In this document: piece by piece, positions 1 through 64,000 of the stretch
Numbering within the stretch: position 1 is the stretch's first letter
Layout: every line of letters starts with the position of its first letter
Origin: Massilia sp. YIM B02443
Lineage (GTDB): Bacteria; Pseudomonadota; Gammaproteobacteria; Burkholderiales; Burkholderiaceae_D
Reading direction: 5' to 3'
Assembly: GCF_030411955.1 (NCBI RefSeq)
Contig: NZ_JASNRA010000022.1
Coordinates: 23,573-87,572 of the forward strand
DNA length: 64,000 bases
Made by a program: the position numbers and the translations under genes
Notes under the pieces: model-generated
Database searches by the model: none
Seen by the model: only the letters and a program-made list of their open reading frames with translations
What the model was told of the DNA's origin: nothing

Positions 1-1
1 C

Positions 2-1315
2 GAAGACCAGATGCGCTGGCTGCTCGAGATCTGGGAAGCGGCGCAGCAGTCGCGCGACAACGGCGTCGACGTGCGCGCGGTAACGGTCTGGGCCCTGCTC
101 GGCTCGTTCGACTGGAACTGCCTGGTCACGGCCAACCGCGGCTACTACGAGCCGGGCCCGCTCGACGTCCGTTCGCCGCTGCCGCGCCCGACCGCGCTGG
201 CGGCGATGATGCGCGAGCTGTCGAGCGGCGCGCCGCTGTCGCACCCGGTGCTGCGCGCCCAGGGCTGGTGGCGCCGGCCGGGCCGCCACCTGTGCCAGCC
301 GGTGGCCACGCCCGATGCGCTGACTTCGATCTCGGCCGACGGCCATCGCCTGGTCGGCATCGAGGCGGCGCCGATCCTGATCCTGGGCGCCACCGGCACC
401 CTGGGCCAGGCCTTCGCCCGCATCTGCGAGAAGCGCAACCTGGCGCACCGCCTGCTGTCGCGCCAGGACATGGACATTGCCGACGCCGATTCGGTCGAGC
501 GCGCGCTGGCCAAATACAAGCCATGGGCGGTGGTCAACACCTGCGGCTACGTGCGGGTGGACGACGCCGAAAACGACATCGAACGCTGCGAGCGCGAAAA
601 CACCTTCGGCGCCGCCACCCTGGCCGCCGCCTGCGCGCGCCACGGCGTGCACTTGACCACCTTCTCGAGCGACCTGGTATTCGACGGCCGCAACGAGCGT
701 CCGTACGTCGAATCCGACGAGGTCAATCCGCTCAATGTCTACGGCCGCACCAAGGCCGCGGCCGAGCGCGCGGTACTGGACAACCATCCGGGCGCCCTGG
801 TGGTGCGCACCAGCGCCTTCTTCGGGCCCTGGGACAAGCACAACTTCGTGACCCTGGCATTGGAAGCCCTGGAGCGCGGCGACCCGTTCGTGGCGGCCAG
901 CGACATGACCATCACCCCGACCTACGTGCCGGACCTGGTGCACGCCTGCCTGGACCTGGCCGTGGACCGCGAAGCCGGCATCTGGCACCTGGCCAACAAG
1001 GGCGAGCTGACCTGGGCCGAACTGGCGCGCCGCGCGGCCGAGCTGGCGGGAGTCGATGCGGCGCGGCTGGAAGCGCGGCCCGCGACCGAGTTCGGCTTCA
1101 CGGCGGCGCGGCCGGCGTATTCGTCGCTGCACAGCGAGCGTGGGGCCTTGCTGCCGGCGCTGGATGATGCATTGCGTCGTTATATCGCGCTGCGCAATGC
1201 GGATCGGGCCGAGCGCAAGGCGCTGGAGCAGGAGGCCGAGGGGCGGCAGCAGGTGGCCGGTGGCGATAGCCAGGCCGAGGCCGATGAGGTCGAGGCGGTG
1301 CAGTCGGGGACCTGA
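2..1315 (+). CDS. Glycoside hydrolase family 1-like / RmlD-like reductase fusion, 5' end missing
   Basis: The frame is open to the left edge, so the start lies upstream. The first ~100 visible residues, with the motif VWALLGSFDW followed by GYYEPGPLDVR, look like the C-terminal part of a family 1 glycosidase-type domain. From about residue 120 a sugar-nucleotide reductase domain of the RmlD type follows: Rossmann motif GATGTLGQ, a TTFSSDLVFDG segment and the catalytic-type YGRTK motif. RmlD enzymes reduce dTDP-4-dehydrorhamnose in dTDP-rhamnose synthesis; whether this fused domain has that substrate is inference. The last ~40 residues are charged and Glu/Gln-rich. The fusion suggests a role in surface polysaccharide metabolism. 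The domain calls are from motifs only; the glycosidase part cannot be judged for catalytic residues because its front is outside the window. Confidence 0.8.
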   Translation, partial: EDQMRWLLEIWEAAQQSRDNGVDVRAVTVWALLGSFDWNCLVTANRGYYEPGPLDVRSPLPRPTALAAMMRELSSGAPLSHPVLRAQGWWRRPGRHLCQPVATPDALTSISADGHRLVGIEAAPILILGATGTLGQAFARICEKRNLAHRLLSRQDMDIADADSVERALAKYKPWAVVNTCGYVRVDDAENDIERCERENTFGAATLAAACARHGVHLTTFSSDLVFDGRNERPYVESDEVNPLNVYGRTKAAAERAVLDNHPGALVVRTSAFFGPWDKHNFVTLALEALERGDPFVAASDMTITPTYVPDLVHACLDLAVDREAGIWHLANKGELTWAELARRAAELAGVDAARLEARPATEFGFTAARPAYSSLHSERGALLPALDDALRRYIALRNADRAERKALEQEAEGRQQVAGGDSQAEADEVEAVQSGT

Positions 1316-1374
1316 TCGGTTTGTATGGTTAAGCGCGGCCGATGGCCGCGTGATGGGTTATCGGTACGCGACGG

Positions 1375-1489
1375 ACTTGGGTCCCCGCCTTCGCGGGGAC
1401 GACGTTGATGTAAGGTGGTGGCGTCGTTGGGAGTCCGACTTCGGCCACGTTAGTTATCCCGTCGTCCCCGCGAGGGCGGGGACCCAAGT
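1375..1489. repeat. Long inverted repeat, REP/MITE-like intergenic element
   Basis: Two 29-base arms, 1375-1403 and 1461-1489, are inverted copies matching at 28 of 29 positions and separated by 57 bases. Each arm carries an internal short palindrome (GTCCCCGC ... GCGGGGAC). The element sits in the gap between the fusion gene ending at 1315 and the antiporter starting at 1594. It could fold into a large cruciform or RNA hairpin. It has the look of a dispersed REP or BIME element, but no second copy was seen in this window. Confidence 0.75.
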
Positions 1490-1593
1490 TCCCTCCCGAA
1501 GCCGCAACGAAAAATCCACCAGAGTCAAAAACCGCAAGTCCCCTCCAGCACGAGCGCTAAAATACCCGGGCCCTCCACCACTAGCCCACCGCC

Positions 1594-3354
1594 GTGCACG
1601 ACCAACACGCCTTCCCCTTCCTGCGCGAAATCCTGCTGTTCCTGATCCTCGCCGGCATCCTGATCCCGCTGCTGCAACGCCTGCGCATCAACCAGGTGCT
1701 CGGATTTCTGGCGGTCGGCGCCCTGCTCGGCCCCTTCGGTCTGGGGCTGCTGGCGGGTGACGTTCCCTGGCTCGCCGCCCTCACCTTCCCCGCCGGCCCG
1801 GGCGTGTCGATGCTGGCCGAAATCGGCGTGCTGTTCCTGATGTTCATGATCGGCCTGGAGCTCTCGGCCGCGCGCCTGTGGTCGATGCGCCGATGGGTGT
1901 TCGGCGCCGGCAGCGCGCAGGTGCTGGCCTCCACCGCGCTGCTCGGCGGCGCCCTGTGGCTGGCCGGCCAGCCGGCGCAGACGGCCGCGATCCTGGGACT
2001 GGTGCTGTCGCTGTCCTCGACCGCCATCGTCATGCAGCTGATGAGCCAGCAGCAAAGCACCGGCACCCCGCTCGGCCAGGCCGCCTTTGCCATCCTGATG
2101 CTGCAAGACCTGGCGGTGGTGCCGATCCTGGTCCTGATCGGCGCCCTCGGCAAGGGCGCCGGCGGCGGCGACAGCGTGGCGCTGCTGTCGATCGTCGCGC
2201 TGGCCAAGGCGGCCGGCGCCATCGCCCTGATCTGGCTGGCCGGCGCTCGCGTGGTGCATCCGCTGTTTCGCGCCTTTGCGCGCCAGCGCCAGCCGGACGT
2301 GTTCATGGCCCTGATCCTGTTGTCGACCTTCGGCATCGCCGCCCTGTCCGCCGCCGCCGGACTGTCGATGGCGCTGGGCGCGCTGATCGCCGGCCTGCTG
2401 CTGGCCGAGACCGAATTCAAGCACGAGGTCGAGCTGATGGTCGAGCCGTTCAAGGGCCTGCTCATGGGCCTGTTCTTCATGACGGTCGGGATGACCATCG
2501 ACACGCGCCAGATCGTCGAACACCCGTTATGGCTGGCCGCCTTCGTGGCCGGCCTGGTGCTGCTCAAGGCGCTGGTGGTGGCGGTGCTGCTGAAGACCGG
2601 CGGCATGCCGTGGGGCCGGGCGCTGGAGGGCGGCCTGCTGCTGGGCCAGGGCGGCGAATTCGCTTTCATCGTGATCGGCTACGCGATCGGCACCCGCGTG
2701 CTCGACCCGGCGCTGGGCGCGCGCGTGATGCTGGCGGTCGGCCTGTCGCTGTTCATCACGCCGCTGCTGGCGCGCCTGGGCCGCGCCATCGGCGAGCGTT
2801 CCGACAGCATCGCGCGCGCGCAGGCGGAATATAGCGACGAGCAAATGCTGCCGGCCGTGCGCGGCCAGGTGATCGTGGCCGGCTTCGGGCGCGTCGGCCA
2901 GCAACTGGGCAAGCTGCTGGCGGACCAGGGCATTCCGTTCGTCGCTTTCGAGAACGATGCGCGCCTGGTGGCGCAGCTGCGCGCCGACGGATTGCCGGTC
3001 TGGTTCGGCAACGCTGCGCGGCCCGAGCTGCTGCGCCGCGTGCATGCCGGCGACGCGCCGGCGATCGTGCTGACGATGGACCAGCCGACCGCCGCGCTGC
3101 AGGCGGTGCGCGGCATCCGGCGCGAATTCCCGCACGTGCAGCTGTTCGTGCGCTCGCGCGACGAGCGGCACGCGCGTATCCTGCGCCAGGCCGGCGCCAG
3201 CGTGGTGGTGCCCGAGACGCTGGAAGCGAGCCTGCAGCTGTCGAGCTTCGTGCTCGAAGCGATGGGAATCGACGAGCGCACCGTCGACGGCATCGTTGAC
3301 CGCGAGCGCGACCTGTTCGCGGCCGGATTATTGGACCCGTCGCAGCGTGCCTGA
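1594..3354 (+). CDS. CPA2-family cation:proton antiporter (Kef-type) with TrkA-N domain
   Basis: A 586-residue integral membrane protein. Residues ~1-390 form the Na+/H+ exchanger fold with about a dozen hydrophobic segments (for example LLFLILAGILIPLL and FLMFMIGLELS, typical of CPA2 members). Residues ~420-540 are a cytoplasmic TrkA-N/RCK nucleotide-binding domain with VIVAGFGRVGQ. These proteins exchange K+ or Na+ for protons at the inner membrane, with gating by NAD(H) or glutathione-type ligands in relatives. No C-terminal TrkA-C domain is evident. The start is GTG at 1594; no good ribosome binding site precedes it, so a nearby start is possible. The gene stands alone, followed 70 bases later by an MFS gene. 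Confidence 0.88.
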   Translation: MHDQHAFPFLREILLFLILAGILIPLLQRLRINQVLGFLAVGALLGPFGLGLLAGDVPWLAALTFPAGPGVSMLAEIGVLFLMFMIGLELSAARLWSMRRWVFGAGSAQVLASTALLGGALWLAGQPAQTAAILGLVLSLSSTAIVMQLMSQQQSTGTPLGQAAFAILMLQDLAVVPILVLIGALGKGAGGGDSVALLSIVALAKAAGAIALIWLAGARVVHPLFRAFARQRQPDVFMALILLSTFGIAALSAAAGLSMALGALIAGLLLAETEFKHEVELMVEPFKGLLMGLFFMTVGMTIDTRQIVEHPLWLAAFVAGLVLLKALVVAVLLKTGGMPWGRALEGGLLLGQGGEFAFIVIGYAIGTRVLDPALGARVMLAVGLSLFITPLLARLGRAIGERSDSIARAQAEYSDEQMLPAVRGQVIVAGFGRVGQQLGKLLADQGIPFVAFENDARLVAQLRADGLPVWFGNAARPELLRRVHAGDAPAIVLTMDQPTAALQAVRGIRREFPHVQLFVRSRDERHARILRQAGASVVVPETLEASLQLSSFVLEAMGIDERTVDGIVDRERDLFAAGLLDPSQRA

Positions 3355-3425
3355 CCGTCGGCGTGGCGGGGCCGGAACCGGGGCGCCTCGTACGAGGTTC
3401 GGCGAATTGCGTTCTAATGACGCCC

Positions 3426-4643
3426 ATGAACGAATCCTCCATCCTGCATGCCGCCCGGCGCCGCGACGCCCGGCTGGTGTGCCTCGCCGCCATGATCGCG
3501 CTGGCCGTTGCCATGGGCGTCGGCCGCTTTGCCTTTACTCCGCTGTTTCCGCTGATGGTGCGCGACGGCCTGCTGGACGCCCCGTCCGGCGCGCTGCTCG
3601 CCGCCAGCAACTACCTCGGCTACCTGGTCGGCGCCCTGCTGGCGGCGCGCCTCGGGTTGCGCCCCGCGACGCTGCTCGCCCTCGGCCTGCTGGCCACCGT
3701 GACCGTCACCGCCGCCGTCGGCTGGGCCTCGTCGGTCGCCACCTGGACGGTCCTGCGCTTCGTCGCCGGCGCGCTCAGCGCCTGGACGCTGGTGGCCACC
3801 ACCGCATGGGGACTGGGCTGGCTGGCCAGCCTCGGACGGCCGCACCTGGCCGGGGCGCTGTTCGCCGGGGTCGGGCTGGGCATCGCGGCGGCCGGCGTGT
3901 TCTGCCTGGTCGCGCCCGGCTTCGAAGCGTCGGCGCTGGCGCTGTGGGTAGACCTCGGCGCTCTGGCGGCGCTGGCGAGCATCGTTCCTCTACTCGTGAG
4001 TTTGCGCTTGCCGGCCCCGCCGCCGATGGCCGACGCGGCGCCATCGGCGCACGCAGCGCATTCGCCACCCGCTGCGCCGGCGGGCACCGCCGGCCTGGTG
4101 GCCTGCTACGCCCTGTTCGGCTTCGGCTACATCCTGCCCGCCACCTACCTGCCGGCGCTGGCGCGCCAGGTGGTCGACGATCCGCACGTCTTCGGCTGGG
4201 CCTGGCCTCTGTTCGGCAGCGCCGCCGCCATCTCCACGATCGTTGTGGCGGCGCTGCTCAAGAGCGCCAACCGCGCAGCCGTGTGGGCCACCTGCCACCT
4301 GGCCATGGCGCTGGGCGTGCTGCTGCCGATCGTGTGGCCGGCGCTGTCCGGCGTGATCGCCTCGGCGCTGCTGGTCGGCGGCACCTTCATGGTGATCACC
4401 ATGGTCGGCATGCAGGAAGCGCGCGGCCGCGTGGCCCACAATCCGACCGCGGTGCTGGGCCGCATGACCGCCGGCTTCGCGTTCGGGCAGTTGATGGGGC
4501 CGATCGTCTCGGCCGCCATCGGCCACGTGGTGTCGGATCACACCATCGCGCTCGACCTGGCGCTGGCGCTTTCCGCGGCCGGCCTGCTGGCGAGCGCCTG
4601 GTATCTGTGGCGCCATGAACGGCGCCATCATTCAACCAACTAA
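3426..4643 (+). CDS. YbfB/YjiJ-type MFS transporter
   Basis: A 405-residue protein with about twelve hydrophobic segments. The N-terminal signature VAMGVGRFAFTPLFPLM is characteristic of the YbfB/YjiJ branch of the major facilitator superfamily, inner-membrane transporters of unknown substrate. ATG at 3426 is chosen because the family sequence begins close after it; an in-frame ATG three codons upstream (3417) is equally possible and neither has a clear Shine-Dalgarno. The next gene begins 10 bases after the stop with its own AAGGAG, so the two are probably co-transcribed. Substrate is unknown. Confidence 0.85.
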   Translation: MNESSILHAARRRDARLVCLAAMIALAVAMGVGRFAFTPLFPLMVRDGLLDAPSGALLAASNYLGYLVGALLAARLGLRPATLLALGLLATVTVTAAVGWASSVATWTVLRFVAGALSAWTLVATTAWGLGWLASLGRPHLAGALFAGVGLGIAAAGVFCLVAPGFEASALALWVDLGALAALASIVPLLVSLRLPAPPPMADAAPSAHAAHSPPAAPAGTAGLVACYALFGFGYILPATYLPALARQVVDDPHVFGWAWPLFGSAAAISTIVVAALLKSANRAAVWATCHLAMALGVLLPIVWPALSGVIASALLVGGTFMVITMVGMQEARGRVAHNPTAVLGRMTAGFAFGQLMGPIVSAAIGHVVSDHTIALDLALALSAAGLLASAWYLWRHERRHHSTN

Positions 4644-4653
4644 GGAGCACCGC

Positions 4654-5271
4654 ATGAACGACCCTCTTCGCCCCGGCGCCACCGCGCAAGGCTTCGGCGC
4701 CGCCAATTCCGAGCGCATCGCGATTCCCGCGCGCGAGGCCATGGACGAGACCCAGCAGGCAGCGGCGGACGCCATCATCAACGGCCCGCGCAAGGCGATC
4801 TTCGGCCCCTTCGTGCCGCTGCTGCAGACGCCGGTGCTGATGGAGCGCGTCGGCAAACTCGGCGAAGCGCTGCGCTTCGACGGCACGCTGCCCGACGCGA
4901 TCCGCGAACTGACGATCTGCGTGGTGGCGCGCGAGGTTGGCAACCAGTTCGAATGGCAGACCCACGCGCCGCTGGCAGTCAAGGCCGGCGTGGCGCAGGA
5001 CGCGATCGACGCGCTGCTGGCCGGCCGCCACCCGCGCGCGCTGCCTGCCGAACAGGCCTGCGCGGTCGACTTCACCCGCGAACTGCTGCAACGGCACGGC
5101 GTGAGCGACGCTACCTACGCCGAAGCGGTGTCCTGCTTCGGCACGCCCGGTGCGGTGGAGCTGACCACGCTGGCCGGCTATTTCGCCATGGTGTGCTGGG
5201 TGATGAACGTGGCGCGTACGCCGGGGCCTGCCGGCTCGGGTGCGCCCGGCCTGGCCGCGTTCCCGGGATAA
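4654..5271 (+). CDS. Carboxymuconolactone decarboxylase-like protein
   Basis: A 205-residue protein of the carboxymuconolactone decarboxylase/AhpD superfamily. The family core is visible at about residues 85-125: ELTICVVARE, then FEWQTHAPLA with the conserved Glu and His. The Cys-x-x-Cys redox pair of AhpD is not seen, so peroxidase-reductase activity is unlikely and a decarboxylase or unknown hydrolytic role is more probable. The start at 4654 is supported by AAGGAG about 8 bases upstream; an ORF extending further upstream overlaps the preceding gene. It follows the MFS gene by 10 bases and precedes a class III CoA-transferase, suggesting a small carboxylic acid uptake and catabolism unit, which is inference. 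Confidence 0.85.
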   Translation: MNDPLRPGATAQGFGAANSERIAIPAREAMDETQQAAADAIINGPRKAIFGPFVPLLQTPVLMERVGKLGEALRFDGTLPDAIRELTICVVAREVGNQFEWQTHAPLAVKAGVAQDAIDALLAGRHPRALPAEQACAVDFTRELLQRHGVSDATYAEAVSCFGTPGAVELTTLAGYFAMVCWVMNVARTPGPAGSGAPGLAAFPG

Positions 5272-5290
5272 GGCCTGCGCGACGGCCAGC

Positions 5291-5296
5291 TATAAT
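5291..5296 (+). promoter_or_regulatory. Candidate -10 box upstream of the CoA-transferase gene
   Basis: A perfect TATAAT lies 34 bases before the ATG at 5330. The expected -35 position shows no good TTGACA match. It may give the CoA-transferase its own transcript beside read-through from the two genes upstream. Confidence 0.4.
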
Positions 5297-5329
5297 CGCC
5301 GCTTCACAGCGAACGACAGGAACGGCGAC

Positions 5330-6583
5330 ATGACGCACCCCGGCACCCATCCTTCCACCCTGCCCAGGGCGCTCGGCCACATCCGCGTGCTCGACCTGTC
5401 GCGCGTGCTGGCCGGCCCGTGGTGTGCGCAGAACCTGGCCGACCTGGGCGCCGACGTGATCAAGATCGAGCGCCCCGGCAGCGGCGACGACACCCGCGCC
5501 TGGGGTCCGCCGTATGCGAAGGATGCCGCTGGTTTAGACACCACCGAAGCCGCCTACTACCTCAGCGCCAACCGCGGCAAGCGCTCGGTCACGGTGGACA
5601 TCGCCAGCCCGGAAGGCCAGGAACTCTTGCGCGAGCTGGCGCGCCACTGCGACGTGGTGCTCGAGAACTTCAAGGTCGGCCAGTTGAAGCGCTACGGCCT
5701 CGACTACGAGTCGCTGAAAAGCGTCAGGCCCGACATCGTCTACTGCTCGATCACCGGCTTCGGCCAGGACGGCCCGTACGCGCACCGCGCCGGCTACGAC
5801 TTCCTGATCCAGGGCATGGGCGGCCTGATGTCGGTCACCGGCGAACGCGACGACCTGCCCGGCGGCGGCCCGCAAAAGACCGGCGTGGCGCTGACCGACC
5901 TGATGACCGGCATGTACGCCACCGTCGCCGTGCTGGCGGCGCTGACGCATCGCGACCGCACCGGCGAAGGCCAGTACATCGACATGGCGCTGCTCGACAC
6001 GCAGGTGGCGATGCTGGCCAACGTCGGCAGCAATTACCTCAACAGCGGCAAGGCGCCGCAGCGCTGGGGCAATGCGCACGCCAACATCGTGCCCTATCAA
6101 ACCTTCGCCTGTGCGGACGGCCACATCATCGTCGCCACCGGCAACGACGGCCAGTACCGCAAGTTCGTGGAAGCGGGCGGCCGGCCCGAGCTGGCGAACG
6201 ACGCGCGCTTCGCTACCAATCCGCAGCGCGTGCAGGGGCGCGACGTGCTGGTGCCGCTGCTGGCCGAGATGGTGAAACAGAAGCCGCGCGACGAATGGAT
6301 CGCGCTGCTGGAAGCGGCCGGCGTACCCTGCGGGCCGATCAACGATGTGGGAGAAGTGTTCGCCAACGAGCAGGTGCAGGCGCGCGGGATGGCGATCGAC
6401 CTGCCGCATCCCGACGCGGGCCAGGTCAGGCTGGTGCGCAATCCGATCCGGATGTCGGCCACGCCCGCGACCAGCGGCGTGGCCCCGCCCCTGCTGGGCC
6501 AGCACACCGGCGAGGTGTTGCGCGAGGTGCTGGGCCGGAGCGAAGCCGAGATCGCCGCCTTGCGCGCACGCGGCGTGCTGTAG
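5330..6583 (+). CDS. Class III (CaiB/BaiF) acyl-CoA:carboxylate CoA-transferase
   Basis: A 417-residue protein of the CaiB/BaiF family, which moves coenzyme A between an acyl-CoA donor and a carboxylate through an enzyme-bound anhydride on an aspartate. Diagnostic parts: IRVLDLSRVLAGPWC near the N-terminus, LGADVIKIERP, SANRGKRSV at about residue 77, YCSITGFGQDGP, and GVALTDLMTGMYA carrying the likely catalytic Asp. The C-terminal part includes VPCGPINDVGEVF. ATG at 5330 is chosen because family homology starts a few residues later; an upstream extension to 5240 has no family sequence. Length is normal. Substrates cannot be told from sequence; formyl-CoA, succinyl-CoA or carnitine-type donors are all used in the family. 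Confidence 0.92.
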   Translation: MTHPGTHPSTLPRALGHIRVLDLSRVLAGPWCAQNLADLGADVIKIERPGSGDDTRAWGPPYAKDAAGLDTTEAAYYLSANRGKRSVTVDIASPEGQELLRELARHCDVVLENFKVGQLKRYGLDYESLKSVRPDIVYCSITGFGQDGPYAHRAGYDFLIQGMGGLMSVTGERDDLPGGGPQKTGVALTDLMTGMYATVAVLAALTHRDRTGEGQYIDMALLDTQVAMLANVGSNYLNSGKAPQRWGNAHANIVPYQTFACADGHIIVATGNDGQYRKFVEAGGRPELANDARFATNPQRVQGRDVLVPLLAEMVKQKPRDEWIALLEAAGVPCGPINDVGEVFANEQVQARGMAIDLPHPDAGQVRLVRNPIRMSATPATSGVAPPLLGQHTGEVLREVLGRSEAEIAALRARGVL

Positions 6584-6615
6584 GCGCTGGCCGGCGGGCG
6601 CCGGCACAGCGTGGA

Positions 6616-6939
6616 TCAGTGCAGCTGGTGCTTCAGGTTCGACAGCTCGTCGTGCACGCGCACGACCACCGACTGCACCTGCGGCGACGGACGGGTGCTG
6701 GTGCACACGCGCTTGGCTTCGTCGCCGATCGCTTCCAGGTCGTCGATGCACTGGACCATGTCGGACTGGTCGTTCGACTGCATCACGCTTTGCGCGCGGT
6801 CGGTCTCGTGGGCCAGTTTCTGGATGCAGTCGCGGATCTCGTTCGGCACGCTCTGGTCGTTGCGGCAGACTTCCTCGGCCTGGTTCACGACTTGCTGGAC
6901 GTGGCTGAAACGTTGTTGGATTTCGCTTGGTTGCAGCAT
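6616..6939 (-). CDS. Small helical protein of unknown function
   Basis: A 107-residue soluble protein, not recognised as a named family. It is rich in Gln, Asp and heptad-like hydrophobic positions (IQQRFSHVQQVVNQAEEV, VRVHDELSNLKHQL), so it is probably all-helical and may form a coiled-coil bundle. Two cysteines fall in EEVCRND and DCIQKL and another in KRVC. An excellent AGGAGG at 6946-6951 sits just ahead of the ATG, so it is well translated. It is a single gene, convergent with the CoA-transferase. Function unknown. Confidence 0.75.
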   Translation of the reverse strand: MLQPSEIQQRFSHVQQVVNQAEEVCRNDQSVPNEIRDCIQKLAHETDRAQSVMQSNDQSDMVQCIDDLEAIGDEAKRVCTSTRPSPQVQSVVVRVHDELSNLKHQLH

Positions 6940-7154
6940 GATAACCTCCTGAAATGATGGGTAAAGACGCGCAGGACACTGCGCTGACTCTTACCAGCTT
7001 AGGATGGATATCTTGATTATCAAGCATCGAATGCGGCGCCGCGCCGGGACAAAGACGGTGCGTTCCATTCAGCATCGCCGCGAATCAACCATGCGCCGGC
7101 AACTTCCAGTAATCGATATGATTTCGACAATCACATCACTACGAGGACCACTCG

Positions 7155-7607
7155 ATGACTCCTGTCACCACGGCCGCGCCGGCTTATCACAGCCATCCCG
7201 CGCACCCGCCCGGCCCGCTGCACGCCATTTTCCTGGCCGGCAGCGTGCCCCTGTTCGTCGGCGCCCTGCTGAGCGATATCGCCTATTCCAACACTTACCA
7301 GATCCAGTGGAGCAACTTCGCCTCATGGCTGCTCGCCGGTGCCGAACTGTTCAGCGGAATTGCCCTGCTGTTCGCGCTGGTCAACCTGCTGCGCGCGCCG
7401 CGCAAGTCGGGCCAGCCGCTGACCTATTTCGTGCTGCTGCTGATCACCTGGGCACTGGGCCTGGTCAATTGCTTCCAGCACGCCAAGGACGCCTGGGCCG
7501 TCATGCCGGCCGGCCTGGTGCTATCGGTGATCGTGTCGATCCTGATCTGCGTGACCGCCTGGATCGGACTGAGCCAGCGCATCCCGCGCGCAGGAGGTGT
7601 CCAATGA
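7155..7607 (+). CDS. DUF2231-like four-helix membrane protein
   Basis: A 150-residue inner-membrane protein with four hydrophobic stretches (about residues 27-45, 58-80, 92-110 and 118-140) and a His/Pro-rich N-terminus. The pattern HAIFLAGSVPLFVGALLSD resembles the DUF2231 family, whose members often neighbour redox or sorbosone dehydrogenase-type genes. The ATG at 7155 has GAGG upstream. Its stop overlaps the start of the next gene by four bases (ATGA at 7604), so the two are translationally coupled and the membrane protein probably serves the dehydrogenase, for example as electron acceptor or anchor. That link is inference. Confidence 0.8.
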   Translation: MTPVTTAAPAYHSHPAHPPGPLHAIFLAGSVPLFVGALLSDIAYSNTYQIQWSNFASWLLAGAELFSGIALLFALVNLLRAPRKSGQPLTYFVLLLITWALGLVNCFQHAKDAWAVMPAGLVLSVIVSILICVTAWIGLSQRIPRAGGVQ

Positions 7608-8896
7608 AACGCTTGAGCACACTGACGATGGTCGGCGTGGCGCTGCTGGTGAGCGCCTGCAACGACAAGGGCGGCGATACCCTGGCGCACGGCGCCGATC
7701 CGAAACTGCCGGCGCCGCAGCGCGGCCTGCTGCCGAGCATGAAGATCGCGGAACCGACCCCATGGGGCGACCAGAAGCCGACCGTGCCCGAAGGCTATAG
7801 CGTCACAGCGATCGCGGGCGACCTGCAGATTCCACGCCAGACCCTGGTGCTGCCGAACGGCGACATCCTGGTGGCCGAAGGCCGCGGCGGCAACGCGGCC
7901 AAGCTGAAGCCGAAGGACGTGATTGCCGGCTACATCAAAGCCAAGGGCAACACCAAGGTCAAGAGCGGCAACCGCCTGACCCTGCTGCGCGACGCCGACG
8001 GCGACGGCAAGTACGAACTGAAGACCGTGTTCGCGGACAACCTGAACGCGCCCTACGGCCTGGCCTTCTTCGACAACAAGATCTACGTCGCCAACCAGGA
8101 CGCGCTGGTGCGCTTCGACTACAGCGAAGGCCAGACCGCGGCCGCGGCGGCGCCGACCACCATCACCCAGCTGCCGTCCGAGATCAACCACCACTGGACC
8201 AAGGCGATGACCATCAGCCCCGATGGCCGCTACGTCTACGTCGGCATCGGTTCCAACAGCAACATCACCGAGCGCGGCATGGAAGCCGAAGTCGACCGCG
8301 CCATGGTATGGCAGATCGACGTCAACACCCGCACCTATAAACCGTACGCGACCGGCCTGCGCAACCCGACCGCGCTGGCGATCCATCCGGAAACCGGCCA
8401 GCTGTGGTCGGTGGTCAACGAGCGCGACGAACTGGGCCCGGACCTGGTGCCGGACTACCTGACCTCGGTGCGCGAAGGCGGCTTCTACGGCTGGCCGTAC
8501 AGCTACTGGGGCCAGAACGTCGATCCGCGCGTGAAGCCGGAAAATCCCAAGAAGGTCGCGGCCGCCATCAAGCCCGACTACAGCCTGGGCTCGCACGTCG
8601 CCGCCCTCGGCCTGAGCTTCTCGCAGCCGGTGATGGGCGCGAAATTCGCCAACGGCGCCTTCGTGGGCGAGCACGGCAGCTGGAACCGCGCCAATCCGGT
8701 CGGCTACAAGGTAATCTTCGTGCCGTTCGCGGGCGGCCGGCCGGCCGGCGAGCCAATCGACTTCGTCACCGGCTTCCGCGACGCCGACGGCAAGACGCGC
8801 GGGCGTCCGGTGGGCGTCACGGTCGATCCGAAAGGCGCGCTGATCGTGGCCGACGACCTGGCCAACGTGGTGTGGCGGGTGACGCCGAACCGCTGA
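7604..8896 (+). CDS. PQQ-type sugar dehydrogenase lipoprotein (sorbosone dehydrogenase family)
   Basis: A 430-residue exported lipoprotein. A signal peptide ends in the lipobox LVSAC (Cys19). The rest is a six-bladed propeller of the soluble glucose/L-sorbosone dehydrogenase type, seen in LPNGDILVAEGRGG, GLAFFDNKIYVAN, SPDGRYVYVGIGSNSN, LRNPTALAIHP, VVNERDELG and VGEHGSWNR. Family members oxidise aldose or related sugars with pyrroloquinoline quinone in the periplasm. The substrate here is unknown. The start at 7604 has AGGAGGTG before it and overlaps the preceding stop. A strong rho-independent terminator follows. Length is normal for the family. Confidence 0.9.
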   Translation: MKRLSTLTMVGVALLVSACNDKGGDTLAHGADPKLPAPQRGLLPSMKIAEPTPWGDQKPTVPEGYSVTAIAGDLQIPRQTLVLPNGDILVAEGRGGNAAKLKPKDVIAGYIKAKGNTKVKSGNRLTLLRDADGDGKYELKTVFADNLNAPYGLAFFDNKIYVANQDALVRFDYSEGQTAAAAAPTTITQLPSEINHHWTKAMTISPDGRYVYVGIGSNSNITERGMEAEVDRAMVWQIDVNTRTYKPYATGLRNPTALAIHPETGQLWSVVNERDELGPDLVPDYLTSVREGGFYGWPYSYWGQNVDPRVKPENPKKVAAAIKPDYSLGSHVAALGLSFSQPVMGAKFANGAFVGEHGSWNRANPVGYKVIFVPFAGGRPAGEPIDFVTGFRDADGKTRGRPVGVTVDPKGALIVADDLANVVWRVTPNR

Positions 8897-8924
8897 TCCG
8901 GCAGCGTTTCACTGTTCAGTAACT

Positions 8925-8958
8925 AAAAAGGCGCGCAGGAATTTCCTGGGCGCCTTTT
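8925..8958 (+). terminator. Rho-independent terminator after the sugar dehydrogenase
   Basis: An A-rich start leads into a stem AAAAGGCGC...GCGCCTTTT with an internal GGAATTTCC element, followed by TTGTTTT. It is symmetrical enough to serve the convergent gene 8979-9299 as well. Confidence 0.85.
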
Positions 8959-8978
8959 GTTTTGTGTGGATGCGTGGC

Positions 8979-9299
8979 TCAGGACACGAGCGCGCCATTT
9001 CTGCTTTCCCGCGTGTCGGCCGCAGCTTCGTGCGATGCAATGCGCTGTACGGGCAATGGCGGCACGCAGATGACGACCGTGCCCGGGGCGATGGTGCGCA
9101 ACGTGGCGAACAGCGACGCATAGTCGTGCGCATCGACCCGGTCGAGCGCGACGACCACACTAGTAAATTGCACAGCGTGCAATGCGTAGACGGCCCGCAA
9201 CGGGCTGGCTACACGGATGGCGACGCAATCGCGGCCCAGGCGCTGCAACACCTGATCGGCGTCGGCGACTTCTGGCTCGACAACAAGAACTACATGCAT
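8979..9299 (-). CDS. Degenerate response-regulator receiver-like protein
   Basis: A 106-residue protein with the alternating beta-alpha pattern of a receiver domain: VVLVVEPE where the acidic pocket should be, VVVALDRVD around Asp53 at the phosphoacceptor strand, and VVICVPP in place of the strand bearing the conserved Lys. The acidic pair is reduced to a single Glu, and the conserved Lys is missing, so phosphorylation is doubtful and this is better called a pseudo-receiver. AGGAATTG precedes the ATG, a good ribosome binding site. No output domain is present. It stands alone, convergent with the sugar dehydrogenase. Family assignment rests on pattern only. Confidence 0.6.
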   Translation of the reverse strand: MHVVLVVEPEVADADQVLQRLGRDCVAIRVASPLRAVYALHAVQFTSVVVALDRVDAHDYASLFATLRTIAPGTVVICVPPLPVQRIASHEAAADTRESRNGALVS

Positions 9300-9645
9300 T
9301 CAATTCCTCTTTCAACACTCTGCAGCGCCAGCGCCTGACAACTGCTAGAGCCGGCAATTGTAGTGCTGATGAACCGCTTCGACTGCCACAAATCTCGCTT
9401 AACGACCAGCCTGTCGGTTCATATCGTTCTGACACGAACCGTTTTCAGTCGATTTTCGGTTCGTGCGGCAGGACATATCTTGGGCAACCATCGACCAGCC
9501 GACCAGGCTGAAATAAATTTTGCGAAAGGTGCATCCAATCGCGCATCCGATGCGTAGTACCGGTGAAGGCATGGGGGCCGTGATGGCAACCATGCGCTTG
9601 CAACAGGTTCATCCACTGTTTCGCCACCTACAACCGGAGATCACC
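9300..9645. other. Intergenic region between divergent genes
   Basis: This 346-base gap lies between the divergent starts at 9299 and 9646 and should hold both promoters. It is clearly less GC-rich than its surroundings. No strong -35/-10 pair, hairpin or RNA gene was recognised. Confidence 0.5.
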
Positions 9646-11286
9646 ATGCACCAACCACGATTCGCCAAGCTCGTCCTCGTTTCGTCGATCGCCCTCGCCC
9701 TGAGCGCCTGCGGCAGCAGCAATGACGATCAAACCGGCACGCCGCCGGTTACTGCGCCGGCGATGGCGGCCGGCGACGTATTCGTCCTCACCGCCAGCAA
9801 CCGGCTGCTGTCGTTCAACCGCGACACCCCGGCCACGATCCGCACCAACGTCGCGATTCAGGGCCTGCAGGGCGGCGACAGTCTGGTCGGCATCGACGTG
9901 CGTCCGGCCGACGGCAAGCTGTACGCGGTCGGCTCCGGCGGGCGCCTGTACACGATCGACAGCGCCAGCGGCGCCGCCACCTTGAGAAGCACCCTGAGCG
10001 CCGATCCCGCCGACACCAGCGCGCCGTATGCCGGCCTGAATGGCACTGCGTTCGGCGTCGACTTCAACCCGGTGGCGGACCGCCTGCGCATCGTCAGCAA
10101 TACCGGCCAGAGCCTGCGCATCAACGTCGACAGCGGCGCCACCACCACCGACGGCGACATCAACGGCGGCGCGGCCAACACCGCGATCACGGCGTCGGCG
10201 TACACCAATTCGTTCGCCGGCACCGCTGCCACCACCCTGTACGGCATCGACGGCGCGAGCGGCACGCTGTACGTGCAGAACCCGCCCAACAACGGCACCC
10301 TGGCCAGCCCGATGGCGCTGGGCGTGGCGGCCGGCAGCGCCAGCGGCTTCGACATCGACGCCCGCACCAACCTCGGCTACCTGGCCGCCACCGTCGGCGG
10401 CGCGCGCAACCTGTACAGCGTGAACCTGAACGCCGGCGGCGGCGCCAGCGCCGCCACCCTGGTCGGCGCGCTGGGCGTGACCGAAGACATCCGCGGCCTG
10501 GCGCTGCGCGCGCAAAGCGCCACCGTGCTGGCGCTGAGCGACGCCAACCGCCTGCTCGGCTTCAAGGCGGCGACGCCGAACACGATCGACAGCGAGCGTC
10601 CGATCACCGGCCTGAACGGCGACGAAGGGCTGGTCGGCATCGACGTGCGGCCGAAGGACGGCGTGCTGTGGGGCTTGAGCTCGGGCGGGCGGCTGGTGAC
10701 GATCGATCCGGCCACCGGCGCGGCCACGGTCAGGGCGACGCTGACGGCCGACGCCGCCGACACCACGGCCCCCTACGGCAGCCTGCAGGGCAGCGCGTTC
10801 GCGGTCGACTTCAACCCGGTGGCCGACCGCCTGCGCGTGATCGGCAACAGCGGCCAGAGCCTGCGCATCAACGTCGACACCGGCGCCACCACCACCGACG
10901 GCAACATCAACCGCGCCGCGGCGCCGGCCGTGGTCAGTGCGGCGGCCTACACCAACAGCGTCCCGGGCGCGACCACAACCCAGCTGTTCGACATCGACAG
11001 CGCCGGCGGCGTGCTGGCGCTGCAGAATCCGCCGAACGACGGCACCTTGAGCAATGTGGGTCCGCTCGGCGTGACGTTCGCGGGCGATGGCGGGATGGAT
11101 ATCGGCGGCGGCGCCAACGGGCTGGTACTGGCGGCGCTGCGCTCGAGTGCGGGCGGGGCCAGTTCGCTGTACCGGGTGGACTTGAGCACCGGCGCGGCGA
11201 CGCCCGTGAACGGGGCGGCGACGCCGGCGGCGTCGGTGATCGGCGGGTCGGCCGGGGTGCGGGATATCGCGATCTGGGTGCGCTGA
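9646..11286 (+). CDS. Exported lipoprotein with two DUF4394 domains
   Basis: A 546-residue protein with a lipoprotein signal peptide (lipobox ending ALSAC, followed by GSSNDD). Two near-duplicate DUF4394 domains follow, roughly residues 40-285 and 290-545. The same landmarks recur in each half: LLGFK or LLSFN, SLVGIDVRP or GLVGIDVRP, GGRLYTID or GGRLVTID, VDFNPVADRLR, SGQSLRIN and GATTTDG. The fold is probably a beta-propeller displayed in the periplasm or at the outer membrane; no biochemical role is known for the family. ATG at 9646 is preceded by CCGGAG. The halves are highly alike, which suggests internal gene duplication. Confidence 0.85.
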   Translation: MHQPRFAKLVLVSSIALALSACGSSNDDQTGTPPVTAPAMAAGDVFVLTASNRLLSFNRDTPATIRTNVAIQGLQGGDSLVGIDVRPADGKLYAVGSGGRLYTIDSASGAATLRSTLSADPADTSAPYAGLNGTAFGVDFNPVADRLRIVSNTGQSLRINVDSGATTTDGDINGGAANTAITASAYTNSFAGTAATTLYGIDGASGTLYVQNPPNNGTLASPMALGVAAGSASGFDIDARTNLGYLAATVGGARNLYSVNLNAGGGASAATLVGALGVTEDIRGLALRAQSATVLALSDANRLLGFKAATPNTIDSERPITGLNGDEGLVGIDVRPKDGVLWGLSSGGRLVTIDPATGAATVRATLTADAADTTAPYGSLQGSAFAVDFNPVADRLRVIGNSGQSLRINVDTGATTTDGNINRAAAPAVVSAAAYTNSVPGATTTQLFDIDSAGGVLALQNPPNDGTLSNVGPLGVTFAGDGGMDIGGGANGLVLAALRSSAGGASSLYRVDLSTGAATPVNGAATPAASVIGGSAGVRDIAIWVR

Positions 11287-11311
11287 GGCTCCAGGCCCGG
11301 CACCTCGCAGG

Positions 11312-11342
11312 CCGTCATTGCGCCGATCGGCTGCAATGACGG
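11312..11342. terminator. Stem-loop between convergent genes
   Basis: A perfect 10-bp stem, 11312-11321 with 11333-11342, and an 11-base loop lie between the convergent genes ending at 11286 and 11352. No T-run follows on either strand, so termination is probable only by position. Confidence 0.5.
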
Positions 11343-11351
11343 TCGTCAGCC

Positions 11352-12089
11352 TTATCCCACCTTCACCGCGCGCCCGATGTACAGGATCGGCCCGGTCGGA
11401 CGTCCGATCGGCGAGCCCTGCTCCGGCTCGAGCGTGATCTCGAACAGCTGGTTCGGCACCACCTTCGGCAGGCGGTCGAGCTTGACCTCGAGCGTCTGGC
11501 CCGGCCGCACCAGGCCCAGCGACACCGGTCCGGCCCAGTCGTCGGCCTTGGTCCACAGCTGCAGCGCGCGCTGCGCCGGCACCTCGGCCTCGACCAGCTG
11601 CTTCAGGCGCAGCGTGTCGTCGCCGACCAGCTCCAGCACCCAGCCCGGCGTGGCGTTCTGCGGCGCCGCAAGCACCACCATCAAGTGCGGCTGCGCCACC
11701 TCGTGCAGGCGCACGCCGACCACCGCCGCCATGATCGCGGCGGCGGCGAACCCGCCGGCGGCCAGGCCGCGCCACAGGCCCAGGCGTTCCCACCACGATG
11801 CGCGTGCGGCAGGCTGCGGCGCCGGCGCAGATGCAGGCGCAGATGCGGGCGCGGCGCCCAGGCTGCGCTCGATCCGGCGCCACAAGGCCGGCGGCGGCGC
11901 CACCGGATCGACCATGCCGCTCAGCGGCAGCAGGCGCCGTTCCCAGTCGCCGACGGCGGCGCGCAGCGTGGCGTCGTGCGGCAGGGCCGCGTCGACCCGG
12001 CGCCGGTCTTCCTGCGACAGCGTACCGAGCACGTATTCGCCGGCCAGCTCGTCGGGGTCGCGCGGCGTCTGATTGGTGGTGGCGCTCAT
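11352..12089 (-). CDS. Anti-sigma factor, RskA-like
   Basis: A 245-residue single-pass membrane protein. The cytoplasmic N-terminal part has DELAGEYVLGTLSQEDRRRV, the pattern of RskA/RsgI-type anti-sigma domains. An Ala/Pro linker follows, then a membrane segment at about residues 110-130 (GLAAGGFAAAAIMAAVVGV) and a C-terminal domain of the RskA type (ELVGDDTLRLK, ALQLWTKADD, LFEITLEPEQGSP). It would hold the sigma factor encoded just upstream inactive until a periplasmic signal releases it. The start at 12089 overlaps the sigma factor stop in ATGA, so the pair is translationally coupled. It is the last gene of the KaiC/kinase/sigma operon. Confidence 0.88.
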   Translation of the reverse strand: MSATTNQTPRDPDELAGEYVLGTLSQEDRRRVDAALPHDATLRAAVGDWERRLLPLSGMVDPVAPPPALWRRIERSLGAAPASAPASAPAPQPAARASWWERLGLWRGLAAGGFAAAAIMAAVVGVRLHEVAQPHLMVVLAAPQNATPGWVLELVGDDTLRLKQLVEAEVPAQRALQLWTKADDWAGPVSLGLVRPGQTLEVKLDRLPKVVPNQLFEITLEPEQGSPIGRPTGPILYIGRAVKVG

Positions 12090-12649
12090 ACCATGCACTC
12101 CCGCAGCGCGCTCAGGCCGCGCTTGATCCATGCCTTGACCGTGCCCAGCGGCGACTTGAGGCGCTCGGCGATCTCGCTGTGCGAGAAGCCCTCGACGTAG
12201 GCGTACAGGATGCTGTTGCGCTTGGCCGTGTCGAGCCGGGTCAGGCACTCGTGCAGGCGGCCCAGGTCCTGGCGCAGTTCGAACGCCTCCAGCATGTCGG
12301 CGCCGGCGTCGCGCTCGATCACATCCAGCGCCTCCAGGGTGTCGCCATCGGCCGCCACCTCGCGCGCACCGGCGCGCACCGCGTCCAGCGCCGCGTGGCG
12401 CACCACGGTGTACATCCAGCCGCGCGCCGAACCGCGGGTGGCGTCGAAGGTCGCCGCGCGGGTCCAGATGCTCACGAAAGCGTCGTGCAGCACGTCTTCG
12501 GCCAGCCCGCGCTCGCGCACGATGCGCAGCGCCACGCCCAGCAGGCGCGCGCTGTCGCGGTCGTACAGGCGGCGCAGCGCCTGGCGCTCGCCGCGCGCGC
12601 AGGCCGCCAGCGCCGCTTCATAATCAAAGCCATCGTCGGCCGGCATCAT
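12086..12649 (-). CDS. ECF-type RNA polymerase sigma factor
   Basis: A 187-residue extracytoplasmic-function sigma factor. Region 2 is at about residues 25-95 (RLLGVALRIVRERGLAEDVLHDAF, then ARGWMYTVVRHAALD) and region 4 at about 130-185 (SILYAYVEGFSHSEIAERL, then GTVKAWIKRGLSALREC), which reads the -35 element. It directs RNA polymerase to a small regulon, under control of the downstream anti-sigma factor. The first ATG of a tandem pair (12649) overlaps the kinase stop in ATGA and is preferred for coupling. Being in one operon with a KaiC-like ATPase and a hybrid kinase is unusual and suggests one signalling chain. Confidence 0.92.
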   Translation of the reverse strand: MMPADDGFDYEAALAACARGERQALRRLYDRDSARLLGVALRIVRERGLAEDVLHDAFVSIWTRAATFDATRGSARGWMYTVVRHAALDAVRAGAREVAADGDTLEALDVIERDAGADMLEAFELRQDLGRLHECLTRLDTAKRNSILYAYVEGFSHSEIAERLKSPLGTVKAWIKRGLSALRECMV

Positions 12650-14397
12650 GCCGGGCGCTCCAGCGGCGGCCCGGACCCGGGCTGCAAACCTGTGCCGCGC
12701 CGGCTCGCCAGCGCGCGTTCGACGCTGAGCGCCAGTTCGGCCAGCTGGAAGGGTTTGCGCAGCACCAGGCCGTCGCCCAGCGCCTGCTCGATCGCCTTCA
12801 TGTCGGCGTAGCCGGTGGCGATGATCATCGGCAGCTCCGGATACAGCGCGCGCGCCCGCTCCATCAGTTCGGCGCCGGTGATGCCCGGCATCAGGTAGTC
12901 GGTGATCAGGAGCTCGGGCGCCGCCGCTTCCAGCGCGCGCAGTCCGGCGGCGCCATCGGCCGCCTGCGTCACCTGGTGGCCGAGCGCCTCCAGCGAAGAC
13001 ACCATCGACTCGCGCACGAAGTCGTCGTCCTCGACGATCAGGATGCGCGCCGGGCGCGCTGCCGCCGCCCGCGCCGCCGCCCGCACCGGCGGCGCGGCAT
13101 CGAGCGTGCCGGCCGCGCGCAGCCAGATCTCGACCGTCGTGCCCTGCCCCGGCTCGCTCAGGATGCGCGCGCCGCCGCCGGACTGCTGGGCCATGCCGTA
13201 CACCTGGCTCAGGCCCAGGCCGGTGCCCTTGCCCACGCCCTTGGTGGTGAAGAACGGTTCGAACACCTTGGCCAGGATGTCCGGCGCCATCCCGGCGCCG
13301 CTGTCGGCCACCGCGATGCGCACGTAGTCGCCGTCCGGCAGGAAACCGGCGGGCGACGCGGCGGGCGCGGCGCTGAAATCGATGCGGCCGCCGTCCTGCA
13401 TCGCGTCGCGCGCATTGATGGCCAGGTTCAGCAGCGCCATCTCCATCTGGTTGGCGTCGGCCAGCGCGCCGGGACAATCGGGCGCCACCTCGAAGCCGAG
13501 CCGGATCGAGGAGCCGAGCGAGGTCGCCACCAGCTCGCGCACGCCGTCGAACAGCGCCTGCAGGTCGATCGCGCGCAGGTCCAGGCTCTGGTTGCGCGCA
13601 AACGCCAGCAGCTGGCCGGTGAGCTTGCCGCCGCGCTGGCACGAGCGACGCGCGATCTCGGCGCGCGCGCGCACGAATTCGTCCTGCGACTTCAGCAGGA
13701 TCAGGTCCATGCTGCCCTGCACCACGTTGAGCAGGTTGTTGAAGTCGTGCGCGATGCCACCGGTCAGGCGCCCCACCGCCTCCATCTTCTGGTACTGGAC
13801 CATGGCCTGCTGCACCCGCTCGCGCTCGATCACTTCGTTCATCAGGCGGTCGTTGGCCTGGGCCAGGGCGCGCGTGCGCTCTTCGATGCGCGACTCGAGC
13901 GTTTCGTTGAGCGCCACCAGCGCCGCCTGGCTCCGGCCCAGGCTGGCCGCGGTGCGTTCGCGGTCGGCCAGCACGGCGCGCGCCTGGTACTGGCGGCGCC
14001 GTGCGCGCAGCGCCGAGGCGGCCGCGCTGCGCAGGGTCTCGGCGTTGAGCGGGCGCTCGAGCAGAATCAGGTTGCCCAGCGTGGCCAGGCGCGCGCGCGC
14101 GCCCGGCTGTGGCAGCCCGATCGCCTTGGCCAGCAGCACGATGAAGGGAAAGTCGGACCACGGCCCCTGGCGTTCGAGCCAGGCGTGCAGCGCGGCGCTG
14201 TCGGCGCCGTGCAGCGCCTCTTCGGCCAGGATTGCGGCGCCGGCGCCGTCTTCGATGCTGGCGGCCAGCGTGGCGACGTCGGGCACCACCTCGCACGCCA
14301 GGCCGTCACGCTGCAGCACGCCGGCCATGACCTCGGCGTCGCGCCCGTGCGGAGCGACGATCAGCAGGCGCTGTTCGCGCGCTTCAAGCGTCGGCAT
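12646..14397 (-). CDS. Hybrid histidine kinase with C-terminal receiver
   Basis: A 583-residue soluble sensor. Residues ~8-125 resemble a degenerate receiver domain (LLIVAPHGRD, FIVLLAK). A coiled coil follows (~140-205), then the dimerisation/phosphotransfer region with GGIAHDFNNLLN and phospho-acceptor His217. The ATPase core has NLAINARDAM (N box), VADSGAGM (G1), FFTTKG and GTGLGLSQV (G2). The C-terminal receiver (~451-565) has IVEDDD and LLITDYLMP with Asp500. No membrane segments are present, so it senses from the cytoplasm, perhaps through its KaiC-like partner, whose gene overlaps its start by 14 bases. It overlaps the sigma gene by 4. The target of the phosphate is not known; there is no separate DNA-binding regulator in the operon. 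Confidence 0.92.
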   Translation of the reverse strand: MPTLEAREQRLLIVAPHGRDAEVMAGVLQRDGLACEVVPDVATLAASIEDGAGAAILAEEALHGADSAALHAWLERQGPWSDFPFIVLLAKAIGLPQPGARARLATLGNLILLERPLNAETLRSAAASALRARRRQYQARAVLADRERTAASLGRSQAALVALNETLESRIEERTRALAQANDRLMNEVIERERVQQAMVQYQKMEAVGRLTGGIAHDFNNLLNVVQGSMDLILLKSQDEFVRARAEIARRSCQRGGKLTGQLLAFARNQSLDLRAIDLQALFDGVRELVATSLGSSIRLGFEVAPDCPGALADANQMEMALLNLAINARDAMQDGGRIDFSAAPAASPAGFLPDGDYVRIAVADSGAGMAPDILAKVFEPFFTTKGVGKGTGLGLSQVYGMAQQSGGGARILSEPGQGTTVEIWLRAAGTLDAAPPVRAAARAAAARPARILIVEDDDFVRESMVSSLEALGHQVTQAADGAAGLRALEAAAPELLITDYLMPGITGAELMERARALYPELPMIIATGYADMKAIEQALGDGLVLRKPFQLAELALSVERALASRRGTGLQPGSGPPLERPA

Positions 14398-15874
14398 TGC
14401 CGGGCGAGACCATCATCGGCGTGGCGCCATGGTAATTCGGAATCCCGGTGAGCACGCCCTGGAAGCCTTCCAGCGCGGCGCCGATGCGTACCCCGCCCTG
14501 GCCCAGCTGCAGCTCATGGATGCTCTGCGCGTGTTCGGTGGTGCGGCTCTTGATCACGCTGATCGCGCGCCGCACCTTGCCGCCGGCTTCGAAGAAGCGC
14601 AGCAGCACGGTGTTGTCGCTCAGGTAGCTCAGGTCGACGTCGGTGCGCGCCTCCGAGACCAGGCCATGCTGGCCCAGGATCATCAGGGTGGTCGCGCCCT
14701 TCTGGTTGAGGTAAGAGAGCAGCTCGTGCATCTGCAGCGTCAGGTAATGCTCGCCCGGCATCGCCTGCAGGTAGGCGTTCAGGCTGTCGATGCCGATGAA
14801 GCGGGTGGCGCGCTGCTCGACCGCATCGCGCAGCATCTGCGAGAATTCGCCCGGCGACAGCTCGGCCGGATCGATCTGGTGCACCCGCAGCAGGCCGCTT
14901 TCCAGGTGCGGCCGCAGGTCGAGGCCGAGCTGCAGGCTGCGCGCGTGGAAGGTGCCCAGGCCCTCGTCGAACAGGTAATACGCGGCCGGTTCGCCACGCT
15001 CGAGCGCCGCCAGCAGGCAGCGGGTGGTGAGCGTGGTCTTGCCGATGCCCGACGGCCCCACTACCAGGGTGTTGGTGCCGCGCACCAGGCCGCCGCCCAG
15101 CAATGCGTCGAAGCCGTCCGAGCCGCTCGAGGCCAGTTCCGGCGCGAAGTCGGCCGTATGCTCGGCCGCGACCAGGCGCGGGTACATGGTGATGCCGCCG
15201 GTGTCGAGCGTGTAGTCGTGGTAGCCGCCGCGGAAGCGGATGCCACGCATCTTGAGGATGTTCACGCGGCGCCGCTCCTTGCCGTACTCGCGCGCGATCT
15301 GCTCCAGGCTGATCACGCCGTGGGCGATGCTGTGCAGGTGCTGGTCGGACTGGGCGGTCTTGTCGTCGAGCAGCAGCACGGTGCAGGCACGCGCCGCGAA
15401 GAACTGCTTCAGGGCCAGGATCTGGCGCCGGTAGCGCAGTGGGTTCTGGGCCAGCAGGCGCACTTCGGACAGGCTGTCGAACACCACCCGCACCGGACGC
15501 AGTTCGTCGACCCGGTTCATCACGTTGCGCGTAGTCTCGCCCAGCTCGACTTCGGACGGGTGGAACACCGACTGCTGCGAGTCCAGGTCGAGTTCGTCGT
15601 CGCCGGCCAGCTCGTAGATCGACAGCGCACCGATGTCCCAGCCGTGGCTGGCCGCCACCGCGGTCAGCTCGTCCGTGGTTTCCGACAGCGTGATGTACAG
15701 GCCGCTTTCGCCGCGGGCGGCGCCGTCGAGCAGGAACTGCAGGCCGAGCGTGGTCTTGCCGGCGCCGGGCGAGCCTTCCACCAGGTACAGGCGCTGCGGC
15801 GTCAGCCCGCCGCCCAGGATGTCGTCGAGGCCGGCGATGCCGGTGGAAATGCGTGCGGAAACTGGGTTGATCAT
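14384..15874 (-). CDS. KaiC-like double RecA-fold ATPase
   Basis: A 496-residue protein with two tandem KaiC/RecA-type ATPase domains. Domain 1 has STGIAGLDDILGGGL and the Walker A GSPGAGKT at 34-41; domain 2 has GFDALLGGGL and GPSGIGKT at 273-280. Walker B-like strands are VVFDSLSEV and FIGIDSLNAYL. No kaiA or kaiB is nearby, so this is not a circadian clock but one of the KaiC-family signalling ATPases common in environmental bacteria, often paired with hybrid kinases. ATG at 15874 matches the family start; a longer frame reaches 15964. It heads a four-gene operon with the kinase, ECF sigma and anti-sigma genes. A link between its ATPase state and the kinase is inference. Confidence 0.92.
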   Translation of the reverse strand: MINPVSARISTGIAGLDDILGGGLTPQRLYLVEGSPGAGKTTLGLQFLLDGAARGESGLYITLSETTDELTAVAASHGWDIGALSIYELAGDDELDLDSQQSVFHPSEVELGETTRNVMNRVDELRPVRVVFDSLSEVRLLAQNPLRYRRQILALKQFFAARACTVLLLDDKTAQSDQHLHSIAHGVISLEQIAREYGKERRRVNILKMRGIRFRGGYHDYTLDTGGITMYPRLVAAEHTADFAPELASSGSDGFDALLGGGLVRGTNTLVVGPSGIGKTTLTTRCLLAALERGEPAAYYLFDEGLGTFHARSLQLGLDLRPHLESGLLRVHQIDPAELSPGEFSQMLRDAVEQRATRFIGIDSLNAYLQAMPGEHYLTLQMHELLSYLNQKGATTLMILGQHGLVSEARTDVDLSYLSDNTVLLRFFEAGGKVRRAISVIKSRTTEHAQSIHELQLGQGGVRIGAALEGFQGVLTGIPNYHGATPMMVSPGNADA

Positions 15875-16334
15875 TGGAACGGCCTGTCGTGCGGCCGACC
15901 GAGCGCCCGATGGCGGCTGGAACGACCCGGTGGAAAAGTCCGCGCGAAGCGCGCAAGATTGCAATTGACCATTATATCGCTATTGACGGGTGACCAAGCG
16001 TCATCCATGCGCATGTGTTACACTAGCGGTTGTTGGAATGTTCGTGCTTCATCCGGCAATACCACGCAAGAGATGCTGCAGTTCGGTGGAAGGTCTTGAA
16101 AATATTCATTCCGCCCCCAACTAGTCTTTCTTACCGGAACGCCCTCCTCCGCCGCCTCTGGTCCGACATCGGCGCCGGCATCCGCTGTTCCGTCCGTATC
16201 GTATTTTCCGGCCTGGCGCGCGCGCCGCGCCGCCGTGTTCACCGTGACATGCAGCCTGCCCTGCAGGCACCCTGCCCGTTTCCGCGCGATCGACTGGAAC
16301 CGGCGATTTATTCATCAATTAACCGGAGCCCATC
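15875..16334. other. Intergenic region between the KaiC-like gene and infA
   Basis: A 460-base gap between divergent genes. The KaiC-proximal part is less GC-rich and is expected to hold that operon's promoter. Possible frames on the minus strand around 16018-16318 have no recognisable domain. No convincing RNA gene or riboswitch was seen. Confidence 0.5.
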
Positions 16335-16604
16335 ATGGCAAAAGAAGAACTCATCGAAATGAATGGCGTGGTGTCCGAAGTCCTGCCAGACTCGCGTTAC
16401 CGCGTCGACTGCGAAAACGGCCACAAGCTGATCGCCTACACCTCGGGCAAGATGCGCAAGAACCACATCCGCATCATCGCCGGCGACCAGGTCAGCCTGG
16501 AAATGTCGCCCTACGACCTGAGCAAGGGCCGCATCACCTTCCGCCACCTGGGCAAGAGCGCCGGCGCCCCGCGTCCGCCGATCAACCGCGCCGCGCGCCG
16601 CTGA
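16335..16604 (+). CDS. infA: Translation initiation factor IF-1
   Basis: An 89-residue S1/OB-fold protein that binds the ribosomal A site during initiation. Family sequence is clear: [61 protein letters not shown]. It is longer than the usual 72 residues because of a basic, Pro-rich tail ([12 protein letters not shown]). It is not in a ribosomal protein operon, which fits the second infA copy carried by many betaproteobacteria. CCGGAG precedes the ATG. A terminator follows at 16643. Confidence 0.95.
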
Positions 16605-16642
16605 TCCCCGCTCCGGCGGCCACGCGCCGTCGATGCAGTAGC

Positions 16643-16673
16643 AAAAATGCCACGCCTCGCGTGGTATTTTTTT
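16643..16673 (+). terminator. Rho-independent terminator after infA
   Basis: Stem ATGCCACGC / GCGTGGTAT with a CTC loop, preceded by five A and followed by a run of T. A classic intrinsic terminator. Confidence 0.92.
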
Positions 16674-16813
16674 ATCCGTCGCCACCATGCATGTGGCCGC
16701 AGGGACTGGCAGGGACGACCCGGGGCGGGTATCATCGCGCCAATCGCGCAACGACCATCATGTGGCGGAGCGCGCCTTGTTTCTCGAAATTGATTTAAAG
16801 AAGGTTTGGTCCC

Positions 16814-17053
16814 ATGCATGTGCGCCAGCGACGCAGCGATGAAGCCACGGCCAACGCCGTGGCGCGCGGCCTGAATATCCTGGGCGTGCGCGACGCCGTC
16901 CAGGCGCGCCGCTACATGGAATTCAAGGGCGTGCCGGCCATGGTCATCGAGCGCGTCCTGGCCCAGCCCGAGCAGTGCCGCAAGCCGACCCCGGCGCAGC
17001 TGGTGTCCGAAGCGATCACGCCGTTTCCGCATCACGTGCGCATGCCGCGCTGA
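16814..17053 (+). CDS. Small basic protein of unknown function
   Basis: A 79-residue protein, pI clearly basic, not recognised. It has a helical look: DEATANAVARGLNILGVRDAVQARRYMEFKGVP, with AMVIERVLAQPEQCRKPTPAQL. AAGAAGG lies 7-8 bases before the ATG, a good ribosome binding site. It is convergent with the MFS gene at 17073-18281, with 19 bases between. No neighbours suggest a role. Confidence 0.65.
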   Translation: MHVRQRRSDEATANAVARGLNILGVRDAVQARRYMEFKGVPAMVIERVLAQPEQCRKPTPAQLVSEAITPFPHHVRMPR

Positions 17054-17072
17054 GCGGCCGTGCGCCCGGCTT

Positions 17073-18281
17073 TCAGGCGGCCGGCGGCAGCGGCGCCAGC
17101 CGGCGCAGGCGCAGCGCGATCAACAGCGCCAGCATCAGGATCCCGCCCAGCTGCGCCACCACCCCGCTCCAGCCCCACCCCTCGTACACGTAGCCGGTGA
17201 ACCACCCCACCACGCTCGAACCCAGGTAGTAGAAGAACAGGTAGATGCCCGAGGCCAGCGCCTGCGGCGCCCGCGCGCGCCGCCCGACCCAGCTGCTGGC
17301 CACCGAGTGCGCGGCGAAGAAGCCGAAGGTGGCCAGGCCGACGCCCAGCACGGTGGCCACCACCGACTCGAGCAGGGTCACGCACAGGCCGCCGATCATC
17401 AGCGCCATGAACATCCACAGCACGTTGCGCCGCCCCAGCCGGTCGGCGAGTTTGCCGGCCCACATCGAGCTGAAGATGCCGAGCAGATACAGCAGCGACA
17501 GCAGCCCGACCGCGCTCTGGCGCAGCCCGAACGGCGGCGCCAGCAGGCGATAGCCGATGTAGTTGTACAAGCTCACGAAAGAACCCATCAGCAGGAACGG
17601 CAGCACGAACAGCCATGGCAGGCCGGGATCGCGCAGGTGGATGCGCAGGCCCTCGAGGAAGCCGGGTCCGCGCGCCGCGCGCACGCTGCCGTGGCGCGAC
17701 GGCGGCAGGCTGCGCGAGAATTCCCAGGCCGCGTACAGCCCTGCCGCGCCCAGCAGTCCCACCGCCAGGCGCCAGGAGGCGAAGTCGCTGATGAAGGCCG
17801 AGATCACCCGTCCGCTCATGCCGCCGAAGGCGCTGCCGCTGATGTACATGCCCATCGACAGGCCGAGCGAGGTCGGCTCGATCTCGTCGCCCAGGTAGGC
17901 CATGGCCACCGCCGGCAGCCCGCCCAGCATCAGGCCGAGCAGCGCCCGGATCGCCACCAGGTGGAGGTAGTCGGAAGCGAAGGCCGACAGCAGCGTGAGC
18001 ACCGCGCCGCTGACCATCGAGGCTACCATCACGGTCTTGCGGCCGTAGCGGTCGGCCACGCTGCTCGAGGCCAGCAGCGCCAGCGCCAGCGTCACGGTGG
18101 AGCTCGATAGCGCCAGGCTGCTCTGCGCCGGAGAGAGGTGAAAATCGTGCGCCAGCAGCGGCATCAGCGGCTGCACGCAGTACAGCAGCGCGAAGATCGA
18201 GAAACCGCCGAAGGCCATGGCGCGGTTGATGCGCCGGAATTCCGGGCTGCCGGCCTGGACGCGCGCGCCTGCGGTCGTCAC
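17073..18281 (-). CDS. YnfM-like MFS transporter
   Basis: A 402-residue major facilitator protein with about twelve membrane segments. The family-specific start RINRAMAFGGFSIFALLYCVQPLMPLL and the loop motif SVADRYGRKTVMV resemble the YnfM branch of drug/metabolite exporters. A second loop motif KLADRLGRRNVLW is in the C-terminal half. Ser/Ala-rich helices suit an efflux pump, but the substrate is unknown. The stop is 10 bases beyond the end of the upstream gene frame at 18292, so it may be the last gene of the transcript starting with the J-domain gene, though function seems unrelated. Confidence 0.88.
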   Translation of the reverse strand: MTTAGARVQAGSPEFRRINRAMAFGGFSIFALLYCVQPLMPLLAHDFHLSPAQSSLALSSSTVTLALALLASSSVADRYGRKTVMVASMVSGAVLTLLSAFASDYLHLVAIRALLGLMLGGLPAVAMAYLGDEIEPTSLGLSMGMYISGSAFGGMSGRVISAFISDFASWRLAVGLLGAAGLYAAWEFSRSLPPSRHGSVRAARGPGFLEGLRIHLRDPGLPWLFVLPFLLMGSFVSLYNYIGYRLLAPPFGLRQSAVGLLSLLYLLGIFSSMWAGKLADRLGRRNVLWMFMALMIGGLCVTLLESVVATVLGVGLATFGFFAAHSVASSWVGRRARAPQALASGIYLFFYYLGSSVVGWFTGYVYEGWGWSGVVAQLGGILMLALLIALRLRRLAPLPPAA

Positions 18282-18291
18282 CGGCGCGGGC

Positions 18292-19170
18292 TCACGGGTA
18301 CTCCGCGTCCAGTTCCGAACCGGCGTAGTTTTCCAGTTCGGTGAACAGCTGGGCGAGTGTAGCCTTGGTGCCGATCTGCTGCAGCACGGTGCAGCTGTTG
18401 CGGTAGATCTCGATGCGCTCGGCGATCACGGCCTGGTGCGCTGGCGGGATGCGCGCCAGCAGCTCGGCCCAGCCGGCTTCGAAGTCGGGCTGGTGCTTGC
18501 GTACCGCCTTGACGAAGCGCTCGAACTCCTTCTGGCCGGTGCGCGCGGTGATGCGTCCGCCCCCTTCCACCGCGAAGATGATCGCCATCGCGATCACGCC
18601 TTCGGCGTTCAGGTCCGGGTCATTGACCGGACCTTCGTAGTGGTTGCGGCGCAGCCAGCGCGCCGCCTCGACGATCGCCAGCACCTGTTTGCGCTGCCGG
18701 ACCTGGCCCAGGTAGCGCTCGTAGCCGGTCCACGACTCGCCCGGATCGGCGGTGCAGATGTCGACGAACAGCTCCTTCAGGCGCCGCTGGGCGTACACCG
18801 GGTCGTCGTCGTATTCGCCCACCAGGCTGTCCTCGGGCAGCGCGGCCAGCTCGCGGATCATGCGGAAACCCGCCTGGAACGCGTGCTCGGCGCCGTCGCC
18901 GATCAGGATGTCGACGGCGTCCAGGTCGCCCTCCGTCTCGGTCTGGATCAAGGTTTCCAGGCCGAGCGACACGCCGCCCACGGTCAGCAATTGCGCGCGC
19001 GCGATGCCTTCCGCGGTGCGGTCGTTGGTGAACTTCTCGGCCACCATGGCGGTGATCCCGGACAGCTCGTCGGCCAGGATCGCCGCTTCTTCCGGGGTGG
19101 CTTCGCCGGGCAGCAGCTTGATCGCGCGAACCAGGCGCGGCGGTTGTTCGATGACGATTGCTGGCAGCAT
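18292..19170 (-). CDS. Conserved-looking protein of unknown function, J-domain operon gene 4
   Basis: A 292-residue soluble protein, not recognised. It is mixed helical, acidic in the middle (GEYDDDPVYAQRRLKELFVD) and ends EYP. It includes ERYLGQVRQRKQVLAIVEAARWLRRNHYEGP, and EGGGRITARTGQKEFERFVKAV. No catalytic signature, signal peptide or membrane helix stands out, although AMAIIFAVEGG is mildly hydrophobic. The start at 19170 has GTGGAG about ten bases upstream and lies 17 bases after the previous gene. It belongs to a four-gene minus-strand set headed by a J-domain protein, so it may act with Hsp70 as client or partner; this is inference. Confidence 0.7.
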   Translation of the reverse strand: MLPAIVIEQPPRLVRAIKLLPGEATPEEAAILADELSGITAMVAEKFTNDRTAEGIARAQLLTVGGVSLGLETLIQTETEGDLDAVDILIGDGAEHAFQAGFRMIRELAALPEDSLVGEYDDDPVYAQRRLKELFVDICTADPGESWTGYERYLGQVRQRKQVLAIVEAARWLRRNHYEGPVNDPDLNAEGVIAMAIIFAVEGGGRITARTGQKEFERFVKAVRKHQPDFEAGWAELLARIPPAHQAVIAERIEIYRNSCTVLQQIGTKATLAQLFTELENYAGSELDAEYP

Positions 19171-19187
19171 TGGACTGAAAGCTCCAC

Positions 19188-19994
19188 TCACGAGAAGATA
19201 TCCGTGCCCAGGCTGCGGCGCGGGCTGCGTGCCGGGCGGCTGCGCACCGACGGCACCTGCTTGCGCAAGCGTAGCAACAGGTCGCGCGTCGAGCGCTGCA
19301 TGAATTCGGACTCTTCGTCCGGATCGTCCGGCAGCTCGATGTCGGCCATCTCGGCGCTGTGGCGGAATTCCGGGAACAGCTCCAGCAGCGAACGCTCCCA
19401 GCCGTCTTCGCTGGCCTTGGCCAGGTCGACCGCCAGCGGCACGATGTCGCTGTCGGCGCTGGTCTGGCCGCTGACGTAGCGTCCCTTGGACAGGATCTCG
19501 CCCGCCACTTCCAGGATCTCTTTCGGGGCCAGCGACCACATGATCGCGAACACGGTGGCGCCGTGGTCGGTGGCGGATGCCGCCTCCAGCAGCTCGTTGC
19601 GGCGCTCTTCGTCGTCCTGGGCGTAGACCACGCCGTGGACGTGGTTGAACAGGTTCTCGGCGATGCGCTCGGGATCGTCCTCGATCATGTTCTCCTGCCA
19701 GGTGGCGGCGATGTAGGCCAGGCTGTCGGCCCAGGCCTTGGGCGGCACCAGCATGGTGGCCAGCGAGGTCTTGGCGCCATCGAAGCCGGACAGGTGCAGC
19801 GCGGTGACCTGCGGCGGCAGCTCGGTCAGCACTTGCGCCACGGCGTAGTCGCCATGCTCGTCGGCGGCCTTCGAGAACACCTCTTCGGCGTGCTCGAGCG
19901 AGCCGGCCAGCACCAGTTCGCCGACCTGGCTGACCAGGGCGGGCAGGTTCGACTTGGTCTCGTCTGCGCTGTTATCGTCGAGTTTATCGGTCAT
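19188..19994 (-). CDS. Protein of unknown function, J-domain operon gene 3
   Basis: A 268-residue acidic protein, not recognised. Helical character predominates (PALVSQVGELVLAGSLEHAEEVF, then ENLFNHVHGVVYAQDDEERRNELLE). The first ~20 residues are polar and probably disordered, and the last ~35 are basic (LLLRLRKQVPSVRSRPARS). ATG at 19994 overlaps the end of the previous gene by 11 bases, which implies translational coupling; an upstream ATG at 20009 is possible. No membrane segments. The spacing pattern of the four genes argues for one functional unit. Confidence 0.7.
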   Translation of the reverse strand: MTDKLDDNSADETKSNLPALVSQVGELVLAGSLEHAEEVFSKAADEHGDYAVAQVLTELPPQVTALHLSGFDGAKTSLATMLVPPKAWADSLAYIAATWQENMIEDDPERIAENLFNHVHGVVYAQDDEERRNELLEAASATDHGATVFAIMWSLAPKEILEVAGEILSKGRYVSGQTSADSDIVPLAVDLAKASEDGWERSLLELFPEFRHSAEMADIELPDDPDEESEFMQRSTRDLLLRLRKQVPSVRSRPARSPRRSLGTDIFS

Positions 19995-20496
19995 CGCGCT
20001 CACCTTCATCGAACAGGCCGGTGAAGTCGTCCGACGCCGGGCCGTCGTCCTCGTCATGGTCGTCGCCGTCGTCGTCGCGGCCGAGCTGCTCGAGCGACTG
20101 GTCGTCGTCGTCCCAGCGGCCCTGGTTCTTGAACAGGAAGGCGGTGATGATCGCCTGGCGCGCCAGTTCCGGGTAGTTGGCGGTCATGGCTTCGTACATG
20201 GCCTTGCCGTCGTCGCCGCTGCACTCGGCCATCGCGAACACGCGCGCCGGGTCGCCGTCCTCGTAGTCGGCCGCTTCGCGCATCAGGCCCTTCGGGTCCA
20301 GAAAGCGGATGCGGTCGACCAGCGCGAAGGCCATCATGTTGACGTCGTCGAGGCCGCCGCCGGAAGCGTATTCCGAGACCAGCGCGCCGACCATCATGTC
20401 GTAGTTCTTCTTGTTGGGCGGGTCGCCCAGGGTGCCCTCGATCTGGCCGTCCAGTTCACGCGACTGGAAGGAGAATTCGGGATGTACGTGTTTCAT
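19984..20496 (-). CDS. Protein of unknown function with acidic tail, J-domain operon gene 2
   Basis: A 170-residue protein, not recognised. Residues 1-125 look folded: EFSFQSRELDGQIEGTLGDPPNKKNYDMMVGALVSEYA, then FALVDRIRF. Residues ~128-170 are almost entirely Asp/Glu/Gly (GRDDDGDDHDEDDGP), a tail of the kind that competes for nucleic-acid or basic-protein surfaces or is disordered. AGGA precedes the ATG. It lies 62 bases after the J-domain gene and overlaps the next one. Confidence 0.7.
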   Translation of the reverse strand: MKHVHPEFSFQSRELDGQIEGTLGDPPNKKNYDMMVGALVSEYASGGGLDDVNMMAFALVDRIRFLDPKGLMREAADYEDGDPARVFAMAECSGDDGKAMYEAMTANYPELARQAIITAFLFKNQGRWDDDDQSLEQLGRDDDGDDHDEDDGPASDDFTGLFDEGERDDR

Positions 20497-20558
20497 GTTC
20501 TATCCTGTGATTGTGCCCGGCCCGGCAAGGCGCCAGGCCGTGATTCTGTTCTGGGCGT

Positions 20559-20852
20559 TCAGTGCGCCGGCAGGTTCACGCCATTGAGCGCGAACAGCGA
20601 GCGCCACAGCTCGAAGGCCTCGGCCTCGGCGTCCAGCACGATGCGGTGGTTGACGCTCTGGTTGTACTCGGCGCGCTGGACCGGGTCGGACAGCACCTCG
20701 TACGCCTTGGACACCGCCTTGAAGCGCGCTTCGGCGCCCGGGGCCTGGTTGCGGTCCGGGTGGTAGCGCATGGCCAGCGAACGGTAGACCTTCTTGATCT
20801 CGTCGTCGCTGGCGTTGGGCGCGACGCCGAGGATCGCGTATAAATTTTCCAA
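20559..20852 (-). CDS. Short J-domain (DnaJ-like) protein
   Basis: A 97-residue protein that is essentially a lone J domain: [23 protein letters not shown], the HPD triad at residues 31-33, and [20 protein letters not shown] domains stimulate ATP hydrolysis by DnaK-type Hsp70 and so deliver clients. Zinc-finger and C-terminal client-binding domains are absent, and a ~30-residue helical tail ends NLPAH. TTG at 20852 is chosen because GGGAGA sits 7 bases ahead of it; the frame also runs from a TTG at 20870 without such a site. It heads the four-gene set 18292-20852, whose other products may be the clients or partners. Confidence 0.85.
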
Positions 20853-20977
20853 TTGGAATTCTCCCGGCAAAGCCGCAAATAGAGCAAAAGCGAGATTATC
20901 CTATAGAAAACGCGAATGCGGCGGCGTACGGACAGACTCGCCTGCCCGCGCCGGCCCTCGGTCGGCCCCGACTACGG

Positions 20978-20983
20978 TAAAAT
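20978..20983 (+). promoter_or_regulatory. Candidate -10 box of glnS
   Basis: TAAAAT lies 35 bases before the glnS ATG and just beyond the divergent J-domain gene. No good -35 is visible. Confidence 0.4.
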
Positions 20984-21017
20984 GCCCGCAACTTACCCCT
21001 AAAGAACATTCTTTTTC

Positions 21018-22772
<1,755 letters not shown>

Positions 22773-22785
22773 GTTTTCGGCTCAC

Positions 22786-22826
22786 AAAAAATCCCGCCCC
22801 GGTGCTGCCGCGGCGGGATTTTTTTT
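22786..22826 (+). terminator. Rho-independent terminator of glnS
   Basis: Stem AAAAATCCCGCC / GGCGGGATTTTT with a loop around CCGGTGCTGCCGC, followed by T. Ends the glnS transcript. Confidence 0.93.
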
Positions 22827-23002
22827 GCACTGCGCGCGCGATAGCGGCAATTGCGCCAGCGCGCCTCGATCCATGTCAGTCGTGCGCGGGTGCGCGCATG
22901 ACGCGTTCGGTCTGGACGTGAACGTCATCCGGCCATGATGAAGGTCCAGGCGCCCACGCGACGGTGGCGAAGGCAGCCTCAACGTTTTCAATCGGAGAAC
23001 AC

Positions 23003-25033
23003 ATGCACACGAAGTCCCGTGGCGTGGGGCATCACGTCATCGCTGCGTTATCGTTCGTTACCCTCGTGCTTGCCAGCATGGCGTTCGCCGCGCCGCCGCA
23101 ATCCGGCATCGACGCGATACAGACGCAGGCGCAGCGCACCAGCTTCGGCAAGACTACCTACCGCGTCGTCAACCTGACCGATGGCGAACACTACGGCGAC
23201 GTCGCGATCAATGCCAGCGGTCAGGTCGCCTTCTCGTACACCAGCGATTTATTCCAGGTACCAATCGCCGCATTCTTTTACGACGGCAGCCGGATCCGCA
23301 ACATCGGCCGGCTCGGCACCGACTATGCCGTCGCTACCAGCCTCAACGATGCTGGCCAGGTGGTCGGCCAGTCCCGCAATGCCGAGGATCTTGATCGCAC
23401 CTTCATCTGGAGTCCATGGCGCCCGATGACCGACATCGGCATCCTGCCCGGCGCAATCTACCCGCATCAACCGGTCATCAATAACAACGGCGTCGTCGCC
23501 GGCTACATGAGCGGCAACCTCGCCATCCGTTCCTACCGCTGGAGCCGGTCCGATGGCTTCACCGACCTGGGCCATCTGGCGCCGTCCCCGCCGTACGTCG
23601 CCAACGCCCTGGCGCTCAACGACGCCGGCGTGATCGTCGGCAGCGCACGTGTCGGGACCGGCCGCTCGCACGCCTTCCGCTGGACCTTCGGCAGCGGCAT
23701 GGTCGACATCGATACCCTCGGCGTCACCGATTCCGTGGCAATCGGGATCGATGCCAGCGGCAATATAGTCGGCAATTACTACGACCAGCCGGCGGGCAAC
23801 GCGATGTGGCGCGCATTCATCTGGACGCCCGGCAGCGGCATGCGCCCCCTTGTCAGCAGCACCTACGACGTGAACGCCATCGGCATCACGCCCAGCGGAC
23901 GCGTGATCGGCACCCTCAGCAGTGGCCGCGACTACTCCCGCGCCTTCACCTGGACTCGCGCCGGGGGTATCGTCGAACTGGGCCAACTGGGGAGTCCCCC
24001 ATCGATGCCGTCGGGCGCCAACAACAACGGGCAAGTGGTCGGCTACGCGGTAGATGCATCAGGTCAGTTGCGCGCGTTTGTCTGGAGCGCCAGGCTTGGC
24101 ATGGTCGACCTGAACAAGCGCCTGCGCCATGCGCCTCCAGACCTGGAACTGTACGACGCATTGGCAATTGCCGACAACGGCGCGATCGTGGCGCGTGCCA
24201 ACAGCGGCCTGGTGCTGCTCAAGCCTGCCACCGGGGCGTCGTGCGCCTGTCCGCACACGGTCGGACCGATCATGGCGCGCGCAGTGACGCTGCCGGGCGC
24301 ACCATTCGACGCCTCGGTCGGCATCGCCGGCGACCGGCCGGCAGCGCGCTACAAGGTCACCTGGTCGTGGGGCGATGGCGCGACCACGGTCACGGGCTCC
24401 GCCGGGGTACACAGCAGCGCGCGCCACACGTACGGCACGCCGGGCGTGTACACGGTGTCGGCAACCGTGGTCGATGACAGCGGCGCCAGCGTCAGGGTCA
24501 GCCGCAAGATCGCCGTGCAAGCCGCGCAGGGCGCGTCCGGCGCCGGCGCGTTCATGGCCCAGTCTGCCGCCGGCAACGGGGCGCCGCAGCGCGCCGGGCG
24601 CGCGCGCTTTGCGTTCAGCGCGCTATCGGCGGACGCTTCACATGCCAGTCGCGCCAATCGGAGCGGCCCCGGTGGCCCCGCCAGTGGCGCCGCGCTCCAC
24701 TTCAGAGTGGGCGACCTCGACTTTCGCAGTGCCGACATCGCACCGGTCGCCGCCGCTCCTGGCCAGGTCCGGTTCGCAGGCAGCGGCGCAATCAATGGCA
24801 AGGGCACACATCACTTCGACCTGGTGACGCTGGCGGCAACGGGCGATGCACCTGCACGTTTCGGAATTAAAATCTGGCATACCGACGCCGCAACCGGCGC
24901 GCAGGTGATCGACTACGACAATCAGCAGTCTGACGCCGGACGCATGGGCGCAGCCACGGCAGAAGCCGGGCTCGCCACAGCGTCCGGTGCCATCGGCAGC
25001 GCACTGATCGAAGGCAGCATCGACCTGCCATAG
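23003..25033 (+). CDS. Exported HAF-repeat protein with PKD domain
   Basis: A 676-residue secreted protein. A signal peptide spans residues ~1-29 (ending ASMAFA). Residues ~45-400 hold repeated HAF-type units with recurring LNDAGQVVG / NNNGQVVGYA and AFRWTFGSGM / AFIWTPGSGM, forming a probable beta-propeller. Around residues 420-510 is a PKD domain with WSWGDG and HTYGTPGVYTVSATVVDDSG. The C-terminal ~150 residues contain a conserved-looking segment (GDLDFRS, GSGAINGKG, FGIKIWH) seen in proteins that follow PKD repeats. ATG at 23003 has CGGAGAAC before it; a longer GTG frame adds 13 residues and spoils the signal peptide. Likely acts on or outside the cell surface. No catalytic motif. Confidence 0.85.
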   Translation: MHTKSRGVGHHVIAALSFVTLVLASMAFAAPPQSGIDAIQTQAQRTSFGKTTYRVVNLTDGEHYGDVAINASGQVAFSYTSDLFQVPIAAFFYDGSRIRNIGRLGTDYAVATSLNDAGQVVGQSRNAEDLDRTFIWSPWRPMTDIGILPGAIYPHQPVINNNGVVAGYMSGNLAIRSYRWSRSDGFTDLGHLAPSPPYVANALALNDAGVIVGSARVGTGRSHAFRWTFGSGMVDIDTLGVTDSVAIGIDASGNIVGNYYDQPAGNAMWRAFIWTPGSGMRPLVSSTYDVNAIGITPSGRVIGTLSSGRDYSRAFTWTRAGGIVELGQLGSPPSMPSGANNNGQVVGYAVDASGQLRAFVWSARLGMVDLNKRLRHAPPDLELYDALAIADNGAIVARANSGLVLLKPATGASCACPHTVGPIMARAVTLPGAPFDASVGIAGDRPAARYKVTWSWGDGATTVTGSAGVHSSARHTYGTPGVYTVSATVVDDSGASVRVSRKIAVQAAQGASGAGAFMAQSAAGNGAPQRAGRARFAFSALSADASHASRANRSGPGGPASGAALHFRVGDLDFRSADIAPVAAAPGQVRFAGSGAINGKGTHHFDLVTLAATGDAPARFGIKIWHTDAATGAQVIDYDNQQSDAGRMGAATAEAGLATASGAIGSALIEGSIDLP

Positions 25034-25109
25034 AGGGTGTTCGGCATGTAACAAAGCGGTCATGCAAGAATGCAATCATCCCCGGCAATTTCGTTGACCG
25101 GAGCATTGC

Positions 25110-27299
25110 ATGACCCGCTTATTTTCCACCGGCGTTTCTACTGGCGCCGCCGCGCTGTCCCTGGCCCTGCTGGCCGCCTGCAGCCCGGGCGAACCCGACG
25201 CCCCCGCCCAGACCACGCCGCCCCCGCCGGTGCAGACCCCGGAGCCGACCCCGGCCCCGGTCGGCACCGCCGTCGCCTTCATGAGCGACGTCCACTTCCA
25301 GGACGTCTACGGCGACTTCAAGAGCAGCCAGTTCAGCGGCATCCCAACCAGGGACGGCAAGAACGCGACCATCCGCACCATGTACGCGCAGCTGACCTCG
25401 ACGCGCCTGTTCAACGAAAACTACTTCGCCTTCTACGCCGCGCTGGACGACGCCTACGCGAAGGGCATCCGCTACGTCGCGCTGCCGGGCGACTACACCG
25501 ACGACGCCCAGCCGATGAACGTGGACGGCATCGCCGCCGTCATGAAGCAATACCAGGCCAAGGGCATGCGCTTCTTCCTGGCCCCGGGCAACCACGATCC
25601 GGTCGAACCGTACGACGACCAGGAAGCCGGCAAGAACGACTTCCTGACCAAGGAAGGCAAGGAACAGAAAGTCTATGCCACCAGCAACGCCGCCTGCATC
25701 GCCAAGGATCCGGCCGTGGTCTGCACCGACCAGTTGATGGAGCAAGGCTACGAAAAACTGATGACCAAGATGGGCGAATTCGGCTTCATGCCGAACAAGG
25801 CCGACATCCTGTGGGAAACGCCGTTCAGCAAGCACAGCGGCGGCAAATACACCTACGACGAAGCCGTCACCCAGGCCGCCCTGGCCAACCGCAAATTCGA
25901 GATCTGCGCCGAAGGTTCGGGCGGCATCTACAAGGCGGCCGGCGAAGCCAAGTTGGGCAAGGCCTACACCAAATGCGTGAAGATGATCGACAGCACCTAC
26001 CTGGTGGAACCGGTCAAGGGCCTGTGGCTGCTGTCGATCGACGCCAACGTGTTCGTCCCGAACGCCAACTTCGATCCGGCCAGGCCTGAATGGTTCAAGG
26101 GCTACGACGGCGCCGGCAACGCCGGCTGGAACAAGGTCATCACCCACAAGATGCACCTGATGGAATACATCAAGTCGGTCGCCGCGCGCGCCAAGGCGGA
26201 GGGCAAGCAGCTGATGGCCTTCTCGCACTACCCGACCATGGACTTCTACGCCAACCAGACCGGAGCCATGAAGGCCGTGTTCAAGTCGGGCGCGTTCCAG
26301 ACCGCGCGTGTGCCGGACGCGACCGTCGCCAATGCGGTGGCGGCCACCGGCCTGCGCCTGCACGTGGGCGGCCACATGCACTTCAACGGCACCAACGATC
26401 ACCAGGACACGAGCGGCAACTACCTGGTCAACGTGCAGTCGCCGTCGCTGGCGGTGTACGGCGCAGCCTACAAGATCATCACCTACAAGGATGCCGAAAC
26501 GATCGACGTCCAGACCATGCCGCTGGGTACCGTGCCGCGCTTCGCGGAACTGTTCCCGCTGTACGTGGTCGAGAACGACTACCTCAAGGGCAGCAGCATT
26601 CCGGCCGACGCCGGCAAGCGCTGGGACCGCGCCATCCTCGACACCCGTTCGTACGGCGAATACACCCGCTACTACTTCGGCGAACTGTCGCGCCTGCGCT
26701 TCATGGACGAATACTGGCCGTGCGAGATGAAGGAAGCGGCGATGAATCTGAACGGCAAGCAGATGCTGATCCTGTCGCAGCTGCAGACCAAGGTCACCCT
26801 CAGCCAGCTGAAGGACATCCCGGGCATCGTGCCGTTGACCGCCTCCTGCGCCGCCGCCGGCACTGTCACCGGTATGCCGGTCGCCGCTTCGACCCTGAGC
26901 GCTGATTGGGCCGACGCTACGGCCCGCGCCGACAAGCTGGCCACTGCCGCCGGCCTGCGCCTGGACGACTTCGCAGCGCTCAGCGCCTACGAGTTCTACG
27001 GCGACTTCCACCGCACCGTGTACGCCGGCGAACTGGCGCTGCGCGACATGGGCCAGGGGCGCGTCAACCAGTACAAGGTGCTGATGTCGGCCTTCCCGTC
27101 CAGCCCGGCCGCCCCAGTGCGCATCGGCGACAAGCTGTCCGACCAGAACCCGGTAGGCACGGCCTTCCAGCACCAGTTCAAGCAGGTGTTCGCGATCCTC
27201 AAGGGCCTTGGTTCGGCCAAGCCGAGCGACCATTTCACGGTCGACCTGAAAGGCAAGAAGGTCAGCAACGCCAGCAACAACGGTCTGAGCTTCAACTGA
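25110..27299 (+). CDS. Metallophosphoesterase lipoprotein
   Basis: A 729-residue exported calcineurin-like phosphoesterase. The lipobox is LLAAC (Cys24), followed by a Pro/Thr-rich linker to about residue 50. Metal-binding motifs are in order: FMSDVHFQD, LPGDYTDD, APGNHDP, FSHYPTMD and HVGGHMHFNGTND. Such enzymes hydrolyse phosphodiesters or phosphomonoesters in the periplasm with a two-metal site. A large C-terminal part (~430-720) has no recognised domain and may be family specific. No obvious ribosome binding site beyond weak GGAG. It may scavenge phosphate; the substrate is unknown. Confidence 0.9.
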   Translation: MTRLFSTGVSTGAAALSLALLAACSPGEPDAPAQTTPPPPVQTPEPTPAPVGTAVAFMSDVHFQDVYGDFKSSQFSGIPTRDGKNATIRTMYAQLTSTRLFNENYFAFYAALDDAYAKGIRYVALPGDYTDDAQPMNVDGIAAVMKQYQAKGMRFFLAPGNHDPVEPYDDQEAGKNDFLTKEGKEQKVYATSNAACIAKDPAVVCTDQLMEQGYEKLMTKMGEFGFMPNKADILWETPFSKHSGGKYTYDEAVTQAALANRKFEICAEGSGGIYKAAGEAKLGKAYTKCVKMIDSTYLVEPVKGLWLLSIDANVFVPNANFDPARPEWFKGYDGAGNAGWNKVITHKMHLMEYIKSVAARAKAEGKQLMAFSHYPTMDFYANQTGAMKAVFKSGAFQTARVPDATVANAVAATGLRLHVGGHMHFNGTNDHQDTSGNYLVNVQSPSLAVYGAAYKIITYKDAETIDVQTMPLGTVPRFAELFPLYVVENDYLKGSSIPADAGKRWDRAILDTRSYGEYTRYYFGELSRLRFMDEYWPCEMKEAAMNLNGKQMLILSQLQTKVTLSQLKDIPGIVPLTASCAAAGTVTGMPVAASTLSADWADATARADKLATAAGLRLDDFAALSAYEFYGDFHRTVYAGELALRDMGQGRVNQYKVLMSAFPSSPAAPVRIGDKLSDQNPVGTAFQHQFKQVFAILKGLGSAKPSDHFTVDLKGKKVSNASNNGLSFN

Positions 27300-27367
27300 C
27301 AGGCTGAGCTTTAACTGATGAACTGAGCCTCAAGCGATGGGCTGAGCCCCTCCTGAATCGCCCCCTC

Positions 27368-27404
27368 CGCGGCGTCCCTTCCCTCCCCGGGATCGGACGC
27401 CGCG
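27368..27404. terminator. Possible terminator stem-loop after the phosphoesterase
   Basis: A 10-bp stem, 27368-27377 with 27395-27404, is followed by a second small hairpin and TTTTT at about 27421. It is a plausible end of the phosphoesterase transcript, although the T-run is not adjacent. Confidence 0.45.
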
Positions 27405-27495
27405 CTGCTATGCAGCAAGCGTTTTTAACCAACCCTAGCAGAGCTGATAGCTACGATTAGTCGCAAATTTGCTTAGCGTATCGCCATGGATGCAC

Positions 27496-27532
27496 TTTGA
27501 TCCTGCACAGAACGCGATTTGATCCTGCACAG
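27496..27532. repeat. Two direct repeats of TTTGATCCTGCACAG
   Basis: Identical 15-base copies at 27496-27510 and 27518-27532, 22 bases apart in phase (two helical turns), lie just ahead of the sensor kinase start. They could be a tandem operator or a remnant of a transposon end. Confidence 0.7.
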
Positions 27533-27546
27533 TCTTTGTGAGGCAA

Positions 27547-29412
27547 ATGCAAATGACCCCAACCCGCCCCTTTTCGATGTCGACCCCGGCCACCCTGATC
27601 ACAGGCGCCCTGCTGTCGCTCGCATTCGGGGCGGCCAGCTACTTCGCCACCTCCGAGGCGATCGAGAGCGACGCGCGCGCCCGCTTCCGCGGCATGGCGC
27701 GCGCCGCCCAATACACCATCGACGCTCGCATCAAGAGCTACAGCGACGTGTTGCGCGGCGTCGCCGGCCTGTTCCGCGCCAATCCCGAGACCAGCGCCGA
27801 CCAGTTCCGCCAGTATGTGGCCCAGCTCGACATCACGCGCAATTTTTCCGGCATCGAGGTCATCAACTATGCGCGCGCGGTACGCGCCGAGCACTTGCCG
27901 GCACTCAACGAAGAATTGCGAGCGCGCCTGGCGCGCCACGGCGTGCAGCGCTTCCAGCCGCTGCAGGCGTTGCCCGAGCGCGACACCTATACCGTTCTGG
28001 TCTTCATCGAACCGCTGCCGCCGCACGCGCTCGACAAGCTGGGCCTGGACCTGGAAGCGCGCGGCGCGGTGCGCCGGGCGCTGGCCACGGCGCGCGACAA
28101 CGGCACCCTGAGCGCGTCCGGCACCCGCATCGCGCTCGAAGCCGGACCCAACCAGAGCGGCCTGGCGCTGCGCCTGCCGGTGTACCGCAGCGACCTGCCC
28201 ACCGCCAGCGTCGACCAGCGGCGCCTGGCCTATGCCGGCTCGGCCGGCATAGGCTTCGGCGTCACGCCGCTGGTGAGCGGCGTGCTGGACGAATTCCCGG
28301 TCAAGGGTGCGCGCCTGATCCTGACCGAGCTCACCGCCACCGCGCCCGAGCCGGACGAAGCGCCGCCGCGCGCCACCCTGTACGACAGCCTGGCCACCGT
28401 CGAGCGCCCCACGCCGGCATTGCCGCCGGACGACGGCAGCGTGTTCGCGGCCAGCCTGCCGATCGAGTTCAACCAGCGCCTGTGGCGCGCCGACTTCACC
28501 ATCCCCAAGTCGGCGCTGTACACCCGCTTCGACATGTACTACCCGTGGCTGGCGGCGTTCGCGGTGGGCATGAGCACCGCCCTGCTGTATGCGCTGTTCC
28601 AGACCCTGGCGTCGTCGCGCCGCAGCGCCCTGCGCATGGCCGAAGAGATGACGCGCGAAGTGCGCGCCAGCCAGGCCAAGCTGCAGGCCAGCCACGAGAA
28701 ACTGCGCATGCTGGCCGCGCACGCCGAGCAGATCAAGGAAGGCGAAAGAAAGCGCATCGCGCGCGAAATCCACGACGACCTGGCGCAGAACCTGCTGGCA
28801 TTGAAGATCGAGGCCGAGTTCCTGGCCAACCGCACCCGCGGCGGCCAGCGCCGCCTGCATGCGCGCGCCGAGGCTACGGTGCGCCAGATCGAAGTCACCA
28901 TCCGCAGCGTGCGCCAGATCATCAACGACCTGCGCCCGAACGTGCTCGACCTGGGCTTGAGTGCGGCGGTGGACTGGCAGGTGGCCGACTTCGCGCGCCG
29001 CACCGGCATCGCCTGCGAGCTGGTGGATGACGGCGACGACCACCGCATCGACGACCACAGCGCCACCGCCTTCTTCCGCATCCTGCAGGAGTCGCTCAAC
29101 AACGTGGCGCGCCACGCACGGGCGACCAAGGTGCGCATCGACCTGCACCAGCATGCCGGCATGCTGACCATGACCATTCGCGACAACGGCGTCGGCATGC
29201 AGCCGGGCAGTCGCAACCGCCACGGCTCGTTCGGCCTGGTGGGCATCGAAGAGCGCGTCGCCATTCTGGGCGGCGCGTTTTCGGTGAGCAGCGGACCAGA
29301 ATCCGGCACCACGATCGTGGTGACGATACCCGTCGGCGGTGAGGCCGACAGGGACGCGGCGCCCGACGGCGCCGGTACGCGCGGCCGCGATCTGAATCGG
29401 GCCGCCGCTTGA
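27547..29412 (+). CDS. CHASE-domain sensor histidine kinase (HisKA_3 type)
   Basis: A 621-residue membrane sensor. One membrane helix at ~16-34 and another at ~332-353 bracket a periplasmic CHASE-type domain (FRGMARAAQYTIDARI, FRQYVAQLDITRNFSGIEVINYA). The cytoplasmic part has a coiled coil, then the HisKA_3 motif REIHDDLAQNLLALK with phospho-His409, and a GHKL ATPase with ILQESLNNVARHA and DNGVGM. NarL/UhpB-like kinases of this type pass phosphate to LuxR-type regulators; none is encoded nearby, so the partner is elsewhere. GAGG precedes the starts at 27547 and 27553; a GTG at 27538 is less likely. Direct repeats lie upstream. Confidence 0.88.
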   Translation: MQMTPTRPFSMSTPATLITGALLSLAFGAASYFATSEAIESDARARFRGMARAAQYTIDARIKSYSDVLRGVAGLFRANPETSADQFRQYVAQLDITRNFSGIEVINYARAVRAEHLPALNEELRARLARHGVQRFQPLQALPERDTYTVLVFIEPLPPHALDKLGLDLEARGAVRRALATARDNGTLSASGTRIALEAGPNQSGLALRLPVYRSDLPTASVDQRRLAYAGSAGIGFGVTPLVSGVLDEFPVKGARLILTELTATAPEPDEAPPRATLYDSLATVERPTPALPPDDGSVFAASLPIEFNQRLWRADFTIPKSALYTRFDMYYPWLAAFAVGMSTALLYALFQTLASSRRSALRMAEEMTREVRASQAKLQASHEKLRMLAAHAEQIKEGERKRIAREIHDDLAQNLLALKIEAEFLANRTRGGQRRLHARAEATVRQIEVTIRSVRQIINDLRPNVLDLGLSAAVDWQVADFARRTGIACELVDDGDDHRIDDHSATAFFRILQESLNNVARHARATKVRIDLHQHAGMLTMTIRDNGVGMQPGSRNRHGSFGLVGIEERVAILGGAFSVSSGPESGTTIVVTIPVGGEADRDAAPDGAGTRGRDLNRAAA

Positions 29413-29652
29413 AGCGGGAGGTGTGCGGAGCGATGTGTTGCCGAAAGGATTCATCCATTTCCATGCTTGCGCTATCGCAACAGTTCAAGTGACTGCCCAC
29501 AGGAAAATGTTTATCACTGTCATCAGTCAAACACCGAACCGTCAGCCCATTCGCAAGCAGGAGGCCGCCACCAGAAAACACCCGCAGCACCGCCGTACCA
29601 AAACCAGGGATAAAACAGCAGCACCATCACAATTCAAAATGAGGTGAATAAA

Positions 29653-30510
29653 ATGTCGAACAAAAGCGAATTTGCAGTCTTCGAGGCGCTCGACCTGGCG
29701 CCGATCAAAATGAAACTGATGCACGTGGAGTCCGGCGAAGGCTGGTCGGAACGCCGTGCCAATGCTGTGGAAGCCGAGTATCGCCGCTTCCTGTTCCTGA
29801 CCAAGGCATACCCGGACGAAATGGTGTCGCCGACGCTCGACGTCGACATGTTCTGGCACTACCACATCCTCGACACCATGAAGTACGCCCGCGACTGCCA
29901 GGCCCTGTTCGGGGAATTCCTGCACCACTATCCGTACGTCGGTATGGGCGAAGGCGCCGATGAAGGCGAACGCACCAAGGCCGGCGAGCGCATGCGCGAC
30001 ATGTACGAAGCCCAGTTCGGCGCCGTCGTGCGCGGCGATGCGGCCTGGTGCGGAGCTCCGAGCAAGGAAGCCACCGAAGCGGCCTGGTGCGGCGCTCCGA
30101 GCAAGGAGGCGACCGATGCCGCATGGTGCGGCGCTCCGAGCAAGCAAACCACCGACGCGGCATGGTGCGGTGCTCCGGGCAAACAAATCACCGATGCCGC
30201 CTGGTGCGGCGCCCCGGGCAAGCAGGCGACCGATGCCGCCTGGTGCGGCGCTCCGGGCAAGCAGGCGCGCAAAGCCACCGACACCGCGTGGTGCGGCGCT
30301 CCTAGCAAGCAGGTCAAGGGCAGCGCCAGCGCGTGGTGCGGCGCCCCCAGCAAGAAACTGGCCGCCAGCGTCAAGACCGCCTGGTGCGGCGCTCCGGGCA
30401 AGTCCCTGAGCGCCGGTAACGATGTCGCGTGGTGCGGCGCGCCGTCGGTCGTGGCCAGCAGCGCGGTCGCCTGGTGCGGCGCGCCGGGCAAGTCGCTGCA
30501 AGCAGCCTGA
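29653..30510 (+). CDS. GRDP-like domain protein with eleven AWCGAP repeats
   Basis: A 285-residue protein in two parts. Residues ~8-98 match the glycine-rich-domain-protein-like (GRDP) module: EAEYRRFLFLTKAYPDE, DVDMFWHYHILDT with WHYH at 68-71, and FLHHYPY. From residue 131 to near the end, the hexapeptide AWCGAP occurs eleven times, mostly every 13 residues (AWCGAPSKEATDA pattern), each with exactly one Cys and one Trp; the spacers are Ser/Gly-Lys followed by Gln, Ala, Thr. No signal peptide or membrane segment. GAGGTG at 29641 supports ATG 29653. The array could bind metal, form disulfides or be multiple cores of a modified peptide behind a leader; no modifying enzyme is adjacent. Followed by a strong terminator. 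Function unknown. Confidence 0.85.
   Translation: MSNKSEFAVFEALDLAPIKMKLMHVESGEGWSERRANAVEAEYRRFLFLTKAYPDEMVSPTLDVDMFWHYHILDTMKYARDCQALFGEFLHHYPYVGMGEGADEGERTKAGERMRDMYEAQFGAVVRGDAAWCGAPSKEATEAAWCGAPSKEATDAAWCGAPSKQTTDAAWCGAPGKQITDAAWCGAPGKQATDAAWCGAPGKQARKATDTAWCGAPSKQVKGSASAWCGAPSKKLAASVKTAWCGAPGKSLSAGNDVAWCGAPSVVASSAVAWCGAPGKSLQAA
30043..30486 (+). repeat. In-frame tandem repeats encoding AWCGAP units
   Basis: Eleven copies of an 18-base core encoding AWCGAP are spread over 444 bases, the first five at an exact 39-base period and the later ones at 39 to 48 bases. Synonymous changes vary (GGC/GGA, CCG/CCC), so the peptide, not only the DNA, appears to be kept. Confidence 0.9.
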
Positions 30511-30524
30511 TTGGTTCCTCCCCG

Positions 30525-30567
30525 CGCAGCCGGCAGGTAGCAACCGCTACCTGCCGGCTGCGGCTTT
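30525..30567 (+). terminator. Strong terminator after the AWCGAP gene
   Basis: A perfect 16-bp stem, 30525-30540 with 30547-30562, a 6-base loop, then GCTTTTC. It lies 15 bases after the stop and points to an abundant transcript. Confidence 0.88.
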
Positions 30568-30588
30568 TCAGGCTCCCTGCAAGCGACT

Positions 30589-30828
30589 TTACTTGCGTGG
30601 ACGCTTCGGCGCGGCGGCAGCGCCGCCGGCCGGCGCGCTGGCCTTGAACAGCGTGCGCGCATCATCGTGCGCGCGGTCGATCGTGCGCATGGCGCGGTTG
30701 TCGTCGTGGGCGACGAAGTACTCCTTGTCCTGGGCGTCGACCACGATCTTGATCGCCGCCTTTTCGGTGACGCCGTACTTTTCGACGATCAGGGTGGTGA
30801 CTTCGTCCAGGTATTCTTCGTAGGTCAT
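30589..30828 (-). CDS. Small protein of unknown function
   Basis: A 79-residue protein. Residues 1-55 look folded (YEEYLDEVTTLIVEKYGVTEKAAIKIVVDAQ), the rest is an Ala/Pro/Lys tail (APAGGAAAAPKRPRK). Not recognised. AAGGAG precedes the ATG at good distance. Its start overlaps the end of the upstream SDR gene in ATGA, so the two are coupled. It ends close to the AWCGAP terminator from the other side. Confidence 0.7.
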   Translation of the reverse strand: MTYEEYLDEVTTLIVEKYGVTEKAAIKIVVDAQDKEYFVAHDDNRAMRTIDRAHDDARTLFKASAPAGGAAAAPKRPRK

Positions 30829-31733
30829 GCAATTTCTCCTTCCGGGCGGCGCGCGCCCTTCATTCGCGCCAGGGTGGCGGCAACGTCGGGATGGCGCAGG
30901 CGCACCCGCAATTCTCGTTTCAATCGGGTGTTGTCGAGCCGGCGCGATTCGGACATGAACGACAGCAGCATCGGCGTCACCACCGACTGCAGCTGCGCGC
31001 GCGGCAGGCGCGGCGGACGCGCCATATTAAAAGCGTCGGCCACGGCGTCGAAATAGTCGGCCATCTTCATGCGCGTGTCGTCCACCGCATGCACCACGCG
31101 CCCCGGCCGACCGCGCCACAGCGACGCCAGCACGATGCGCGCCAGGTCGTCGGCGTGCACGTGGTTGGTGTAGACGTCGTCTTCAGGGCGCAGCGCCGGC
31201 GTGCCCTGCTCCAGCCGGCGCAGCGGCAGGCGGTCGTCGGCGTAAATGCCGGGCACGCGCAGTATCGACACGCGGGCGCCGCTCGCCAGGCCCCAGGCGC
31301 GCAGGATGCGTTCGGCGTCGACGCGGCGCCGCGCGCGCGCATTGCGCGGCGCGACCGGACGCGCTTCGTGCACCAGCGCGCCGCCGCAATCGCCGTACAC
31401 GCCGGTGGTGCTGACGTAGACCAGGCGCTTGACCGCGCCCAGCGCCGCCACCAGGTGACGCGTGTGCCGGTCGTGCTCTCCTTCGGCCTGAGGCGGCGCC
31501 AGGTGCAGCACCCACGGCGCCAGATTGCGCAGGCGGCGCAGCGTCGTAGGCCGGTCGAGGTCGGCGACGACCGGCGTGGCGCCGGCGGCGCGCAGTTCGG
31601 CGCGGCGCTCGGCCTGGCTGGTCACGGCGAACACCTTGAAGCGGCCGCGCAGCAGCGGCAGCAGGCGCATGCCGACGTCGCCGCAGCCGACGATGAGCAG
31701 GCGCGGCAGGCTGGAAGGAAAGCGCTGGGACAT
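30825..31733 (-). CDS. NAD-dependent epimerase/dehydratase-family (SDR) protein
   Basis: A 302-residue extended short-chain dehydrogenase-like protein. The Rossmann motif LLIVGCGDVGMRLL is at ~11-24; VYVSTTGVYGDCGG carries the active-site segment, and HVHADDLARIV is the substrate-binding region. The usual YxxxK catalytic pair is altered: where Tyr and Lys are expected the sequence is NARARRRVDAER, so dehydrogenase activity is uncertain. Proteins of this type (YeeZ-like) are often annotated as nucleoside-sugar epimerases with no proven reaction. ATG at 31733 is chosen because the family begins there; a longer frame extends to 31898. It is coupled to the small gene 30589-30828. Confidence 0.82.
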   Translation of the reverse strand: MSQRFPSSLPRLLIVGCGDVGMRLLPLLRGRFKVFAVTSQAERRAELRAAGATPVVADLDRPTTLRRLRNLAPWVLHLAPPQAEGEHDRHTRHLVAALGAVKRLVYVSTTGVYGDCGGALVHEARPVAPRNARARRRVDAERILRAWGLASGARVSILRVPGIYADDRLPLRRLEQGTPALRPEDDVYTNHVHADDLARIVLASLWRGRPGRVVHAVDDTRMKMADYFDAVADAFNMARPPRLPRAQLQSVVTPMLLSFMSESRRLDNTRLKRELRVRLRHPDVAATLARMKGARRPEGEIA

Positions 31734-31866
31734 GATCGTGAGTCGGTGTCGTAAAAGTCGGGGCGGTGAAAGTGCGGCACTGTAGCACAGCCGCCCGGCC
31801 CGCGGTGCACCCGGAGGCGCGGCCCAGCGCCCGGTCCGCCCGCGCGCCCGAATCCGGGGCGCGGTG

Positions 31867-31872
31867 TAGAAT
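31867..31872 (+). promoter_or_regulatory. Candidate -10 box of the ferredoxin reductase gene
   Basis: TAGAAT about 78 bases before the ATG at 31950, in the divergent intergenic region shared with the SDR gene. No clear -35. Confidence 0.35.
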
Positions 31873-31949
31873 AGCGCCCATCCGTAGCAACAAGACAACG
31901 CCTTTTCAACCGCGCGCCACGGCGCCTTTCACGCATTCACGAATACCGC

Positions 31950-32975
31950 ATGACCTTCCAGATCACCGTCCAGCCGAGCGGCAGCCAGTTCACCTGCGAG
32001 GCCGATGAAACCGTCCTTTCCGCCGCCATCCGCGCCGGCATCGGCCTGCCGTACGGCTGCAAGAACGGCGCCTGCGGCTCGTGCAAGGGCAAGGTGATCG
32101 ACGGCAGCGTGGAGCACAAGCCGCACCAGCAGCGCGCCCTGTCCGACCTCGAAAAGACGCAAGGCATGTCGCTGTTCTGCTGCGCCGTGCCAAGCGCGGA
32201 CCTGACCATCGAGGCGCGCGAAGTCGGCGGCAGCTCGGACTACCCGCTGCGCAAGATGCCGACCCGCGTCGCCGCTATTCAAAAGGCAGCGCCCGACGTC
32301 GCCATCGTCAAGCTGCAGTTGCCGGCCAACGAACTGCTGGCCTATCGCGCCGGCCAGTACATCGAATTCCTGCTCAAGGACGGCAAGCGGCGCGCCTACT
32401 CGATCGCCAACGCGCCGTCGTTCGAAGGTCCGCTCGAGCTGCACATCCGCCACTTGCCGGGCGGCCTGTTCACCGACCACGTGTTCGGCGCCATGAAGGA
32501 GCGCGACATCCTGCGCTTCGAAGGCCCGCAGGGCAGCTTCTTCCTGCGCGAAGAGTCCGACAAACCGATCGTGCTGCTGGCCTCGGGCACCGGCTTCGCC
32601 CCGGTGAAAGCGCTGGTCGAGCACCTGATGCACCTGAAGTCGACGCGCCCGGTGCGCCTGTACTGGGGCGGGCGCCGTCCGCAAGACCTGTACATGGACG
32701 AGTTGTGCCGCGCCTGGGAAACCACCCTGCCCGACTTCGTCTACGTGCCGGTGGTGTCAAGTGCGCTGCCGGACGACGGCTGGACCGGCCGCACCGGCTA
32801 CGTGCATGCGGCGGTGATGCAGGACATGCCGGATCTGTCGGGCCACCAGGTGTACGCCTGCGGCGCGCCGGTCATGGTCGACTCGGCGCGCGTCGAATAC
32901 AGCGCGCAGTGCGGCCTGCCGCCGGACGAGTTCTTCGCCGACGCGTTCACCACCGAGGCCGACCTGGCCGTATAA
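31950..32975 (+). CDS. Ferredoxin-type NAD(P)H reductase (annotated CDP-6-deoxy-delta-3,4-glucoseen reductase in relatives)
   Basis: A 341-residue electron-transfer flavoprotein. An N-terminal plant-type [2Fe-2S] domain has Cys37, Cys42, Cys45 and Cys77 (YGCKNGACGSCKG ... LFCCAV). The FAD domain follows (RAYSIANAP) and the NAD domain has LLASGTGFAPVKAL and VYACGAPVMV. It passes electrons from NAD(P)H via FAD and the cluster to a partner oxygenase or dehydratase. Burkholderiales copies carry the AscD-like name, but no 3,6-dideoxysugar genes are near, so the true partner is unknown. Normal length. Directly followed by a 13-bp tandem repeat. Confidence 0.92.
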   Translation: MTFQITVQPSGSQFTCEADETVLSAAIRAGIGLPYGCKNGACGSCKGKVIDGSVEHKPHQQRALSDLEKTQGMSLFCCAVPSADLTIEAREVGGSSDYPLRKMPTRVAAIQKAAPDVAIVKLQLPANELLAYRAGQYIEFLLKDGKRRAYSIANAPSFEGPLELHIRHLPGGLFTDHVFGAMKERDILRFEGPQGSFFLREESDKPIVLLASGTGFAPVKALVEHLMHLKSTRPVRLYWGGRRPQDLYMDELCRAWETTLPDFVYVPVVSSALPDDGWTGRTGYVHAAVMQDMPDLSGHQVYACGAPVMVDSARVEYSAQCGLPPDEFFADAFTTEADLAV

Positions 32976-32976
32976 C

Positions 32977-33028
32977 GAACTATCCGCGCGAACCATCCGC
33001 GCGAACTATTCGCGCGAACCATCCGCGG
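32977..33028. repeat. Four tandem copies of a 13-base unit
   Basis: Units GAACTATCCGCGC, GAACCATCCGCGC, GAACTATTCGCGC and GAACCATCCGCGG follow each other without gaps, starting 2 bases after the reductase stop. Likely a slippage repeat. Confidence 0.9.
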
Positions 33029-33094
33029 CGCCCACGAACGCGGCGCCGCAACTTCGGGCACAATGGCGGCCTCTTCACGTGACCCGATAACTCC

Positions 33095-34342
33095 ATGTCC
33101 CTGATGTCGCCATCCGGACGGCTGGGCGTCCTGCGCAACCGTAATCTCGCCTTTTATCTTTCCGCCCGTTTCCTCGCCACCCTCGCCGTCCAGATGCAGA
33201 GCGTGGCGATCGGCTGGCAGGTGTACCAGATCACCGGCAGCCTGTTCGACCTCGGCCTGATCGGCCTGGCGCAGTTCGCGCCCTTCCTGGTCCTGATCCT
33301 GTGGGCCGGCCACGTGGCCGACCGCTACAACCGGCGCATCATCGTCATGCTGTGCATGGCGGTGCAGCTGGTGTGCAGCGCCCTGTTGATCGCGTTTACG
33401 GCCAGCGGCAGCCAGGTGGTGTGGCCGGTGTTCGCGATCCTGGTGGTGTTCGGCAGCGCGCGCGCCTTCATGATGCCGGCCTCGCAGGCGGTGCTCAAGA
33501 ACCTGGTGCCGGACCGCGAATTCAGCCAGGCGGTGGCGCTCGGCTCGTCGACCATGCACGTGGCGATGATCCTGGGCCCGATCGTCGGCGGCCTGCTGTA
33601 CGTGTTCGGCGCCCAGACCGTGCACATGATCTCGGCCGCGCTGCTCACGCTCGCCGTGCTGCTCATGAGCCGCACGCGCAGCATCCAGCAGATCATCAAC
33701 AAGGCTCCGGTCAGCCTGAGCACCCTGCTCGAAGGCCTGCGCTTCGTGCGCTCGCGCCCGATCGTGCTGGGCGCGATCTCGCTCGACCTGTTCGCGGTGC
33801 TGTTCGGCGGCGCCACCGCGCTGCTGCCGGCCTACGCCCACGACGTGCTGCAGGCCGGGCCGACCGGCCTCGGCTTCCTGCGCACCGCGCCCGGCGCCGG
33901 CGCCGCGCTGTGCTCGATCGCGCTGGCGATGTATCCGATCACGCGCCGGGTCGGCGCCTGGATGTTCGGCGGCGTGGCGCTGTTCGGGGTCTGCATCCTG
34001 GTGCTGGGCGCGACCGACAGCTTCGCCATCGCGCTGGGCGCCTTGTTCCTGTCCGGCGTGGGCGACATGGTCAGCGTCTATATCCGCCACCTGCTGGTGC
34101 AGTACGAAACGCCGGACGAGATCCGCGGCCGGGTCAGTGCCGTCAACTCGGTGTTCATCGGCGCCTCGAATGAACTGGGCGAATTCGAGTCGGGCATCAC
34201 CGCCGGCTGGCTGGGGCTGACGCGCGCGATCCTGCTGGGCGGCGCGGCGACGATTGCCGTGACCGGGATCTGGGCCTGGCTGTTCCCGGTGCTCTCCAAA
34301 ATGGACCGCTTCCCGCACCATGAGAACGAGAAGCTGAAGTAA
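33095..34342 (+). CDS. EntS-like MFS exporter
   Basis: A 415-residue major facilitator protein of the MFS_3/EntS type with about twelve helices. The N-terminal RNLAFYLSARFLATLAVQMQSVAIGWQVYQITGS and loop GHVADRYNRRIIVML are typical. The segment SRPIVLGAISLDLFAVLFGGATALLPAYA is the family hallmark of the central loop and helix 7. EntS exports enterobactin; other family members export different small molecules, so the substrate is open. The stop is 3 bases from the convergent gene at 34346. No strong ribosome binding site; ATG 33095 or 33104 could be used. Confidence 0.88.
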   Translation: MSLMSPSGRLGVLRNRNLAFYLSARFLATLAVQMQSVAIGWQVYQITGSLFDLGLIGLAQFAPFLVLILWAGHVADRYNRRIIVMLCMAVQLVCSALLIAFTASGSQVVWPVFAILVVFGSARAFMMPASQAVLKNLVPDREFSQAVALGSSTMHVAMILGPIVGGLLYVFGAQTVHMISAALLTLAVLLMSRTRSIQQIINKAPVSLSTLLEGLRFVRSRPIVLGAISLDLFAVLFGGATALLPAYAHDVLQAGPTGLGFLRTAPGAGAALCSIALAMYPITRRVGAWMFGGVALFGVCILVLGATDSFAIALGALFLSGVGDMVSVYIRHLLVQYETPDEIRGRVSAVNSVFIGASNELGEFESGITAGWLGLTRAILLGGAATIAVTGIWAWLFPVLSKMDRFPHHENEKLK

Positions 34343-34345
34343 GTT

Positions 34346-35266
34346 TCACAAGGCGGAGTCGGATGGGCCGCTTGCGCCGCCCCGGCGCTGCGCTTTCACC
34401 TTGTCGACGATGTGCCGCGCCGTTTCTACGGCAGCGGCGCGCTGCTCGGGCGTGAGTTTGGCCTCGCTCTCGAGGAAGCGCGTCAGCGCACTGCCGTTCT
34501 CGAAATCCTTGGCTTTCGGGTGGTTCGGACCCAGGCGATCAAAAGCGATCAGGTCCATCGCGAGCAGGTAGCCAAATCCCAGCTGCGGTTGCCGTTCGGC
34601 CAGGTCCGAACCATAGATGCTTTGCATGCCCCAGATCAGGAGTGCCAGCGTGTCCCCCGCTTCGGCTGCCTTGATGACCTGCGCGCTCGCTGCCGCCTTC
34701 CATTCCTTGACCAGCGGATCGTCCGGCCGCGTCGTCAATGCGCTCGGGTCGCCGAACGGGCCTTCGGCCGCCCAGGCCCAGGCGGCGCCGGGCACGCCGG
34801 CCTTGACGGCAAGCGCAAGGTGATCGAGCCGGGCCAGCCGCTCGCGTTCGGTCATCGCGCCGCACATGCCGGAAATCTGCTTTCTTTCGTCCGCATTCAG
34901 GCCGCGATTGGTGCGCAGATCGTCATCGTAGCGTACGACATCGCCCTTCTGATTGAACTGGCTGCATACCGACACCAACAGATAGGCCGTATAAGCTTGC
35001 TGCGGATCGCTGCTCGCCAGCAGGCGTTCGACCTGCTCGCGCAACGGCGGCGCAGCGGCGTCGAGGAACGACGCCGCGACGACCTGGGCTACCTGCGCCG
35101 GCGCCGCTGCCGGCCAGCTGGCGTCCGGTTTGGCAGCCTGTACGGCCCGCGCCGGCGCCACCGCTGGCGCCACCGGCTCGACCGGCCGCAGGATCCAGGC
35201 CGATCCCACCGCGACGATGCCCACCGCGAGCGTGCCAATCACCCAGCGTTCCCATCCCTTCTGCAT
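34346..35266 (-). CDS. Membrane-anchored protein of unknown function
   Basis: A 306-residue protein with one N-terminal membrane helix (~9-26, VIGTLAVGIVAVGSAWIL), an Ala/Pro-rich linker, and a helical periplasmic part (VERLLASSDPQQAYTAYLLVSVC, then GDTLALLIWGMQSIYGSDLA). The alternating pattern vaguely recalls Sel1/TPR-type helical repeats but no consensus repeat is clear. Two cysteines lie in LVSVCSQF and GMCGAM and could form a disulfide. AAAGGAG precedes the ATG. It is a single gene, convergent with the MFS gene. Function unknown. Confidence 0.7.
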   Translation of the reverse strand: MQKGWERWVIGTLAVGIVAVGSAWILRPVEPVAPAVAPARAVQAAKPDASWPAAAPAQVAQVVAASFLDAAAPPLREQVERLLASSDPQQAYTAYLLVSVCSQFNQKGDVVRYDDDLRTNRGLNADERKQISGMCGAMTERERLARLDHLALAVKAGVPGAAWAWAAEGPFGDPSALTTRPDDPLVKEWKAAASAQVIKAAEAGDTLALLIWGMQSIYGSDLAERQPQLGFGYLLAMDLIAFDRLGPNHPKAKDFENGSALTRFLESEAKLTPEQRAAAVETARHIVDKVKAQRRGGASGPSDSAL

Positions 35267-35414
35267 ACGGCGCTCCTTTCAGGTCGGCGGCCAGTATAGC
35301 CAGCACTGCTTGCTTTTTTTCTCACACATTATTGCCGCCCCTGCGTGCGGCAGCGAACGTGGCGCGGCGGTGTGCGCGTGTAAGATGAAATCGTAACGAC
35401 AACAGGAGCCATCC

Positions 35415-35792
35415 ATGCAGATCAATGTGAATACCGATAACACCATCAACAAGCATCAAGGCCTGGACGAGCACGTGGACACCGTGGTGCGTTCTTCGAT
35501 CGGCCGCTTCAGCGACCAGGTCACCCGCGTTGATGTTCACCTGAGCAACGAGAACAAGGAAAAGAAAGCGGACGGCGGCAACTACTGCATGCTGGAAGCA
35601 CGCCTGTCGGGCGTGGCGCCGATCGTGGTGCACGACCATGCCAACGACCTGCACCAGGCCATCAACAATGCCGGCGGCAAGCTGGCGCGTGCGCTCGACA
35701 GCGCCATCGGCCGCCTGCAGGACAAGCACCGTCACGCCGCCACCCCGCTGGCCGACGATGCGACCGCCGACAAGCACCTGACGGATTCCTGA
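35415..35792 (+). CDS. HPF/RaiA-family ribosome-associated protein
   Basis: A 125-residue protein with the S30AE/HPF-type beta-alpha-beta-beta-beta-alpha layout: MQINVNTDNTI, RFSDQVTRVDVHLSNEN, EARLSGVAPIVVHDHANDLHQAINNAGGKLARAL. Relatives bind the 30S decoding channel in stationary phase and cause hibernation. It is the short type without the C-terminal dimerisation domain of long HPF. ACAGGAG precedes the ATG. A terminator follows. Distances from the family core make a paralog with another role possible. Confidence 0.85.
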   Translation: MQINVNTDNTINKHQGLDEHVDTVVRSSIGRFSDQVTRVDVHLSNENKEKKADGGNYCMLEARLSGVAPIVVHDHANDLHQAINNAGGKLARALDSAIGRLQDKHRHAATPLADDATADKHLTDS

Positions 35793-35802
35793 TCCATCGC
35801 GT

Positions 35803-35829
35803 GGCACGCCTCGCCTGGGGCGTGCCTTT
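35803..35829. terminator. Terminator between convergent genes
   Basis: Stem GGCACGCC / GGCGTGCC (35803-35810 with 35819-35826) then TTT, between genes ending at 35792 and 35833. Confidence 0.75.
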
Positions 35830-35832
35830 GCT

Positions 35833-36648
35833 TCAGCTTCCTTCGAGCATTGCTCGCAGTTCGCGCAGGTAGCGCACGCCGGCCAGCGCCCGGCTGCCGT
35901 ACCACGACATCATCTCCCCATCGACCAGCAGCACCGGAATGCTGATCTGTTTCTCGAGCGCATCCGCATGCACCTGCGTGAAGCGATAGGGTTCGGTCGA
36001 CAGCAGCACCGCATCCAGTCCATTGACCAGTCGTTCGGACCACGAGAATACGGGGTAGCGCGCCGCGCCCAGCTCAGGCACGCGCCAGCCCAGCTCGGCC
36101 AGCATGGCGGCGATATAGGTGTCGCCCGACACGCTCATCCACGGATCCTGCCAGATGCAGTACAGCACCGTGCGCGGCGGTCCCGGCGGCAAGGCGCGCA
36201 GCGCCGCCAGTTCGCGCTCGAAGGCGGCGCACCAGCGCTCGGCCGCGGCCTCGACGCCAAAGATGGCGCCCATCAGGCGCGCCAGGTCGAGGTTGTCGGC
36301 CGGCGCCAGCGGATGCGTCACCACCACGTGCGGCACGAACCCGGCCAGCAGGTCGGCGGTCGGTTTTTCGTTTTCGTCGATGTTGACGATCACGTGGGTC
36401 GGCGCCACGCGCCGGATCTTGTCCAGGTTGACGTCCTTGGTGCCGCCCACCTTTGGAATCCCGGCCACCAGCGCTTTCGGGTGGATGCAAAAGCCGGTGC
36501 GGCCGACGATCTGCGGCGCCAGGCCCAGCTCGCACAGCAGTTCGGTAATCGACGGCACCAGCGACACGATGCGCGCATCGGGGGCGGGCGGATGCATGGT
36601 TCCGAGCGCATCCAAAGCCTGGCTTAAGGAAGATTGGGGATCAGTCAT
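35833..36648 (-). CDS. Cobalamin/iron-type substrate-binding protein (BtuF-like fold)
   Basis: A 271-residue protein with the helical-backbone metal-receptor fold: IVSLVPSITELLCELGLAPQIVGRT, GGTKDVNLDKIRRVAPTHVIVN, then SGDTYIAAMLAELGW and LLSTEPYRF. BtuF-like proteins bind vitamin B12 or metal chelates for an ABC importer. There is no signal peptide in the chosen frame and no transporter gene is near, so it may be cytoplasmic or act with a distant importer. ATG at 36648 fits the family; the open frame continues upstream without similarity. It is divergent from the GGDEF gene. Confidence 0.82.
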   Translation of the reverse strand: MTDPQSSLSQALDALGTMHPPAPDARIVSLVPSITELLCELGLAPQIVGRTGFCIHPKALVAGIPKVGGTKDVNLDKIRRVAPTHVIVNIDENEKPTADLLAGFVPHVVVTHPLAPADNLDLARLMGAIFGVEAAAERWCAAFERELAALRALPPGPPRTVLYCIWQDPWMSVSGDTYIAAMLAELGWRVPELGAARYPVFSWSERLVNGLDAVLLSTEPYRFTQVHADALEKQISIPVLLVDGEMMSWYGSRALAGVRYLRELRAMLEGS

Positions 36649-36736
36649 GGCATGATCAAAACATTGTCTATTACAGAAACACCGTTGCCGCACCGGCAAC
36701 CCGGAATACGCTATTATTCCGCAACTATCATCAGGT

Positions 36737-36760
36737 GTATCAATACGGGCGTATCGATAC
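36737..36760. promoter_or_regulatory. Paired GTATC-AATAC / GTATC-GATAC sites
   Basis: GTATCAATAC and the palindrome GTATCGATAC are separated by GGGC, in the divergent region 20 bases before the TTG start of the GGDEF gene. It looks like a tandem operator. Confidence 0.4.
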
Positions 36761-36779
36761 TCCGAACCAGAGGACACAC

Positions 36780-37742
36780 TTGGAACAGATCGGCACTTTC
36801 GGTGCGCACCGCACCACCATCGGCGACTTGCAGCTGTTTCGCGATGAAACCGACAGCACGGTCGCGCACATGCTGGCCAGCTGCGCGGTCGTGCGCATGG
36901 CAAAGGGCCGCCGCATCGAGGACGGCAGCCACGCGCGCCTGTACATCGTGCTGTCGGGCCAGCTCGAGATCGCACCCGACACCCACGCCGACGACGAAAG
37001 CGGCACCAGCTGCATCAATCCGGGCGAAAGCGCGGGCGAACAGGCGGTGCTGGACGACGCCGCCAACCTGGCCGCGATGACCGCGACCGAGGACACCGAA
37101 CTGCTGGTGATCGAGCCGGAACTGGTGTGGGAACTGATCGACCGCTCGCACGTGCTGGCGCGCAATCTGCTGCGCCTGATGTCGTTCCGCATCCGCGCCG
37201 CCAACGCGCTGCTGCGCCGGCGCCAGAAGCTGGGCGAGTTCTACCGCCAGCTGTCGCTCAACGACCCGCTCACCGGCCTGTACAACCGCGCCTGGCTGGG
37301 CGACATGCTGCCCAAGCTGGTGGGGCGCGCCTCGCAGGACAAGTCGCCGCTGTCGCTCATCATGATCGACCTCGACAACTTCAAGAACTTCAACGACACC
37401 CACGGCCACATCGCCGGCGATACCGCGCTCGGCGTGGCGGCCGAGCTGATCCGCAACACGCTGCGCCCGTCCGACTACGCCGTGCGCTACGGCGGCGAAG
37501 AGATGATGGCGGTGCTGCCGAATACCTCGCCGGAAATCGCGGCGATGGTGGCCGAGCGCCTGTGCCTGAAACTGCGCGCGGCGATCGTGTTCCCCGACAT
37601 GCGCCTGCCGCTGCCGCACCTGACCGGATCGTTCGGCATTGCCAGCCTCAAACCGGGCGACGACGAGCAGGCGCTGATTGCCGCCGCCGACGCCGCGCTG
37701 TACCGCGCCAAGGAAGCCGGCCGCGACCGCGTCTGCGACTGA
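36780..37742 (+). CDS. GGDEF diguanylate cyclase-type protein with cyclic-nucleotide-binding-like domain
   Basis: A 320-residue soluble protein. Residues ~10-130 have the beta-roll pattern of a cyclic-nucleotide-binding domain (ARLYIVLSGQLEIAP, GESAGEQAVLDDAANLAAMTATEDTELLVI). Residues ~160-318 are a GGDEF domain: DPLTGLYNRAWLG, IMIDLDNFKNFNDTHGH, and an active-site loop YGGEEMM instead of GG(D/E)EF. Such enzymes make cyclic di-GMP; the Met in the fifth position makes activity uncertain. An inhibitory RxxD site is not obvious before the motif. TTG at 36780 is chosen because AGAGGA lies 5 bases ahead; GTG at 36735 is the alternative. Control by cAMP or cGMP binding is inference. Confidence 0.85.
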   Translation: MEQIGTFGAHRTTIGDLQLFRDETDSTVAHMLASCAVVRMAKGRRIEDGSHARLYIVLSGQLEIAPDTHADDESGTSCINPGESAGEQAVLDDAANLAAMTATEDTELLVIEPELVWELIDRSHVLARNLLRLMSFRIRAANALLRRRQKLGEFYRQLSLNDPLTGLYNRAWLGDMLPKLVGRASQDKSPLSLIMIDLDNFKNFNDTHGHIAGDTALGVAAELIRNTLRPSDYAVRYGGEEMMAVLPNTSPEIAAMVAERLCLKLRAAIVFPDMRLPLPHLTGSFGIASLKPGDDEQALIAAADAALYRAKEAGRDRVCD

Positions 37743-38116
37743 ACGCTCCCGGGCCGCGCGGCCGTTCCGGCGCGCGCGGCCCCACCCTTCCCCGTCCCTA
37801 CTGCTGACCGTGACTGAACGGTGGTTCTGTGCCACCATGGCGGCCATTGAATCGTCACGGCAACACAAGAACAAGACATGAGCACGCATACCTTCCTCTG
37901 GCACTTATCATCGCAATTCGCAGTGTAAACAGCCTTAATCCTTCCTTCTTCAAGCCATTTTAAAGGGAAAGTTGTGCTCCCGAAAATTGTATGAAGTTCT
38001 TTTGTGTAAACAAGTTCCGCAAAAAACGCTAACTCAATGAGTTGTTTACACATTCCTTGGAATCAGCATAAATTCCTTTCGCGCAATCTTTCTTTATATT
38101 AACTACGTTGCTGCAG
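37743..38116. other. Junction of core DNA and island
   Basis: This 374-base gap begins with a GC-rich 10-bp hairpin (37751-37760 with 37773-37782) that could end the GGDEF transcript. From about 37,880 the composition becomes AT-rich and it reaches the left end of the IS5-family remnant. A minus-strand frame over 37,870-38,053 has a protein-like stretch but no recognised domain. No tRNA or clear attachment site was seen. Confidence 0.6.
37923..38051. repeat. Three GTGTAAACA motifs near the island edge
   Basis: The 9-mer GTGTAAACA occurs at 37923-37931 and 38004-38012 and inverted at 38043-38051, within 129 AT-rich bases. It may be a protein binding array or recombination site at the island end. 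Confidence 0.5.
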
Positions 38117-39169
38117 GGCTTTGTTGCACAAATCTGCGCACTGCACCTGAACGGGAGCACGGGTAAACTAGCGAGATGAGTGCGCCGGCAAAAACGAAGT
38201 ATCGAACGACCAACTGGAAAGAGTACAACGCAGCGTTGAAGGCGCGTGGCTCGCTGCTAATCTGGCTGGACTAAGACATGTGCTGGCACGGTAGTGCCAG
38301 CAGCAAGCGGGGTCGAAGCCCAAAGTACAGCGAGGCGGCGATTCTGTTCTGCCTGACGATCAAGGGTCTGTTCAATCTGCCCCTACGGCAGGCGATGGGG
38401 ATGTCGCAGAGCCTGCTCAAGCTGGCGGGTCTGGACTGGCAGGTTCCCGACTTCAGCACCGTCAGCCGGCGCCAGACGCACTTGGCGGTGACGATCGGGG
38501 CGCAGCCGACGACGACAGGATTGCACCTCCTGGTCGACAGCACCGGCATCAAGATGCTCGGCGAAGGCGAATGGAAGACGAAGAAACATGGCGCCGATTA
38601 TCGCCGCCAGTGGCGCAAGGTCCATCTTGGCATCGATGCCACTACACTGGAAATCCGGGCCATCGAAGTGACCGACAATGTGACCGGCGACGCGCCGATG
38701 CTGCCGTGCCTGCTCGACCAGATTGCCGATGACGAGGCCATCGCGAGCGTGAGTGGCGACGGCGCCTACGACACGAAAGGCTGTCACGAGGCCATTGCGC
38801 AGCGCAGTGCGCAAGCGATCATCCCGACACGCAGAAATGCCAAGCCATGGAAAGATCTGCGCCCCGGCGCCCCGGCGCCACAGCGCGTAATGCCATCCTT
38901 AATGCCACGCGCAGGCTTGGCCGGAAAATTTGGAAAAAGTGGACCGGTTATCATCGACGCAGTCTGGTAGAAACCAAAATGCGCTGCTTCAAGCTGCTCG
39001 GTGAACGCGTCATGGCGCGTGACTTCGACCGTCAGGTCGCCGAACTGCAGGTGCGTGCCGCAATCCTCAATCGCTTCACGCGATTGGGGACGCCTACTAC
39101 CGTGGCCATGCCATAAATTCGCATGGGGTTTGGGGTATTACGCGCTGAGCGTATTTATGCAACAAAGCC
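38117..39169. mobile_element. Decayed IS5-family insertion sequence
   Basis: Terminal inverted repeats GGCTTTGTTGCACAAAT (from 38118) and its inverted counterpart ATTTATGCAACAAAGCC (ending 39169) flank a broken transposase gene, giving an element of ~1.05 kb. The ends match the GGCTTTGTTGCA type of many IS5-family members. No target duplication is visible at the flanks, which fits an old insertion. It marks the left part of the island. Confidence 0.85.
38176..39116 (+). pseudogene. IS5-family transposase, disrupted by a stop codon and a frameshift
   Basis: The frame starts at 38176 (SAPAKTKYRTTNWKEYNAALKARG) and meets TAA at 38272, where relatives read through. It resumes with the IS5-type DDE domain: RGRSPKYSEAAILFCLTIKGLF, LLVDSTGIKMLGEGEW, and VSGDGAYDT. 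At about 38,866-38,882 the 8-base unit GCCCCGGC is present twice, shifting the frame; the remaining C-terminus with YHRRSLVETKMRCFK continues in another frame to 39116. Two independent lesions mean no active transposase is made, unless rare read-through and frameshifting act together. Confidence 0.9.
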
Positions 39170-39374
39170 GTCGAGATGGGGCGAGCCTGGCGACGGACAT
39201 CACATTCCTATCAGCGCGGACACTGTCTGCCTACACGTTCCAGCCGCTACGAAATACCTGGGCAAATCAGCATCTGTGCAAGCGGCAAATAAGCAGGTTG
39301 CAACTTTGCAGTTTTTTAATTAGTCTTTAAGCAAGGAATGGCCCTCATACTGTAGAGCACGCTAAGGGATGTCG

Positions 39375-42011
39375 ATGCAAATAATTCAAAAAATTGCTGC
39401 TTGGGCAGCTGGACAGCCCGCATGGATCGATGACGCCATTCGCAGGCTAGTGTCTGGGCCTCTCTCGCAAGTAGACTTGCGTGAGCTGGCAGACTTGGCC
39501 AAGTCCGAGCATGGGTTGCCGGATCCGCTTGGTAGGGCTGCGGTACGACTTGACCCTGCAACACTTCCAGCGACGTTAAATGATGGCATTGACGTTAACC
39601 TCCTTTCATTTCGAAATCCAGAGAATTTAAATGCGATCGCAACCAATCAAGCGCTGACATTCCACCCTAAGGGGCTAACAGTTGTATATGGCCACAATGG
39701 GGCCGGAAAGTCGGGATACGCACGTGCCTTGAAGAAAGCATGTCGCGCACGCAACGTAGAAAATATTCTTCCAGACGTTTACAGTGAATTCAAGGAAGTA
39801 GCCGCCACAGGCGCAACTCTCGAATGGAACGAGGGAGACAACCTCTTCTCGCACGCCTGGGCTACACACGCATCCCCTCCCGCACGACTTTCCCAGATCT
39901 CTGTATTCGATTCGCACTGCGCTCGTGTTTTCGTTGACAATCAAGCAAAAGTTCTCTTCGTCCCTGATGGAATGGACGTCATCCACGGCCTCTCTGACGC
40001 ACTAGGGCACATCCAACACCTGGTTGAAGCGGACCGAAAAACAAATCATTTTGATCACACTCAGCTGTACTCTCTCGCAGGCACCACGGCAGTGGGGACA
40101 GCTTACTCGAAGCTGGGCCGCAATAGCGATCCGGAGAAATTTAAAAAGCTTGCTGCCCTGTCTGCAGAGGAAGAGGCCGAGCGAAATGCACTCACTAAGC
40201 TTCTGCGAGACGAAGACCCAGCAAAGCTTGCGGCAGCAGTTCGCCGTAACGTTGCGCGGCTTCGTACGTTGCATTCTGAACTAGCCGCACTAGAGGCTCC
40301 GTTACGCGACGAGTCGCTCGGCAAGCTCTCTACAGCCTTCGTCTCGATGACGGCGGCAGAGACGGCCTCGAAGATGGCCGCTGACATGCTTCAGGCTGGA
40401 GGATGCCATGTGCTCGGCACCGGCTCGGAACCATGGGAACACCTACTACAAAGCGCAACAAAATTCGCTACTGGGGTGGCCTATCCAGGCCAGCCATTCC
40501 CAGGACCGGATGACGCTCATTGCGTACTGTGCCAACAACCACTCAGCGACGATGCATTCCGCAGACTGAAGTCGTTCGTTCAGTTCTTGGAAGCCGACGC
40601 ACAGAAAAAAGCAGGCGAGGCACGCGACCTTACAAAATCGCTATACCGAGCCGTTACGAGCCTCGACTTTGAGAGCTTCCCTTCTGATCGCGTACTGCTT
40701 GAGGAACTCCAAGACCATCAGCCTGCGCTGGTCGCTTCCATTCACCAGTACACAGCCGCACTGGCAGCGCGTCGAGTAAGCGTCACGTCGACGGCTGCAG
40801 ACCGCAAGGTCGCTGCGCAAGACGAACTGCCGCCCTCACCGGTCCTCGTACTCGTTGAAATCATCGAGAAGCAACTCGCTGAAGCAGTCAAGCTCGAAAC
40901 CGTGCTTACGCCCGAAGAGCGCGAACGCAAGAAAAAGGCACTCCTGGAGTTCGAAGCCCGGCTGACGCTGGCGCAGCTGCTCCCAAAGGTGCTTGAGGCC
41001 ATCGAATGGCACAAGGGCGACCACGCCTATGGAGAAGCAATAAAGGGATGTAGCACGCGCTCAGTTACTGCGATCGCGACGGCGCTTTATGAAGCGCATG
41101 TAACTGAGGAGCTGCGTGCGGCCTTCTCGCAGGAGTTGGCAGACCTTGGCCTTAGCAAACTCGATGTCGGGCTTGAGATGACCGGACAAAAAGGCGCGCG
41201 AATGCAGCAGCTGAAGCTCCGCACGATGCCGCAATATGCCCGTGCTAAAACGTCAGACATCCTCAGCGAGGGTGAGCAACGCGTCATTGCCATCGCCTTG
41301 TTCTTAGCAGAAGTCGGAATCGAGCCTGGCCGGTCTGGTCTTATTTTCGACGATCCAGTCTCGTCCTTGGACCATGTGCGCCGTGAGCGGATCGCAAAAA
41401 GGCTCGTGATGGAGGCAAAAAATCGGCAGATTATTGTATTTACCCATGACTTGGCATTTGCCTGGGCATTGAAAGACTTTGCTGAGGACTACGCAGTGAT
41501 TACGATGAGCCGACACGTATACGCCGCTGGATCGAGGAAGGGGTTCTGCACTGATGGACTACCCTTCGAAGCAAAGACCCTGGGCCCACGTGTCAACGAT
41601 CTACGCGAGCAAGCAAAGCGTGCGAAGACCGCACTCGACGAAAGAGGAGAGCACGATCTTTACAATGAGATTGTCCGTAGTGGATATCGGAAGATGCGAG
41701 ACACCTGGGAACTCCTAATCGAAGATCACCTATTTGCAGGCGCGGTAAAACGCTTTAGAAGATCCATCGAGACGATGAAACTGCGTTACGTATCAGTTAG
41801 CGATGAGGAAGCAAGCGCGGTGTACAACGGCATGTCCCGGTGTTCAAACTTCACGCACGAAGGCGGTGCCGAAGCTCCGCCGCCACTACCCTCGCCCGAC
41901 GAGTTTTTAGCCGACGTCGAAGAACTCGGAGCAGCATTAAAGCTCATCGACGACAACAAGAAATTGACCGAGAAACGTCGCCAAGCTCAGGGGCTGGCGG
42001 CTGCGGCCTGA
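39375..42011 (+). CDS. SMC/RloC-like AAA ATPase with zinc-hook motif
   Basis: An 878-residue ATPase of the AAA_13/ABC-type group. Walker A GHNGAGKS is at ~106-113, a CVLC zinc-hook-like pair (Cys383, Cys386) lies between coiled-coil stretches, the ABC signature LSEGEQ is at 630-635, and Walker B with D-loop GLIFDDPVSSLD is at 655-666, followed by the switch His in VFTHDLAF. The N-terminal ~60 residues (PAWIDDAIRRLVSGPLSQVDLRELADLA) are a small helical module common in stand-alone defence ATPases. The C-terminal ~170 residues may be an effector, but the RloC/PrrC nuclease triad cannot be identified with confidence. ATG 39375 has AAGGG at 7 bases; 39369 is an alternative. Role in phage defence is inferred from location and family. 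Confidence 0.82.
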   Translation: MQIIQKIAAWAAGQPAWIDDAIRRLVSGPLSQVDLRELADLAKSEHGLPDPLGRAAVRLDPATLPATLNDGIDVNLLSFRNPENLNAIATNQALTFHPKGLTVVYGHNGAGKSGYARALKKACRARNVENILPDVYSEFKEVAATGATLEWNEGDNLFSHAWATHASPPARLSQISVFDSHCARVFVDNQAKVLFVPDGMDVIHGLSDALGHIQHLVEADRKTNHFDHTQLYSLAGTTAVGTAYSKLGRNSDPEKFKKLAALSAEEEAERNALTKLLRDEDPAKLAAAVRRNVARLRTLHSELAALEAPLRDESLGKLSTAFVSMTAAETASKMAADMLQAGGCHVLGTGSEPWEHLLQSATKFATGVAYPGQPFPGPDDAHCVLCQQPLSDDAFRRLKSFVQFLEADAQKKAGEARDLTKSLYRAVTSLDFESFPSDRVLLEELQDHQPALVASIHQYTAALAARRVSVTSTAADRKVAAQDELPPSPVLVLVEIIEKQLAEAVKLETVLTPEERERKKKALLEFEARLTLAQLLPKVLEAIEWHKGDHAYGEAIKGCSTRSVTAIATALYEAHVTEELRAAFSQELADLGLSKLDVGLEMTGQKGARMQQLKLRTMPQYARAKTSDILSEGEQRVIAIALFLAEVGIEPGRSGLIFDDPVSSLDHVRRERIAKRLVMEAKNRQIIVFTHDLAFAWALKDFAEDYAVITMSRHVYAAGSRKGFCTDGLPFEAKTLGPRVNDLREQAKRAKTALDERGEHDLYNEIVRSGYRKMRDTWELLIEDHLFAGAVKRFRRSIETMKLRYVSVSDEEASAVYNGMSRCSNFTHEGGAEAPPPLPSPDEFLADVEELGAALKLIDDNKKLTEKRRQAQGLAAAA

Positions 42012-42101
42012 TTTCATATTGCCGCTGGAAGTGCATAAGGTATCGGTAAACCTCGTACTTTTAGCGATCACGTTACCCTATTAATACTATACGAGTGATC
42101 T

Positions 42102-43265
42102 ATGCCGAATGGGCTACCTAGTGCAGCTGAACTTATAGCGCAGCGCGCCGTTACATTTTTCTCCATAGATACAGACGTTATTCAAGCACTTGGATATAAG
42201 TTTGAAGACGGCGCTCTACGCGCCTTGCATTTACAACGTCCTGCTTGGCTCAAAGTTTGCCTTACAGACGTTGTTCAGAAAGAGGTCATGGACCATCGAA
42301 TGGACCCTGTCGTGCAAGCGGCTCAAGAGCTCCAATCAGCACTCACAAAAATTCAGCGACTATCAAAAATAGATATAAAGCCAGCTTCCGAAGTCATAGA
42401 TGGTATGCCCTTCGAGAGTGAGGCTCGAAATCGGTTTGAACTTGAGTTCAATAATTTTGTATCGAGGCTATCTGGCCAGGTACTCCCGCTGGACGGAGTA
42501 GACCTGGCAGCAAATTTGTTTTCACGATATTTCGGCGGGGAAGCACCTTTTGAAAAAAGAAAAGACAAGAAATTTGAGTTTCCGGATGCTGCCGCTCTAT
42601 TAGTCCTGGAATCATACGCCAAAAGTCATAGAACTCGAGGAATTCTAATTTCAAAAGATAACGGATGGGCTAATTTTTCAGAAAATTCGGACTGGCTATA
42701 TTGCGTCAAATCGCTAGACGAATTTGTCTCGCTTTTTGAGTCAGAAGGAGAAAATGCAGATCTCGTTAAATCCAAGATAAGAGAAGGATTAAATGCACGT
42801 GAAAACGATTTTTTCCTTCAAATCGAGTCTGCGTTGGAACGCGACGTGGAAAATGCTACTTGGCGAGTTGATGACATTTATTCAGGACTTGGGTTAAGAG
42901 TCGAAGCGTACGTCAGTGGCGTTGGCTACGCTAATTCATACCTTGATTCAGATAATATTAAAGTATGGTTCGTTGAACATGACCCATCATTATGCACGGT
43001 CGAATTACAAGTTTCTGTCGAGGTTAATCTAGAGATAGAAGTCGAATACTACCAATACGACACTATCGACCATGATGACATGAATGTGGCTTCCGATTAC
43101 CTGTCACGAGAGGCCACCCTTGACTTAGATGTATTTCTGACATGCAAGGGCGATCTACTTCGAGATAGCGTTGACGACTGGGTAATTGACGTTACTATTT
43201 CTGGCGGTCGCTATCTACTTGATGTAGGAGAAGTGAATCCTGATTTCGGACGAGAAGAATATTAA
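42102..43265 (+). CDS. PIN-domain protein (DUF4935-like)
   Basis: A 387-residue protein. The N-terminal ~200 residues form a PIN-type nuclease fold with acidic residues in the expected order: Asp23 (FFSIDTDVIQ), Glu61 (VVQKEVMDH), Asp162 (FEFPDAAALL) and Asp186 (ILISKDNGW). Such domains are Mg2+-dependent RNases, often in toxins and defence. The C-terminal ~170 residues are beta-rich (LEIEVEYYQYDTID, DVTISGGRYLLD) without a recognised domain. It lies 90 bases after the ATPase gene and is clearly AT-richer, so co-transfer is not certain. No separate antitoxin is seen. Confidence 0.8.
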   Translation: MPNGLPSAAELIAQRAVTFFSIDTDVIQALGYKFEDGALRALHLQRPAWLKVCLTDVVQKEVMDHRMDPVVQAAQELQSALTKIQRLSKIDIKPASEVIDGMPFESEARNRFELEFNNFVSRLSGQVLPLDGVDLAANLFSRYFGGEAPFEKRKDKKFEFPDAAALLVLESYAKSHRTRGILISKDNGWANFSENSDWLYCVKSLDEFVSLFESEGENADLVKSKIREGLNARENDFFLQIESALERDVENATWRVDDIYSGLGLRVEAYVSGVGYANSYLDSDNIKVWFVEHDPSLCTVELQVSVEVNLEIEVEYYQYDTIDHDDMNVASDYLSREATLDLDVFLTCKGDLLRDSVDDWVIDVTISGGRYLLDVGEVNPDFGREEY

Positions 43266-43363
43266 TTCAAGAATCATCTGCACTCAGAAAAGGTTTTCAT
43301 AGCGTCGATGCCACATTCGTTTAGAATCACATTCCAAATTACCACCTAAATTTTTAAATTTTT

Positions 43364-44410
43364 ATGTGCTCAGATAGATTTACCAATGTCACTTGGAACC
43401 AACATTTTGTCTCACAAGCAGAGCAAAAATTTAATTCACAAAATCCGGAGAGCAATAAGTCGACCATCTACTATTTTGAAATCTTGGATAACGGCCTTTC
43501 CCCACCGACAATCAAATGTGAGGGGAAGAAGAAAGTGGAATCGACATTTGCCGAAAGAGATCTGTTTACGATAAAGAAACTTTCAGGCAAAGACCGAGTA
43601 AATTTAGAAAAATTATTTCATCGATACGAGGGCGAGTATGCAAATCACAACCGCAATCTGTTAAGAATTGTCAGATGCGCGCGCAGGGGAAAAGACAACA
43701 ACGTCATTTTTATAAATTGGGCTGGCATAACCAATGAACTCCAATTTATCTATAAACATAAAATAATGGGTTGGATAAGAAACCCATATAAGATAAAGGA
43801 AATAATACGCATATTTGGACCATCCTCAAATGCGGTTATAGCTAGTGCGGATGCGCTCAATTTATATCAATCTATAACCAATATCGAAGAGCGTGAAATT
43901 TCCTATATTTGCTCGAAATTTGACATCTCCTTCGAAGAATATAAGACTTGGATAAAAATAATTATATTGTTCTTATATTTTGAAAAAGAGGGCGAAAAAA
44001 CCATACTCGACGACTATATTGAACAATTTTTTTCTGCGAACGAATTAAGGACGTCCGGCCAAATTCATTATTTCGACGATGCCGCCCCTCTTTTACCAGA
44101 TGTCGGGATCGCCATCGACGGTGAAGAGGGCAACCATATCTTCTACATCAACATATCTAAAAACTGCTTCATGGTTATTCAGCATGTGGAGCTCGCGGGC
44201 AGATACTCTCAAGATGTATTGACGCGGATGAATATCGACCCTAAAGATGTCGCGGCACTACTTCCTAATTTACGTGGAAATAAATCCATCAAGCTCTATT
44301 CAAATAATTTAGAAATGCTTGCTGGCTACAATCAAATTTGCGTCAAATCTTCCAAATTTGCTGTTCTCTGCGCGTCATCTACTGTTCATGGCCTTGATTT
44401 CATCTCGTGA
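43364..44410 (+). CDS. AT-rich gene of unknown function
   Basis: A 348-residue protein, not recognised. It opens with NVTWNQHFVSQAEQKFN, a His/Gln-rich start that weakly recalls DUF4238-type proteins, and contains NRNLLRIVRCARRGKDNNVIF and KIIILFLYFEKEGEKTILDDYIEQFF. The middle is helical and the C-terminus beta-rich (GNHIFYINISKNCFMVIQHVEL). No signal peptide. Base composition is the most AT-rich of the window with many A/T third positions, indicating recent transfer. Lying between a PIN gene and a CD-NTase gene makes a defence role likely but unproved. Confidence 0.65.
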   Translation: MCSDRFTNVTWNQHFVSQAEQKFNSQNPESNKSTIYYFEILDNGLSPPTIKCEGKKKVESTFAERDLFTIKKLSGKDRVNLEKLFHRYEGEYANHNRNLLRIVRCARRGKDNNVIFINWAGITNELQFIYKHKIMGWIRNPYKIKEIIRIFGPSSNAVIASADALNLYQSITNIEEREISYICSKFDISFEEYKTWIKIIILFLYFEKEGEKTILDDYIEQFFSANELRTSGQIHYFDDAAPLLPDVGIAIDGEEGNHIFYINISKNCFMVIQHVELAGRYSQDVLTRMNIDPKDVAALLPNLRGNKSIKLYSNNLEMLAGYNQICVKSSKFAVLCASSTVHGLDFIS

Positions 44411-44596
44411 ACACCATTTTAGATTAACCGATGAGATTCCCTTGGGCTCTCAAAGGCTAAGCTAGCCTCGTGGTGGCCTTGCAGTTATAGCAGAGTAAAT
44501 TGTATCTCAGTCGGCTGGCGGATTCTATGCTGGAAAATGTCAAGCCGCTGCCACTGCTGGCCTGAAAATACTTTGAACTCCCTGATTTCAAAAACA

Positions 44597-45376
44597 ATGT
44601 CGGTTCTTAATTTCCTAACCAAAACCGCTACCACTGCTGTTTTAAGCAATGACGAGCAACGCTCGATCGCGACCTCAATACGCACACTTGAAGAGCGCCT
44701 TGAGCATTACTTTCCAGAAAACACAATCAAACGTAAATTGCAGTTTGGATCGTCGACACGTGGAACCATCCTTCCCAGAATCGTCGACGAACAGTCAGAC
44801 ATTGATTTCATGGTAGTTTTTTCAGATGCGACGTTCACGCCAGCCACATACTTGAGCCGGTTGCGAAGCTTTGTAGAGAAGCGCTATTCGGCTTCGAACA
44901 TCTATCAATCCCACCCTACGATTGTGCTTGAGTTAAATCATATAAAGTTTGACCTAGTGCCTGCCACCGAAGGATTTTTATATGGATTGCAAATTCCAGG
45001 CAAGGACGGCACATGGATCGGGACAAACCCTAATGATTTTAACGAAAAGTTAGAGCGAAAAAACGTTAAACATAATCATCAAATCAAACCTGCAATTCGC
45101 TTATTGAAGATCTGGAATGCAAGGCATGACTTCCCGTTCGAATCCTATCGTCTAGAACAACAGATCTGCAGCATGTATTTTGCGAATTCTGCCAATCTTA
45201 AGGATATCTTGTTTACGATTTTCGAGGATCTCCGCACTGGACTGTTTTCGCCCAAATGGATCAATAACCACCTTACGCAAGCTCGACTTAGAATTGCGAA
45301 AATTCGTGATCTAGAAGCGCGCGGACTAACCGGCCTGGCAGAGATCGAAGCGAGGCGACTTCTGCGAATGCGTTGA
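44597..45376 (+). CDS. SMODS/CD-NTase-like nucleotidyltransferase
   Basis: A 259-residue nucleotidyltransferase of the SMODS type. The catalytic signature is GSSTRGT (Gly51-Ser52) followed by QSDIDFMVVF (Asp68, Asp70), with the third carboxylate in IKFDLVPA (Asp119). The C-terminal part contains NHQIKPAIRLLKIWNAR, the helical lid typical for the group. CD-NTases make cyclic or linear oligonucleotides that switch on an effector. It is convergent with the four-TM effector gene (15 bases between stops). ATG at 44597 is placed by family similarity; the frame starts at 44537. It may share or have lost its own effector. Confidence 0.85.
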   Translation: MSVLNFLTKTATTAVLSNDEQRSIATSIRTLEERLEHYFPENTIKRKLQFGSSTRGTILPRIVDEQSDIDFMVVFSDATFTPATYLSRLRSFVEKRYSASNIYQSHPTIVLELNHIKFDLVPATEGFLYGLQIPGKDGTWIGTNPNDFNEKLERKNVKHNHQIKPAIRLLKIWNARHDFPFESYRLEQQICSMYFANSANLKDILFTIFEDLRTGLFSPKWINNHLTQARLRIAKIRDLEARGLTGLAEIEARRLLRMR

Positions 45377-45391
45377 AACGCAGGAGAAAAT

Positions 45392-46168
45392 TCAAACAAT
45401 CCCCAATCTAGGCTTTATCTCATCCCATTTGAGCGACAGCTCAGGATTTAATTTTTCAAAAACGCTGTCGGAAAGCGTTATGCTTGCTAGCGCTTTTGAT
45501 GCCTCGTATTTTGTGATGTATTCAAAAGCTAGAGCTGCAAATACCTCTTTGCTATGGTTCGCTAAAAACAGTTGCTGCAAATCGTCAAAAAGCCTATCGC
45601 AACGTGTTTTAAGCCAAAACATACGTACGCCACGCACAAAGATTTGCTCTGCCAAAACGACTTGGGTAACGGACGCAACAAGAGACATAGATGTGCCTCG
45701 GTAAATCCAAATTGACAGGAGCACGATTAAACTTATTGTGGCCAAGGGCAAGAAACTCCTCAACATATGAGTGACGATAGTTTTGGTGAACAATACATTT
45801 TCTAACACTTGTGCAGCCGCTCGGCGAGATGTGCTTGCTTCGTCACTGTTGAAATAACCCACTGTAGTCTCAGTTGTCAGCGGACGGTTGTAGACTTTTG
45901 CCCAAAAATCTTTTAGACGAGCATCTGCGCCTCGCGGCGACAAGAAAAATCGAGACGTGACGTCGAGCACAAGCATCGCGCAAACGATAACGACGAACAC
46001 CAGCTGCAGTGGACTGGTGAGTGCAGGATAGCTTTGATCTGTGAACACAGTGGCCAACGCCAAGCCAGCGCTAGCAAAAAATAATTTGTCTGTGATTTTC
46101 TCACATCGCTCAAGCACCCGAAAATACCGGTCGCGAACTGGGTCAATCTTCGGTTGTGCGCTCATCAC
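45392..46168 (-). CDS. Four-TM CBASS effector-like membrane protein
   Basis: A 258-residue protein with four predicted membrane helices at about 28-43, 52-75, 139-156 and 160-178, and a cytoplasmic C-terminus with LFLANHSKEVFAALAFEYITKYEASKAL. It resembles the SMODS-associated four-TM (S-4TM) effectors that open the inner membrane on binding a cyclic nucleotide and so kill the infected cell. It is the third gene of the minus-strand CBASS operon and overlaps the E2 gene by 26 bases. The start is one of two tandem ATGs (46168). Which CD-NTase drives it, the one in its operon or the convergent one, cannot be told. Confidence 0.8.
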   Translation of the reverse strand: MMSAQPKIDPVRDRYFRVLERCEKITDKLFFASAGLALATVFTDQSYPALTSPLQLVFVVIVCAMLVLDVTSRFFLSPRGADARLKDFWAKVYNRPLTTETTVGYFNSDEASTSRRAAAQVLENVLFTKTIVTHMLRSFLPLATISLIVLLSIWIYRGTSMSLVASVTQVVLAEQIFVRGVRMFWLKTRCDRLFDDLQQLFLANHSKEVFAALAFEYITKYEASKALASITLSDSVFEKLNPELSLKWDEIKPRLGIV

Positions 46169-46643
46169 CTGCCCTACTCTTAATTTTTCGATTTATCCCA
46201 TAGCGTCGGCGAGCCGTATTTGGATGCATCCCGCCGCCCTGCCACTCGCCGCTTAAAAGCCACGTTTCAAAGTACCATAGCCAGCGAACCGTCCAAGGAA
46301 CAAAGGTCTCGGAAAGCTTCATGCTGGGCTGCCACTCACCGTGTTTTGGGTAGTACAGACATAACCGCACGCCTTCACGATCACTGGCATAGATGTGGGG
46401 AATTTCCCGCTCACCGGCTAACTTAGTTAGATCCGGGGAAACAACATACATTCTGGGAGGTCGCCCACCTGGGTAAACCATTAGCTCGCAAGTGTAGATA
46501 CGAGAGGCTTCCGATGGCGATAACTGCATACGATAGAGAACGGCTCGCCCAGATAGAAAGCGGCGCTTGGCACCCGGAATGCCAAGAAGATCTACGTCTA
46601 GAGCCTTCTTTGCTAGATTAGCGTGACTCTTCGGCGGTGCCAC
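46143..46643 (-). CDS. E2-like protein of short type II CBASS
   Basis: A 166-residue protein of the prokaryotic E2-like family used in CBASS. The core is recognisable: PHIYASDREGVRLCLYYP with probable catalytic Cys95, EWQPSMKLSETFVPWTVRW, and FETWLLSGEWQGGG. Type II CBASS uses ubiquitin-type chemistry to attach the CD-NTase C-terminus to targets and prime it; short loci have only this E2 and no E1 or JAB. GTG at 46643 has GGTGAG at 6 bases and sits 3 bases after the CD-NTase stop, so the two are coupled. Normal length. Confidence 0.85.
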   Translation of the reverse strand: MAPPKSHANLAKKALDVDLLGIPGAKRRFLSGRAVLYRMQLSPSEASRIYTCELMVYPGGRPPRMYVVSPDLTKLAGEREIPHIYASDREGVRLCLYYPKHGEWQPSMKLSETFVPWTVRWLWYFETWLLSGEWQGGGMHPNTARRRYGINRKIKSRAGDERTTED

Positions 46644-46646
46644 TAG

Positions 46647-47888
46647 TTACTCACCGTAGAACGTATTGGACTTCGCAGTAAGCGGTAGAATTAGGCCTCC
46701 AGCTAGAACGGCCTTCGCGGCCCCCGCGTTTCTTTGCTTCTCCTGCGCATTCAATTGCCCGTTTATCAAGGCTTTGCCAGCGCGCTCGCCGAAAGCTCCG
46801 GCTACGAGCTCGCCAACCTGATCCATACCGCTTCGTGATTCGATCGCGTCAACAATGGCAACGATGTCGTTCCCAAACTTACGATGCCACTGATTGAAAA
46901 TTTGTTGCCTAGATCCTGAATTCATTGCGCTTGCCAAGTTATCACCAGGAGCTGTTGGGTTCGGCACTTGCCATTCTTCACGCGTCCCAATCGAGATGCG
47001 GTCGATGAAGTCCGGCATGTCGCGGACAATATCAATAAACAGAGCCAATGGGTCAGCGTGCAGAAGAGGAGCTTGACGTGCATACGCCCCTGCCGCAAGC
47101 GCCGTAAGGAAAATCGATGACGGCGCCTGGTCAATCAGATCAGGGGACTTCGCAAAGGTAGTGTCGCGGTGTAGCTTGATGATCTGGATTACGCGGCACA
47201 GCAAACGATCGAAAACGTCTTCAGCATTTGATAACGGCGTAACATCAGCTCGCTTGAAGTCTTCGGTTGCAGCCTTCGCCAAAATTGTTCTTGAGAAAAC
47301 AGGCTGGATGGCTGCTATGCCATTGAAATAGCGAGCAAGACCTTTAGGATTTGTCGGATCGAACGTTCGACGGTTGCGGTCAGGAATGAGTCCATGCGTG
47401 TCACCGTAAAGAGCGTGATGCACTGGAGAATCGATTACGGGCGCGATATCGGCGCACATACCGTCAGCATACTCAAGAGTAACGCAGCGCTCCCACTTCT
47501 TGAGAGTCAAGCCATGCTGATCGGCATATCGTTTGACTGCCCTGTAGAGACGGTCGACGAGCTCAACAGGACCCTGTGATGAGTAGCGAGCGTGAGCCTT
47601 TCGGTCGAAACGCGCTACGAGATCAACATCGAACCCGTCACCACCTCGAAGTGGTCGGATCAACGTACCGAGCTCGCGCGAGCCTTGAGGATGTACCTCA
47701 AGGAGCTCGCTCTCAAATTCAGAGCATTCAACTAAGAACGCACTCGTACTGTCATATGAACGTTCGAGAGCTGAAAGCTGCGTCGCTGTCGGCTCAAGTG
47801 CGCGGCCAATATATTCAACCAGATTAACAAAATGCGAGTTGGACGCATCTGAATATTGACGCGTACGCTCCGTAAGAACCGCTGCCAT
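46647..47888 (-). CDS. CBASS CD-NTase (cGAS/DncV-like nucleotidyltransferase)
   Basis: A 413-residue CD-NTase. The signature QGSRELGT (Gly69-Ser70) leads to GFDVDLVARF (Asp87, Asp89), and the third Asp is in CADIAPVID (Asp147). The C-terminal helical half includes FDRLLCRVIQIIKLHRD and ASSIFLTALAAGAY-like helices, and the last residues are NTFYGE, ending without Gly-Gly but with a flexible tail that the E2 could conjugate. It would make a cyclic di- or trinucleotide on phage infection. ATG 47888 has GAGGAG at 6 bases; the GTG at 47894 lies on top of that site. Heads the operon CD-NTase, E2, 4TM effector. Confidence 0.9.
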   Translation of the reverse strand: MAAVLTERTRQYSDASNSHFVNLVEYIGRALEPTATQLSALERSYDSTSAFLVECSEFESELLEVHPQGSRELGTLIRPLRGGDGFDVDLVARFDRKAHARYSSQGPVELVDRLYRAVKRYADQHGLTLKKWERCVTLEYADGMCADIAPVIDSPVHHALYGDTHGLIPDRNRRTFDPTNPKGLARYFNGIAAIQPVFSRTILAKAATEDFKRADVTPLSNAEDVFDRLLCRVIQIIKLHRDTTFAKSPDLIDQAPSSIFLTALAAGAYARQAPLLHADPLALFIDIVRDMPDFIDRISIGTREEWQVPNPTAPGDNLASAMNSGSRQQIFNQWHRKFGNDIVAIVDAIESRSGMDQVGELVAGAFGERAGKALINGQLNAQEKQRNAGAAKAVLAGGLILPLTAKSNTFYGE

Positions 47889-48009
47889 GTGCACTCCTCT
47901 ACCCTGCCGCCCAAGCGGCCACCGTTATTAGCACTCTCGCACTACGAGTGCTAATTATAAATACATTTGAGCACCTGGGTGGTTGTCCGTCAACAACTAA
48001 TCATCTCAT

Positions 48010-48268
48010 TTTGCATTTCTCGGCACCCGCAATGCCGCACCATCCGGCGACGTGGGCGTCTGTGTAGATACCGGGGTCACCAGGTAACCTTGGCCGTCAT
48101 CGGACGGTTGCGTCCCTGCGCTGACGATCAGACCTACAACAGCGCTGGCCGTAGTAAATCGCTGCGGAGACAGTTGGCGCACCATCAGCATGGGCGCGGG
48201 AGCGGTTCATCGGTGCCATCACAAGGAAGTTTCGAAGTGTATAGCGGCCCAAGCGGTCATTATGCTGA
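48010..48268 (-). pseudogene. Old Yellow Enzyme (alkene reductase) fragment
   Basis: Read on the minus strand in pieces, the sequence gives LGRYTLRNFLVMAPMNRSRAHADGAPT, then after a frameshift GLIVSAGTQPSDDGQGYLVTP, then after a second shift GIYTDAHVAGW. This is the start of an OYE/NemA-type flavin ene-reductase (residues ~8-95 of ~360). The rest is missing. It is a scar from a gene cut by later insertions, next to the IS3-family remnant on its 5' side and the CBASS operon promoter on the other. Confidence 0.8.
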
Positions 48269-48316
48269 CACTTGCGAGTATGATAAGGACCTTCCGTGTC
48301 TTTCTGCCCGAGCAAG

Positions 48317-48929
48317 GGCCTTCCCCCACCAGTGCCGGATGCCAGCCTAGCTTGACTCACCAATCCATGCCATTGCGCCGAACCTGCTAGACCGGCAATT
48401 TGAAGCGACAGGTCCGAACCAGAAATGGGCGGCCGACTTTACCTATGTGTGGACGAGCGAAGGCTGGCTGTTTGTCGCTGTCGTGCTGGACCTGTACTCG
48501 CGTCGTGCAGTGGGCTGGTCGATGCAACCGACGATGACAGCGCAGTTGGTAATGGATACCCTGTTGATGGCCATCTTCCATCGCGGTCGGCCTCGCGCTG
48601 TCTTGCATCACTCGGACCAGGCCGCCCAATACATGAGCGAGGATTTCCATCGCTTGCTCGAGTTCTATAGCATTGTCTGTAGCGTGAGTCGTCGCGGTAA
48701 CTGCTGGGACAACGCCGCAATGGAAAGCTTCTTCTCAACGCTCAAGACTGAACGCCTGAGCAAAAAGCATTACCGGACAAGGGATGACTTGCGTACTGAC
48801 GTGTTCGACTATATCGAAAGGTTCTACAATCCACGCCGGCGTCATTCCACTATCGGATACATCAGCCCGGTACAGTTTGAAAATCTAAAGTGCGCCTAAC
48901 AGAAGTGTCCGTATCGACGGGGGAAGGCC
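48317..48929. mobile_element. Internally deleted IS3-family element
   Basis: GGCCTTCCCCC at 48317-48327 and its inverse GGGGGAAGGCC at 48919-48929 look like the ends of an IS3-family element. Only ~0.6 kb remain between them, against ~1.2 kb or more in complete members; orfA and the first part of orfB are gone. The remaining transposase part reads 48366-48899. Confidence 0.75.
48366..48899 (+). pseudogene. IS3-family transposase orfB, C-terminal part
   Basis: The frame enters without a start and reads IAPNLLDRQF, KWAADFTYVWTSEGW (first catalytic Asp), LHHSDQAAQYMS (second Asp; the usual SDxGxQY is slightly altered), NCWDNAAMESFFSTLK (Glu) and FYNPRRRHSTIGYISP. The DDE integrase core is thus nearly intact, but the N-terminal HTH_21 part and orfA are deleted. 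It cannot move alone. Confidence 0.85.
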
Positions 48930-48950
48930 ATCACTATTGCAGAGGAACGT

Positions 48951-49748
48951 ATGTATCAAGAACTGTATGCCGATATATCTAAAGCTTGTTGTGCGATCAC
49001 TGTTTTTGAAGACGAAGAAGTGGTGAGTGAGGGTACAGGCTTCACCATCAATGCAGAAGGACAGATCCTTACAGCCGCCCATGTCGCTCTTGGGCAGTGG
49101 CCTGTGGACTTGAAGAAGTACGCCGACCGAAACACGAAAATTATTGCGAAGCTTCCAGGAATACCCGAATACGAATGTCAGCTTGCAATCTCCGGTCTCG
49201 AAATTCGCGTCACCGCATTTAGCAAGCCAATATGGATTGATTTCGCCGCACTTGTTCCATCGAATGCTCTGCCAGCTTCTGTTCCATTCTTAAGATCTAG
49301 GATATTGTCGCCTAGGCTTGGTGAAGAAGTGTTCGTAGCAGGCTACTCGGAAGAACTCGAAATCCCGTTTGGCGTTGATAGACTGCTGCGACGTGATGTG
49401 CCCGGCGCTGCCGATTTTTACAAAGCTATGTCAAGGGGCTATTTGGCTGACATGACCGGACCCTTGATTAAGCGTGGTGTAATAGGCAATTCCCAAGGAC
49501 TTTATGCTCAAGACTCAGCATCTGGAAGGACAATTTCGTGCGAGATCATATTCATCGACAATGGAATGAACCCCGGTGCTAGCGGCGGTCCGGTCGTCAA
49601 TAGCGAAGGCGAAGCAATTGGCATTATAACTAAGCGGGCAATAACATCCGCAGCGCAAGGCGCAGACCCTAGCTTGGCTATTCCATCGGGATGCACTATT
49701 GCGATTTCCCTACATCCGCTCTTAGCTGCTAGCAGCGACACTCCGTAA
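48951..49748 (+). CDS. Trypsin-like serine protease in the defence island
   Basis: A 265-residue protein with the S1/trypsin-like catalytic triad in order: His44 (LTAAHVAL), Asp97 (IWIDFAAL) and Ser211 (GASGGPVV). No signal peptide or membrane anchor, so it would act in the cytoplasm, unlike Deg proteases; no PDZ domain follows. AGAGGA lies 6 bases before the ATG. Cytoplasmic trypsin-like proteases occur as effectors or processing partners in several bacterial immune systems, which fits the location, but no partner is identified. It follows the IS3 remnant by ~20 bases. Confidence 0.85.
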   Translation: MYQELYADISKACCAITVFEDEEVVSEGTGFTINAEGQILTAAHVALGQWPVDLKKYADRNTKIIAKLPGIPEYECQLAISGLEIRVTAFSKPIWIDFAALVPSNALPASVPFLRSRILSPRLGEEVFVAGYSEELEIPFGVDRLLRRDVPGAADFYKAMSRGYLADMTGPLIKRGVIGNSQGLYAQDSASGRTISCEIIFIDNGMNPGASGGPVVNSEGEAIGIITKRAITSAAQGADPSLAIPSGCTIAISLHPLLAASSDTP

Positions 49749-49957
49749 TCATCACGTAATTTCATTCGGGTCGTGAAAGTACCGTTGGCCGTCTACGATA
49801 TCTTCGGCCAAAATCATAATGCCAGATGAACAAAGCTCATGGACGTTGCTGAACCCTGTGTTATCCCGCACGGGAAAGCTCAGGGAAAGCATCGTTATCC
49901 ATGAGCGTCGCCTACAGCAATTTTCTGTGAAGCTAAACTAAGCGCTAGGGGCACAAC

Positions 49958-50173
49958 ATGAGTAAAAACGCAAAACTAACGTCTCGGAGCTCACGGCAAG
50001 CTATTGCTATCTTAGCCCTAAGCGACGTGAAGCTGAGCCAGTTTGGATTCGACGTGCTCACAAGAATTGAGGCGGGCTTGCTTACTTACGCGGAAGGCAA
50101 AGCAGAGATTTTAGAGCGGGCACGAGCTAAGTTGATGCAGGAAGCGCTGCTGCATTCCTCGGACGATCAATAG
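49958..50173 (+). CDS. Small protein, weakly antitoxin-like
   Basis: A 71-residue protein: SSRQAIAILALSDVKLSQFGFDVLTRIEAGLLTYAEGKAEILERARAKL. The pattern of a helix, a loop and GLLTxxEGxxxIL weakly recalls VbhA-type antitoxins that inhibit Fic toxins, but no Fic gene is adjacent. AGGGGC precedes the ATG. It is followed 19 bases later by another small gene. Function not established. Confidence 0.5.
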   Translation: MSKNAKLTSRSSRQAIAILALSDVKLSQFGFDVLTRIEAGLLTYAEGKAEILERARAKLMQEALLHSSDDQ

Positions 50174-50192
50174 CTAAATCACCCGAAATGAT

Positions 50193-50576
50193 TTGGAGAA
50201 AAGCTTAAAAAAATGGCTCAAGAAAATATTTACTTCCAATGCGGACGTTACTGAAGCATTGCTCGGGCGGTTTGCGGAATACCCCGCCGAAGTCGATTCG
50301 TTTCTTGACCGATATGTCCGGGAAGGCTGGATATCAGAAACTGGATTACCCATCCGATCTGATTTTGAACGCAGAAACTACGAAAATGTTGCCGAGCTTA
50401 TATCGCCCGAATATGTCGCTATGTACTTGCGGGGACGTTACAATGTAGATGTCGCCAATCCAGTTTTTCATTGCCCGGACGATACGCTAGTTGAGAAACG
50501 CATCACAAATCATTTTTTATACCTTCACAACCTTTCCACTCAGTCGCAAACCAACGAGAACTCCTCAAACGAATAG
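50193..50576 (+). CDS. Small protein of unknown function
   Basis: A 127-residue protein, not recognised, read from a TTG at 50193. Residues ~1-60 are helical with LLGRFAEYPAEVDSFLDRYVREGWISETGLPI; later SPEYVAMYLRGRYNVDV and EKRITNHFLYLHNL. The start is uncertain; no good ribosome binding site is visible, and the frame could be an extension of the gene before it. Island composition. Confidence 0.45.
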   Translation: MEKSLKKWLKKIFTSNADVTEALLGRFAEYPAEVDSFLDRYVREGWISETGLPIRSDFERRNYENVAELISPEYVAMYLRGRYNVDVANPVFHCPDDTLVEKRITNHFLYLHNLSTQSQTNENSSNE

Positions 50577-50770
50577 TCCTGTTTTTACCACTTAGCATAT
50601 ATTCCCTTCGGCGGATGCATCGTAATTGACCTGCATAGGGAATGAGCGTAATGTATGTGGATTCCATCGCATACATGGGATGTCAGATAAGTGGATGCAT
50701 TATGCACCTTGTTTTATGACAGTCCTGACTGTGTTGCTTACACGTATGCGTTTCATGGGATGGAGGAATC

Positions 50771-51136
50771 ATGTCTGTTGACACGCAAGACGATAATTTT
50801 GAAGTACCCGGTGACTTTCCCAAGCCTGTGCACTTGGGTGCAGTCGGAGGTGCTCAGCCTAAATTTTTAGCAGTTATGTATCAAGGTAGATTTTATGAGC
50901 CTGGTGCGACTCCACCTGAAGTTTATGAGCGCTGGCTTATGTGCAATGATTTGGCTGAACAGTTAGTTAAGAAATCTTTGCTATCCAAAGCAGGGAAAAG
51001 AGCTCACATGTCGGAAACTGAAATATTAGAACAATATTTTATCCGCTTACTCGCCACAAATTGGACAAGCAACGAGGAGGCGCGCTGGATCATTAACAAG
51101 GTTGCGTCAGAACTAGATTGGCAAATTTGTTTTTGA
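50771..51136 (+). CDS. Unknown protein, first gene of exonuclease operon
   Basis: A 121-residue protein, not recognised. It opens with an acidic, Pro-containing stretch (VDTQDDNFEVPGDFPKPVHLG) and continues FLAVMYQGRFYEPGATPPEVYERWLMCNDLAEQLVKKSLL, then helical MSETEILEQYFIRLLATNW. GGAGG at 6 bases before the ATG supports the start. The next gene follows 7 bases after the stop, with GAGGAG over the junction. Confidence 0.65.
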   Translation: MSVDTQDDNFEVPGDFPKPVHLGAVGGAQPKFLAVMYQGRFYEPGATPPEVYERWLMCNDLAEQLVKKSLLSKAGKRAHMSETEILEQYFIRLLATNWTSNEEARWIINKVASELDWQICF

Positions 51137-51143
51137 GGAGAAA

Positions 51144-51416
51144 ATGGTGACAAATCCCCCCAGTGCGTCCCGCTCGCAAAATTACGCTATTCGTGGTTCA
51201 GCAACGAAAACTACAGACTTTTTGGTGCGATTTAGTGGAATGCTTGCTCCGCGCAATGAAATTTCGGAGCGCAAGAGAAGGAAGCTTAACCATAATTTGA
51301 GTAATTTACCAGACGGGTCGTTTGAACGTTCACCTATAGATCTCGAACTAGTAATTCGTCGCGCTAAATTGGGAGAACTTGGCTCCACTGAAGTTCGCCA
51401 GAATCAGATTTGGTGA
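51144..51416 (+). CDS. Small basic protein, second gene of exonuclease operon
   Basis: A 90-residue basic protein, not recognised: FLVRFSGMLAPRNEISERKRRKLNHNLSNLPDG, then SPIDLELVIRRAKLGELG. GAGGAG 4 bases ahead of the ATG, spanning the end of the previous gene, marks translational coupling. Lys/Arg clusters (SERKRRKLNHN) suggest nucleic-acid contact. Between it and the exoribonuclease are ~150 bases with no convincing frame. Confidence 0.6.
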   Translation: MVTNPPSASRSQNYAIRGSATKTTDFLVRFSGMLAPRNEISERKRRKLNHNLSNLPDGSFERSPIDLELVIRRAKLGELGSTEVRQNQIW

Positions 51417-51567
51417 GGATTGTAAAGTATGGATCCTAATTGCTTTGCGCTTAGTGTCCTTTGCGCTTTTTATGCGACGCTCTCCTCCCTGGAGTTGCGT
51501 TCGATAGCGTTAGTGAATACGCCCTTCCTCATTAATCTTATCTCTTTATCTAATTCGTGGAGTAGGA

Positions 51568-52035
51568 ATGAATTTAGTGTTTCTCGATACAGAGTTCACC
51601 AACTTCAACAATCCTGAGCTTATTAGTATCGGCCTTGCATCATCTGACAGCGCGAATTTCTATGCTGAGGTAGACTACGTCGCATCCTCATGCAGCGAGT
51701 TTGTTCACAAGGTAGTAGTTCCGCTTCTTTCGTGCAATAGTCAAATTTCAACCGAACATTTACGTGATAAGATCTTGAGATGGTTCGATTCAATTCGAGG
51801 TACCAGTCCGATCGTCATCTGTTATGACTCTGATTATGACCGAATTTTGTTTCTAAGGTTATTCGACAATAATCTGCCAAATTTCCTGATCCTTCGGAGC
51901 ATTGGCTACCGCCATATCAATGGAGTGAAGCGTGCCGATTTTTACTTGAGCAACAACTTAGATGAGCACCATGCTCTAAATGACGCGATGGCGTTGCGTT
52001 ACGCCTTCAGAGGTTGGACTCGAACTGTTCGGTGA
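51568..52035 (+). CDS. DEDDh-type 3'-5' exoribonuclease
   Basis: A 155-residue protein with the DEDDh exonuclease signature: Asp7 and Glu9 (LVFLDTEFTN), an Asp in the CYDSDYDRI segment (residue 87 or 91), then His134 and Asp139 in EHHALNDAMALR. Size and motif spacing resemble the Rv2179c-like exoribonucleases, which trim RNA 3' ends with two metal ions. GGAGTAGG precedes the ATG. It may form an operon with the two small genes upstream (50771, 51144). Island composition. Confidence 0.8.
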   Translation: MNLVFLDTEFTNFNNPELISIGLASSDSANFYAEVDYVASSCSEFVHKVVVPLLSCNSQISTEHLRDKILRWFDSIRGTSPIVICYDSDYDRILFLRLFDNNLPNFLILRSIGYRHINGVKRADFYLSNNLDEHHALNDAMALRYAFRGWTRTVR

Positions 52036-52253
52036 CATGTCTGCGCAGCGAGCCTTAGCGTTGTCACTTCTTGAAAAGATAAATAATAGGTACTTTTGGT
52101 TGACAAGATGATATGAGTAAGAGGTGAACCAAACCAATCAATGGTTGTTGACAGCCTAGAGTTCTAGAGTGCATTATTCTGGACAAGTTGCTCGGCGCGA
52201 CAGAATTTCTTCGTGCCGAGTTATCAAATTAACCTCTCGTCGATAGTGCCCAA

Positions 52254-52556
52254 TTGCAACATCTACATACCTTCGAAACGAAAGAAGAGGCCGAAGAGGC
52301 TCTAGTAAAATTATCGGGATCGAAGCGATTGGCTAGTGATCGAGACGGTACTGAAGTCATATATAAATTGTTTGGTGAGTTGACCTGGAGAAATCTCTAC
52401 GCTTTGGGCCTGCATAATCTTCCTGAGTTGAAAAGCATCCTATCGCACCGGGACTCTGGATGCGCCTATAATGAGAACCGACACCGCGAAATTATGGCCG
52501 CACTCGAAAACATTTCGCGAGTGCTCGGGCTGAGGATTCCTGCACATTGGCAATGA
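52254..52556 (+). CDS. Possible small protein of unknown function
   Basis: A 100-residue frame from TTG 52254: HTFETKEEAEEALVKLSGSKRLASDRDGTEVIYKLFG, then LPELKSILSHRDSGCAYNENRHREIMAALENISRVLG. Composition is protein-like and helical, but no ATG or ribosome binding site is present, so it may be a fragment. After its stop lies a small perfect palindrome, 52563-52578 (ACGTAC-AAGT-GTACGT). Confidence 0.4.
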   Translation: MQHLHTFETKEEAEEALVKLSGSKRLASDRDGTEVIYKLFGELTWRNLYALGLHNLPELKSILSHRDSGCAYNENRHREIMAALENISRVLGLRIPAHWQ

Positions 52557-52771
52557 AAGCTGACGTACAAGTGTACGTATATTCCCAAATTCGAAATGGG
52601 TAGCACCGGCCGCGATTCGGTCCGGGCGCGTAAGAAGACCTATTAAGAGCGGCTAACAAACCTGCTTAACGCGCAGGCGGAACATTATTAAGCTGCGAAT
52701 TACTCCCACTCCCGATATGAATTTGTTTGGAAAGCTGCGCCCCTGGCGGAGACCTGCCACTTGCGCTGCAG

Positions 52772-52918
52772 CTATCGGTTCAGCGCGCCCGGTTGTGCAA
52801 TTTTCGCTTTATGCTTTTTCGGTTCCTCGTAGTCTTCACTCATCTTCTCGGCGCAGACGCAGCCGACATCGAAGTTCTCGTTCAGCCCCATGTGCTCAAT
52901 GATGTGGAAGTAGCGGCT
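52772..52918 (-). pseudogene. Truncated gene remnant with GCVCAEKM motif
   Basis: On the minus strand, a 48-codon frame ending in TAG at 52772 reads SRYFHIIEHMGLNENF, DVGCVCAEKMSEDYEEP and KKHKAKIAQPGALNR in sequence; it has clear protein character and a Cys-x-Cys pair. Just upstream, in another frame, SPQANFWLGTES is likely the preceding part, separated by a frameshift at about 52,920-52,930. No name is given because the family was not recognised. It is the 3' end of a decayed gene. Confidence 0.6.
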
Positions 52919-53311
52919 CGTGTCAGCGCAGCGACTCGGTGCCCAGCCAGAAGTTGGCTTGGGGCGAGTCCTACCACCGCAGACCAGGCGAGCAGACAGA
53001 CCGGCACAACCCGCGTGACGCCGTCGCAGTCCTTGCTGTCGTTGCGCGCCTGCTCCCCCGAGGGAGAGCTCATCGCCCGCATGGCCGGGCAGATGTTGCC
53101 GTGTACGCGACGGCTATGCAGTTGACTTGCTGCAACAACCGATCAGGCTCAAGGTTGCGAAGTCTATGTCGCATTTAGGTATTCACCTAGGGTTGCGGCT
53201 GGTGTGATCGGCTCTATTTTCACAAATCACGCTATTAAGCTGACGCCCAAGCGATGCACCCCGATATCTTGGTAGCCGTCGTATCTTCAGGCAACGGATA
53301 TACACATCATT

Positions 53312-53339
53312 TTGCGTTGATGGACATATCTCAGTGCAA
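53312..53339. promoter_or_regulatory. Possible operator of the BREX regulator
   Basis: TTGCGTTGA (53312-53320) and TCAGTGCAA (53331-53339) form an imperfect inverted repeat (7 of 9) about 60 bases before the WYL gene. WYL regulators bind such dyads to control their own locus. Confidence 0.3.
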
Positions 53340-53399
53340 CTTATATACTTCCGGCAACAATCCGCGTTATTACTACCTACACTGCTTAAGCCGCGCAGG

Positions 53400-54314
53400 A
53401 TGCCAACTGAAAAGCTTGCTGAACTAACCCAACCACAACGCGATCGACTCGCGTTTGTGGAGTTGCGCGTGCGTCTCATTGGGGAGATACGTCGCCAGGA
53501 CTTGGTCACGCGGTTTGGTATCCAATCTGCCGCCGCATCAAGGGACCTAGCGCTGTACAGGGAGCTGGCTCTCGGTAACATCGACTATGACTCTAGAGGC
53601 AAGTCCTACGTCCTTGGAGCGAATTTTCGGCCGGTATTCGACTTCCCCACAGAGCGAGTGCTTTCGTGGCTGACTCAGGGGTTTGGCGATGGCGAGCCGA
53701 TGCGGTTAAAGGCGTGGGTGGCTAGCGAAAGTCCATCTCGGCTCACCCACCCAGATCTGGACACTCTTGCAAGTGTGACACGGGCGATTCATCAAGAATG
53801 CCCGCTGGGCATCGAGTACCACTCCATCTCCAGTGGCCGCACCGAGCGGGAGATCGTCCCGTTCGCTCTGATCGACGACGGCCTGCGCTGGCACGTTCGC
53901 GCGTTCGACCGGAAGTCGCAAGAGTTCCGGGATTTCGTCATTAGCCGGATCAAGTGCCCAGTGATGCTTAAAGGACAGCCAGTGGCACCCCACGAGACGA
54001 GCGTTCAAGACATTCAGTGGACTCGGATCGTCGAGCTTGAGCTTGTACCGCATCCTGATCAACCCCGGCCAGAGATCACCGAAATGGATTACGGAATGCG
54101 TGATGGCTCGCTGCAGCTGAAGCTGCGCGCCGCCACAGCCGGGTACATCCTGCGCAAGTGGAGCGTGGACTGTTCGCCCGACCACAGCCTGCGTAGCCTC
54201 GAATATCGCTTGTGGCTACGCGACCCGCTAGCGCTCTATGGCGTCAAGAACGCTCAGCTGGCACCCGGATACCGTGTCCCTGATCAGCTTCGGCCTGAAG
54301 CTGGCTTGAACTGA
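53400..54314 (+). CDS. WYL-domain transcriptional regulator of the BREX locus
   Basis: A 304-residue regulator. An N-terminal winged helix (QPQRDRLAFVELRVRLIGEIRRQDLVTRFGIQSAAASRDLALY) is followed by a WYL domain (~110-190, with IEYHSISSGRTEREIVPFALIDDGLRWHVRAFDRKSQEFRDF) and a C-terminal WCX-type part. It resembles BrxR/CapW-type autorepressors that sit in front of BREX and other defence loci and respond to nucleic-acid or nucleotide ligands. ATG 53400 is chosen by the family start; the frame extends to 53334. It ends 12 bases before brxF. Confidence 0.88.
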   Translation: MPTEKLAELTQPQRDRLAFVELRVRLIGEIRRQDLVTRFGIQSAAASRDLALYRELALGNIDYDSRGKSYVLGANFRPVFDFPTERVLSWLTQGFGDGEPMRLKAWVASESPSRLTHPDLDTLASVTRAIHQECPLGIEYHSISSGRTEREIVPFALIDDGLRWHVRAFDRKSQEFRDFVISRIKCPVMLKGQPVAPHETSVQDIQWTRIVELELVPHPDQPRPEITEMDYGMRDGSLQLKLRAATAGYILRKWSVDCSPDHSLRSLEYRLWLRDPLALYGVKNAQLAPGYRVPDQLRPEAGLN

Positions 54315-54326
54315 CGGAGGTGATTT

Positions 54327-54782
54327 GTGGTTGAAAAACTAGACCAACTGGTCGATGAAATCGGCGCGCTTTACAGCAAGCTCCTCTTGATTGTCGGGAC
54401 GAACCATGGCGGCAAAACTGCGCTTATACGGGCGCTGGCCACAAAGCGTTCAATTACACCGGTCAACGTCAGCGCAGAAATGGCTGCCCGATTAGCAGCA
54501 CTTCCCCCGAAACAGCGGCATCTTCAAGCAGTCAACATTCTGCGGGAACTGGCAGGCCAGCACGCCAAAGGGGATTTGCTGCTCCTGGACAATCTTGAAG
54601 TGTTGTTTGACAAAACCCTGCAGCTTGACCCGCTAGACTTGCTCAAACGGCATGCACATTCACGTCGTGTCATCGCAATTTGGCCTGGTGAACTGAACAA
54701 CGGTCGCCTGATGTACGCCAATATGGGGCACCCAGAACACCAGAACTACAGCCTTGATGGCGTGGTCCCCTTCGAAATTTAG
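54327..54782 (+). CDS. brxF: BREX-3 P-loop protein BrxF
   Basis: A 151-residue small P-loop ATPase. Walker A is GTNHGGKT at 24-31; LLLLDNLEVLFD is the Walker B region. Its size, order and neighbours (WYL regulator before, brxC/DUF6079 after) identify BrxF of type 3 BREX, a small ATPase essential in that subtype with an unclear mechanism. GTG at 54327 has GGAGGTG before it. A gap of 23 bases leads to brxC, so one operon. Confidence 0.85.
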   Translation: MVEKLDQLVDEIGALYSKLLLIVGTNHGGKTALIRALATKRSITPVNVSAEMAARLAALPPKQRHLQAVNILRELAGQHAKGDLLLLDNLEVLFDKTLQLDPLDLLKRHAHSRRVIAIWPGELNNGRLMYANMGHPEHQNYSLDGVVPFEI

Positions 54783-54805
54783 CAAAAAAGGTTAGAGAGA
54801 AACGC

Positions 54806-57800
54806 ATGCGCTACGGAGATCTCATTCAATTCGAGCCGATCGAATCGGTCATTCAACTGCTAGACGCCAACCGCCCCGACGAAGGCAAAAAACTGGTCGG
54901 CACCTACGTCATTTCTGACGACATGGCTGAGCGGATTGCCACTCAGATGATCCCGCAGCTCTCGTTCGATGACTCGGTCGACCACAAGGGCGTTCTGGTC
55001 GTTGGCAACTACGGTACTGGTAAGTCGCACTTGATGTCTGTGCTGTCTTTGATCGCCGAGGATGCCACCTATCTCCCTTTGGTTCGCCACCCCAAAGTAG
55101 CCGAAGCTGCGCAATCAATCGCTGGCAAATTTAAGGTGCACCGGATTGAGATCTCCAGCCAGATGTCCTTACGGGACATCGTGACCCAACAGCTTGAGAT
55201 GTTCCTCGACCAAAACGGCGTCAGCTTCGCGTTCCCATCCGCTGACAAGGTCGTGAACAACAAAGGCTCGTTTGAAGAAATGATGGCCGCCTTTGCCGAG
55301 GTGCACCCCAACCACGGTGTGCTGCTGGTGGTAGATGAGTTCTTGGAATACCTGCGCTCCCGCAAAGACCACGATTTGGTGCTGGATCTGTCCTTCCTGC
55401 GCGAGGTTGGCGAAGTCACAAAGCACTTGCGGTTCCGTTTCGTGGCCGGCGTCCAGGAAGCGATCTTCGATAGCTCACGATTCCAGCATGTGGCCGACAG
55501 CCTGCGTCGGGTGAAAGACCGCTTCACCCAGATCCTGTTGGCTCGCCAAGACGTGAGTTTTGTGGTAGCCGAACGCCTGCTCAAAAAGAGTGCGGACCAA
55601 CAGGACAAGATTCGCAACTACCTCACAAAGTTTGCCAAGTTCTACAGTTCCATGAACGAACGGATGGACGAATTCGTCCGTCTGTTCCCGGTCCATCCGG
55701 AGTACATCGGCACCTTTGAACGTCTGGTTTTCACAGAAAAGCGTGGCGCCTTGGTCACTCTGCGCGACCAAATCCAAGCCATTCTCAGCACCGATGTCCC
55801 CGAAGACCGGCCCGGCATGATCGGTTACGACAAGTTTTGGGAGACCGTTACCTCCAACGGCGTCCTCAAGGCTGATCCGAACATTGGCCCCGTCTGGAAG
55901 GTCTCTGAAGTTCTGACCGAACGTGTTCAGAAAGCCTTTATCCGCCCTGGCTACAAGGCCATGGCTTTGCGGGTCATCAGCGGTTTGTCGGTGCATCGTT
56001 TGATCACGGGCGGCGACATTTACGTTCCGATTGGCCCGACCGCCACTGAGCTGCGTGACTCCCTATGCCTATATCAACCAGGTATCGAAGAGATGGGTGG
56101 CGACCCAGCAGAGGATCTGCTCACGGCCGTTCACACTACTATGCGGGAAATCGTCAAAACGGTGAATGGCCAGTTTATCTCCAAAGCAGCTGACACCGAG
56201 CAGTATTACCTCGACTTAAAAAAGGACGTCGACTACGACGCCCAGATCGAAAAGCGAGCAGATGCTCTGTCTGACGATGCGCTAGACCGCGCCTACTACA
56301 GCGCCATTAAGCAGTTGATGGAGCGCACTGACGAGAGCACCTATGTCACCGGCCACCAGATATGGCAGTACCAGATCGAATGGCAGGACAAGCAGGTGGA
56401 ACGCAACGGCTACCTGTTCTTCGGAGCGCCAAACGACCGCCCGACTGCTCAACCCGAGCGTGACTTCTACATTTACTTCATCCAGCCGTTCGAGCCGCCT
56501 CGGTTCCGTGACGAGAGCAAATCCGACGAAGTGTTTTTGCGCTTTAAGGGGCTGGATGAAACCATCCGCCGTCACCTAGCTATTTACGCTGCGGCCATGG
56601 ATCTTGAATCCACCGCCAGCGGTGGCGCGAAGAACATCTACCTTGACAAGGCTAAGACCGCGCTGAAGGACATGAGCAAGTGGCTGCAAGAGAATCAGAT
56701 GTCGGCGTATGAGCTCACCTACCAAGGCAAGACAAAGACACTGCTAGACTGGTCAAAGGGCGTCTCCATGCGCGACAAGCTGCGTCTCGGCGCAACCGAT
56801 AAGGCCAACTTCCGAGACATCGTAAACGTTATCTCGGGGGTCGCGCTGAACGCACACTTTGGCGAAGCGGCGTCGGAATACCCCAAGTTCTCCACCCTCG
56901 TCACCGAAGGCAACCGCAAGAATCTAGTGTTGAGCGTACTGAAGGCCTTTGCGGGGGGCGCACGCACCAAGGATGCCACAGCAATTCTCGACGCACTGGA
57001 AATGATGGACGGCGACAAGGTCGAGCCTGGTCGGTCACGCTACACGCAGGAAGTCCTCACCCGCCTCAAAGCCAAAGGCCATGGCCAAGTGCTCAACCGC
57101 AGCGAACTGCTAAATGGGCAGACAGACGTCGAATACTTCCACCCCCTAAAATTCCGTCTGGAGCCCGATCTGTTTGTCGCTGTGTTGGGCGGCCTGATCT
57201 ACTCTGGCGACATCGTCCTGGCCATTACCGGCGACAAGGTCGACTCTGGCAAGATTGGCTTGTTGGGTGAACGCACTCTCGACGAACTCAAGCAGTTCAA
57301 GCACATCGAGGCACCCAAAGAGATCAACGTCACTGTCCTCAAGTCGCTGTTTGAGCTGCTGGGCCTAACGCCTGGACTGGCTCAACTGGCAACGCAAGGT
57401 TCCGAGGAACCGGTCAAGCAACTCCTGGATGCCGTCTCCAAACTGGTCGCACGTGTCCTGACTACCAATACCGACTTGCAGAACAAACTAGCGTTCTGGG
57501 GTAAACCCCTGCTGACCGAAACGGAACTGGCTGACTGGCGCGGTCGACTTGAAGCGCTCAAGACATTCACTGAAGGTCTGACGCCCTACAACACGGTCGG
57601 CAAACTCAAAAATCTGCGCATTGGGTCGGATGACATCGAAGCACAGAAGAAGAACCTTGAAATTCTGGCATCCGTTGAAAAGTTAGACGAGCTGATCGCT
57701 GAGCTTGGCAGTACAGCCAACTACTTGTCGCAAGCCGAACTGGTGCTCACCAGCAACCACGCTTGGGTGAAACAAGCCCAAGATGCGCGCAAAACGATTC

Positions 57801-58531
57801 TCGATAAGCTGTCTGCTAACCTGCATGCTGCACACGCCCCCGAATACAAGCTGCCGCTGAGCCAACTCAAAAAAGATTACATCAACGCCTATATTGCTCA
57901 GCACAGCAAGGCGCGGCTGGGGGTGGCGGAAGAATCGTCCAAAACCTCTCTGCGCCGTGATCCTCGGCTCGTATCCCTGCGGGCGTTGGCCGGCATTTCC
58001 TTGATGCCTACCAGTCAACTGACTGCTTTTGACGACAAGTTGGACAAGCTCAAGAGCTGCGCATCACTGGTAGAGTCAGATCTCAACGCCAGCCCGGTCT
58101 GCCCGCACTGTAACTTCCGCCCGGCCAACGAACAGGGTGACTTCCTGCCGGCCGCTAACGTCCTGAAACACATGGATGAGGAGTTGGACCGTCTGCTGAC
58201 CAGCTGGGAGCAGACGCTGCTCGACAACCTGGATGACCCGATCATCCAGGTCAATTTTGAATTGTTGAAGCCCTCCGCTCGTGAACTGATCCAGCAATTC
58301 ATTGACTCGAAAAAGCTGCCAGACTCGGTTCCGCCCGACTTTGTCGCTGCGATTTCAGAAGCTCTCTCGGGGCTGGAGAAAATCAACGTCAGCACCGATG
58401 ACATCCGGAAGGCTTTGTTACATGGCGGGTCACCCGCTACGCCAGAGGATCTGCGCAAACGCTTCGAGGCTTTACTCAACGATCGGTGCAAGGGCAAGGA
58501 AGCAAGCAAGCTGCGCTTTGTTGTGGAGTGA
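54806..58531 (+). CDS. brxC: BREX-3 ATPase BrxC (DUF6079)
   Basis: A 1241-residue P-loop NTPase. Walker A is GNYGTGKS at 67-74 and Walker B VVDEFLEYL with Asp177-Glu178. The long rest is helical with coiled-coil parts and a C-terminal Cys cluster (VCPHCNFRP) that may bind zinc. BrxC is the large ATPase common to BREX systems (PglY-like), required for defence and host methylation. AGAGAG lies before the ATG. It is followed by the methyltransferase gene 56 bases on. Length fits the DUF6079 version of type 3. Confidence 0.9.
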   Translation: MRYGDLIQFEPIESVIQLLDANRPDEGKKLVGTYVISDDMAERIATQMIPQLSFDDSVDHKGVLVVGNYGTGKSHLMSVLSLIAEDATYLPLVRHPKVAEAAQSIAGKFKVHRIEISSQMSLRDIVTQQLEMFLDQNGVSFAFPSADKVVNNKGSFEEMMAAFAEVHPNHGVLLVVDEFLEYLRSRKDHDLVLDLSFLREVGEVTKHLRFRFVAGVQEAIFDSSRFQHVADSLRRVKDRFTQILLARQDVSFVVAERLLKKSADQQDKIRNYLTKFAKFYSSMNERMDEFVRLFPVHPEYIGTFERLVFTEKRGALVTLRDQIQAILSTDVPEDRPGMIGYDKFWETVTSNGVLKADPNIGPVWKVSEVLTERVQKAFIRPGYKAMALRVISGLSVHRLITGGDIYVPIGPTATELRDSLCLYQPGIEEMGGDPAEDLLTAVHTTMREIVKTVNGQFISKAADTEQYYLDLKKDVDYDAQIEKRADALSDDALDRAYYSAIKQLMERTDESTYVTGHQIWQYQIEWQDKQVERNGYLFFGAPNDRPTAQPERDFYIYFIQPFEPPRFRDESKSDEVFLRFKGLDETIRRHLAIYAAAMDLESTASGGAKNIYLDKAKTALKDMSKWLQENQMSAYELTYQGKTKTLLDWSKGVSMRDKLRLGATDKANFRDIVNVISGVALNAHFGEAASEYPKFSTLVTEGNRKNLVLSVLKAFAGGARTKDATAILDALEMMDGDKVEPGRSRYTQEVLTRLKAKGHGQVLNRSELLNGQTDVEYFHPLKFRLEPDLFVAVLGGLIYSGDIVLAITGDKVDSGKIGLLGERTLDELKQFKHIEAPKEINVTVLKSLFELLGLTPGLAQLATQGSEEPVKQLLDAVSKLVARVLTTNTDLQNKLAFWGKPLLTETELADWRGRLEALKTFTEGLTPYNTVGKLKNLRIGSDDIEAQKKNLEILASVEKLDELIAELGSTANYLSQAELVLTSNHAWVKQAQDARKTILDKLSANLHAAHAPEYKLPLSQLKKDYINAYIAQHSKARLGVAEESSKTSLRRDPRLVSLRALAGISLMPTSQLTAFDDKLDKLKSCASLVESDLNASPVCPHCNFRPANEQGDFLPAANVLKHMDEELDRLLTSWEQTLLDNLDDPIIQVNFELLKPSARELIQQFIDSKKLPDSVPPDFVAAISEALSGLEKINVSTDDIRKALLHGGSPATPEDLRKRFEALLNDRCKGKEASKLRFVVE

Positions 58532-58587
58532 AGACGAGCTCAAACAACGCACGCCAACAACAAGAGCAATACTAAGGACATCAAAGA

Positions 58588-61380
58588 ATGAATGATTTGC
58601 TGCACAGCCAGACTGGCACGGGCTCACAGCCAGTGGAATGCCTCGGCTTGAAATTTCCATCCGACCAGGCGAGGCGCGAACACTTCCTGAAGTTGTTGAT
58701 GGCGAAGCTGAAAGACCCCGCGTTCCGCAAGATCGAAGGATTTCCGCAGGGGACGGACGAGGCCATCCTTGCGATTTCGGACCCCCCTTACTATACAGCT
58801 TGTCCGAACCCCTTCCTTGAGGACTTCGTGCGCCACTACGGCAAGGCTTACGACCCGAGCGTAAAGTACAGCCGTGAGCCGCAGACCATCGACGTTTCAG
58901 TCGGCAAAACCGACCCGCTCTACAAGGCACACTCGTATCACACCAAGGTCCCACACCTTGCGATCGTTCCATCGATCCTGCACTACACCGAGCCAGGTGA
59001 CATAGTTCTAGATGGATTTGGTGGCTCGGGTATGACGGGTGTTGCAGCTCAGTGGTGCGGAACAGCACCTTCGGTCTACCGGCATGAACTGGAAACTGAA
59101 TGGAGGAAGCAAAATAAGGCGGCGCCGAAATGGGGTGCTCGACGCGTCATCCTCAACGATCTGTCGCCTGCTGCTACCTTCATCGCAGCAAATTACAACT
59201 TGCCCTTCGACGTGGCGGCCTTCGCCAAAGCGGGCAAGCAACTGCTAAAGGAAGTCGAACAGGAGCTTGGCTGGATGTATGAGACAACACATACGGACGG
59301 CAAGACCAAGGGGCGGATCGAATACACCGTTTGGAGCGAGGTATTCACGTGCCCCCATTGCGCTGGCGAGGTGAATTTTCTAGAAGAAGCACTCGACGAC
59401 ACCAGTAAGCGAGTGAAAGATAATTTCCCTTGTCCATATTGTGGCGCAGACTTGAATAAGGACAAGCTTGATCGAGTTCTAGAGTCACTCGTTGATCCTG
59501 CTTCAGGGGAAATGTGGAAGCGCGTCAAATTCCGTCCTGCTCTAATCTCTTACATCGCCGGGAGCACTCGGCGAGAGAAGCAACCCGATCAAAACGACTT
59601 AGCTGTTTTGGCCAGGATAGAGACACTTCCGCTACCTGCAGATCTGCCAACAAATCGATTCCCAATCGAACAAATGTATCACGGATCTCGAATCGCCCCG
59701 AAAGGCTTTTCGAATATCCATCACTTCTTTCTCCCCAGAGCCGCTCAGGCAATGGCGTTGTTATGGCGAAAAGCAAAGGCCCATCCTGATTTTCGTATTC
59801 GAGAAATGCTCCTGTTTTTTGTCGAGCAGGCGATATGGGGTTTGTCAGTTCTGAACCGCTACCAGCCAATCCAACAAGGTAGACCAGGCGGATCGCAAGT
59901 TAATCGCCAATTAACTGGCGTTTACTATGTCGGGTCTCAACACGCAGAGTGCAGCCCTCAATACAACCTAGGTCTAAAACTAGATCGACTTATAAAAGCA
60001 TTTCGTGATTACAAAACAACCAGCGGTAATGCAGTGATCAATACCGGCACTGCTGCCGGCATACCATTGCCATCAAGCTCGATTGACTACGTATTCACTG
60101 ATCCGCCGTTCGGTGAGAATATTTTTTACGCTGACCTGAACTTTCTCGTTGAGTCTTGGCATCGTGTCACTACAGACGCGGAGCCTGAAGCTATCATCGA
60201 TAAATTTAAGGAAAAAGCACTTCCAGAGTATCAGCACCTGATGCAAAGCTGTTTCGCAGAATACTACCGGGTTCTCAAGCCAGGTCGTTGGATGACAGTA
60301 GTCTTTTCTAACAGCAAGGCAGCGGTATGGAATGCGATCCAGGTCGCATTGCAGCAGGCAGGCTTTGTGGTGGCCGAGGTCACTGCACTGGATAAGGTGC
60401 AAGGCAGCTATCGTCAAGTCACGTCAACAACTGCGGTGAAGCAAGACTTGGTGATCTCGGCCTACAAACCCAATGGTGGCCTTGAAGATAGGTTTAATCG
60501 TGATGGTCCGACAGTAGACTCGGCTTGGGACTTTGTGCAGACCCACTTAAAGCAGTTGCCTGCAGTAAAGATTACCAACAGCTTTCCGCAGGAATTACTA
60601 AACATTGTTGAACGTGACCCTCGCCGAATCTATGACCGCATGGCGTCCTGGTTCATCCGTCATGGAGTGATGGTTCCCATTTCTACCCCAGAGTTCCTTG
60701 CAGAACTTCCCATACTTTTCCGAGAAGCCGATGGCATGGTATTCCTGCCGGAACAACTTGTAGAGTATGAAAAGGCTCGCGCACGAATACCTCAGGTCAA
60801 GCAGGCCGAGCTCTTCATTTCTGACGAACGAAGTGCAATTGATTGGCTTTCAAATTTTTTGTTGAAGCGTCCATCAATCCGGGCCGAGATTCATCCTGAA
60901 TACATGCCCCAGATTGGGGCGGCCAAGAAAAAGGGCGAAATCATTCCGGAACTTGATCAATTGCTAGATGACAATTTCCTACGTTACGACGGCAATGAGG
61001 ATGTACCTAGCCAAATCAGCAACTACCTGTCGAAAAACTTCCACGACCTTCGCGGTCTGGATAAGAGTGATCCAAAGCTGATCGCTAAGGCGAAAGACCG
61101 CTGGTACGTACCTGATCCCAACAAGGGCCAAGACCTGGAGAAGAAACGCGACAAGGCATTGTTGAAGGAATTTGAAGCGTACCAAGTCTCCACAAGTCGT
61201 AAGCTGAAGGAATTTCGCCTGGAGGTTCTGCGAACGGGGTTCAAGGCTGCGTGGGCAGCAAAGAACTACAAGGCGATTATCGAAATCGCTCACAAGATCC
61301 CGGAAGAAGCGCTTCAGGAAGATGAGAAGCTCTTGCTCTGGTATGACCAGGCTCTGACACGCACGGAGGCGGCTTCTTAA
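58588..61380 (+). CDS. pglXI: BREX-3 DNA methyltransferase PglXI
   Basis: A 930-residue adenine/cytosine-N4-type methyltransferase. Catalytic motif IV appears as SDPPYYT (Asp65-Tyr68), motif I as DGFGGSGMTG at 142-151, and a further TDPPFGENIFY at ~504-514. A zinc ribbon is formed by Cys255/Cys258 and Cys282/Cys285 (CPHC ... CPYC). It marks host DNA so that BREX attacks only unmodified phage DNA; the modified site is unknown. The final bases TAATG make its stop overlap the next start. Order brxF-brxC-pglXI is diagnostic for type 3. Length is as expected. Confidence 0.92.
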   Translation: MNDLLHSQTGTGSQPVECLGLKFPSDQARREHFLKLLMAKLKDPAFRKIEGFPQGTDEAILAISDPPYYTACPNPFLEDFVRHYGKAYDPSVKYSREPQTIDVSVGKTDPLYKAHSYHTKVPHLAIVPSILHYTEPGDIVLDGFGGSGMTGVAAQWCGTAPSVYRHELETEWRKQNKAAPKWGARRVILNDLSPAATFIAANYNLPFDVAAFAKAGKQLLKEVEQELGWMYETTHTDGKTKGRIEYTVWSEVFTCPHCAGEVNFLEEALDDTSKRVKDNFPCPYCGADLNKDKLDRVLESLVDPASGEMWKRVKFRPALISYIAGSTRREKQPDQNDLAVLARIETLPLPADLPTNRFPIEQMYHGSRIAPKGFSNIHHFFLPRAAQAMALLWRKAKAHPDFRIREMLLFFVEQAIWGLSVLNRYQPIQQGRPGGSQVNRQLTGVYYVGSQHAECSPQYNLGLKLDRLIKAFRDYKTTSGNAVINTGTAAGIPLPSSSIDYVFTDPPFGENIFYADLNFLVESWHRVTTDAEPEAIIDKFKEKALPEYQHLMQSCFAEYYRVLKPGRWMTVVFSNSKAAVWNAIQVALQQAGFVVAEVTALDKVQGSYRQVTSTTAVKQDLVISAYKPNGGLEDRFNRDGPTVDSAWDFVQTHLKQLPAVKITNSFPQELLNIVERDPRRIYDRMASWFIRHGVMVPISTPEFLAELPILFREADGMVFLPEQLVEYEKARARIPQVKQAELFISDERSAIDWLSNFLLKRPSIRAEIHPEYMPQIGAAKKKGEIIPELDQLLDDNFLRYDGNEDVPSQISNYLSKNFHDLRGLDKSDPKLIAKAKDRWYVPDPNKGQDLEKKRDKALLKEFEAYQVSTSRKLKEFRLEVLRTGFKAAWAAKNYKAIIEIAHKIPEEALQEDEKLLLWYDQALTRTEAAS

Positions 61381-64000
61381 TGAGCCAAGCAGGTGAACGC
61401 CAGGATATGCATGAGCTAGGGGCATGGTGCTGGCACACCCGCCACGCCACCCCTTGCCGCGTTGTAGACCGGCAGGAGATGTGGGGAAAAACCACTTACC
61501 GCGTCTGGCTGCCTGCCAAAGACGCAGTTGTGCGTGCTCGGGCTCAGGACCTAACCCACTTTGAAGGTCTGCAGACCTCTGTTGAGGAGATCCTCCACAC
61601 GGCTGCTACGGCCAAACTGCAGGATGCCTTGGAAGATAACCTGCTGCTCGCCCCCATCCAGTCCAGTGTGGTTCCCTTGCCTCACCAGCTCTACGCCCTG
61701 AATCGGGCAATGAGCCGCGATCGCATCCGTTACTTGCTGGCAGATGAAGTGGGGCTGGGCAAGACCATTGAAGCCGGCTTGATTCTGCGCGAGTTGAAAT
61801 TGCGCGGCATGGCTCGCCGCATCCTGGTTGTCGCCCCGAAAGGCTTAGTGCGCCAGTGGCAGGCTGAAATGCGGCTGCACTTTGGGGAAAAGTTGCAGTA
61901 CATCGACCCGGCTGAATTGGCAGCCTTCCGACAGTGGCGCAACGACGAGGAAAACCTCTGGCGCATGCACGACCAAGTGATCTGTTCCCTCGACTCGGTG
62001 AAGCCGATTGAAGGCCGGCGGGGCTGGAGTCTTGAGCAACTCAATAACTACAACCGGGAGCGCTTTGAGGATTTGATCTCTGCCTCCTGGGATCTTGTCA
62101 TCATCGACGAATCCCATCGCATGGGGGGCAGCACTGACCAGGTGGCCCGGTACAAGCTAGGTGCTGCGTTGGCAGAAGCTGCACCTTACCTACTGCTCTT
62201 GTCGGCCACGCCCCACCAAGGCAAAACGGATCAGTTTCTGCGACTGATGCAGTTAATTGACCGCGAGTCATTCCCGGATGAAAGTAGCGTCAGCCGCGAT
62301 CGCGTCCAACCCTTCGTCATCCGCACAGAAAAGCGCGTCTCCATCGATGCTGAGGGGCAACCGTTGTTCAAGCCCCGCCTTACACGCTTGCATACCGTTG
62401 CTTGGCAAGCTCGCCACGATGCGCAACAGCGGCTCTATGATGCGGTCACCGATTATGTTCGCCACGGCTACAACCAAGCGCTGGCTGCCAAGCAAAGGCA
62501 CATCGGCTTCCTGATGATCCTGATGCAGCGGCTAGTGACATCAAGCACTGCTGCCATTCGAACCACGTTGGAAAAGCGCCAAGCTCTGCTGGATGCCCCG
62601 CAACCACAAGTTTCGCTATTCGACGCAAGTGACATGGATGAATGGGCTGACCTCGACGGCCAAACTCAGGTCGACATCGCCGTGCATTCCTCTGGTTGGG
62701 CGCAGGAAAAAGCAGAAGTCGACATGCTACTGGAGTTGGCTAGGGCCACCGAGAGCCAGGCAACTGACGCGAAGGCGGAAGCCTTGCTGGAGTTAATTTA
62801 CAAGCTGCAGCAGGAAGAAAGCAATCCCGAGCTCAAGGTGTTGATCTTCACTGAGTTCGTGCCAACCCAGGCAATGCTGGCCAACCTCCTAGAAAGTCGG
62901 GGATTTTCGGTCGCACTGCTGAATGGAAGCATGGATCTCGACACTCGGGCCAAGGCGCAGCAGACCTTCTCACGCGATGTGCGTGTGTTGATTTCGACGG
63001 ATGCTGGCGGTGAAGGTTTGAACCTTCAGTTCTGCCACGTCATCGTCAACTTCGACATGCCTTGGAACCCGATGCGCCTGGAGCAGCGCATCGGCCGTGT
63101 CGACCGTATCGGCCAGAAGCATGTGGTGCGCGCCATCAACTTCGTGCTCGAGGACACTGTCGAGCATCGCGTCCGTCAGGTACTTGAGGAAAAGCTTGAG
63201 GTCATTGCCCAGGAATTTGGCGTCGACAAGGCTTCAGACGTGATGGATTCGGTCGAGTGTGAACCCCTCTTTGACGAGTTGTTCGTGCATAGTCTGCGAA
63301 ACCCTGACTCGATCGAGCAGGAATGCGATGCCGTGATCAGCCAAGTCCGAGACAAGGTGGCCGACTCTAGGAAGAACAGCGACCTGCTCTCTGGCGCTCA
63401 CGCCTTGGATGCCGAAGATGCCCGTAAATGGCGGGATCACCCGGCGCAGTTCTGGCTCGAACGAGCTATCACCATGGGCTTGCCGTCTCGCGGTGGCAGT
63501 GCCATCAAGGAGGGTGATGCATGGCGCGTGAAGTGGGTAGATGGAAGTGAGTCTGCACAGATTTGCTTCGACGTACGAACGGCAGAAAACAACCCCGAGC
63601 TGGAATGGGTGACTTTGGAAGATCGACGCGCCCGTGCGGTCATCAGTGAGCTCCCTCGTTGTGTGGCTGGCCAGCCCCTACCAATTGCGACGATCACCGG
63701 GCTTCCAGCCAGCATTACCGGCGTTTGGTCACTTTGGGAAATCAGTCTGTCGGCCGAGGGCTTCAACAGAAAGCGCTTTTTGCCGGTGTTCGTCACAGAT
63801 GACGGTCGGACATTTCTGCCGACTGCGAAGCGCATTTGGGACTTGCTGCTCACAGAAAACGTCGAGATTACCGGTTCGCCCTGTACCGAGGATGCGCTGA
63901 TGTGGTTTGAGACGTCCATGGCAGCGGCCAAGACTCACGGAGAACGGCTATTTAACGCTCTCCTTGATGAGCACCGCAGCAAATTGAAAGACGAACGGGA
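61380..64000 (+). CDS. brxHII: BREX-3 helicase BrxHII (SNF2-type), 3' end beyond window
   Basis: An open frame from ATG 61380 (overlapping the previous stop as TAATG) to the window edge, over 870 residues. Superfamily 2 helicase motifs: DEVGLGKT at 122-129 (motif I), DESH at 243-246 (II), LLSATPHQGKTDQF (III), ISTDAGGEGLNLQ (V) and QRIGRVDRIGQ (VI). SNF2-like translocases move on DNA by ATP hydrolysis. Position after pglXI identifies BrxHII of BREX type 3. pglZ and brxA would be expected to the right. Confidence 0.9.
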   Translation, partial: MSQAGERQDMHELGAWCWHTRHATPCRVVDRQEMWGKTTYRVWLPAKDAVVRARAQDLTHFEGLQTSVEEILHTAATAKLQDALEDNLLLAPIQSSVVPLPHQLYALNRAMSRDRIRYLLADEVGLGKTIEAGLILRELKLRGMARRILVVAPKGLVRQWQAEMRLHFGEKLQYIDPAELAAFRQWRNDEENLWRMHDQVICSLDSVKPIEGRRGWSLEQLNNYNRERFEDLISASWDLVIIDESHRMGGSTDQVARYKLGAALAEAAPYLLLLSATPHQGKTDQFLRLMQLIDRESFPDESSVSRDRVQPFVIRTEKRVSIDAEGQPLFKPRLTRLHTVAWQARHDAQQRLYDAVTDYVRHGYNQALAAKQRHIGFLMILMQRLVTSSTAAIRTTLEKRQALLDAPQPQVSLFDASDMDEWADLDGQTQVDIAVHSSGWAQEKAEVDMLLELARATESQATDAKAEALLELIYKLQQEESNPELKVLIFTEFVPTQAMLANLLESRGFSVALLNGSMDLDTRAKAQQTFSRDVRVLISTDAGGEGLNLQFCHVIVNFDMPWNPMRLEQRIGRVDRIGQKHVVRAINFVLEDTVEHRVRQVLEEKLEVIAQEFGVDKASDVMDSVECEPLFDELFVHSLRNPDSIEQECDAVISQVRDKVADSRKNSDLLSGAHALDAEDARKWRDHPAQFWLERAITMGLPSRGGSAIKEGDAWRVKWVDGSESAQICFDVRTAENNPELEWVTLEDRRARAVISELPRCVAGQPLPIATITGLPASITGVWSLWEISLSAEGFNRKRFLPVFVTDDGRTFLPTAKRIWDLLLTENVEITGSPCTEDALMWFETSMAAAKTHGERLFNALLDEHRSKLKDER

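Follow-up and report, generated by a model that had tools for sequence, protein, structure and literature searches.

Why should a bacterial protein carry one and the same hexapeptide eleven times over, and what might the copies be for? The question is raised by a gene of Massilia sp. YIM B02443, referred to here as the array gene, which lies in a stretch of 64,000 nucleotides (the window) whose features are collected in Table 1. The sequence-only reading of this DNA had described a GRDP-like N-terminal domain followed by eleven AWCGAP motifs, with synonymous variation under a constant peptide, and on these points our analysis agrees with it. The domain is recognized by Pfam (PF07173, residues 40–81; 28.5 bits against a cut-off of 22.7, E 2.8e-6), the match spanning profile positions 98–143 of 143 only. 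The motifs are in-frame units that begin 39 nt apart five times and then 48, 45, 48, 48 and 42 nt apart, corresponding to 13 residues five times and then 16, 15, 16, 16 and 14. The hexapeptide is the same in all 11, although 38.5% of the comparable synonymous sites differ (row L049), and the AWCGAP pattern at the DNA level has 13 matches in the 5.7-Mb genome, namely the 11 units of the window and two elsewhere. Several near-identical cores separated by spacers thus follow a leader, the layout of a multi-core precursor. Neither a signal peptide nor a fixed cleavage site is visible by eye in the protein, and it does not match NCBIfam TIGR04222, giving a sub-threshold match to MAD4 only, far below the cut-off. 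A defence system was considered and rejected, PADLOC matching neither the array gene nor the kinase gene before it.

Table 1. Features of the array locus, in window coordinates
Feature	Position	Strand	Basis
CHASE-HisKA_3-HATPase_c histidine kinase, directly upstream of the array gene	27538..29412	+	Pfam
Inverted repeat TTGCG-N4-CGCAA, candidate operator	29467..29480		Alignment of 10 intergenic regions
Conserved element AGGAMAATNNNTATMRCTG, 5' of the array gene	29501..29519	+	Alignment of 10 intergenic regions
Array gene: GRDP-like domain and eleven AWCGAP units, 285 aa	29653..30510	+	ORF and Pfam
GRDP-like domain, residues 1–125, predicted six helices	29653..30027	+	Pfam, alignment, structure model
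Eleven AWCGAP units with drifting linkers	30043..30486	+	Sequence, synonymous comparison
Terminator-like hairpin, 17-bp stem, then GGCTTTTC	30525..30562	+	Sequence, folding
Gene for a 79-aa protein	30589..30828	-	No Pfam or NCBIfam match

The array gene starts with an ATG, has AGGTG 5' of it, and lies 240 nt beyond the end of the kinase gene. In the interval, the inverted repeat is conserved and reads TTGAG-N4-CTCAA in relatives, the window differing on both arms. The conserved element was searched for in 13 genomes and gave 8 sites, all but one of which (7) fall at the array locus; 6 of the genomes have none. A strong terminator had been noted behind the gene, and the hairpin found there bears this out (17-bp stem, -50.3 kcal/mol, z -6.6, with none of 200 shuffles equally stable); it is missing from the list of a simple terminator scan. 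Downstream of the array gene, both on the opposite strand, lie the gene for the 79-aa protein, which is a conserved neighbour in several genera, and an NAD epimerase gene.

A search with the whole protein matched 39 of 61 genomes and 36 of the 37 of the same genus; in the one exception (G015) the array gene may sit in an assembly gap, since the kinase gene is cut off at the contig end. The 18 named loci all belong to Massilia or Telluria. With the domain alone, 122 of the 294 genomes of the family gave matches, in 13 of 44 genera, some of them being remote GRDP proteins that have no arrays (L098, L125, L135–L138). Further afield the domain is rare: at E 1e-12 the order yielded matches in 13 of 399 genomes, and at E 1e-3 the phylum in 29 of 398, and these mostly carry other tails. 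Viral contigs and a phage record of 595 kb also encode GRDP proteins, with Gly/Cys/His-rich tails (L191, L192, L193).

L001–L138 and the window supplied 116 distinct GRDP-like ORFs. Across arrays the unit motif is A-[W/F/Y/H]-[C/S]-x-x-x. In the 87 arrays with five or more units, the six core residues differ in 5.7% of pairwise comparisons within an array, synonymous codons at identical residues differ in 40.4% against the 54.4% expected from codon usage, and the median synonymous divergence reaches 81% of the expected level. The contrast between 5.7% amino acid difference and 40.4% synonymous difference indicates that the unit peptide is held constant by selection and that the units are more than recent duplicates, although a few arrays (L127) did expand lately. 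When redundancy is removed, 59 arrays have at least six units, and within these arrays identity is 0.97, 0.99, 0.96, 0.85 and 0.87 at positions 0 to +4, falling to 0.69, 0.58 and then about 0.4 in the linkers, figures obtained with a search pattern that demanded Ala at -1 and the aromatic-C/S class. The conserved unit is 6–7 residues long, the linkers drift and the spacing of units is irregular (7–25 residues). Of the 839 units that depart from their array's consensus at one residue at most, 4 do so at the aromatic residue and one at the C/S residue, against 41 at +3 and 49 at +4. The motif is not strictly Ala-led: Ala precedes 887 of 962 aromatic-C/S pairs, and Ser is found instead in L105, L106 and L108.

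Between proteins the picture is different, the dominant cores differing at 55% of positions. Given a 97-domain GRDP tree in which many forks are unresolved, C/S must have changed at least 3 times, the aromatic residue at least 28 times and the hexamer at least 67 times. Because units are uniform within arrays and yet the motif changes across this tree, whole arrays must switch together. Slippage without function would explain why arrays range from 4 to 24 units, why L127 and L051, with 96% of their GRDP domain in common, have 24 and 10 units, and why some arrays are newly expanded, such as L127 with its synonymous difference of only 0.14. As a full explanation it is nevertheless ruled out by the constancy of the protein amid synonymous divergence in the 87 arrays, and we regard functionless slippage as barely credible. 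The proposal that the repeats are the functional part of the protein is therefore upheld, the protein remaining constant while codons drift, with arrays in 97 relatives. It had been added that loss of the repeats from homologues, or free drift of the peptide between close relatives, would be the mark of slippage; the arrays are indeed kept in homologues, but the peptide does change between species, with all units changing together. Even if no peptide is released, these arrays remain a clean natural example of units that selection keeps alike inside one protein and that are freely rewritten from species to species.

The function preferred by the sequence-only reading was metal binding or disulfide chemistry, and this did not survive the comparison. 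A metal-binding or redox array of Cys/Trp units would be in keeping with the single Cys per unit in the window's genome and with the placing of 408 of the 422 tail Cys residues of the 59 arrays inside the motif. The position is not reserved for Cys, however: all 97 arrays are dominated there by C or S (one or the other was demanded by the search pattern), with Cys in 68 and Ser in 29, and His, Phe or Tyr may stand for Trp. Since Ser replaces Cys in 29 of the 97 arrays, metal binding or disulfide formation is not the common function of the arrays, and we consider it very improbable as an explanation of them.

Of greater interest is the gene next door. It had been stated correctly that no modifying enzyme adjoins the array gene, but the CHASE kinase directly upstream was overlooked. 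The window's kinase has a full-length or contig-end match in all 33 same-genus genomes searched, and, among loci with long flanks, a kinase matching it lies within 2.5 kb of all 69 array ORFs of three or more units (6 divergent). CHASE was confirmed by Pfam in all ten kinases scanned, four of which are of a divergent type with an extra PAS_3. The linkage occurs in two settings and two orientations. In Oxalobacteraceae much of it is one inherited synteny block, since glnS is also present in 55 of the 61 loci of the glnS-linked genera; at the g47, g54 and g41 loci, glnS and the epimerase gene are found in none of nine and the kinase in eight of nine. Twelve GRDP ORFs were set aside as having fewer than three units by the search pattern, and eight of these have a kinase nearby; the remaining four (L098, L108, L124, L125) do not, L108 being array-like (SYCG units) with no kinase in its 7.5 kb. 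Eleven genomes of array-free genera gave no full-length kinase match (five transmitter-only, six none at E 1e-60), a weak control, given that the match in array-bearing G117 and G121 was likewise confined to the transmitter.

A different kind of CHASE gene, CHASE-(PAS/GAF)-GGDEF-EAL, precedes the array gene on Variovorax and Cupriavidus plasmids, where the units are AWCSLEAGKP or AYCAR. Three such plasmids (0.69, 1.24 and 1.64 Mb) have one CHASE match each, which is the gene before the array, compared with four CHASE matches in the 5.7 Mb of the window's genome. As the neighbour may be a histidine kinase or a GGDEF-EAL protein, CHASE is the constant and the output varies. Kinase and array have been duplicated together as pairs in L044 and L046, and six g64 loci have two different arrays behind a single kinase, so that one receptor would face two peptides. 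The array is real, selected and family-wide, and has a CHASE receptor as partner. The small molecules that CHASE domains are reported to bind include peptides (PMC5845226).

Because the array protein is usually encoded beside a receptor-type sensor gene, in the window as in relatives, it is a candidate peptide signal. The explanation that we rank first, and put forward tentatively, is a two-gene signalling module in which a multi-copy peptide precursor is paired with a CHASE receptor. The GRDP domain would carry a tail of many identical A-aromatic-[Cys/Ser]-x-x-x copies, the copies being the product. These would be released or displayed and recognized, outside the cytoplasm, by the CHASE domain of the neighbouring gene's product, a receptor that presumably acts through its histidine kinase in Oxalobacteraceae and through c-di-GMP enzymes in Variovorax and Cupriavidus. 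Such a mechanism would involve export and release of the peptide and its binding by CHASE, and perhaps modification at the Cys/Ser or aromatic residue. It is favoured by the constancy of units within arrays, above all at the aromatic and Cys/Ser residues; by the kinase linkage, which holds at all 69 array ORFs with long flanks and at all but one of the loci outside the glnS setting; by the single CHASE gene of each of the three plasmids and the duplication of kinase and array as pairs; and by the company of other GRDP genes, which resembles that of biosynthetic loci (short Cys peptides; methyltransferase and TauD genes). No exporter, protease or modifying enzyme was found among the genes linked to arrays. 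Nor did we detect co-variation of motif and CHASE beyond relatedness, in samples of 44 and 48 of the 116 ORFs as defined by filters for unit number, gap and kinase motif: a partial Mantel test on 44 pairs, allowing for GRDP and transmitter distances, gave r 0.06 (p 0.08), and in 22 near pairs sharing no member, of which 12 differ in the aromatic-C/S pair, the ratio of CHASE to transmitter divergence was no higher (1.97 versus 2.10, p 0.45). Further points against the module are the two arrays behind one kinase in g64, the inherited synteny behind much of the linkage, the lack of a kinase at L108, and the absence of MNIO and YcaO from some array-bearing genomes (see below).

That export and processing genes are not linked to the arrays would be expected if nothing were released at all and the units docked a cytoplasmic protein, the array counting or titrating this partner in the kinase pathway. 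Uniform units are to be expected if each binds the same partner, and linkers that look disordered, with their irregular spacing of 7–25 residues, would suit docking motifs. Such a partner would, however, have to change along with at least 28 aromatic switches, no second protein is linked, and the CHASE domain that is linked by itself points outside the cell. We therefore place docking, as a somewhat unlikely alternative, behind the precursor read by CHASE.

Alternatively, each A-aromatic-[C/S] could form a short beta strand in register on identical neighbours, in a solenoid or a functional amyloid, and self-stacking of this kind would impose selection for sameness within a protein and not between species, explaining uniformity with no partner at all. 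The full-length AlphaFold2 model (pLDDT 59.7, used as a hint only) places three-residue strands on several AWC units, for example at 157–159, 170–172, 183–185 and 196–198, but the pLDDT of these strands is about 45–60, and perfect repeats tend to draw models of this type. The irregular unit spacing and the Gly and Pro of many cores also speak against stacking, which in addition leaves the CHASE neighbour unexplained; it is less probable than docking.

The GRDP domain and the company that it keeps elsewhere bear on whether the arrays belong to a peptide natural product with no signalling role. Plant GRDPs have Gly-rich tails; the window protein shares their domain (PF07173, GRDP-like) and has the hexapeptide array where they have Gly. 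To our knowledge the domain has no known activity. Its model (six helices, pLDDT 88.5) has no relative in the PDB by sequence and only 27 weak matches by Foldseek, the best at E 3.3, and in the absence of a PDB match the fold lends no support to an enzyme function. The residues D65, W68, H69, H71, D74, C82, H91 and H92 are invariant; they include a WHxH...HH cluster and could form a metal or active site. GRDP genes that encode no tail adjoin short Cys ORFs. In Stanieria (L196, 3959–5482) a 43-aa ORF with two [A/G]FCFL motifs is followed by a methyltransferase gene, and in Halomonas (L200, 3737–4399) and a genome of the order Burkholderiales (L216, 3939–4626) there are 42-aa peptides, 44% identical, that end in HCQGxGxW. 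Other neighbours of L200 are genes for an AHL synthase and LuxR and one with a weak, sub-threshold likeness to MatE. Other GRDP genes encode tails with C-x4-C or C-x3/4-C, in Azospirillum (L197, 3932–8324), G886 (L215, 2–4466) and G390 (L220, 2–4184), and behind these genes lie those for a SAM methyltransferase, a TauD-family protein and an ABC ATPase, with UvrA_DNA-bind in L197 only and a pentapeptide-repeat gene in L220. These three clusters look like an antibiotic cluster with self-resistance.

Taken with the anatomy of a leader and uniform cores, with the Cys/Ser interchange, which fits a nucleophile or a heterocycle, and with the WHxH...HH cluster, this company would suit a multi-core RiPP precursor of an antibiotic or metallophore. 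The modifying enzymes would be encoded elsewhere, or the GRDP domain would do the work in the manner of self-modifying borosins, with no more than a regulatory part for the CHASE gene. The sequence-only reading had doubted a RiPP for want of an adjacent enzyme; the observation stands, both in the window (kinase, 79-aa protein and NAD epimerase) and in relatives, but the RiPP-like surroundings of other GRDP genes had been missed. Our search for RiPP enzymes covered MNIO and YcaO. MNIO (PF05114, DUF692) has no match in the window's genome (G000) and is present in 21 of 30 array-bearing genomes, and YcaO in 28 of 30, G004 and G029 being without it; absence from nine and two of these genomes, respectively, rules out both as required enzymes. 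In G001, G006, G026, G032 and others an MNIO gene lies roughly 55–85 kb from the array locus, which is probably plain synteny, given the nine array-bearing genomes that have no MNIO. As array genes have no adjoining enzyme and neither MNIO nor YcaO is in every array-bearing genome, a RiPP with no signalling function seems improbable, and we rank it below self-stacking.

A precursor read by CHASE would have partial parallels among known systems. In fungi, dikaritin precursors (e.g. that of ustiloxin) and other KEX2-processed repeat proteins (KEPs) are secreted and cut at KEX2 sites, and alpha-type pheromone precursors likewise contain many near-identical short cores. The array protein resembles KEPs and dikaritin precursors in its many identical or nearly identical cores per precursor, but differs from the fungal proteins in being bacterial, in its GRDP domain and CHASE neighbour, and in having no visible signal peptide or fixed cleavage site. 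Quorum sensing of the agr type, found in Gram-positive bacteria, relies on a single core and a dedicated protease/exporter, AgrB. It shares with the array locus a short peptide that varies around a constant Cys or Ser and an adjacent sensor kinase gene, whereas the array locus has many cores, no linked AgrB-like protease/exporter and no co-variation of sensor and peptide that we could find. In borosins a methyltransferase is fused to its own core peptides; the array protein likewise combines a folded domain with its own cores, the domain being GRDP in place of a methyltransferase. TIGR04222 proteins have been proposed as MNIO substrates (PMC12452194), and in L154 a GRDP domain is fused to a TIGR04222 membrane domain. 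Buf_EGKCG/oxazolin and TIGR04222 substrates share Cys repeats with the arrays, but the MNIO enzyme adjoins their precursors (PMC12452194) and is found neither at the array locus nor in the window's genome.

It is tempting to speculate further, on a scale that we regard as doubtful, on a peptide language of Gram-negative bacteria, in which each GRDP protein would supply 4 to 24 species-specific copies, modified at the invariant aromatic-Cys/Ser pair and read by CHASE into histidine kinase signalling or c-di-GMP turnover, with GRDP as the shared biosynthetic element of a wider, as yet undescribed peptide family that includes separate short precursors. Our searches of the open-licence literature found no description of bacterial GRDP arrays. 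If the precursor reading is correct, soil bacteria of Gram-negative type would have a peptide signal extending from genus to family, its ligand encoded beside its receptor, CHASE ligands and receptors could be matched directly, and the GRDP domain, known mostly from plants, would gain its first testable role. As a minor observation, the C-termini of many array proteins of Massilia often end in -AA (LQAA, LLAA, AHAA), possibly a degradation tag.
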